DNA from: Xiphophorus maculatus
Taxonomy: Eukaryota; Chordata; Actinopteri; Cyprinodontiformes; Poeciliidae
NCBI RefSeq assembly: GCF_002775205.1
Contig: NC_036453.1
Coordinates: 2,879,103 to 2,943,102 of the forward strand
Direction: 5' to 3'
DNA length: 64,000 nucleotides
Program-made: the position numbers and the translations under genes
Notes under the pieces: generated by a model
Told to the model about the DNA's origin: nothing
What the model saw: the letters and a program-made list of their open reading frames with translations, nothing else
Databases searched by the model: none
Shown here: positions 1-64,000 of the stretch, piece after piece
Layout: the number at the start of each line of letters is the position of its first letter
Position numbering within the stretch: position 1 is the stretch's first letter

Positions 1-193
1 TCTCCATCTCTAACAGACTCTGCGTCCATTAAAGCCCAGTCAGGAAGACACAAACCATTTATCAGCCTGTCAGCTCTTGCCGCCGGTGTTTTTTCAGACA
101 GTTAGGATTTACTCAGACTGTGGAGAGCTGGCACTGCTCTCTGATAGGCCGTATCTGCTCCACACACAGGTCAGCATGACCCTCAGTGTAAAG

Positions 194-296
<103 letters not shown>

Positions 297-849
297 AAAA
301 CCATGACTTGAAATAGTTTGGGGTTTCTGTTTGGATGAGCTCTCTCTCTCTCTCTCTGCTGCCTGAAGCAGAAACTGGTGATCTGTGGGACTCCTCTGTT
401 CAACCTGCTCGGAAATGTGGACTGATGGCGCCATCTAGTGCACAAGCATGTAGTCTGTTTTTTTTTCTCACCAGGCATGCTGTAAAAACAAAAAAATATA
501 TATTAATAAAAAAAATGAGTTTTCCAAATACATGTACAAATAGTTTTTTTAAAAAAGCGTTAGAAGATGAGCACAGGTTATGTTTAAGAAGAACTCAGTG
601 GATCAAGCATAAAATGCAAAATTTTCACAATAACTTTATTTAAATAAAATAAAATGGCAGTTTTTAAAGCTGGGTAAAGAAAGAGAGTTTTTTTATGTCA
701 TGTCTAAATGGTAAAGCTGTTATTACAGTGTCTATAGAAAAACTTAACTTTGTTCGAAAAGTACAAACTGTTTTCCATAACTACAATGACCATCCAAGCT
801 TTTGGACTTTATAATCTCTTAAACTAAATTGTGATTTACAGAAGGAATA

Positions 850-1512
850 AATGAAGTGCAGCTCATCTCGGAGTGTTTGTCGCTTTTTGTTGTTGGAGAC
901 CTTTTATCACAGTGTTGTTGCCGGTGCCATCTTCTTTGCTGCTGTGTGTTGGGGAAGCAGCATCAGAACCAGCGACTCTAATAGACTGGACAAAATCATC
1001 AGGAAAGCTGGCTCTGTACTGGGACTAAGGCTGGAGTCCCTGGAAACTGTGGTGGAGAGGAGGACACTGAAGAAGGTTCTGTCTATGATGGACAATAAAC
1101 AGCCCCCTCTCCACCACATAGTGGACAGACAGCGGAGCACCTTCTCACATATTCTGCTCCAGCTCCGCTGTCGTAGGGACAGATACAGGAAATCCTTCCT
1201 GCCACATGCCATCTCACTGTACAATAAAAGCTAAATCATTGTTCTGCACTAATCAGTCCAATTTTGCACAACTGCACTATGGCACACTTTCTGTACATAT
1301 ATTTACATATACATATCTGCATTTTTTTGAATCTTTGCAAGGACTGCTCTAAGCTGCTTTTTATATTGACAGCATGTTATATTTTATTTTTATTTTATCT
1401 ACAACTACTACTCAGTGGTAGTTGTTATTGTGTCTTGTCTCTATGCTGTAACTGCGAAGTAATTTCCCTGCTGGGATGAATAAAGTAATTCTATTCTATT
1501 CTATATTCTATT
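850..1512 (+). mobile_element. 5'-truncated LINE (L2/CR1-like) 3' end
   Basis: The plus strand encodes the C-terminal tail of a non-LTR retrotransposon reverse transcriptase, with the pattern usual for fish LINE tails: FYHSVVAGAIFFAAVCWGSS, then RLDKIIRKAGSVLG, then RRDRYRKSFLPHAISLYN and a stop at 1234. A roughly 280-base 3' UTR follows, ending in a GAATAAAGTAATTC motif and a short ATTCT repeat tail (about 1479-1512), as in L2-type elements. The polymerase core and endonuclease are missing, so this is a dead-on-arrival copy. The clade is inferred from the tail alone; Rex-type is a possible alternative. Confidence 0.8.
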
Positions 1513-2690
1513 GTACAACAAACCATTTTAAGATCAGATCTCTTGTTGATTGAATTTTTTTTTATCAATCTTTGTAACTTTAACCTTTCGTCCCTTTCTT
1601 GTACTGACCAAACACAAACGTTACTTAAAGGTTTCTACGGGAACACAAAGGCAAACTTTGCGCTTTCAGTCTTTCAAGTGACTATTTACATTGTTCTTAA
1701 ATGATTCTGTGAGATCATAGGTGACAAAAACGAAAAAGAGAAAAAGAAAACAGTATCTTTGCCCCGACAAAAAATTGTTTCTAAAATAATGACTAAATAA
1801 TTTTATTTTATGTTAATCATAAGCACAAGTGATGTTGTGAAGGAATCCAGACAAAAGTTCTCTGAAATATTAGGCCCTATATTTTCAATGCGACGTAGAG
1901 CTTCGGTTTCTGGATCAGACGGTTTGTTTCGGTCCTGAAGCTGGGCGTGAATCAAGCGGCTCAGAGCAGCTTCTTCCAGCAGCCTCAGGATGAATGTGGT
2001 GACGTGTGTGCTCTCTCTAGCATGGAGAAAATTAGAAACAAACAGCTCAAAATTCACAATCATGAACCTGCGGTAGTGAAACCTCCAGGTCCTAAAACCT
2101 TTAAAAAGTCAGTTCTGAAAAAGCAGGTAGAGGAGTAGGAGTCACCAACTCAAATCTCAGCAATATTATTATTTCAATATTAAAGATACTAAAACACTGC
2201 AATCTTTTCAGATACTTTTTTTTGTTGCCAAGTGAATAGAAATGGAGCCATTTTCCACCCACTCCAGCGGCGTCCAGCTTCACAGAGCAGGAAGTGTTAG
2301 CCTCTCTCCTCTAATACAAATTTTCACTTCAACCAAACGAGTCACTGATGGAAGTTTGAAATTCTGCCATCTTCTTTAGCATAAGCTAACGTTCCCCCAC
2401 GAGCCTCGATACACGTTACTGTAACTGAAGTGGATATAAAACCTTTCCCCCTGGAGAAAGTCAGTATCCATAAACTTTTAATTTAAAACGCATTGTCCCC
2501 ATTTCATAAGACGAACCTTTTAGAACTTTGACTGAACACAGCGGCTTGTCAAATGGTTCCTACCGACTGAAACTCTCTATTTAGGCAGACAGACGTGTCT
2601 TGGTTGGTTTTCAACAGTCCTACTAGTCAAGTGATTTCTGAAAGCAATTGGTATTTTTAGGAGCTAGAAATACAACTATCCAGCACTTGT
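1513..2690. other. Intergenic, no gene seen
   Basis: A+T-rich sequence between the LINE tail and the presumed tia1 3' end. Open frames are short and show no family resemblance, splice structure or codon bias. Confidence 0.5.
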
Positions 2691-2698
2691 AAAGAATT

Positions 2699-4498
2699 TT
2701 TATTTTTTTACCATTTTACAGCTTTTCCCCATCCAATATGGCCGAGCTTAAGCCGTTTCACAAAACAATGGGGTATAAACATAACCCCAAAAGATATTTG
2801 GCTGTTAATAGAGAAAGAAAAAGAGTTGCTCTACAAAGTCAGGGAAGTTGAATACATATGCAGTCCACCTTTGGGTTTTATTTGTAAACCCTCACTTGCT
2901 TTTTTTCACTGTACATTTCTGAATGGGCTTGTGCTCGTCTGTCACAGAAAATCCCAACGAAGTTCGGTTTGGACAAGTGAAGCGATTTAAAGGTTTCAAA
3001 TGCTTTTGAGATTTTTGAATTTTGAACGACGTCGGGTGCCGCTCGTCTGTTCGATCAGTTAAAAAGGTGGGGAAAAAACAAAATGGGGGGAAAAAGGTGC
3101 AAATTGATATTTGTTCAGCAAGGATAATCATTCTCTTGGAGGAAAAAACCCAAAACAAACAGTGGTATATGTGTATTAGCATTTTAATTGGACAAAGCAA
3201 AGAAAGAAAAAAAAAAAAGAGAAAACATCGATTACAGTAGCAGAGTCAACAGTTATCAGGGCTGAACAACTTTCTGAACAAAAACAAAAATATATATATA
3301 AAGGGCTTGAAAATGTCTGTAGGCACTGCCTAATTAAAAAGTGTTTAGTCAGCTAAAAGAAACCAGCTCTGTAAGGCAACAGTTACGATGTAGGCCTCCC
3401 CAAGTCTCTGGCAAAAATGAGCGAGAGTAAAGGTTGAATCCACTCAGTTTCAATATAAAATACTGGGATTTCAATAGATATTAAAAAAAAATAAAAAGAA
3501 GAAAAATCAGCTTCGAACATACATATTCACCTTTTAACATTTGAACTCTGTTAGATTTAAGTATGCACTGCATGGCAATGCCGTCTTATCCCTGCCAGGA
3601 AGAACTGTGTTCACTGTACCAGTGTCACGTTTAAACAGCGCCACTCTGCTACGTACAATGTTGCCGTTAACCGTTGAATTATCAAAACCGAACTGAAAGC
3701 AAAGCACCCACAGTTAACAGTAGCAATTGTTTTGTTTTTTTTGTTCATTTTCTTTTTTTTTTAATGCATACATCGTTTCCAAATGAGTCAATAGATGGTT
3801 ATTTACACATGGCGAGAAGGATTTGAGGCTGTCAGGGGGGAAAAAAGGAGGAAGAAGAAAAGGAATGCAGAAAGGAAACGCTCCTTGAAAGCAAATGCGT
3901 CTGCCGAGTATGAGGGCGGGGGGGAAGCTGTGCAATATTTACCTGCCCTTATGGAGAAACAGCAGTGGTAACAATCCCTGCAATTGATTTTTATCCAATA
4001 ATTAAAAAAAAAAAAATCTCAAATAAGTCAGTTCACAAATTAGAGTGGGTTGATTCCAACGCAAGACGAAGAAGAAACAAAAAATCCACCTTTTAGTGGC
4101 CGTCAAAGAAACGATGTGAAAATGGAAGAATTTGTAAAACCCTGGGGGACAAATAAAAACATTTCAAAAGTTTCTTCTTTACATTTTTGTACTCATTTAC
4201 AGTTAAAAAGGTAAGAGCCCTGGCCAGTCTTTCCCCACCACTAGTGGGCGCTCCCCGGCTAGCGTTACCCCACCCATCCCCTCCCCCACCCAGTTCCCCC
4301 CCAATGAGAATCCATTTACATTTCACAGATGTCGACCTTCCCCCTGCCCCCCGTTAGGTTCCACATCCCATTAAGAGTCTTTAAGTCCTGCCGCAAACCA
4401 GGAAGGAGGAGTCTAAACATCCCCCGCCCACACACAGGGCGCCGTGCAGCCAATCAAACGGGCCGGATCGCTGACAAACCTCCCGCCCTGCCCACCTA
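2699..4498 (-). other. tia1: Probable tia1 3' UTR
   Basis: The sequence downstream of the tia1 stop has no other gene. Minus-strand AATAAA signals lie at 2877-2882 and 2699-2704, giving a UTR of roughly 1.6-1.8 kb. It contains many U-rich runs when read on the minus strand, a feature often seen in UTRs bound by TIA-type proteins. The extent is inferred from the poly(A) signals only. Confidence 0.4.
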
Positions 4499-15647
<11,149 letters not shown>

Positions 15648-16178
15648 CGTCGGGGTTCAGTGGTCGAGTCCTCGAGGGGGCTTTATTCCAATGACATACA
15701 ACAGGTCTGGACTGAACCCGAGAGACCAGGGGCTATATCTTCCGTTCAATGAGAAATCCGTCTCCGACTCAGGTCTCCCACACGCAGCATACAGCCCCCT
15801 CTCCGTCTGAGACAAACAATAGGAAGTTGAAGATGGCGGAGGAACGGCGTCAGCAGCGTCAGCCTAGCAGCGCGCTGAAATGAAGCTAAAATCAAACCCG
15901 CACAAAGATGTGCCTTCTCTTCACATCTGTTCGGTGGCCACTGTAATTTCACACCCTGTTACCACTCACAAGATGAAATTGTGCCATTAATTGTTTCCCA
16001 TAATTTATGGTATTTTTTTATTTTTATATCCAGACAAAAAAAAAAGGCGCTTTCAAGTCACGGTTGTTGGATTTGTGTGTCCTGTACATATTTTTCGAAA
16101 TGAAGAGTTTTTCTGCAACATAACAAAACCATGATTCTATGTAAAGGGAAAAAAAAAAGAGAAAAAACGAAAAACACG

Positions 16179-16249
16179 TGCGCCGCCCGGGAATCGAACC
16201 CGGGTCGCAAGAATGGGAATCTTGCATGATACCACTACACCAGCGGCGC
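16179..16249 (-). tRNA. tRNA-Gly (anticodon CCC)
   Basis: The minus strand reads GCGCCGCTGGTGTAGTGGTA from 16249. It has a 7-bp acceptor stem (GCGCCGC/GCGGCGC), a D-arm with the A box TGGTGTAGTGG, an anticodon stem CAAGA/TCTTG around loop TTCCCAT (anticodon CCC), and a T-arm with B box GGTTCGATTCC. The discriminator is A. The sequence matches vertebrate tRNA-Gly(CCC) closely and has no intron. T runs for Pol III termination follow within 10-20 bases. It stands alone between the divergent tia1 and rchy1 genes. Confidence 0.97.
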
Positions 16250-17835
16250 CGTCTGCTCCAACGTCACAACAAAGAGTATCCATCCTGAACATCCGGAGTG
16301 GTGGTTCTGTTGCGTTGTTTCAGGTTACTGCTCCAACTAATGACTGAATTTGGTTTGTGCTTTTTTATAGTCATTATATAGCTGACACATTAAGACTTTT
16401 TTAATTTTCACAGAAATCTTTGGAAAAATATTAATCTAATACGATTATTAAAAGAACCTAATAGCTGTCTGTATTGTTCTTGATTGATCAATTTGATTTC
16501 CTGGCATGAAACATGTTAACATGTTCGTGTGTATCGTGCATGTTTGCCAGGATTGCCAGTAATTATGGAGGATCCTGTGATTTTAGGAACTCTATCAATT
16601 GATAACAGAACATTATATGATACCGGGGGAAAGTCCTTCAGCACCAGTGTTAAGATAAGTCAAGACGAGTTAGGATCAGAGCTATAAAGTAACTGATCAT
16701 GAGGCATAACAGAGAAATACGGCATCAGAAAGAAACTTAAATTGAGCAATGTATTTTCTTTAACAGGTCAATATCAATATAATTAAGGGTTGTAATTGTT
16801 ACTTCTGTAGACTGTTTTTTCTTTTTTATTCATTTGAGATCCACCAATAAATCAGAGCGTTTCAAGACTTGCTCAGGGAGTAGCTCTTCTGTAGTTCTGA
16901 ATTCAGGAGTTCAATTCCAGTATTGCTTTGTACTTATCCATATCTATCGTTGCAGAAGAAAGATAATCATCCCTGCTCCATGATAGTACCACTACCGTGT
17001 TTGACAGTGAAACCACTGCAGTGTTTGATGTGCATGTATTAGTACAAGCACACAATACTTTGCATAATAGGCCAAAAAATTTGGTTTAATCTAATCTTAG
17101 TATGTTCTTCCACATGTTTGCTGTAGTACTTTTATAGAAAACCTTAAAAGGTTTCATCTAGGTGATCTTTCTTAAAGGCTATATTTACAGAGTGGTTGTC
17201 TGATTGTTATCCTGTCAGAAAATTCGTTCCAGTTAATATATTTGCACAAAAATTTTAAAACCATGTCTTATTACACTTCACAATGCTCTATGGTGTTGTT
17301 CTATTACATAAATCCCCACTAAAATACATTGACGTTTGCAACTGACGTGTGACAAAAAAAAGTGGAAAAACATTATTTATTTTTATTTTTGTGTATGTTA
17401 CATTGTGAACAGGTTATGAACAGTAATCTTTCTCAAATTCCAAATTACGTAGTTGGTATTGGAGATGGCTCGAGTCGACGCATATATTATTGTTGACAAA
17501 CCTTGATTGCGCTCTTTCTGCAGTGAGAAAAGTCCATCCATTGAGATGAAAACATGAACAAATTTTATGTTGGAAAACTGAAATTTAAAAACCAATGTGC
17601 AAATAATTGCTAAATATTTTTGCAATTATTTTTGCGAAATAATGACTATTTCCCTAAAATAATTATTCGTTTTGGTGACTATGTTTATGTCCAGCAGGTG
17701 GAGGTAATGCGCCTGACGGTCAGTTTGTTAGCTGTACCGCAGGCCATACCGGGTGGGGAAATAAAAGTCAAGAAGAAGAAAGGGGGCTGGAAACAGAAAG
17801 CACGCGAAGAAGAGCTAGGCGTTGGAGTTGTAAAC

Positions 17836-20800
17836 ATGGCTTCTTCCGTCGGCTGCCAGCATTATGTACGCAGTTGCCTCTTGAAAGTGAGTAAATTGTA
17901 GAAAAAGATCATTTCTGGTACGCGGAGCAAAGGCGAAACCTCTTGAGTGGAAACGTGGTTGTCTAGTTATTTTCTGTTCTGACATCTCAGCGCTCTCCTG
18001 ACAGCCATTCCAACGTTGCTTGACTATAACAGTGTTATTACATAACGTTTTAGTGACTTATCAGTTATTAAATCGTTTATAATGTCATAAAGTTTCACTG
18101 CAAGCAAATACCTTTAAAGAAGTAATTCATTGCCTCAGATACTGGTGCTAACTGCTACGTTAGCTTAGCAGCCATATGTGCCTCTCTCTTTTTTTTTTTA
18201 CCCAGTTTTACCATCGGATCGTATTTATTCTTGAACACTTTGCTTCATTTCTGTTAGGAGTTTGTTAAAACAACTAGGTTGCTGTTGTTTCCCTGGTGCC
18301 GTGCAGGCATTATACAAGTAAATATGACGTAGTAGCTAGAATAGATTAACTTTACAAAATCAGTAAACAAATCATATGCAAGCTGTCATAAAGTGTGTAT
18401 CATAATCAATCCGAGCAGATAAATTGTTTTAAAGAAGTTGTGTTTTCTGAAGATTTGTAAAGTTATCTTCCCTCTTCCTGGGTATATTTCAGTTGAAACA
18501 AGGAGACTGTTCCGGAAATACATATGTTTCAGCCTGAACTTTGATATTTGTAAACAGTGTTGGTTTAAAAGACCTGCAAGATGCAGTATTGCCATCCATG
18601 AGGACTCTTTAAAACTGATAACATTTTCATGTTAAATTCTAAAATAAAGCAGATGCAAGGAAGCTAAAATGGCCATGTCGTTTCGACGTGGTAAGAAGGT
18701 GAGTGGGAGAAATTTAAAGCTGAGACGGATCCAGTCCAATTGAACACATTTATTCTAAATCTATGGAATTTGATCCCAGTACTTTCCAGGTTTGGATAAG
18801 TGTAGGGAAAGAAAATGGAGAATGGACAAATATTTGAATTTCAAGATGTCGTCAGTCAGTCACATTTGCCTTTGCCTATTGGATACAAGAAACAAGCGAA
18901 AAGACCAACATTAATATTTTGGCCACTCAAGACATCCACAATTGAAAATACACAGACTTCTGTTTTCGTTCTTGTTTTCCATTCAAGACAGTATGTCTTT
19001 AACTGGGCCGAATCGGAGCTTTTAGGTCGTACGGGCAAATCAGTCTGTAAATCCTCAGTGTAGTAACAGGTGGATGTGTTTCCATTCTGCAGGCCCCATG
19101 CTGTGGGAAACTGTACGTGTGTCGGCTCTGCCACGATGCAGAGGAGAACCACCAGATGGACCGCTTCAAAGTCCAGGAGGTTCTGTGCTCCGAGTGTGAA
19201 ACCCTGCAGAAGGTAACGGAGGGGGGTGTATGCTCAGGCACGGCTGTGGCAAAGTGTTTCAGCTAGGAGGCTAGAAAGGAAGTCGAGAGTTCATAATAAT
19301 GAGAATATGTTTAGTTTCTTTTGATGTTATGTTTTTGACAGCAATTATCTTGACAGAAACAAAACGGTTCCCTAAGAATAAAAGTAGTTCATATGTACAT
19401 TGGGCTTGTCAGAGGTTTACATACATCAGTATGAACGCTAGTATATGTGACTTTTAATGATGAATCTGATCAAAGTAGATTCCAGGTTTGGAAAATAGTA
19501 CAACCATCACGGAGGATTACGGCAGGGCTAAGAAAGAAAAAAACATAATTACGACTTAGAATTAAGTCATAATATTGCAAGAACAAAGTCCTAATAATAA
19601 GACAATTAAGCCGTATGACAATGAGGTTGAAAAATACGAAAAGAAACCGTTGGGAAGGATCTTGAAATTAGTTTAGGACTTTTTTTGCATTCCACCCCAG
19701 AAGCAGGTTATCCATCCTCATAGCAGTTTGGCTGACAGACACTAATAGACACGTTGAATGTTATTGTTACAACACAGGAGGGCAAAGAGACTTATTCTTT
19801 TACTTGTTCTCTGAAGGAACATGCGGCATTTTGAATTTCTGTACGATTAACTTTCAGTCAGACGTTTACATACACCCATTTGTTTCTTGTGACTCAAGGA
19901 AATAGATTTGTATCATGATTAGCTCAAGTCATAAAATAAAGGTAATGTGTTGGTTTCTGCTCCTCCAGGCTCAGAAGAACTGTCAGCAGTGTCATGTGCA
20001 GTTTGGGGAGTATTACTGCGATATCTGTCACCTGTTTGACAAGGATAAGAAGCAGTACCACTGTCAGCCTTGTGGGATATGCAGGTGAGTCTTTGCGGGA
20101 ACAGGCAGGAACTCTGTGATGGATTTAGAAACACTCAACAGAAATACAGAATCACTATTTTCTTAATGGATTTGTGATAAACAGGACACTTAAATTTATT
20201 GCGAGATCGCAATCCCACCATATTGTGATGTGAGCAATAAAATAAAACTGTGTTATTGTAACTCTTTAGCTATTTCCTTCCCACATTATACGTTGTGGAG
20301 GTAAAGAGATACAGTCAAATCTGTCAAAAACATTCAACTTAAAAGTTGTGACGCAGACGCTCCAGAAACTCCAGACTTTCAGAGACAAACACTTTGTCTT
20401 TGTCTTTTTCCTTTCGCAGGATCGGGCCCAGAGAGAAATACTTTCACTGTCAGAAGTGCAATTTGTGCTTAGCCCAGGACCTGAGAGGAAACCACAAGGT
20501 GATTGTTATGAATCTACGGCTACACATTTCCTCCCGTTGCCGCTTTGATTTACGGCTTGTCCTCTTCATTTCAGTGTGTTGAGAACGTATCAAGGCAGAA
20601 CTGCCCAGTGTGCATGGAGGTAATAACACACACACACACACACTCGTCTAGTTTTAATGTATATTTTTGTTTACATTTTATTTTTTTTAGATTCACTCTT
20701 TACATCTGAAATGTTTTCTTTGATTAATCAGGATATTCACACATCCCGGATTGGTGCTCACGTTCTTCCTTGTGGCCATCTTTTACACAAGTAAGCCTGG

Positions 20801-23349
20801 TTTTTAGCCCATGTTTCGCCAGCCCTCCTTTTATCAGAAAACATAGTACGCGTCATTACAATGGAAACATCCGTATTACTGTTTATGTTCAGATTCTATG
20901 ATTGCGGCTCTGTCGTGATATTACATTTAGCTTTTGTCTTTTTTCACAGGACCTGCTTTGATGACATGGTCAGAACAGGGTAAGTGGAATGAATCCTTTT
21001 TGTTTCTGTTGACATTAGTTAGATGAAATGTGCTCTTAAGTTACTGCTGTCTACATTCAGCTGTTCATTTAATATCATCAGCAGTTTTTCATTATTCTGG
21101 ATTATCAGGGAGCAATTTTTCCCCTTCACTTCTGTCTAAAGTTAAACTGCCAAACATTGTTGTCCTGTTTGGCTCGAGTTAAAATATCAGACCTGTGAGT
21201 GTGTACTTACAGATCTACTGAAGTGTCACAGTGTACTGAATGCCTGTGTGTGTGTGTGTGGGTGGGTGTGTGTGTGTGTGTTTGTTTCAGCGCGTACCGC
21301 TGCCCTCTCTGCATGCATTCTGCCTGGAACATGGACGAACACTGGGAAATGATGGACAAAGAGATCGCTCAGTCACCAATGCCCGCTGAGTACCAGGGTG
21401 CCACTGTCAAAGTAAGAACTCACTAACTGCATTCAAAGAAGTTTTAGAAAAATGTATCAGTCACGACAGGAAATTATATTTGTCGTTCAGTCTGCCACCT
21501 CACAAAGAGATACTGTGAAGTGGTGCTCTCTACCAATGTTCGCTCTTTCAAAATTTCCCAGCACCTGGATCAGTGTGGGGCAAGGTGTCCGCACACCCTT
21601 AAAGCATCTTAAATTCATAAATTAAAGCCTTAATTTAATAAAAGTCATAAATTAATTTTTTTAATAGTAGGTTTGTCACTAAATACATTAATCCCAGGTC
21701 TTACATTTTGACTAGCAAGGACTGGCTAATCTGGTTTATTCTTCTTCTTTTTTCCCCTCTCTTGCGAGACTTTTCTGTCAGGCAAAAGTTTGAGACATAT
21801 TTATTGTGTTCTATGACTTAAGGAGGTTGAATCTACCTGTAACTAGCTGCTAATATACCCATAGCTGGCCAGGTAGCTATTATGGGTAAGTGCAAGTTCA
21901 TCACCACTTGGCTTGTACGTTTCTGTGTAGATGTAGGTCTTAAATTCAATTCATAGTTGTCTTTGAAAGATCTTCAACAGTCTTAAATCTGAATTGGTTT
22001 TTAAGCTTCCAAGCTTCCGTCTCATAGAGCAGCCCTCCTCGCCCATGACTCGCCCACTCAGCTCCTTCAGACTAGCCAGCAGCAATTAGCAAACACATGA
22101 TGGACCTGAGCATCTGCTGATCTCATTATATGAGCTACTGCCCAGTGAAACGCTGGTAAAAACTTTGTTAAAGGGTTAATAGAGGAGCCATGTTGAGATG
22201 ACTTCTTGAAGGCGGAGTTCCAGAAAGAGCACGAGCTTTTAAAGAGACAGAGGCCCAATCTCAAGGTGTTAAATTACGAAGTCAAATTTCTTTTAAGTCA
22301 TGTTCGATATATGGCATTTTCATAACAAGTGAAGGTAACATAGTTACTTAATTCTTCTATAAAATGGCAGTATGTGCCTTGAAACCACCTAATACTGCCT
22401 GTGGAGGTTCATCCATCTTTCCCCAGTGTTAGTATTCATTTAAATGTTTTCACAAAATATATTTATAATTTCACTCTTTTTGTGGTGTTTATTGCATTAG
22501 GTTGTTTACTATTATGGGTGCACACATTTAGTAAACACCCTTTGTTTGAATCATTAACTTATTTGTTTTGCTGAGTTTGAAGGGCTGGCTGGGGGAGAGG
22601 ACTGGTTGAGAGGCAAACAGGAAGTGGAACAAACCATCAGGCTGCTGGCAGCAGGGGACTTAAAGAACCTGCCTCTCTTGCTACTAATAGCATAACTGCT
22701 AAAACACTTTTGCTGTTAGGTTGTTTTGTTTTTACAGTTGTGTTGTAGTCAAAATGTGTTGGTTTGAATTAGTTATTTATGTTTATGCATTGTTTGTCTT
22801 TGTCTCATCTCCCACCCCTCCTCGTTTGTGTAGGCCAGCCTTTGTGTATAAATTCCCCTGTGTGTTCATTGTGTGAGGTCAGTTTTTTGGTTTGTTATCC
22901 TGAGTTAGGTATGTTATGAGTTAGGTTTTGCTATTTTGAGATTTGATGTTGGAAGTCTTTTGTGAAGAATTTTTGGAAAAATAAATAGAAAATATTTTTT
23001 TTATATATGCCTTTGTCCTTGTGCCTTACTGGTCGGACCACCACACTGCCCCTTTAATAGCCATAACATGACAAAATTGGGTCGAATTCTAAGTGTTTCA
23101 AAGATTGACAGATGTTAAGATGCTTTAACCCCCGTCCTTCTTTTTCTCCAGGTCATTTGTAACGACTGCCAGTCCCACTGCACCGTGCCTTTCCACGTGT
23201 TGGGGATGAAATGCGCTGAATGTGGCTCCTACAACACCGCGCAGGACGGAGGACTCATGCAGCAGCAGCGGCCGCCGCAGCCCTCGGACCTGCACACGGA
23301 GGACGAGCCGGAGCCGCAGGACCAACCCGAATCCCAGACGCCACATTAA
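17836..23349 (+). CDS. rchy1: RCHY1/Pirh2 RING and CHY zinc-finger E3 ubiquitin ligase
   Basis: Nine coding exons encode 272 residues: 17836-17886, 19093-19212, 19969-20084, 20420-20498, 20575-20619, 20732-20790, 20950-20979, 21291-21411, 23152-23349. The order is the RCHY1 hallmark: CHY zinc finger (about 7-76, from CQHYVRSC), CTCHY zinc finger (about 69-126, with YYCDICHLFDKDKKQYHC), RING (about 132-174, CPVCMEDIHTS...RCPLC) and a C-terminal zinc ribbon (ICNDC...MKCAECGSYNTAQ). All paired Cys/His appear present. RCHY1 ubiquitinates p53 and other substrates in nucleus and cytosol. The C-terminus adds an acidic, Pro/Gln-rich tail ending TPH, longer than in human. The start is chosen because MASSVGCQHY leads straight into the CHY finger and splices in phase 0. 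Confidence 0.97.
18669..18700 (+). other. Possible alternative first exon of rchy1
   Basis: Within intron 1, an ATG opens a ten-codon frame (MAMSFRRGKK) that ends exactly at GTGAGT in phase 0. It would splice in frame to exon 2, replacing the first 17 residues, including the first Cys/His of the CHY finger. Chance could produce this; no promoter is evident. Confidence 0.2.
19400..19890. mobile_element. Decayed Tc1/mariner-like terminal repeats
   Basis: In rchy1 intron 2, GTCAGAGGTTTACATACAT near 19408 and CAGTCAGACGTTTACATACA near 19856 resemble the GTTTACATACAC direct repeats of fish Tc1-like (Sleeping Beauty-type) termini. They lie in the same orientation about 450 bases apart with no transposase between, so only a remnant is left. 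Confidence 0.35.
22020..22385 (-). mobile_element. Family 2 MITE copy, inverted, in rchy1 intron 8
   Basis: Reverse-complement similarity to the 7442-7924 element, including AAAATGGCAGTATGTGCC (the inverted partner of its left arm) and the AAGAGACAGAGGCCCAAT region. The ends are eroded and no clean TTAA pair is visible. Confidence 0.55.
22560..23060. other. Unclassified repeat-like stretch in rchy1 intron 8
   Basis: Not similar to flanking intron in composition; it holds a TATAAATT motif (about 22847) followed by an AATAAATAG signal (about 22980). No coding sequence, and I cannot assign a family. Confidence 0.2.
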
Positions 23350-23695
23350 AAGCCAGGAGGCAGTGACTTTCCCACATTTGACATTTGATGGATGAACTTC
23401 AACATATTAATATAAAAACAAGTGAACCCATTAATTTCACTCAACATGAAAGATCAAGGAGGAATTGTTGACTCTCTAATTAACACCGACAGACGGTTTG
23501 CAGACCTGAATGCTTTTAAGCTGTAATAAACTGGGGCTTAATACAGCTGAAAACAGCTGACTTTGTGCCATATGCCCTGGTTAAAAAACCCCCAACTAAA
23601 CAGACCTGTAATTTGTATAATGCATGTCATGTGAAATTTTACAGAAGATCTTGAGTTTTGGAAAATGCCTAATAAAAACAGAAATAGGTATGCAG
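23350..23695 (+). other. rchy1: rchy1 3' UTR
   Basis: Follows the rchy1 stop. Poly(A) signals AATAAA occur near 23525 and at 23671-23676; the second is the better candidate for the main end. Confidence 0.55.
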
Positions 23696-23699
23696 CATG

Positions 23700-25535
23700 T
23701 TGTTGCTTTATCATAACGGCTTGTTAAAAGAAATATTTGCTGTTTTCATCTTTTTCTTCTTGCAGGCATTATTTAAATGCTTGGCTTAAAGCTTTGTTAA
23801 TCCTGCCTAAATCCACTTTTATGAAGATAAAACTCATGTTTTAAAAAAAAAAAAAAAGTAATCTCTACTAGTAGCTTCATCTTTCTTTTATTATTGTTTT
23901 TAAGTGGGTTGTATGAAGTACACATGAGAAGTCATTATCTTACCAGTAAACAAACAGTCATCAGGTCACTTTGTTCGCCAAAACACTCTCGTGGGAATCT
24001 CAGTCGCTGTGTGACTCTCATAGTACGACGACCTTGAATAAAATTGTTACACTTTTTGTTTATTGACACAGAAATGTGTGACATTACAAAACAGCTTTTA
24101 TTCACAGGAAAGAAAGACAAAAAGATGTAGGAGCCGTTTTGCGGCCGACTGATCAGCAGTGTGCAGCAACATGTGAGGGAGGGGCTCTATGTTCCAGACA
24201 GGTGGAGAAAACATTTGCTACTACGAAACAATATTTGGCATTAAATGGTTTTTAAATCCCAAGCATAAAGCGAAAAAATGATGCAATTTAAACCAGAACA
24301 ATGTTAAAACCTGAGTTCTGAAAGCAACCCTATACCAAATGACTCATGCTGTGAGTAATTATATGCACTTGAGCTGCTAGAAACATTTAACAAATTGGCC
24401 CGGAGTCTCATTTCCACAGGTTGAACGCCCCCCACAAAAAATCACAGTCTGAAGGAGTAATTGGGAAAGAAGGATGGTGACTCCATGACCACCAACCGTT
24501 CAGCAGTAGCACGTTTTAGTAGCTATCGCGTCTACATGTAATTGTTTAAGTAAGAAACTATTGACACAAAGTGTAAAAAATAATTCAGTTTTTCTTCATG
24601 TTTCCAGAAACATTTGAGAATTCCTTGGCTTTCCAGTGAGAACTCGTTTTCAGAAATCGATCTCACTGTTGGCAAAGATGCAGACTTCTCATAAATGTTC
24701 AACACAACCCCGCTTAAATCATCTAAACCTGTGTTTGACTTCAAGGTTATTCACTCTTAAACTAAAACTTCCAACAGCTATATTTGCATGTGACAAACCT
24801 GGTGCTGATGGGTCGTAGTTAGACCTGTATTCTTGTTCCCAGTCTGCGGAACATTGTGACAAAAGTTCCAGCTGTCATGTATCCAGATGTTGAGTATTTA
24901 TTGCTTAATATTTAGTCAAGGTAGTCGGTGGACGTGGCTGCTGTGAAAAATTTCCCCGTATATGAGGACATGCTTAACATTTGTAACAACTCGCAGTTAT
25001 GAAGTGTAAGGAAATCTGACCATTAAGCACTACTGTGTTGTACTATTGTATTAATTGAAACATGTAAGTACAAGACGTATTTTTTTTACTCTATAAAACA
25101 TTTGCGGTGTCTTTGTATTGATTTGACTAATAAAGCGGTTCAGTTATGCTATAGATACTGTAATTCCTATGTTTCATTGTGTTTACGTTGCATTCATTAA
25201 CATTAGAATCATTGTAAATAAATTCCCTCTGGTAAACTCGGACACAGCGTTCATAAACAGGGATGTGATACCTCTAGGCATTTATCATATCATTTATCGT
25301 GGTAAGATTCTCGATTTTTCCCCACCGTTTGTTCAATAAAAGAATCAATCAATTTTGGGGGTGAGGGTGAATGATTCAATTCAGTTACAATGTGAAGTTT
25401 TGTAATACAAATTCTTTTTATTTATGTCACCTGGTGCCCTAAAGCCCTACAAATGAGTCTGTTTTTCCAAGAGTTGTATTTGCGTCGATGGGACTGTGAC
25501 ATTCCTTAAAATCAAATAATAAATATTTCTTAATG
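23700..25535. other. Intergenic between convergent genes, no gene seen
   Basis: A+T-rich sequence between the 3' ends of rchy1 (plus) and the SCPP-like gene (minus). Only short chance frames and no clear repeat boundaries are visible. Confidence 0.45.
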
Positions 25536-25608
25536 TCACCTTTATTGTTATCACAGTAGTACCGCTAAAATATTGTGATAAAACTTCAAGTCCATATGGC
25601 CTAATTCC

Positions 25609-26825
25609 TCATATGCTGTCTCCTCGAGGTGGCGCCGGCTCGGCCGTTACGAGCTGCGCGGTGAAACAATCCAAACTGGTAGCAGGGGTGTCTCCGGGGA
25701 TGCTGGAGGGCGTGTCCGTGGAAACCGACAGAGGTGTGGGTGTGAGGACATGCAAAGGAGCGCGTGGCGCGGCTTCCCGCTGGAGGCCCTCGTGTGCGCC
25801 GGTGCCTTTTGGTTCCGTCGTGATTATTGCCACGCCGGCATCCGGAGAGTCGCGTGCTGCGCCGAGGGAGCTGTCCACGTGGAGAGCGGCCTGACAGGGA
25901 CTCTGTGGGATGGGCTGGAGAGGGTCTATGTCTGTGGAGGTCTGTGGGTCCTCAGGCACCGGCGGTGCTCCCGCGTCGGTTGTGGATGGTGAAAGATCGG
26001 AGTCCAGGGGCTCCGTCTGCAGGCCCGTGTCTGTTAGCGCCGGTTGTGAGGGTCCGAACTGGACTTCGGTCTCCTCCGATGACATCGACTCACTGGACTC
26101 TGATGATTTTGAGGAATCGTCTTCCACATGTAGGCAAACCTGTTAAAAAAAAAAAAAGAAAAAAAAAGTTAATTGGCCTATTTATTAATGCTGCAGTATG
26201 TAACTTTTATTTTTTTAAAACAGAAAAAAAAACATATATAATGTCATACAGTGTAAAAAAGTGGCGCTCCTCTACCTTTTGCCTGCGCTCCCGATGCTGA
26301 CTAGAAACAACCAATCAGAGGCAAAAGGCGGGTCTTATTGCTGTCAATCACCCCGCCCCTCCTCTCTTGTGGTACTAGCTTCTCTGTTCATGAATGCTGG
26401 GCTACTTAGCATAGCCACCAATGACATGGAACTGTTTTCCTGTAACTGTAACTTGTTTCTCAACCACTAGCACATTGAACTTCATACACAAGGTTGATTG
26501 ACAGCACTAAGACCCTCCTCATGGCTTTGATTGGTTGTTTTTGACCAGTAGCAGGGCATTTTTGCAGACTGTTATAGTAGATGGAGGAGCTTAATTTATT
26601 TTATTTTATTTTTTCACAGATTGTCTGTCTCAAATTAAACTGACACGACATGGTGACAGTTTAAACAAATATGGTGAAAAAAACCTTTTTGTTTTTAAAT
26701 ATAAAAGTTACATACTGCACCTTTAAGTAGTAAAAGGAAGTCAGAGAAGTAGAGCTACTCACTGGTTTAGATGTCACCAACGTCACCATAAGGGCTGCCC
26801 AAAATGTGGCCCCTGTACCTTTCAT
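25609..26825 (-). CDS. Candidate secreted phosphoprotein (SCPP/SIBLING-like)
   Basis: Two coding exons: 26825-26763 (21 residues, a signal peptide with core ATFWAALMVTLVT) and 26139-25609 (176 residues), joined in phase 0 by GTGAGT...AACAG. A noncoding exon lies upstream (27304) with a TATA box, and AATAAA on the minus strand lies at 25541-25546, about 63 bases past the stop. The 197-residue product starts the mature part with DDSSKSSESSESMSSEE, several Ser-x-Glu sites of the Fam20C kinase type, continues Pro/Thr/Ser/Asp/Glu-rich without domains, and ends PRGDSI. A noncoding first exon, a signal peptide on exon 2, phase-0 introns, an acidic Ser cluster on exon 3 and RGD are traits of secretory calcium-binding phosphoproteins. 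I do not recognise an orthologue; it is not clearly osteopontin. Human RCHY1 lies on 4q21, the chromosome arm that carries the SCPP cluster and ODAPH. A role in mineral or matrix biology is inference. Confidence 0.6.
26185..26726. mobile_element. TTAA-flanked palindromic MITE, family 1 copy B
   Basis: Begins TTAA then TGCTGCAGTATGTAACTTTT and ends with the near-exact inverted partner followed by TTAA (26723-26726). Internal arms AACAACCAATCAGAGGC (about 26306) and TTTGATTGGTTGTTT (about 26526) are inverted copies. It makes up 542 of the 623 bases of the intron that splits the SCPP-like coding region, and its well-kept ends suggest it is fairly young. Confidence 0.88.
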
Positions 26826-27303
26826 TGTCCCCTCTGCTATATTTGAAGAAACAGGTAGAATGTAAGTAGGTGGACGCTTGATATTACAATACAGGTCATC
26901 AGTTTACACCCGCTCATCAACTACATTCATGTCATCTTATTTCTAGGCTCTTGACATATTTGAACCGTTCATATTTCAGGATGAAGCGGTTACCAACATA
27001 TAGACGGTGACACTGTTGTTCCACAAGCTTCCAGTTTATAACGGGTTCAAAATGTTGACGGGTTTTTGGGATGTTCTGGAAAATTCTGACCAACTTCCTT
27101 TCATTTGGTTTCAACTTGTACACAAAACCGGTTTGGGAATTCTTAAACCATATTTGTTTTGTCACCGTACCCTGGAAAAAGACCTATTCAAGCAAATCAT
27201 TCAAATCCCTAAAAGTAAAGACATTCATTCGAATAAGGAATGTAGGTCTCCTAATACATGTTGCACTGTGTCATACAAAAGGTAATCCTCTTTTCAGGCT
27301 TAC

Positions 27304-27352
27304 CTCAGCAGTACCTCCAAGACGATGTGTGCCTCTTCTATGTCCAGAATGA
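27304..27352 (-). other. Noncoding first exon of the SCPP-like gene
   Basis: Minus-strand sequence ends TGCTGAG and is followed by GTAAGCC. It starts about 25-30 bases below a TATA box. The matching acceptor lies just before the ATG (AAATATAG, then CAGAGGGGACA and ATG), near 26836. The transcription start is inferred from TATA spacing. Confidence 0.5.
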
Positions 27353-27376
27353 ACTAAATATTTGAGATGGGCCTGT

Positions 27377-27383
27377 TTTTATA
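27377..27383 (-). promoter_or_regulatory. TATA box of the SCPP-like gene
   Basis: Minus strand reads CCATATAAAAACAGG, a strong TATAAAA, placed about 25-30 bases before the predicted noncoding exon. Confidence 0.5.
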
Positions 27384-28015
27384 TGGCTGTTTACATACGT
27401 GGAGGCTACGCAGCAGCAATCCGTCATCTGGGGGGGAGAAGTCCTTATTATATTGTAGATAAACTCTCCAACTATAGAAGCTGAATCATTTAACACCCAC
27501 ACAGGAACTGAAATTAAAGCATTTAAAATTCTTACTGGAAAATGAGAGAATGAGCACACCAGAAGTGGCCTCACAGCCAAAGTAAACACGATTTGTGGTT
27601 TTTGTGTAAACAATAGGAAGAATTTGGTCCAGACCTTAAATAACATCTAGATTCTGGGCTGAACAATACACTGGGGTGCCATGGAGATAATGTTTGCAAC
27701 AAAAATATATGCACAACCTCACTCTGGAACGTTTTCCTAGAAGCAGTTTCATCTCACTAACCATCAGAATCTGCTACTATTACCGACTGCATGTTCCCTC
27801 AAAACTTCAGCTTTCCTCAGGTAGCAGGGTCGTAGGATGTTGTGCTCAAATTTTAAAAGCTGTCAGCTAAGGAGCTTCTTAGTTTTCAGATGCTGAGGCA
27901 TGACCCTTATTTTGTTTCGGGGAAGCTGCAAAGTTTAGTTCAACACTGAATGTGCCCCTCCAAGCTCCAAATACACCTTGCATGTAAAGCAAGGTGTACC
28001 TAGTACCCACTACTA

Positions 28016-28456
28016 CAGGGGTCTCAAACTCCAGTCCTCAAGGGCCGCTGTCCTGCAGGTTTTAGATGTGCCACAGGTACAAAACACTGGAATGAAATGG
28101 CTTAATTTTTTTTACCCCTCCAGGGGGTCTTTTGTGGGCTCTAGTGTCCCTTATATGACAGTGGGCTGACAGGAAACTGGGAAGGAGAGGGGGGAAGACA
28201 TGCGGCAAATATCGTCGGGTCCGGGAATCGAACCCATGACAGCCGCGTTGAGGACTCAAGGCCTCCAAATATGGGTCACGCTAACCACTACGCCACCACA
28301 GCATGCCCAGAATGAAATGGCTTAATTACCTCCTTGTGTAGATCAGTTCTCCAGAGCCTTGCTAATGACCTAATTATGCTATTCAGGTGTGGTGCAGCAG
28401 AGGCACATCTAAAGGTCAGGACAGTGGAGCTCCAGGATTGGCGTTTGAGACCCCAG
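28016..28456. mobile_element. hAT-type MITE split by a SINE
   Basis: Starts CAGGGGTCTCAAACTCC and ends with the inverted TTGAGACCCCAG. The 8-bp target duplication CACTACTA is intact (28008-28015 and 28457-28464), typical of hAT elements. It is the same family as the copy at 41786. A SINE sits inside it at 28108-28310. Confidence 0.88.
28108..28310 (-). mobile_element. tRNA-derived SINE nested in hAT MITE
   Basis: The minus strand has a tRNA-like head with A box (GGCGTAGTGGTTAGCG) and B box (GGTTCGATTCC), a body, and a tail of T/A bases next to CTGGAGGGGTAAAA. A 17-bp target duplication, AATGAAATGGCTTAATT, flanks it (28091-28107 and 28311-28327). Same family as 63090-63288. Confidence 0.9.
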
Positions 28457-28464
28457 CACTACTA

Positions 28465-29455
28465 GGTACACCTTAAACCACCTTTTATGGGATAAATTTA
28501 GGGCAAACTTTGGTCCATATTGACATGCAGTTCCTGCTCAATGAGGTACAACTCATGTTCCACCATATCCCATAGGTGATGTGGTAGAGTGCTGGCTTTA
28601 AAAGCTAGTTGGATATGTTCCAAGCTTTATGACATGGACCTTTTCCTTACTGGAAGTGGCCAACAAAAGACTGAAACATTGCCAAAAGGATAAACAATGT
28701 TATTTAAGCAGGGTGTGGCATTTAATTATGAAGGGGCCAAAAATATATATATACAGTATATCCCCCACCCTGTCAAGCAGGAATGAAGTATGCTTATGCA
28801 GAATTGTTACCAGACCAAATTGTCTTCCAGTCATCAAATCTTGCTTTGCTTCCTGTTAGCCGACAGCTTTCAGTGTGAGCATCTGCTCCTCAGCTTCCAG
28901 GTTTGACATGAGCAGTCTCAGCTTGTAAAATGTCAGCAAGTAGTCTGCACCCCAGTTGTCTCGTTTGTGTTCTTGAAGTGGACAGTAGGCGTAAAGCTTT
29001 GGTTCACCTGAAATTTGAGTAAAATCTTAGGCAGGTTAGTGCCATGTTTGACTGCAGAGATTCTAGCCCTCGTTCCCATTTCAGAGCTTTCTCTTAGGTC
29101 ACGGAATTCCCTTCTGGGGTGCTCTACATGCGTTTAAGCACTTTAGAATGACAATTTACCTTTTCACAACTTGGAATTCATATTTTAAGCAACCAAAGCC
29201 CTTTGGAAGACTGTCGGATAATTCACAGTTGCCAATTTCACCACATCCTCATGCACATCTGAGCAGCAGAGACATTGCCAAATAAGTGTAATTTTTTTTT
29301 TGCACAAAGTGTTTTAAATATTGAAGACACCTCAAGCCAACTGAAAATGCAAACTCTTTATTAAAAAGTTATGAATTAATCCACAGAAGATACTGGTCCC
29401 TGCAAGAGATAACAGGACATTAGATCAGCTAAAACAGGAGTAAACAGATTCCATG
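28465..29455. other. Intergenic, no gene seen
   Basis: Sequence between the hAT element and the 3' end of the Lrp13-like gene. The minus-strand AATAAAGAG near 29357 is a likely poly(A) signal for that receptor. No other supported feature. Confidence 0.4.
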
Positions 29456-29459
29456 TTCA

Positions 29460-32400
29460 TCATGTCACCTCTTTCTTCTCTGAAGTTGCCTGGGCATTCT
29501 GTGCACCAGTTGTGGTTTCCACGTTTTTCTCCAGTTCAGACATGCTGGTTTCCACTGTTGCATCCGGTCTCCCTCCTCTGTATTCAGAGGGACACCATTA
29601 AATTTGTGGCACCAAGAATATGTACAATTTAAATTCAGAATAAGTGTAGAAACCTTGAGACATTCTTTTTGAGGACCACTGCCATCACAGCAATAAAAAC
29701 TACGCCACAGAGACCTGCGGCACCATAGATGATGGGGCCCTTCATGCCTTTTGGTGCAATGTCTTGACAAGACACTCCACTGTAGCCCTTTGAACATTTG
29801 CATGTAGTGACCCCATCAATTTTCACACAGTGCCCTTTCCCACTGCAACGATTCTGTCTGCACTCCGCCGCCTCCAGGACCTCATGGTTTTCCTCTACGG
29901 CATTGCCTGGGTTCATCTTTGAGGATGGAGTGTGAGGAGTAGGTGTACTTGGAGTAGAGACCTTTGTTTCCGACTGTTGCTTGGCATCAGCACCTTAACA
30001 AAAGCCAGTTTCAAGCAGCGGTTTAGTGAAATTTGAAGCTAGCTGTACAGCTTACCCATTTTAAAGGTTACATACAGTTTTCATCCGAGTGATCGGCGCA
30101 GTCAGCATGCCCGTCGCAGAATTTCTCAGCTAGCAGGCAGGTTTGGTCCAGACATATTCTACCACCAGCTGAGCAGCTTTGATCAGTGCTGCAGTTTGTG
30201 TCTTTTGCATTGAAGTCATGTGCACATTTGCACGTCCGTCCTGTTGGGGTGGCGAGGCACAGGTGCCAACAGTTGCCATTGTTCGCTGCACACTGGTTGG
30301 TACCTGAAGAGAATGAGACTTGACCTTAGAATTTTAAAGCAGCACCAAATCCCCTTGAGAATTTAGTTGTCACTTACCTGACTGAGTAGAATTGCTGTAG
30401 GCTTTCAAGCCAAGTACTTTTGTGCCCACCTCAAACCATAGTTTTTGCTGCTGATCTTCTCTGTACCAGAGTCTGGTCATATCTGAGGGTAATTGACAGG
30501 CATGCCATTTAGAAATATACCATTTAAATTTTAAAATGTTTGAGGTAGCATGTTCCCTCCAGCAGTCATTGACATTACCACCGACAGTCATCCAGATTGG
30601 CATGTCACCAAGAGCTACGGCAGTCAGCCCATCACCAGTCTCTAGTTCCTTGTATCCAGAGCCATCAGTCTTGACAAGACTGATTTTCCCCATTCCTGTG
30701 AAACATTTGGGTCACTTAAAAAAAAATAAAAAAGGAAAAAAACAACAACTTTATTCTCATGTACTTGTACCTGCGTTAGCCCAGTAGATCGTGTCCCCAG
30801 TACTGGAAAAGACTAGAGACGTGGGTTGAACTGTATCTTTCCACACGACTTTTCGGTTTCCGCCATCCATGTAAGCACATTCTACTGTGGCCTTGCTGCC
30901 AGCATCTTTCAGATTTAAATTGGTAAAGCAAACTTGCCCACTTTTAGGATGAAGGGCAATGGAACCCACTCCAGCAATCCCATCTTTTATTAGAATGGCT
31001 GTGTATGCCCCGGTTTTTGACGTAACCTGCAGTCGGGACTGTTTGTTGCTGCTCCAGTATATATTAAGGGTCACCCAGTCAAGGGCCATGGCAGTGATTT
31101 GGTCATCTAGCAGTTTGAGAATCTGCCCTTTAGCAACCAAGACAGAGTTCCTCAGTTTGAAGGACTTTATTGAAGTTGCGCTGGCATCCGTCAAGACCAG
31201 AGTGTTGTCATGTGCGCTGTAGTCCATGATCTTTGCATCACCTACACCAGGGATTGTTATTGGAAAATGCTCAGGCCAGCCTTTTAACTCTGTTGCCTGT
31301 TGGGCTTGAAAATAGATCTGCAGAAATAAATTAGTTATGCAGGTCATTAAAATCAGTTTCTTGACTGCACTTATGCCACATTAAAGAATTTTGACGTTCC
31401 ACTGGTTCAAGAGTCAATTTGTCTTTAGTTAGAATTTCTGACAACCTTAGCATCTAATGCTAAGGTCTTCAGAGAGCTGCTGACTGAGTTAGCAGGACCA
31501 GAACCGATTTTCCCATATTCCCTTGGTCTTTTAGAAGACTTTGAATAGTGCTACACAAAATAACCCCTTGTGTTCCATCTTACAGGCAACCTAGTCACCA
31601 TGCTTTTCTGCATTCTCCTTCATACTTTTAGAGCTAGGCATAGAAAATATAAAGTCTGAATTTAAAGCAACTTCACAACTGACAGCTAGAGCAAACCTTT
31701 GTGACAGTAGGTGGCGACAACAGCAGCAGGAATGTTGATTTGGGCAGACTAGAACAGAGCAGACCATCTTCAGCCAGAGACAGGCCACTGGGACACTTGC
31801 ACACAGCCTTGCGTCTTGGTGCCAAAACGCACATGTGGGAACAGGCCATCTTCTTGCATGGGCTCTCAGTGTCCATCTGCATTATTGGATGTATGATCTA
31901 AAAATTGGGAAATCAGAAACTGGTTATCAGCAAGCCAAGGTTTGCACTTGACAGTAGAAGACATTGCAGCAGAATACTACTGTAAAAAGTTAGGATCTTC
32001 TATAACATCAGATTCAGCTCAAGCATGCATTTACAGTTCTAAATTAGACAAAATTCACCTTAATAGCAAAAGGTTGGCCAGGTCTCTTCAGGATAACCTG
32101 CCTGTTCCTCCCAGAGAGTTTGTCAACAGCTTGCACCACTCTCCTCTTTGCATCAGACCAGTAAAGCAAGTCATTGAATACAGCCACAGAAAAGGGATTG
32201 GTAGTCTCCTTCAGCTGGAAAATCTGAAAGAGGATCAAGTGCTTTAAACTGATGAACTTTGTTGGGTTACTTTATTGGGGAGGCTTTCAAAGCCAGTTAA
32301 TCCTGAGAAAACTTTTGGCTTCATTTACCTTCACATTATCACCGTCTAGCGTGGAAGACCCAATTGCATTCAGTCGTTCATCTGTCCAGAAAACTCTTTC

Positions 32401-35400
32401 TGAAAGGACGTCTACTGTAATGCCACCTGGCCAGCCCAAACTGGTGTTCACGATTGCCTTCCTCTCAGACCCATCCATGCCAGCTCGTTCAATCTTAACC
32501 AAGTTGCCAATTTCTGTCCAAAACATCAGCCTAAGAGAGGATAAGTATGAATGTCAGCTCGGTACAGTTTTTAATTTTAAGTTTCTTTTTTTTAAGCCAA
32601 CCCTTTTTGTGGTAGTAGGGCCAGAGAGCGAGGCTGGTCCAACTCTTCATCCAGGATGATGCTTTGGTCCAGTGACTTGACAGGTGCTTTTGTGAGGCTG
32701 ATGGCAACAATCTGACTTTTTACACCATCAATCCAGTACAGGTTCCTTGCAAGCCAATCTACAGCTACAGAATCTGCCCGGACACCTTTAAGAGGAGCAT
32801 TTAGATTATGCTTTAAACTGATTCAGATGTCCGTAAAAGTGTTTTGCCACCCCCAACCTTTAGTGAGAATTCCTGTAGTCTTCTGGTCCATAGAAGACCA
32901 CCTGATCGTTTCAGTGTCCACACCAACCCAGAAGACCTTCTGGTCCCGCCAGTCATAGTCTATAGACAAGATTGCCCTTTTGGCAGATGAAGACAAGACA
33001 TCTAGGCTTCCAGTGCGCAAACCATACATGTACAACTCTGTCTGGACAGATGCCAACAGGAACGGTTCGCCTATGAAGAGATTGCAACAATATACACGGT
33101 ATAAGGAGCAAATTACAATGTGTAAACTTTTTGAATGTACACAAGGTTTCAGAAGATAAGTTTGGGACAAACTCCTCTTGTAGACTTTAAGAGTTCAAGA
33201 TACAGCAACTGTTGAGAAAACAGTTCACCTTATTCCTCCCCCCCGAATGTTTGGATGCTTTACCTGTGATTTTGCATTGGTATTCATCTGCCTCCATTAT
33301 AAATCCTGGCTGGCACTCACACTTGTATGACCCAGCTGCATTAATACACAGATGACTGCACACACTTTGTGCCTGGTCGTCACACTCATCTACATCAGCG
33401 CATGTTTGGCCGTCTTCCATCAGCCTGTACCCTGCTGTGCATCGACAGCGCTATAAATAGAATACAAGATTCACATAAAGTCAATCCACTGCTGTACAGT
33501 TTGATGTCTTTTCACCGCTTTGGTTTACACATATTAAGTGGCCCCTCACCGGTCCCTGGGGTGTGCTGTGGCAGCCCTGTGTACAGCGGTCAGCTGTAGT
33601 GCAGGCCATCTGGCAGCTGCCCCCCTCATCTGAACCATCTGCACAGTTAGTAATGCCATTACAGACTAGGACTGGATCCAGACACTCCTGGCTGCCACAC
33701 TGGAACTCATGAGGGAGGCATGTTCCCATGCCACCTGGGAAGTTTATGTTTTACAAAAAAAAAAGTCAGAATTCTAGGAACTAAAAGCACAATCATTTAA
33801 AGTCTCTGGTCATCTATTATGTAAAGCAAACTATGCATTATGAATTTTTTTCAATTACAGTTAAATATGCATATACTCACATTCCGTCTCATCACTACCA
33901 TCGTCACAGTCTTTAATCTTATCACATCTCCAGACTGTAGGAATACACTGGGTCTTTGATTTACAAGACCACTGGAAGGCACCACAGCTGACTGGTGTCG
34001 CAGGGCAATCCTACAGTAGAAGGATATCATCATGCTAGAGTCCTTGTGCAACTCCAGAGTGAGGAGAGAAAGTGCATTAACCAGCACCTTTTCATCCGAG
34101 CCATCTTTGCAGTCCTGGTCTCCATCACAGAGCCACTCCTGCACCAAGCACTCCTTGCTGTGAGGACAGCGATGTTTGGTTGTGCAGACCAGTGGCTTGG
34201 TGCAGCCGTCCTCATCCGAGCGATCCCAGCAGTCAGGGTGACCATCACAATGCATTGAGGCCAAAACACACTGGCCACTGAGGCACTTAAACTCTGTAGA
34301 GCTGCACTGCACATCAGCTACAGGAGGGCCATAGCATGTTAGAGCACTGCGAAGGAGCAGCGACACAAGTTGTGAGGTCGTGCAAGCATACCACAGGTTG
34401 CCTCGTCACTGCTGTCGCTGCAGTCCCGCTCCCCGTCACACAGGAAACTGTCGGGGACGCAGCGGCTGTTTTCGTCACACAGATGAGCGCAACCCTCCAT
34501 GCGCTTGGCACAGTCAAGTTCGTCAGAGCGGTCCTGGCATTGTGGCTCGCCGTCGCACACTTTACTTCTCTCAATACATTTTCTTCCATGGGCGCATTGG
34601 AACTGGTCTGTAGCAGGATTATAAAGTCATTCAGACAAAAGAGTACCAAAATATGAATGCAAGGTGTAGCGGTCACCACTACAAGATGCCTTTCTGCAAT
34701 GGTGGTATAGTAACCGCCTATCCCACTAGTTGTGGCTTAAGAGTTTACTTGAAGCAGATTATAGCCAGTTCAGGTCACCTACCAGTTCCACATTCTGAGA
34801 TACAATCTTCCTCATCTGAGCCATCTCTGCAGTCTGGTTCTCCGTCACAGACATGATTGTAATGGACACAGTCTGACTTGTCTTTGCACATCTGGGAGCC
34901 CAAACCACATCTGAGGGGACGAGACTGACCGGAAGGGGCCGGTGTAGGTCCTGCAATTGTTCCAGCTTCCTCTTGGTCCTCTGAAAACCATGCAACACAC
35001 ACTATTGAAGATGAAAACTGCCCACCCTAGAGTCAAAGATCAAAACAGAAGCCACATACCACAGTTTGCCTCATCGGTGCCATCCAGACAGTCCTTCTCT
35101 CCATCACAGATGAAGTTTGCAGGCAGGCAGTGGCTCTTCTCATCACAGTGGTGAGCGCAGTCTTCAGGGTGTTTCCGGCATTGCTGTTCATCCGAGCGGT
35201 CCTGACACTGAGGTACACCATCACATACCTGATCTTTGTCTATACACTTCTTACCATGGGCACACTGGAACTGGTCTGTTTGGAAACAGGCATTTGGTTG
35301 AACTTCAGGCCACATACACACTTTTAAAAAATTGCAATAAGACTTCACTGAAAGCGTTATGGCAACCCACATTTGGCCAGCAATATAGCCATGTAGGATG

Positions 35401-36007
35401 TTTGTAGATGCACAAATTTTAGCAAAAAATAAGTTACATTGCAAAAAAGGAAAGCTACATAATTTCAAGTCAATACTGAGCAGTAGCTCTCCTCCACCAC
35501 CTTGAAAACAAAAAAATATGAATGTGTCAAGTTTAGTTAATTGAGAAACTTGTGAACAGTACATAGTTCATTTCATTCATGATACTAGGAATACAAGTTA
35601 ATGTTAATCTGAGCTCAATTTATGGGCCAAGTTCACACAATCTTGAGCCCAGCTCTACATGTCAAATTCCAGTATCAGCAAGTTTTTGCCTGGTGTAAAG
35701 AAGGCTACACTCCCAGTTAGCACTTCCAGTCATACCAGCACTGCATCCTGCTTCACAGTTCTGTTCATCAGAACCATCCTTGCAGTCCTCCTCTCCATCA
35801 CACACATGGTTGTAGGAAATACATTCTAAGCCATCCTTGCATAGACTATATCCCATTCTGCAACGATTAAGACAGCTTCCAGCTGGGGAAGAGAAGAAAC
35901 AAAATCATGAACATATAAACACACACCCAAGTTGTGGGGGGAAATGGTTGCTTACCTTGTAAAAACAGTGCCAGCAAGCCCACACAAAGCCATAACTGAC
36001 CACCCAT
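29460..36007 (-). CDS. lrp13: Lrp13-like LDL-receptor family member (putative vitellogenin/lipoprotein receptor)
   Basis: Twenty exons encode about 1,326 residues: 36007-35956, 35882-35736, 35275-35060, 34980-34783, 34607-34392, 34317-34088, 34010-33881, 33734-33550, 33450-33264, 33070-32858, 32785-32602, 32530-32329, 32223-32059, 31897-31697, 31317-30771, 30695-30579, 30482-30378, 30303-30076, 29993-29654, 29577-29460. Order: signal peptide ([14 protein letters not shown]), ten LDLa repeats with CDGxxDCxDxSDE calcium cages, two EGF-like modules including one calcium-binding (DVDECDD), a YWTD propeller ([26 protein letters not shown]), EGF, a second divergent propeller, EGF, one more LDLa, a Thr/Ser/Pro stalk, EGF, a membrane helix ([19 protein letters not shown]) and a short tail. 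Two propellers and split LDLa blocks exclude LDLR, VLDLR and LRP8 and fit the fish ovary receptor Lrp13; that identity is from memory of the architecture. A TATA box lies about 55 bases upstream of the ATG. Confidence 0.8.
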
Positions 36008-36059
36008 TGCCACAGGCAAGTCGAAATGAACCAGAAGCCAGGATGTTCTGGCCAGGCAG

Positions 36060-36067
36060 CTTATAAA
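36060..36067 (-). promoter_or_regulatory. TATA box of the Lrp13-like gene
   Basis: Minus strand GCCTTTATAAGCTGCC lies 53-60 bases upstream of the ATG, leaving a short 5' leader. This suggests a tissue-restricted rather than CpG-type promoter. Confidence 0.5.
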
Positions 36068-36149
36068 GGCACCAGATACAGCCAATTGAGCCTGATTGCA
36101 CACAGGGGCAGAGCTGCTGGAGATGTTAGGAGCAGCTGTACGGAGTGCC

Positions 36150-37106
<957 letters not shown>

Positions 37107-37249
37107 GTACATCCATTAATATTGATGTAGATTAATGGTATTTAGTCAAATTACTGTGACCACTGTTATTTTCGCCTCACTTCTGAATTTCGGCACAAAA
37201 AGACTCCAAATCACAGAACGAACACATTTCTGTGTCCAATCAGGAGGAA

Positions 37250-37654
37250 TTAAGAGTTCTTGCGTCACTGTGACGTTTGTAGCCTGTTCCGGTGTAGCTA
37301 ACTCAGCTAACTCGGCAACTGTAGCGCTGGTAGCAACTTGAGAGGATCCTCTGTATGATTTGGCTGCTGAATTGTTCTCAGAAAACACTTTTATGAGTGT
37401 TTCTACAGGTCTCCGGACGGTAGCCGCTGCTGAAGCGGAGCCTTGGACTGCAAAGCTGGGGTAACTATTGAAAGGCTTTTCGTTGCCTTTTCGGCTTGGG
37501 AGTGTGATGTTTGGAAGCTGCGGTTGATGTTGCTCCGTTAGCCAGCGGGAGCCTCAACTCTGTTTGGAAGAGTTCGTCCAAGATGCTAACACACCTAGAT
37601 GCGGATTTTTCAGGAAAAAGATGGGAGGCTGCGTTGAAATGAAGAAACGTTGCA
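37250..37654 (+). promoter_or_regulatory. smad2: Probable smad2 promoter and noncoding exon 1
   Basis: A locally G+C/CpG-richer stretch without a TATA box, ending in a plausible donor (GTTGCAT, then GTACGTCC) near 37654. It would splice to the acceptor CCCTGCAAG near 39520, leaving a leader before the ATG at 39711. Transcription start not determined. Confidence 0.35.
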
Positions 37655-39192
37655 TGTACGTCCCCAAACAGTTAATTAAAAAAATATTACTCATAAAACA
37701 CTCGGCCTGAATCAGATGGGTTTTGTGTGAAACTCGCTAGGTGCCGAAGTAGCCCCACTGGACTGTTGCGCACAAGAGGGTTTTCCGCGAATCACAACAA
37801 AAGGATTTTTGATAACAAGCTGACTGCTAGCTCCGTGAAGCTAACGTCAGCTCCTTTAGCTCGCGTTTGCATGAGTAATTAACCGAACTTGCATCTCTAA
37901 CATGTACCTGCTTTTCTTTACCGCCTGTTATTTTAACAAATGTTCTTTGGAAATGTGGGAAGCTAACGCTAGTCATTGTGGTGTTGTGGTTTGAGCCCCG
38001 CAGGCCCCCCTCCAGGCAGCTAGCAGTTGGCCCTCTCAGGGCAACCAGGTTCTTGTAGCTCGGCTGGCCTTGTCGCAATATATACTAGCCGATTTTAGTC
38101 ATTTAGCAGCATTCTTTCAGTTGCTTATCGGGCTCGTACATTTGTTTTGTTTGGAAACGGAAGTCCTGCAGTTATGTTAGCTTACGAGCCAGTTAGCTCG
38201 GACGCCTGTGACGGGCTAATATTAGATGGACAGTTCTCCTGGTCACTAAATCTCTCGTTTAGCATCAGATTGTGGTGATTCTGGTTTAGTTTTTGGGAGG
38301 TTTTTGTTACTCTTGGGAAAGTTTAGAGACCACAGTGGACATCAGTATGGAGCACTCCGTTTTGTACAATAGGTTTAATTCAGAGCTTACCAGCGAAATT
38401 AGCCAGTTGTGTCATAGTTTACAATTTGAGATGAGCCTCTAATTTCTTTTGATCGTTGAGATCTGATTTAATGACTTTGGTTTATTTTTACTTAATATGG
38501 CTCTGCTGGCAGTTTATCGTTAAAGCTGTATAATTATTTCCAGACTAACATATCTAAATATAGTGATACTCCGATTTTCATCCAAATCCCCCGATTTTAC
38601 TTGGATCGGAGCTGACTCGGGTCAGCTGCGGAAAAGATTTGAGTTGGATTTTCTGTTTGTGAAGTACATCAGTGCAGCTCGACAAACGGCGTCTTGTTTA
38701 AACAGCATGTTTAGGGTTTGTTAAAGATGAGATGAAGGTTGGGAACATATGCTTTGTAGCTATAAAAAAACAACAACATCTAACTGCCTTATTTTACTGC
38801 CTTAAAGAAACATGCAGGACACATCTATTGCATTTCCTTAATTTTAAAGTTTGGTTTTGACACAGTTCAATATAAGGGCAGCAGCTAACGATTACTTTAG
38901 GAATCCTTTGTGCTGCACAAAGGATTACTTTGTGCAGAATTTTTGTGATTCTGATTAATAATTGATTATTCTGATGATTAATCAATTTTATAGTATTTTT
39001 AAAACCGGTTGTTCATTTAACCACTTAACCCTCTTTTTTTTAATGCAACATTAGAAATACATTAAAAGGTGCAAGTAAACAAATAATAAAATTTCCTTTT
39101 CTTTCTTTTTTTTAATAATAAAATAAACATTTTATTGCTTAAAACCGGGTGAAGCTAAAACTATACCACTTGAGGAAATGCATAGAAAACAA

Positions 39193-39194
<2 letters not shown>

Positions 39195-39262
<68 letters not shown>
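39195..39262. repeat. (TA)n microsatellite
   Basis: About 33 TA units in the presumed first intron of smad2. Confidence 0.95.
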
Positions 39263-39265
<3 letters not shown>

Positions 39266-39710
39266 ACTGGTTTGGCTTAATTACTGCTGGGAATAAATTG
39301 GGGTTTTTTGAGTCTATACTCTAGTTAGCAATTAATTGATTGCTAAATTAGTTGGCAATTGTTTCAGTAATCGATTAATCACAATTAATTGATTCAGCCT
39401 CACTCGGTACTGTTGCATTTCCCCTTAAATTTTTGTCTGATCATATTCACAGGTTTGAAAACAATGTTTTTCTTTCTGATTTTGTGACTTATAATAGTTT
39501 TTATTTTTTTCCCTGCAAGGTGTTCAAATCTTTTGAGTGACTTCTAGTGTTGGCTTCCACCCTGTGACTCACTCATTACCAGAGGGGCCCCTCAGAGCAA
39601 GGCCCCGAAAAAGCTGTAGCTCCAAGTTCGCCCTCCCCTCTGTGCGCCTCCACCTCGTCGGTAAGAGAGAGCTCGCACCAAAACCTCCTCGAGGCTCTCG
39701 GCGGGTCGAG

Positions 39711-47059
<7,349 letters not shown>

Positions 47060-49330
47060 ACCACAAAGGAAACGCCCCAAATAACCCTGATACAAAGATG
47101 GCTACACTCCAAACTGGGGGGGGGGGAATCATAACAGAATTTGTTTTTGTAACATTCTCCGTTGTATTTGTGGTTCGGTTCCACATCCCCGTTTTAACTT
47201 CACACACACACAGACAGAAGAACAACTACACATAGTTCAACTCGCATAAACACACATGCAGACTTTTTGTTTTTTATGGAAAACTTAAAAAAAAATAAAA
47301 TAAAAAAAAAGAGATTGGCACTTTGTTACCCATCTATGTCATGCACCTTGTTAAATTGCTTTGCCCCAAATCCTTAATATTAGATCTATTTGTGGTACAA
47401 ATAAAAAAAAATGTATATTGGTTGTTGTCTGGGAAGTAGAGGAAATACCAAAAATATCTGTGAATAGGTTCTCAGTGTCGAAGATTGCCTGAATGCTGAA
47501 GTGATATATATATCTATATATATATTTTTTCGTTGTTCCATCCCACCACATCCATTGTTCTGAACCTAAGTTTACTTTTCTCTGGGAGACTTCTCTGTTG
47601 TCAACGGGAGGCGGCTTATTGAAGAAACGATGGCCTTGGTGGCCGTTTTTCTCCTGAAGGAAATACCACAACGTGTTTATGAAATTTGATTCAATTGCCT
47701 CTGCCACAATGGCGCCCAATTTATTTCCTTTTCTTTTTTTAAACTAACAGTGTGTCGTACTAAGACAATACCTACAAGATAGACATATAGGAATGTTAGT
47801 AAAATGAATATTTCCATAGCTCTAAAAAGACTGCACAGACTGGCTGTAGTTTTATTGTAGTTGGTATTGTTTTTTTGTTTTTTTTTAATTATTTTAATTT
47901 TTTTTGGTCTACATTTGGCACTCTTCGTTCTTTTTAGCTGATTTGCATCCGATCCGGCTGGTTTTCTAGCTTCCAGCCAGGTTTTGCAGGGCATGCTGGG
48001 CAGGAACCAGAAAATATATCAGAAGTTATCAAAAACAAAATTTCTTTTTGGACATTTTTGTGTTTTTTTTTTTTTTTTGGTTGGTGTTTTTTTTCTATTC
48101 AACACTGGGACTGCTTGAGCTCTGGAAGGCGAAACGGTTGAACGCCTCATCAGGAGAACTTTGAAGGCATCAGTAAATTCATTCTGTCCATAGCCAATAT
48201 CCCTGTTGTTTTGCTACTTTTTTTTTCTCTTTTTTGTATTTGTGTGTGTGTGTATGTACACACACGCAAAAATAAAAATAAATTTTTCCGTCATTCATTT
48301 TTTATTTTCAACACCTCAGTAATTTCTAAAACGAGAGAGAGCGTAGATCATTCCTACATTTTATCCCAAAATTCTAAGCGGCATATCTTTTGTCTCAGTG
48401 GGGGGGGAAAGAGGAAGTAATCACTGCCCTTACATCATATGTAGCTTATATCTAGCCTTTTTTTTGTTTTCCAAAGAAATCTTTATAGCTCAAAAACCCA
48501 GATTTGACTGAAAGTTTGAATCCAGTTCCTTGTAGTTACAGTTTTTTAGATGTTTAAAATTTTTTGTTTTACCCTTTTTTTTTGTGAGTTTGTGTAATTA
48601 TTGTCCAAACACATTTGACCTTTCTAGCTTTTTTTTTGTGCTTTATCGAGCAAGTTGACTACACTCAATTGGCTTTTAAAATGTTACAGCTAAACTGGAT
48701 GGGAGTGAATGTGCCTGCACACTGGGACGTTGTGTGTTGATGTGCGTCTTGTGTTCGTTCAGTCTTTAAAGGACATCTTGTACAACGAGACTTACTACCT
48801 TAAACTTATTACTTGGTTGTTGCAAGTTTAAATATGTCCCCAGTCCCACCCGTTGATGTACATGTGTTTACCATACGACACTAGAGATTGTACTTGAAGT
48901 GCAACTAGTGAATTCTGATTATTTTTTTCGTCTTTTTTTTTTTTTCGGGGGCGGGGAGGAACTGAACCATGTGTTTGGGTCCAGTGTTACATTGTTCTGA
49001 TCTTTGGCCTACAACATGTGAATGTGAAAAAAAGAGAAAAAAACCCCCAAACAAACAAGAAAAATACAATATAAAAACTGACGTGGGACCAGATGTGCGT
49101 AAGCATAAAAGTAGTACATTATGTGTGTATTTAACAGTAATCTTTTTTTGCAAACCAGTCAGTACTGTAGACGTCACAGTTGTTTTACCAAAAGAGGGCG
49201 GTATTGATAGAGCAGGTTTTTTTTTTTTCTTCTGTTTTTTCTTTTTGTTTCTTGACCATGAGCTTCTCAGGCGTGTGGCATATTATGCAGACTTCATAAA
49301 ACACTAATAAAGATTTTTATTCTCATGAAC
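47060..49330 (+). other. smad2: smad2 3' UTR
   Basis: Long U-rich region after the smad2 stop with no other gene, ending at ACTAATAAAGATTTTT (AATAAA at 49306-49311). A 3' UTR of about 2.2 kb is inferred. Confidence 0.6.
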
Positions 49331-49373
49331 CTGTCTGTTTTTGTTGAATAATTTTTTAAAAAGTTTAAATATG

Positions 49374-49868
49374 CAAAGGGACAGTTTTGCATGTATTCTA
49401 GGGCACATAGTCCCATTTTATAGCACAATCGAGTATGTTACCATCAGCTGTTATAAAGATGCAATTCATGTCAAAGAAATTCGACTTTGTAATTTAGCTC
49501 CTTGAAATTGGGCCTCTGTCTCTTTAAGAAACTCCTGCTCCTTCTGAAACTCTGCTTTGTGCTTGCTAATTGTTGCTGGCTAGTCTGAAGGTGCTCAGTG
49601 GGGGCGTGGCAGGGGAAGGGCTGCTATGTGAGGCGGAAGCTCAGAAGCTTGGAAACAGCACCGTAGAGGAGGAGCTGCGTCTTAAAGGCGGAGCTTTGTC
49701 CAACCAGGTGTTTTCCACAGCTGAATGGTTGCCATGGAGATTAAAGGATTTCTCAAAAATGCTTGAAAGGATCAAAGCAACACTTCAGGTATGTTTTTGA
49801 TGAGGGAGTAACATAACATAATGTAGTTTTTTTTTTTAAGTAGATTTTACATACTACTGCACCTTTAA
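49374..49868. mobile_element. Family 2 MITE copy
   Basis: Between smad2 and ier3ip1. The left end GGGACAGTTTTGCATGTATT and the right end TTTTACATACTACTGCACC plus TTAA (49865-49868) match the 7442 element, as do internal TTTTATAGCACA and GAATGGTTGCCATGG blocks. Confidence 0.7.
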
Positions 49869-50097
49869 TGATGCTCTACGTCACACAAAATAAGATAAGT
49901 AATTTTACGAAGTATTGTAATTAAAAGGAGCCTCTATTTTAACAATATAAACGAAGCTTGATTCTGTGTATTATAACAATAAAAAAAAGAGTGCGGACTT
50001 CGACCAATCTGACACATTTTCCCATCCTCGGCCACCGTACTCCGCGTCATAGGTAAATAGATTCAGCTAGCCTGCAGTTAGCTGCTGTAGACTTGTC

Positions 50098-51669
50098 ATG
50101 GCATTTACGCTGTACTCTCTAATTCAGGCAGCTCTCCTGTGTATAAACGCCGTCGCTGTGTTACACGAAGAAAGGTTCCTCAGTAAAAGTAAGCTAGGTT
50201 GTAAATTCCTCGAGTCATTGGACAGGACTACTGAATGTAGCCGACTTGTTAGCTTATGCTAACTTTCTAAATTACAGGCTAGTGAGTGTATCAGAATGTC
50301 AAGGAATTATTTATATATTTGTGTTGTTTTGGTGTTTGTTTGTTTGTTTTCGCTCCCGGTTAGTCGGCTGGGGAGTGGACCAAAGCGTTGGAGGGTTTGG
50401 TGATGAACCAGGCATCAAAGTCCAGCTGATGAACCTCATCCGCTCTGTGAGGACAGTGATGAGAGGTGCTTGTTACTTTTTACTCTGCACATTCTCACAC
50501 TTCAGACAGAAGATAGCTAAAAAAAAAAATTACATAACTTTTTATCAGTTTTTCTATGTTGTTACCTTGGGTCTTTGTCATATATAAAGAAGTATTCATT
50601 AGAAAATATGAAATTGTCAGCCACATTAAATCTAACCACAAACCTAGAAGAATGTATGCGACGGCGTGTTGGGGTCAGTGTAGATAGGAATACATTACAT
50701 TTCCGCAAAAAAATCTCTTACTTTTTTTTTTTTATTGATCTGAGAAAATGTCTAGAAAAAATACCATACACAATAGCATAACCTGAATGTGCAAAGTGGA
50801 AAATCTGATAGAAAACACTCAGAAATGTCAAAGATTCTCCACTTTTTCTGAGTAACATCAGACCAGTAAATATATATTTTTAACATAGAAATGTAGGCTT
50901 CCTGAAAAGTGTGTTTAATTCATGCATAAAGTTATCTTTATCAGACAACCAAGAATGCATATTCTATTTAATTGAATATGACATTACATGGAAAAATACT
51001 TATTTTTTTAAATGTAAAAACTGTTGGGTGGGATATTTTTGAATCCCTCACTTTATATGTGAAAGATTGAGTAACATGTTGACTTTCATGTATTTTAAGG
51101 TTTTGTGTAGCATCTAATGTAAAATACTAAACTGATAAGTTCCATTAAAAGCACCATTTATAGCCTCATAGCTACAAAATGTAGGCATGCATTATGAGAT
51201 GTAAGCATTTCTTTTTATTTTTGCTAAAAAAAAATGAAATGGTAAGATTTTTACTTCTAACCACTAAAATCAGGAAATAAATCCTTGTTTAACTTATGGA
51301 GCTTTGTAAGCTATACTGTCAAACACAGCAATAGGGAAATGAAAAAAGATCAATTCAATTCAAATTACCGTGGTGATGTCATCAAAAATCCCTGTCAAAT
51401 GGGAATAAATGACTAAAAATGCTATTGGGACACAGTTTGCACTGTCTCCTTTAGAAGGCAAATAAGACTTGAAAAGAAAAATATAAAGTTAATTTAAAAT
51501 ATTATGCCATTTACATCAACACAGCCAAAGTTTAGCAAAAAGTGAATGAACATAATGTCAATGTGTTAAATGTGTCTTTAAATAACCTGATCTTGATGTG
51601 TGTCGTCCTGCAGTGCCGCTTATAGGCGTGAATTCGGTCTGCATTGTGCTGCTGCTTCTGTTCGGATGA
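50098..51669 (+). CDS. ier3ip1: IER3IP1, small ER membrane protein
   Basis: Three exons (50098-50188, 50364-50465, 51614-51669) encode 82 residues, exactly the human length. An N-terminal hydrophobic helix (MAFTLYSLIQAALLCINAVA), the conserved core IGWGVDQSVGGFGDEPGIK and LMNLIRSVRTVMRVPLI, and a C-terminal hydrophobic helix ending LLLLFG are all present. IER3IP1 acts in ER homeostasis and ER-to-Golgi transport; human loss causes microcephaly, epilepsy and neonatal diabetes. Phases are 1 and 1, with canonical splice sites. It follows smad2 on the same strand, as expected from linkage of the two genes in human. Poly(A) signals AATAAA lie near 51802 and 51955. Confidence 0.97.
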
Positions 51670-51969
51670 AGAACAGTTAACCCAGTCTGGATAAATCAGC
51701 CGGCTGCCACAGGTCCGTCTGCCCTGGAACCACTCAGAAGAACCGGCTTCATAACATCCCCATGGCGACGGCCTGAATATGAATGTTTCTTTCAACAACA
51801 AATAAAGTCATAACTCTGATGGCCTTTCCCCCAAAGAGATGATCAGCTAAATCCAAGTTTCACAATTCACCGTCAGAGATTTCGACTCTTAAAAGTGCTC
51901 GCAAGAAATTGGCATCAGTTGTTGAAAATGTTGTTTTTGTCCGAATGCTCAAGAATAAAGAGATTTTCA

Positions 51970-52780
51970 GATCACTCTGTGTTACAAAGTGTCACTGGAA
52001 AAATTCCTGGAGGAATTTATGTACTATAAAAGTTAAAGGATTCTTCTGGTTTTATTTTGTCATTTTTAAAGAATGCTAACTCAGTTAGTGCTGTGGAACT
52101 TCCTTTTGCTATAATAACGTAACCCATAAAATCCTTTATATAAGTTTTTAAATATTTTTGTGCCTGTTAGTTTGATTTCCAATTTATTCCCATACTGAAG
52201 TTTTGAAGTTGTTAATGAACTTTGTTGGGGGCTTTTAACGGCTTGGCAGCCATTTCAACATATAGGACTAAGTTACGTTTCTTATTTTGAAGGGTGTCTG
52301 TGAGTTTTAATCTGAAAGGCCAACAGAATCACGTTTTCCATGTGTCGTTTTGAGCGTTCATTTAGATGCCATATTTTAAAAGGTCAACATTGCCCAGCAA
52401 TAATATGGGACCTACTCTTATTTTGAAGACCATCTGCAAACTCTATTTTGAATGATAAAAATGACTAACCCTATGGGTCCCTGCAGTAGGCCAATTGTGA
52501 ATTTGGGACCTATTCTACTCATAAAGACCGAGTTTATTATTTTGAGAAGTATGTTTGTTGAAAATTAAAATGAACCCTCTAATCGTTGCAGTCCTGAGCA
52601 ATAAAGGGTCAAACCTACTCTTTCAATAATAGGTTTTAACAATTTAAAACCTTCTCTTGAAATTATCCAACATATAAAGGAATACGTCTCGTATTTTGAA
52701 GAATATCTTTTGGTTCAGATTAAAGGAGTGCTTTAATTCATTATTTTCCAATCGTTTTTGAACCAATCGAGCATGTTTGT
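51970..52780. other. Intergenic, no gene seen
   Basis: A+T-rich spacer between ier3ip1 and the MaoC-like gene. No repeat boundary or coding signal seen. Confidence 0.4.
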
Positions 52781-52858
52781 CTCATGACGCTTGCCGTAGA
52801 ACTCAACAGTATCCTGCGCCGTCTGACCTCCGACTTGACAACACACAGTCTGAGCAGC

Positions 52859-55800
52859 ATGGGAAATGCGCGTAGCTGTGTTGTTGCCTCGCTCTCTGTG
52901 TGTTCCGTGTGTTTAGGCTGCATGTACATTTATCGCTCTCATAAGTTGCTGCGTCAAAATGCGCTGAATAGCGACAAACTTCCGAGTTTTGCGTATCTTT
53001 ACGTCAAATATCTGAGCAGAGCTGTGACGCGGAGAGCAGGTCAACTGTACGCGGCGCGCGCCGTAGGAGCGCGTGCTGTTGTTTACACGGTGCTCAACTG
53101 CAGGTGAGTAAGTAAGGTAATAAAAACACTTTGTACATAAGCCGGACTGCTGGACGTTCTCGTTTTGAGTTAGTGTATGTGTGCTGCTCTTTGAGGCTGG
53201 ACAAAACTTTGCTGAGGAGATTCTGCGGAGCAGCGGGGTATGGATGGGATTATCCGGACACCGAGTTCAGAGACCTCCCGCTGTGCTTCCCGGAGGTTCT
53301 CTGCTCCAGGCTAATGCTCATGTTGTTAACAGACCACAACTTTAGACTCAGCCCAGCAGGTACCACAACAAAAACACCACGAACAAATGGAGTTCCTTAC
53401 AAAAGCATTGATAACTTTCGGCGTGGTTTAACTTTTCAAGTTAAGCTACATTACAATTAAACATCTGGTTTGTGTTGAGATTTTACATGAGAAAGAGAGA
53501 ACGATACCTGGCTTTCTAATATTTGCTCTATATAATAATTACAAAGAATAAATATACTTTATGTAAATATTTACCCTATCTATATAAAGTAAATATTTCA
53601 AGCCTTCTTGTAAGTTTGATGACTTATAATATTAACCAAAAATTTAGTGTCTCCGAAAATTTGATTGTGAAAAAATTAAATATCGGAAACTCATAGAGTT
53701 TCATAGACCCTCATTTACGACGACGCATTAGGGCCTTGTATAAAAAAGGAGGAGTACATTTCCGCCAAAAAACCCATTTTCTAGAAAACCCAAAGGGCAT
53801 TTCTGAGCCCCAAAAACGGAAAATTTACTAGAAACAAACTCAGACATTTTGAGATTAATCTCAGAAATTTTGTAGAAGAAAAACATGGACATTTCTGAGT
53901 TTGAAAAGTTAAAAAAATTGCTAGAAAAACACTCAGAAAATTTGAGATTAGTCTCAGAAATGTACTAGAAAAATATGGACATTTATCAAAGTTGAAAACA
54001 TTCGACTTTTGAAAGTTGGAAATGTACTCTCTATTTTTTCTTTTCTATCTACAATGGCCCTAATATCCCTTTGTACTAATAAGCTAATTAACTCTAAACG
54101 TCCAGACGTCAGTCACTGACATCCTCCATTATGAGGGAAAGCCACAAAATGTCATTGCTGGAGAAGCGATGGCTTTTACTAAAGCTCATACTACCACTTT
54201 ATTATTTCAGATATTTAAGTAATTAAAAAAAACTAATCAATAGTCATTGATATCAACCGATATGAAACCCTTTTATGATACATTTTCAGCCATACTGGTC
54301 AGCCCTTTTTTAAATTAAAATTATATCTTTAGCTTACAATTTAATTAAAATTCTCCATTACTTTGTGTTGGATAATTATGTTACAATCCAACAAAATCCA
54401 CTGAATTGTGTGGTTGCATCATAGTAAAGGGGGAGTGAATACTTCTGTAAGGTACTGTAAATGCTGAGGTTTTCATCAGACCCACGTCAGCAATAAAAAA
54501 AAAAAAAAAGAACACTCCTGCAGAATATTGTTCACCTCCCTGCTGCCGGTATTTCACGGAAACTGACTTTTTGTTGTCAGGTCTGGTCCGTGTGCGACAG
54601 AGCCTGAAAACCCTTCAGCCAATCGATGAGCTGAAGAAGGGTCCGTTCACGCTGCAGGTCGCGGTGGAGGGATACCAGCAGACGGATGCAGGCGTGGAGG
54701 TGGACGTCTGTTTGTCCGCTGCGTCTCGTTCCGGATGTCCGGTGTGGGAGAGCGTCCTAACGCTGCTGTCACAGGATCGGCGCCACGAGCCCAGCAGAGA
54801 CCTGCTGAGGAACGAAGGCTAGTGTGAAAACTGCTGCGGTGATTTCCGCTCAGAAACGTTCATGCCTTACATTTAGAAGCAAACAAACGACGCTTAGCCT
54901 GGTGGGAAGCATCGTTATCCCACCAGGCTAACAACGCCACCACAGCCTGGTGGCCCTCCAGGCTTATAGTACACTGGGGGAAACTCTGCATTTACTCCGT
55001 TACATTTACTTGTGTAACTCTTTAGAAAAAAATTACTTTAGGAGTATTTTTCCTGTGCTGAAATTTTTGCTCTGTGAGGCAGAAGCTTGGAAACTGCAGC
55101 TCTGAGTACGAGCTAGGTCCACGCAGGCATTCTGCACAGCTGAATGGTTGTCTTGGAGATTAAAGTATTTCTCAAACATGTAGGAAAGAATCGAGGCAGC
55201 AAGTATGTTTTTGATGAGCGAATAACATTATAACATGACATAAAGCTCAAACAAGTCGATTTTACATAATGATACCTCTTTAAAATACCAACATTTTCAC
55301 ATAACTTTACAATTTGGTCCTTCTGATATCATTTTTAAATGTTATATTTTGATCAATTGCTCAGTACTTGAGTAACTGTTTTTACTCTTACTTAATTTCT
55401 TGAATGGCTACTTTTTACTTTTACTTGAGTAAACATATGTAGAAGTGCTGCTACTGTTACTTGCATACATTTTTTGTGTACTCTTCCTTTCATACATGTG
55501 AATTTTACTGTTTTAGAGGAGGGGCCAGATGATAAGGACAATATGAAGCAAGTGGAGGTCAGAGTTCCCATGACTACTGGCCCTCAGTGTGTTTGGCAAT
55601 TCACCGACTACTCCCCCCATCGCCTCCTCTCTCTGCCGGCTGTGTTCTGCGGGCTGAAGTCTCGAACAGCGCCGGGTTTCTGGATGCTGACCGTCTGCTT
55701 GGCCGAAATAGAAAAGCGCAAAGGTAGGAAGGCAGCCGATTAGCGACCACAGATTTTTCTGCAGCCAGACGAGTGATACGTCACATCTCTGTTGTGCCTC

Positions 55801-56009
55801 CAGGTGTTGAAATTGTGTCGGCTCCCGTCAGTGTCACGGCCCAGTTTAAGGAGACTCCGCCAGCGGCAGGAACCGTAACTATCAGGTTCTGGGACAAGAG
55901 CAAAAACGCGGGTCGGTCTGCTGATGAAGACCTGAGTTTCCAGGTGCAGCTGCAGGGACAAAGCTCCTCCCACATGGTGGGACTGATTTCTAGAACCTCA
56001 TTAACATAG
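52859..56009 (+). CDS. Membrane-anchored MaoC/hot-dog dehydratase-like protein
   Basis: Five exons (52859-53103, 53196-53359, 54581-54817, 55517-55723, 55804-56009) encode about 352 residues. The N-terminus MGNARSCVVASLSVCSVCLG is hydrophobic and also fits a myristoylation start (Gly2, Ser6, Cys7). An in-frame ATG at 52784 would add 25 residues; the second ATG is preferred because a hydrophobic anchor then starts at once. The rest resembles bacterial MaoC-like acyl dehydratases in two hot-dog halves: a first half around DLPLCFPEVLCSRLML...LVRVRQSLKTLQPI and a second around FTDYSPHRL...FCGLKSRTAPGFWMLTVCLAEIE and APVSVTAQFKETPPAAGTVTI. The catalytic DxNPxH signature reads DYSPHR, with the His displaced, so activity is uncertain. 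Intron 3 appears to use a GC donor (AACGAAG, then GCTAGT). The assignment is from remembered family patterns. Confidence 0.65.
55060..55285. mobile_element. Partial family 2 MITE
   Basis: In the MaoC-like gene's intron 3. It shares the right half of family 2 (GCTGAATGGTTGTCTTGGAG, AACATGACATAAAGCTCAA, TTTTACATAATGATACC) but lacks the left end. Confidence 0.55.
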
Positions 56010-56051
56010 ATGAGTCAGACACTGTGACGTGCTTACGTTTTGATTCGTTAG

Positions 56052-56341
56052 GTTTGCTCAGTTTGAGTGTGATCAACACTTTTGAAGCACAACCATGTTC
56101 TTTGGAAGTTCACATCTCTTTTGACCCACCTTCATTTGCAAAGTTGCTGCTACTTTTTCTCCTAAATCCTTTGGAACCAGCAGAGTTGGACCAACCTTTT
56201 CCATCAGAGGGTTTACAAAGTGAAAATGATATGAATAGTACACATGGGGAAACGGCAGGTTGTGGTTTTATAGACCAACTGCTGTTGTTGTCTGAGCCCA
56301 AATACGACATCAGTGCTACCTTTAATTTCCTGGAAGTCTAA
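56052..56341 (+). other. Orphan open frame behind a splice acceptor
   Basis: TTGATTCGTTAG precedes an open stretch of about 96 codons (starting LLSLSVINTFEAQPC, ending FNFLEV). It could be an alternative last exon of the MaoC-like gene or of another gene, but I recognise no family and no matching donor. Low-confidence call. Confidence 0.2.
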
Positions 56342-57495
56342 TGTCAAATTAGACTCCAAAAATATTTTACATTATACTTTTCCATCAAACTTAACAAATA
56401 AAATGAGTAGAGGAAAGGTGTACAAAGTCAAGCTTATGTACTCAAACATTATTATCCTTCAGTGCTTTAAAAACTATTTGTCCTTTTTGATTCTTTTTGT
56501 TATTATAATAAACTTGAGTGCAACTTTACTGGGATTTTAAAGTGCCCTCACGTTAAAATCCATATTTGTATTTATCCCAGAGTCAGTATTTTCTAGTATC
56601 ATATTTCACTTTATTTACAGATGTGAGTCTTTGGTCTTTAGCAGCTTTGTAAATCCAGACTGTCATTATTAGTTTTTTGTCCGTTTCAGGGAGATTAGGG
56701 CCAGATGGAGATTTTATTTTTTTAAATTATGAGAGTAGAATTCTAATATCAGTAGAATAAAGATGCAACATTACCAGAAGGAAGTTGCACAATTTCTAGA
56801 AAAAGTTGATTTAATGAGAGCAAACTTTGATATAATTGTGATTTAGTCCTTGTCAGATTGTTTCAAAGTCCGACCACTGATACTAATTTGATGCTGATGT
56901 GATAAAAGGTGAAATATGTCCTCTCCTGAAAATCAATACCTAAGTATAACTTCACAAGATGCTCATCATTACTAATAAAATTTTTTTTTTTGTTTTCATA
57001 AAAAAAAATTACTAATTCATTCTCTTAATATTATAAATGTATTCTGGTAATATTATGTCTTTATTCTTGTGTTATTACGTCTTTTTTATGGTATTAATCC
57101 GACTTTATTGCTGTAATATTCGGAGCTTATTCTCCTATTATTTCGACTTCATTGTTGTACCACTTTATTGTCGTAATTTTTTTTTCTTAGCCTGGCCCTA
57201 ATACTCCCTTCGTAGGATGGAGAACGTCTGTCAGCAAAAATGTTCACGTACCAATTTTCTGATCATCTTTGACTAGGCCATTCTAACTCATAAACAGGAT
57301 CTAGTTTAAACCATTGGTTCGATGTTTCGGGCTATTATCAGTCGCCGGCGTGTTTTTTGCTTGTTTTAAAATATCTGCTGGGAAAAATCTGTGTTCATTT
57401 CTTTTGGTTCTTAGCTTACAGGATGATTTATCACCAGAAGAATCTTCACTTTGTTTCAGTAATAATAAATGTTTTGTCTAGTTTCCCTTCAGCAG

Positions 57496-57617
57496 GTTCC
57501 AGTCAGATTGAGGTTACGGTTTACGGCGGACGTTTTGTAGACCTACTGAACACTTTGTCGGTGCTGTGTCTACCCGCTGACCGCATTGGGTCAAAGCAAA
57601 CATCACGCCTGCTGTGA
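57496..57617 (+). other. Orphan open frame behind a strong acceptor
   Basis: CTAGTTTCCCTTCAGCAG leads into about 40 open codons (SSQIEVTVYGGRFVDLLNTL...) ending in TGA at 57615-57617. This looks more coding-like than its A+T-rich surroundings, but no family is recognised. It may be a terminal exon or chance. Confidence 0.25.
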
Positions 57618-57859
57618 CTGAACATTTTTCAATATTTCATCACTCCAGTATTACCATTTGCAGCTTCCATGTGTGTGAGAGTCTGTCCTCTTGGATTATT
57701 TATATGCCGCCCTTCAGTGTGTGGCACAGAGAGGAGTGGCTCTCCATGCATCGCTGCACAGCTGAAAGGTCTGAGTTTACAAAATTTGGTTGTTTTGAAA
57801 AGTCTTAGGCTTTTTGGGGTCAAACAAAATGGACTAGGAGGGTTTGATTACAGTTGAAA

Positions 57860-58460
57860 TGCAATTTACTAGGTGTTTTCTAATAATATACACATTTTTG
57901 TTGGGGTTTTTTTTTAGGATTTGGATGGATTTTTTTTCTAAGATTATAAAATATTTATGACCTCCTCTGTCTTCTGGTTGAAAATGACTTCTGATGCGTC
58001 TGTCAGGATAGCATTACAAAGAGTGGGGCTCTTTGTTAGAACGTAGTTTAATGTTTAAATTGGCCCTAAAATGTGTTAAATTTCGTCTGTAAATTCACCG
58101 TAATAAAGCTCCATTAGCCATGTTGTGCATGTCACTGCTTTCGCATTTTATGTCATGTAAAAGGAGCCCCAACCAAGTGTTGACTGCATAAACGTGGAGA
58201 CACTTTTTAGTAGCCTCTCATTTTTGTGTGGAAAAATGTTTTTTTGTTTTTATCTCTATAAGATATTCACATTTTTCAAGAAATTTATTTTTACACCAAT
58301 TTACTGTTTATTTTACCAAATTAACAGTGAAAATATGTCAATCTGTAATTAATCTGTATGAGCTTAACATACACATCTGAATTACTGAAATACATTTACA
58401 TTTCAATGATATTTGAATTTATTGAGAGGACCTCTGTGTAAAAACTAGCTCCATATTGTT
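57860..58460. other. Intergenic, no gene seen
   Basis: A+T-rich sequence with no supported feature before the family 1 MITE copy C. Confidence 0.4.
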
Positions 58461-58464
58461 TTCA

Positions 58465-58993
58465 TTAAAGCTGCAGTATGTAACTTTTATTATTTTTAAA
58501 TATGTTTTGACCGGAGAGTATTAGACCCGACAGATGATCTGGAAAAAAAAACTGAGCTCCTCTGCCTGTTCTCAGTGCTCTCAGTGCACATGGCAGAAAC
58601 AACCAATCAGAGCCAGGAGGAGGGTCTTAGTGCTGTCAATCACTCTCATGTAGCCTGGCCCGAATGTTCAGGTTAGTTAGTGTGACCGCCGATGACGGCA
58701 GATAAACAGTTTCTCTGGATTGGTAAGTTGTTTTTCCACCATTAGCACATTGTTAAATACACAAACATGATTGACGACGCTAAGACCGTCCTCTTGCCTC
58801 TGATTGGTTGTTTCTGACCCAGAGCTGTGTATTTCTTCAGACAGCAATAGCATCACGAGGAGATGGAGAAGCTTGATTTTTTTATTTTTTCATAGATTAT
58901 CTGTCTGATAGCATTCTGTAACAATATGGTGACACGTTCAACAACTATGGAAAAGACATATATTTGTAAAAGTTATGTGTACTGCAGCTTTAT
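58465..58993. mobile_element. TTAA-flanked palindromic MITE, family 1 copy C
   Basis: Begins TTAAAGCTGCAGTATGTAAC and ends GTGTACTGCAGCT followed by TTAT, a one-base change from TTAA. Inner inverted arms AACAACCAATCAGAGCCAGG (about 58597) and CTCTGATTGGTTGTTTCTG (about 58798) match copies A and B. Confidence 0.82.
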
Positions 58994-59170
58994 GCAACTG
59001 TTAGAATTGTATACACTTGACTAAATAGACTCGTATTTAGTTAATTAAAAATGACACGTATCTGTAACCAATCATGTTGGTGATTTTGGTTTAAGGCGTG
59101 GTTTGTTCTCAGAGCAGTTGTAGTTTCTAAGCGGAGGCTGGGAGTGTCTTTGTTTCCAGTCTCTGCTCAG

Positions 59171-62100
59171 ATGAGAAGTCATTTCCACCGGCTGTACGGA
59201 GGATCAGAGGGAGGCAAACGGCTCAGACGGCTTCAGGTAAAAACACAATGTCATTATTACCTGCCTGAATCTTCTGTTCTGTGCTTGGTGGCTTAATGTG
59301 GAGAAACGGTTCCCTTCTTTTTGAAAATTGGCAGCTAAACTAAGCAGCCATTTAAAACCTATGTATCTTTTATCTGCTCAGTAGCCGTTCTAACTTCAAG
59401 CGGCTCGTGTTCTCATGCATTTTGTTATTATTCATTTACAGAGTCCCAATTCTGTCACGCATGTGAATCAGTCGAATGTAACATGTTCATTTTGTCAAGC
59501 TGTTGTACAACGTGGGCTGCATTACACTTGTAAAGCCAGAAACTGGAAACGTCCTTTATCAGGAAGTCGTTCAATTTTGTGTTTATTTACCAGTCCAGCC
59601 AATCTAATTCAGAAAATACTGCAGCCATGTTTCAGGAGGTACTTGCAGGCACAGACATAAATATTGGGGTGAGGGGGTGGAGTACAGGTGCACCATAAGA
59701 TGATGGATAATAGCCGCTTTTCTTTTTACAAAGATGATTACTATATAATACTATATATTATATAAACATAATATAAATATGTTTATATTACATAGTAATA
59801 TAAACAGTAGCAATTAAATAAGTGAAATGTGTATTTAACTTGCCACCACAAGGTAGCAGTATTTTTTTATTTTTTATCTCCAAAGCTTATTTTTTAGGCA
59901 TTTTCTGCAAAGAGTGGTATCCTGGATTCACAATATCACCATAGCAACCAAACACTATGCACAGTGATTAAGCCTTTTGTGTCCTACCAACACAAACGCA
60001 AACATGAGGCGTTTGCTCAAGTCTATCGTCTCTTTTACTTCAGCTTTGTACTTTGGCCTGATGATGGATGATTAAGGGTTAAAAAAAAAGTTCTGTGATG
60101 CTTTGGGCCTGTTTGTCTGTCAAAGACTTTATTAACTTTGTCAGAGTTGATGGGAGATTTAACTTATGGGAAAATGAAATGGATCTAAAACGTGGGACCA
60201 TCAACACATTAGTGGTTCACCAGAGACTAGTCAGCTAAACCAGACTTCTTCCATTGTCATCGCAGTATCTAGACGTAAATTTTGTACTGATGTTTCTCAA
60301 TAAGGAATGGTTTATATATGTTAATGTTACTGGCAAACCCATATCCACAGTGACTTTTTCTGAAGATGGGAATGAAAGAGAGAACGAAACAATCACTTTC
60401 CGCCTTTTGTTCGAGCGCATTAGAGCAATTCATCTGAGTCTGTCTTCAAAGAGCTAATCCTGAGGGAACGCAGGTTATTTTCTGCTTCGTTCATGATGCA
60501 GGCTTCATTTCTTGATCCAGAGTTCTATCCCAAATGACAGCTTGTTCTCTCTCTCTCTCTCTGGTTTGTAAAACAACTCCCCGCTGCTTACAATTATCTA
60601 CTCCAGTTACTGTGGAAGTGGAAAAGAGCAGAAACGTGCACAGAATAATCTGAATAAAATATGGCAAAGACGTCATTTGTAGATGCTAGATTGTCGGCAG
60701 TGACACTAGTGGTCCGTAATAACCAGTAGTTCTTGGTAAATAATGGAAATAAAGTGAAGTAAAGACCCATGCTTCAGACTTTTAGACTGATCCTGTCTGT
60801 GGTTTTTCTACCCTAAAAGAAAAACCACAGACCACCAGCTTTTGTGATGGCAGTAGCACAGAGAATAATTGTTCCTTGTCTCACACCAACATGCTCATTT
60901 TGTCAAACCAAAACCAAATTAAATAATCCAGCTTTCAGAACAGGTCAGCTGGTTTTAAGGCAACAGATCAGCCCTTTTTCAGCCTCTGTCATGTTTTCTT
61001 TTTATATTTCACCCACTGCTTTAACTCTGACTTCCACTTCTAATGCTATTTTCTTTCTAATTATTGTGCTTCTTCAAATCACCCACTGGCTATGTTTTTG
61101 GGAATTTTTTGAAGTTCCTGGCCATTTTTTATATTTCAAATAAAATTGACTTCTTACAAAAAAATTCTACCCTGATTTTTTTTTTGCTTCTTAACTTTAT
61201 CTGGTGGCAGTTCTTTAAATGTTTCTGCCATTTATTTTACATTTTAATATCTTTTTTTACTCTACAAAGTTAAATGCGAGGAGTCTGGTGCAAGTTTCAC
61301 CATCATATTCTACTTTTTTGTTTTAAGTGTTTGAAATATTCATCCTTTATTACAATTTGTTTCAAACTGTTGGGATTTTTCAATATATCTTCTATGAAGT
61401 TTTTTTTGTTTGTTTCTTTACCCGTCTGCCTGTATTTACATGTCTGCAACTGTAAACAAGTAGTTTTGAGGTCATTTCAGCTTGTTTGGCTGTTTTTAGC
61501 CATTTAAGCAGATCAGCCTAAAGCTTTGCTCATGTAACATTTTGGCTAACTTATTAAATTTTCACAAGTTTTCTACAATTGACTTCAAATATTTCAGCAC
61601 TTTTTAGGCAAAAGATTCAGCTCTCAGCATTCTTTTTGCGATCAGAGAAGTACTTTTGAATTGAATAGTTCCCCAGATGATGATTATTTAATTATTATTA
61701 AAATTTTTTAGCTGTTAATACCAGTGTTGTAGTACTCGAGACCGGTCTTGGTCTGGAGACCATTTTTTGATGGTCTCGGTCGCTGAGGACTCGGGATTTT
61801 ATTTTAAGACCGCAACTGTGGAAATATCACTAAACTTCCAGCATACTGTCCAACGTGCTGTACAACCCACTGATTAAAATCCAAGCAATAACTTTACTCC
61901 CCCATCCCCACCTCTCACTCGCTCCAAGACTCAGTCATGCTGAGCGCCTTGTGCTTGGTTACTTCTTGATTGTTGCTCTTTGGTCAGTGTTCATAGTTGA
62001 GCGTTGTTTACTGTCAGGGCATTGCCTCAATTGCAGTGAGGTGCGGTCAGGGGAGGCAGAGCCTCACCTATCATCATGGAAAAATAATATATAATGATAA

Positions 62101-64000
62101 AATCACTTGTATTGCTATTTCTACCCTGTGGTTTGTACTATGAAGTACATATTTTTCATTTAGCTTAACTGTAATGAAGGTCTTCGTTACTTAGCTGGAA
62201 GCACTTAAAATGTGTTGAATGATAAAAGAAACAGGTACAAACAGATTGAAGCATTTTATTGATTGTGTGTTTTTATGCAGTGGCATCTCAGCTGGAGCTG
62301 ATGGTGTCCTGTTAAAATAAAACAAACAAATTGTTATAAGTATTGTGACTGCTTGAAATGCACTGAAATGTTTGAAGGCTTTGTGCAGATGTGGCTTACC
62401 TCTGTCTCCTCCTCTGCAAGGTGTTCAGGCTAAAAGATTCCCCTGGGAGCCGGACACCTTTTAAAAGTTCCAGAAGAAACCAATGCATATGGAGGAGGGG
62501 GGGAGTAGAACTATGCACTTTAGAAGTCTAGTGTTGGTTTTCTATTTATAGAAATGTCTTTTTAGAAATGAAATGTCTACTTTAAAATGAATAGTATTTG
62601 CTAACATATAATTATTCTGAAGATTTGGTTGTTTTTGTCAAGTTTGTTTGTGTATGTATTTTGTTTGACCCTGTTTCTTGGTGGGTTAGTTAATTGGAGC
62701 AGCCAGGGACTATAAAAGGCTGCATGTTGGCCACATTGCAGGTGGTTGCTGCTGAGACCTTGAAAAGGTGGGGATGGGAATTCACCACCCTAACACAGGG
62801 CGCTGGCGCTGGTCTTGACTCGGTCTCCACTTCCCTCGGTCTTGGTCTTGACTTGGTCTCGGACCCTAAAAGTCTTGGTCTTGTCTCAGTCTTGGTGGTC
62901 TTGACTACAACACTGTTAATACCTACAAGTTCCTTTGAAGGATGTTAGGGGGGACTTTAGTTCCACTGATGTTTCTAATCCTGCTTATTTTCCAAAATGA
63001 AGTCTTTATGTCATTCATCCACACTCTACAGTGCTGAAAGGCAGGGGGGGGGGGGTTTGTGCATTTTTCTGTTTCGCTTATTTGTCAGAATTTTTTTTTG
63101 TACCCCACCAGGGGGTCTTTTTGTGGGCTCTAGTGTCCCTTATTTCTTTGAAAGTAGGCTGGCAGGAAAGGGGGAAAGAGAGAGGGGAAGACATGCGGCA
63201 AATGTCGCCGGGTCCGGGAGTCCAACCCGCGACGGCCGCGTCGAGGATTCAAGGCTTCCAAACATGGGTTGCGCTAACCCCTACGCCCCTTATTTGTCAG
63301 AGTTATCAAAACATCCCAAAGCCTGTTTCTACAATTTGGATATCATTAAAAAGTAATAAATAGATTTAAACCTGTGTATATTCTCACCTTTGAAGTGAAT
63401 CTCCATCTTTGTATTTTGCATCAGGACCGATCTGTGAAGTAGTGAGGAGGTGGCAGCAGTGCCAGCACTTCCTTCTCTCCGCCACCAGGGAGCAGCAGTG
63501 CAGAGGTCTAGCATGACTGCCTCTGAGTGGCTTTTAAAATGCACCCCGGGAATGGCCACGTTATGGAAGTCAGCGCTCACAAACGAGGAGACCAGGTCAG
63601 GAGCCGAGATGATACAACACATAGGGTTCCGTCTGCTCCGGATCTCATTCCTAGAACCGAAAAGGAACAAACGGTCAGCATGAGAGGTGAGACGATCCAC
63701 AGAAACTCTACACCGGTCTTGGATTCAAGCAGCCACATCTACTCAGGCCCTGACGACAACTCCACAGAGCCACACGAGTCGCTCACAGAGTCCTCCACCA
63801 TCACCTTCGTAGAGGGCTACACTCTGGAGGAGTCGGTGGAGGACCACAGTCTGCAGGGAGCAGGGACGACGTACCTTAAGGAGTTTGTGTTGATAGATGA
63901 CGACGAAGACGGGGACATGTCGCTGAGGGAGAAAACTGTGACGGACTTCTCCATCAGGGACGGAAACGCCGCCGACCTGGTGTGCGGGAGGCTCCTGTCC
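59171..64000 (+). CDS. 5' part of an unrecognised gene, open at the right edge
   Basis: Three probable exons: 59171-59236 (MRSHFHRLYGGSEGGKRLRR), 63489-63595 and 63655 onward. Splice sites are good (CAG/GTAAAA; CCACCAG; CAG/GTCAGG; ATTCCTAG) and phases 0 and 2 agree, giving a continuous frame to the end of the window. The product is hydrophilic and rich in Ser, Thr, Asp and Glu, with a stretch LKEFVLIDDDEDGDMSLREK followed by TVTDFSIRDGNAADLVCGRL. High G+C and even codon use in the last exon support real coding sequence. Whether the 59171 exon belongs is less sure; translation could start at 63514 (MTASEWLLK). I cannot name the family. Confidence 0.5.
59240..61720. other. Long A+T-rich intron or intergenic stretch
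   Basis: Lies within the first intron of the right-edge gene if that model is right. Only chance frames, a short TC run near 60547-60562 and A+T-rich palindromes near 59740-59810 are seen. Confidence 0.35.
61723..62914. mobile_element. 1.2-kb non-autonomous DNA transposon with GGTCTTG sub-repeats
   Basis: Ends AGTGTTGTAGTACTCGAGAC and GGTCTTGACTACAACACT are inverted, flanked by GTTAATACC on both sides (61714-61722 and 62915-62923; 8 or 9 bp depending on the edge chosen). Both termini hold repeated GGTCTTG/GTCTCGG units, as in some hAT elements. No transposase frame. Near 62040-62070 a GGGGAGGCAGAGCCTCACC palindrome hints at a second element inside, and a TATAAAAG motif lies near 62711. Confidence 0.8.
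63090..63288 (-). mobile_element. tRNA-derived SINE
   Basis: The minus strand shows the same head, body and tail as the SINE at 28108-28310. A 13-bp duplication CTTATTTGTCAGA flanks it (63077-63089 and 63289-63301). The B box is slightly changed (GGTTGGACTCC), so this copy is somewhat older. Confidence 0.88.

What the first reader, a model, noticed from the sequence alone, without database searches (positions are those of the whole stretch)
25541..27383. Undescribed SCPP/SIBLING-like gene beside rchy1
Seen: TATAAAA, a noncoding exon with a GTAAGC donor, a signal-peptide exon, a phase-0 intron, a mature start packed with Ser-x-Glu sites, a disordered acidic body, and PRGDSI at the extreme C-terminus, then AATAAA 63 bases past the stop. 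Known: this exon plan and chemistry are shared by secretory calcium-binding phosphoproteins, and RGD by the SIBLING members (osteopontin, BSP, DMP1, MEPE). Inference: a lineage-specific member outside the usual scpp cluster. Together these make a whole small gene that homology-based annotation could easily miss.
Basis: partly seen in the sequence, partly recalled or inferred. Interest (0 to 1): 0.8.

Follow-up and report, generated by a model that had tools for sequence, protein, structure and literature searches.

The report
Fish scale/bone phosphoprotein gene, probably gsp37
A small, real fish gene encodes a secreted, probably disordered protein with likely phosphorylation sites at one end and a cell-binding RGD tag at the other; it fits the known family that builds bone, teeth and scales and is most likely the already named scale gene gsp37, carried in databases under misleading names.

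Summary
The gene is real: the listed elements are in the DNA and its frame is kept in 62 homologous proteins, nearest Xiphophorus hellerii at 97%. RGD lies within the last six residues in 59 of 63 sequences. The plan is that of SCPP genes: signal exon ending in Lys-Pro, phase-0 intron, Ser-x-Glu cluster, no predicted fold. 'Missed by annotation' fails: 34 named species have protein models, under names such as mucin-2-like. 'Outside the usual scpp cluster' fails too: in gar, rchy1 and smad2 flank spp1. In this genome pum3, kcnv2 and an LDLR-type gene, partners of spp1 in other teleosts, lie on contig C8, while rchy1, this gene, lrp13 and smad2 lie on C11. So the gene sits at the other genome-duplication copy of the osteopontin locus, which I read as SCPP cluster IIb. 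Best name: gsp37, inferred; no gsp37 sequence, spp1 locus or RNA-seq was seen. Rivals: scpp8, a spp1 ohnolog, an unnamed SCPP. The conserved terminal RGD is the part I found no report of.

The parts
27377..27383 (-). TATA box TATAAAA
   Evidence: sequence only
27304..27353 (-). putative non-coding exon 1; 5' end assumed about 30 nt below the TATA box; donor GTAAGC follows 27304
   Evidence: not confirmed by transcripts
26763..26836 (-). exon 2: 11 nt 5'UTR, ATG 26825-26823, signal peptide plus the residues Lys-Pro
   Evidence: homologs: 34 of 62 models include xKP followed by V/I/L/M (picked by that pattern)
26140..26762 (-). intron 2, phase 0, 623 nt, GT...AG
   Evidence: eight unspliced homolog frames read Lys-Gln right before exon 3, and P0032 reads through a whole 87-nt intron
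26185..26726 (.). 542-bp MITE-like insertion with TTAA ends and 35-nt inverted arms inside intron 2; without it the intron is 81 nt
25609..26139 (-). coding part of exon 3: the rest of the mature protein, stop at 25611-25609
26068..26115 (-). codons of the Ser-x-Glu cluster SSKSSESSESMSSEET
25615..25626 (-). codons of RGDS, followed only by Ile and the stop
25541..25546 (-). AATAAA polyadenylation signal 63 bases past the stop
19051..23349 (+). rchy1 exons (CHY zinc finger, zinc ribbon); the gene starts further upstream
   Evidence: Pfam PF05495, PF14599; gene name by recognition
29635..36011 (-). lrp13-like gene: N-terminal LDLa repeats, an extra C-terminal LDLa, EGF, a membrane segment seen by eye
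   Evidence: name from the domain plan given in PMC9935665
39714..45395 (+). smad2 exons seen (MH1, MH2)
   Evidence: smad2 rather than smad3 by recognition

Best explanation
This is an SCPP gene at the teleost-genome-duplication copy of the osteopontin (spp1) locus, which I read as cluster IIb, and most likely the percomorph ortholog of gsp37, a scale-matrix protein gene. Mechanism (inferred): the protein is secreted; a FAM20C-type kinase phosphorylates the Ser-x-Glu cluster at the start of the mature chain; that end binds calcium or calcium phosphate in the matrix of scales and probably bone; the disordered Pro/Thr-rich middle is a flexible spacer; the C-terminal PPRGDSI engages integrins on scale or bone cells, so that the molecule tethers cells to mineral. 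Shown: gene structure, conservation, predicted disorder, position and single copy. Inferred: phosphorylation, mineral binding, integrin binding, tissue, and the name gsp37.
For: SCPP plan: phase-0 intron and signal exon ending in Lys-Pro; virtually all SCPP introns are phase 0 (PMC6732285, passage). RGDS mean column identity 0.96 against 0.53 for residues 46-175 in 27 sequences. Position: gar lists smad2, cldn23a, rchy1 on one side of spp1 and sh3bp2, vldlr, kcnv2a, pum3 on the other (PMC8042750, passage). PMC9935665 (section 17) gives spp1-sh3bp2-vldlr-kcnv2a-pum3 in eel, zebrafish and tilapia, and rchy1 beside lrp13 in eel, zebrafish and medaka. In this genome pum3, a kcnv2-like channel and an LDLR-type YWTD cluster (3.16 Mb) are on C8, the window on C11. 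Kawasaki 2026 (PMC13367325, main text parts 1-4 of 6) puts spp1 and scpp8 in IIa and calls gsp37 and scpp8 co-orthologs of scpplpq14, from which I deduce gsp37 in IIb. Zig-zag eel, mangrove killifish and sea bass, described there with gsp37, carry this gene; none of its named gsp37 losers is among the 34 named species (common names matched from recall).
Against: No gsp37 sequence was compared; none of the 35 named hits is called gsp37, and none is an otocephalan, cod or pike, which have gsp37 (27 hits carry no species). Ocean sunfish, said to have gsp37, gave no named hit. Table 1 contents, Fig. S1 and Table S1 of the paper were not seen. spp1 itself was not located: C8:2893001-2963000 around pum3 holds no SCPP-like RGD frame and no LDLa repeat, so the expected vldlr-spp1 neighbours are not right there; the YWTD cluster is about 220 kb off. 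Composition is borderline: P+Q over 20% in 31 of 62 homologs, acidic share over 25% in 0 of 62 (limits from PMC5713400). No expression data.
Confidence: 0.7

Rival explanations
1. It is scpp8, the other proposed co-ortholog of scpplpq14, which stands beside spp1 in cluster IIa and is a zebrafish neutrophil marker.
For: Same cluster-II ancestry; scpp8 occurs in most teleosts (PMC13367325); zebrafish neutrophil expression (PMC11505477, passages).
Against: scpp8 is adjacent to spp1 in most teleosts; partners of the spp1 locus (pum3, kcnv2, an LDLR-type gene) lie on another contig here, and no second RGD[S/T] frame but one of 8 residues is in the window. scpp8 is reported in scaleless syngnathids and catfish (an older paper had it absent in channel catfish); none of these is among the named hits.
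Confidence: 0.1
2. It is the ohnolog of osteopontin itself (a second spp1), shrunken but keeping signal exon, Ser-x-Glu cluster and RGD.
For: It stands at the duplicate of the spp1 locus and carries RGDS plus an N-terminal Ser-x-Glu cluster.
Against: No PF00865 match in the 28 of 62 homologs scanned; no named hit is an osteopontin (one search scored only 7991 best-sharing candidates). PF00865 also found nothing in the own genome, but nothing in the 14 controls either, so that result is uninformative. Osteopontin has RGD inside the chain (recalled). spp1 is reported only in cluster IIa in 63 teleosts.
Confidence: 0.08
3. A percomorph-specific SCPP at cluster IIb that the surveys have not named.
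For: The 34 named species all appear to be percomorphs (lineage checked by tool for 4); a C-terminal consensus search added 3 proteins, none from outside as far as named.
Against: A 2026 hand survey of 63 teleosts with RNA-seq reports gsp37 in percomorphs; fast-evolving SCPPs are expected to escape word-based searches.
Confidence: 0.1
4. Not an SCPP: an ordinary mucin-like secreted protein, or the fish ODAPH or PARM1 neighbour of RCHY1.
For: Databases call it mucin-2-like; RCHY1 lies near PARM1 and ODAPH in human (recalled).
Against: ODAPH introns are phase 1 (PMC7807025, passage), this one is phase 0; no membrane segment as PARM1 has (recalled); Pfam Mucin matched 1 of 29 scanned at E 0.36; Ser-x-Glu and RGD are among the conserved parts.
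Confidence: 0.02

Closest known systems
gsp37 (goldfish scale protein 37), teleost SCPP, cluster IIb by my deduction
   Same: Single SCPP at the duplicate of the spp1 locus; overlapping species pattern; expected in scaled percomorphs
   Different: No sequence compared; whether goldfish GSP37 ends in RGD is unknown to me, and RGD does not occur in the main text of PMC13367325
spp1 / osteopontin (SIBLING)
   Same: Secreted, acidic, Ser-x-Glu cluster soon after the start of the mature chain, RGDS, phase-0 intron (osteopontin features recalled)
   Different: No match to the Pfam family in the homologs scanned; RGD at the last residues; other locus; only two coding exons
scpp8
   Same: Proposed sister of gsp37 after the genome duplication
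   Different: Adjacent to spp1 in cluster IIa in most teleosts; reported in scaleless fish; neutrophil marker in zebrafish
ODAPH (C4orf26)
   Same: Small secreted phosphoprotein with Ser-Ser-Glu-Glu (PMC7807025); near RCHY1 in human (recalled)
   Different: Phase-1 introns; stated not to be an SCPP

Membership tests
SCPP gene family | all or virtually all introns in phase 0 | tested here: met
   Intron 2 phase 0 in the window; eight unspliced homolog frames agree. Intron 1 lies in the 5'UTR and has no phase. Rule from PMC6732285 and PMC7807025 passages.
SCPP gene family | exon 2 holds the signal peptide and ends about two residues into the mature protein (rule recalled) | tested here: met
   Window...VTS|KP then the intron. 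34 of 62 homologs include xKP[VIML], a set picked by that pattern; 7 more are unspliced, 21 start inside exon 3 or differ upstream. Exon ends in homologs are inferred; cleavage judged by eye with the -3,-1 rule.
SCPP gene family | Ser-x-Glu phosphorylation sites in the N-terminal mature part | tested here: met
   SSEE in 48 of 62 homologs, several others lacking the N-terminus; both flatfish have a variant. Phosphorylation itself not testable here.
SCPP gene family | composition: acidic class >25% E, D and phospho-Ser, or P/Q class >20% (PMC5713400) | tested here: inconclusive
   Query 18% and 19%; P+Q above 20% in 31 of 62, acidic above 25% in 0 of 62.
SCPP gene family | location in an SCPP cluster region near sparcl1 or spp1 | tested here: met
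   rchy1, lrp13, smad2 neighbours against gar and teleost orders and the C8 partners in the own genome; the tie to cluster IIb is a deduction.
gsp37 | sequence or exon homology to goldfish or zebrafish gsp37 | not testable with these tools
   No gsp37 sequence reached by three protein searches; supplements not open.
gsp37 | present in scaled and absent in scaleless teleosts | tested here: inconclusive
   3 of the 4 percomorphs I saw named with it are hit (not ocean sunfish); no named loser is hit; absence of a hit is weak evidence.
gsp37 | scale expression | not tested
   No transcript data held.
SIBLING / osteopontin | sequence match to osteopontin | tested here: not met
   No PF00865 match at E up to 10 in 28 of 62 homologs; HMMER filters drop most weak matches.
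SIBLING / osteopontin | RGD integrin motif in a secreted acidic phosphoprotein | tested here: met
   RGD within the last six residues in 59 of 63; position differs from osteopontin.
ODAPH | phase-1 introns | tested here: not met
   Intron 2 is phase 0.

The most novel reading that the evidence does not exclude
Both copies of the osteopontin locus left by the teleost genome duplication kept an RGD-bearing, Ser-x-Glu phosphoprotein: osteopontin for bone on one, and on the other this terminal-RGD protein for the scale. It would be a scale cell-to-mineral linker with the integrin tag at the free end, either gained in percomorph gsp37 or kept from a spp1 ohnolog.
Probability: 0.3. Interest if true: 0.5.

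Novelty: new member of a known kind. Interest (0 to 1): 0.3.

Why it matters
It gives a likely identity to a gene carried in public databases as mucin-2-like, coagulation factor V-like and flocculation protein-like, and supplies conserved motifs (SSEE, EDPQTSTD, CFTFQF, PPRGDSI) for finding it. PMC13367325 names gsp37 as one of two genes whose loss goes with scale loss in teleosts; if this gene is gsp37, its near-invariant terminal RGD gives a concrete, testable idea of what the product does where cells meet mineral.

Tried and rejected
Osteopontin: a Pfam scan of 28 homologs plus the window's 21-aa exon 2 gave no PF00865 match, the best rows being unrelated at E 0.049 or worse; the own-genome search with PF00865 rang nowhere, controls included, and says nothing. 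ODAPH: rejected on intron phase. A lone mucin: no support. Paralogs: none in the own genome at E below 0.76; the weakest match, L003, looked like chance. Further SCPP genes: an RGD[S/T] scan of the window found only an 8-residue frame; the dense Ser-x-Asp/Glu scan in the same call was too strict to find even this gene and is void. 200 kb of C11 left of the window hold six RGD[S/T] frames of 25 aa or more, none SCPP-like by eye; the LDLa pattern used there failed its control on lrp13, a second pattern found lrp13 and then nothing in that flank nor in C8:2893001-2963000. The C11 flank to the right of the window was not read. Plus-strand open frames over exon 3 (up to 158 aa) are GC-rich antisense frames; the homologs read the minus frame. 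NCBIfam gave 2 matches in 27 members, E 0.002 and 0.12, to bacterial families. AlphaFold2 gave no fold beyond the signal helix, so no fold search was run. sh3bp2, the next marker towards spp1, was sought by its SH2 domain, but the request did not complete (six calls between 131 and 138).

Full report
What was checked. The spliced product has 197 residues.

Is it a gene? Yes. A search with the 197-aa protein found 28 proteins at E up to 0.001 among 274 candidates; a profile of 20 sequences found 59 at E up to 10 among 7991 scored, a capped list; a 65-residue C-terminal consensus found 30 among 33. Together these are 62 proteins: 35 from 34 named species, 27 without a species name. The nearest is Xiphophorus hellerii (97%), so the window is from Xiphophorus or a very close fish. 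In the own genome (704 Mb, window at G000:C11:2879103-2943102) the coding exon is single-copy; the next match has E 0.76. I checked the lineage of four species by tool, all Percomorphaceae; the rest I place there from my own knowledge. A tree of 27 named sequences joins the two Channa, the two flatfishes, the two groupers, Pampus with Scomber, Siniperca with Micropterus, and the five Cyprinodontiformes, as vertical descent predicts; 9 of 24 inner branches are well supported and 10 are open, and the Ovalentaria do not come out as one clade.

What is conserved. In the 27-sequence alignment the invariant columns are K20, P21, S36, S42, E44, D91, R192, G193 and D194. Mean column identity is 0.70 for the mature start, 0.82 for EDPQTSTD, 0.70 for the last 21 residues and 0.96 for RGDS, against 0.53 over residues 46-175, a stretch that includes EDPQTSTD. 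RGD lies within the last six residues in 59 of 63 sequences, query included. Of the other four, P0059 has RGD followed by extra residues, and P0044, P0051 and P0055 have partial or out-of-frame ends. Selection at the DNA level was not tested, because no homologous DNA was fetched.

Gene plan. In the window the signal exon ends in Ser-Lys-Pro and the next exon begins with Val, at a phase-0 junction. Of 62 homologs, 34 contain a residue-Lys-Pro followed by V, I, L or M in the first 70 residues; these were picked by that pattern. Seven more begin in an unspliced frame with Lys-Gln right before exon 3, as an in-frame CAG acceptor would read, and 21 begin inside exon 3 or differ upstream. P0032 belongs to both kinds and reads through a whole 87-nt intron. 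The window's intron is 623 nt, 542 of which are a TTAA-ended insertion with inverted arms, leaving 81 nt. This is the SCPP plan: virtually all SCPP introns are phase 0 (PMC6732285, passage), and ODAPH was excluded from the family for phase-1 introns (PMC7807025, passage). Composition is at the edge of both SCPP classes: P+Q above 20% in 31 of 62 homologs, the acidic share above 25% in none (limits in PMC5713400, passage). AlphaFold2 on the swordtail ortholog shows no structure beyond the signal helix.

Where it is. The order in the window is an RRM gene that looks like tia1 (minus), rchy1 (plus), this gene (minus), an lrp13-like receptor (minus), smad2 (plus) (tia1, lrp13 and smad2 named by recognition). 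In spotted gar the genes listed on the 5' side of spp1 include smad2, cldn23a and rchy1, and those on the 3' side sh3bp2, vldlr, kcnv2a and pum3 (PMC8042750, passage; that the list is in map order is my reading). PMC9935665 (section 17) gives spp1, sh3bp2, vldlr, kcnv2a and pum3 together in eel, zebrafish and tilapia, and rchy1 beside lrp13 in eel, zebrafish and medaka, with smad2 and kcnv2b in the figure's legend; it does not say in words that the two are on different chromosomes. So I looked in the own genome: pum3 is at C8:2932381-2933348 with a kcnv2-like channel beside it, and an LDLR-type YWTD cluster is at C8:3160009-3161323, while lrp13 is at C11:2911512. The two partner sets are thus on different contigs. 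The vldlr identity of the C8 cluster is an inference, spp1 itself was not found, and the 70 kb read around pum3 hold neither spp1-like nor LDLa frames, so the arrangement there is looser than in the published species. I conclude that the window is the genome-duplication copy of the spp1 locus. A parrotfish paper names rchy1 and idua in the legend of its map of scpp genes (PMC10932694, legend).

Which SCPP. Kawasaki 2026 (PMC13367325; main text parts 1-4 of 6; table contents and supplements not seen) puts spp1 in cluster IIa, with scpp8 adjacent in most teleosts, and calls scpp8 and gsp37 co-orthologs of one gar gene. Cluster-IIb genes scpp12-14 are reported together only in five otocephalans and two euteleosts (scpp13 alone in denticle herring). 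A solitary SCPP at the other copy in a percomorph is therefore best read as gsp37; that gsp37 is in IIb is my deduction. The species pattern fits: zig-zag eel, mangrove killifish and sea bass are described with gsp37 and carry this gene (P0021, P0005, P0031; common names matched from recall). None of the percomorphs named as lacking it (sharksucker, frogfish, torafugu, mandarin dragonet, syngnathids, swamp eel, clingfish, sticklebacks) is among the named hits. Against it: ocean sunfish, described with gsp37, gave no named hit; no named hit is a cod, pike or otocephalan; no gsp37 sequence was seen. Absence of hits is weak, since SCPP genes evolve fast and the search needs shared five-residue words. 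I put gsp37 at about 0.7 and SCPP membership at about 0.9.

How it likely works. Shown: a chain with a signal peptide, no predicted fold, a conserved Ser-x-Glu cluster at its start and a near-invariant RGD at its end. Inferred: phosphorylation by a FAM20C-type kinase, binding of that end to calcium phosphate, a flexible spacer, and integrin binding at the free end, which together would tether scale or bone cells to mineral. GSP37 is reported as a goldfish scale-matrix protein (PMC4895719, passages), and sea bass gsp37 has high scale RNA-seq coverage (PMC13367325). In the held library I found no statement that gsp37 carries RGD: the word is absent from the main text of PMC13367325, and searches for gsp37 and for GSP-37 with goldfish and scale listed three and two papers, not all read for this. 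The original goldfish paper was not seen.

Verdict. The terminal RGD at the duplicate of the osteopontin locus is what deserves a follow-up.

Noticed in passing
window 26185-26726: A 542-bp MITE-like element with TTAA ends and 35-nt inverted arms (86% complementary) makes up most of intron 2; a third copy of its end motif lies at 58471-58489.
   Followed up: partly
P0001-P0062: Automatic names of this one family include mucin-2-like, mucin-6-like, coagulation factor V-like, FLO11-like, vegetative cell wall protein gp1, dentin sialophosphoprotein-like and LRP2; the last, in Lates, may come from the neighbouring lrp13 gene.
   Followed up: no
P0014, P0016: Cololabis and Brachyistius orthologs carry expanded in-frame tandem repeats in the middle, as expected of a disordered spacer.
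   Followed up: no
P0055-P0057: Toothfish (Dissostichus) models differ in length, one looks like two copies in tandem and is out of frame at its end; possible local duplication or decay. P0059, without a species name, is similar.
   Followed up: no
window 25523-26300, + strand: Three overlapping antisense open frames of 123-158 aa over the GC-rich exon 3; no sign of coding.
   Followed up: partly
G000:C8:2951000-2963000 (L031, L032): NLR-type (NACHT, SPRY-like) and retroelement frames next to the kcnv2-like gene, which may have pushed the vldlr-spp1 partners apart in this lineage; judged by eye from open frames.
   Followed up: no
zebrafish scpp8 literature (PMC11505477): The proposed sister gene scpp8 is listed as a neutrophil marker in zebrafish kidney, an unexpected use for a mineralisation-family gene.
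   Followed up: no
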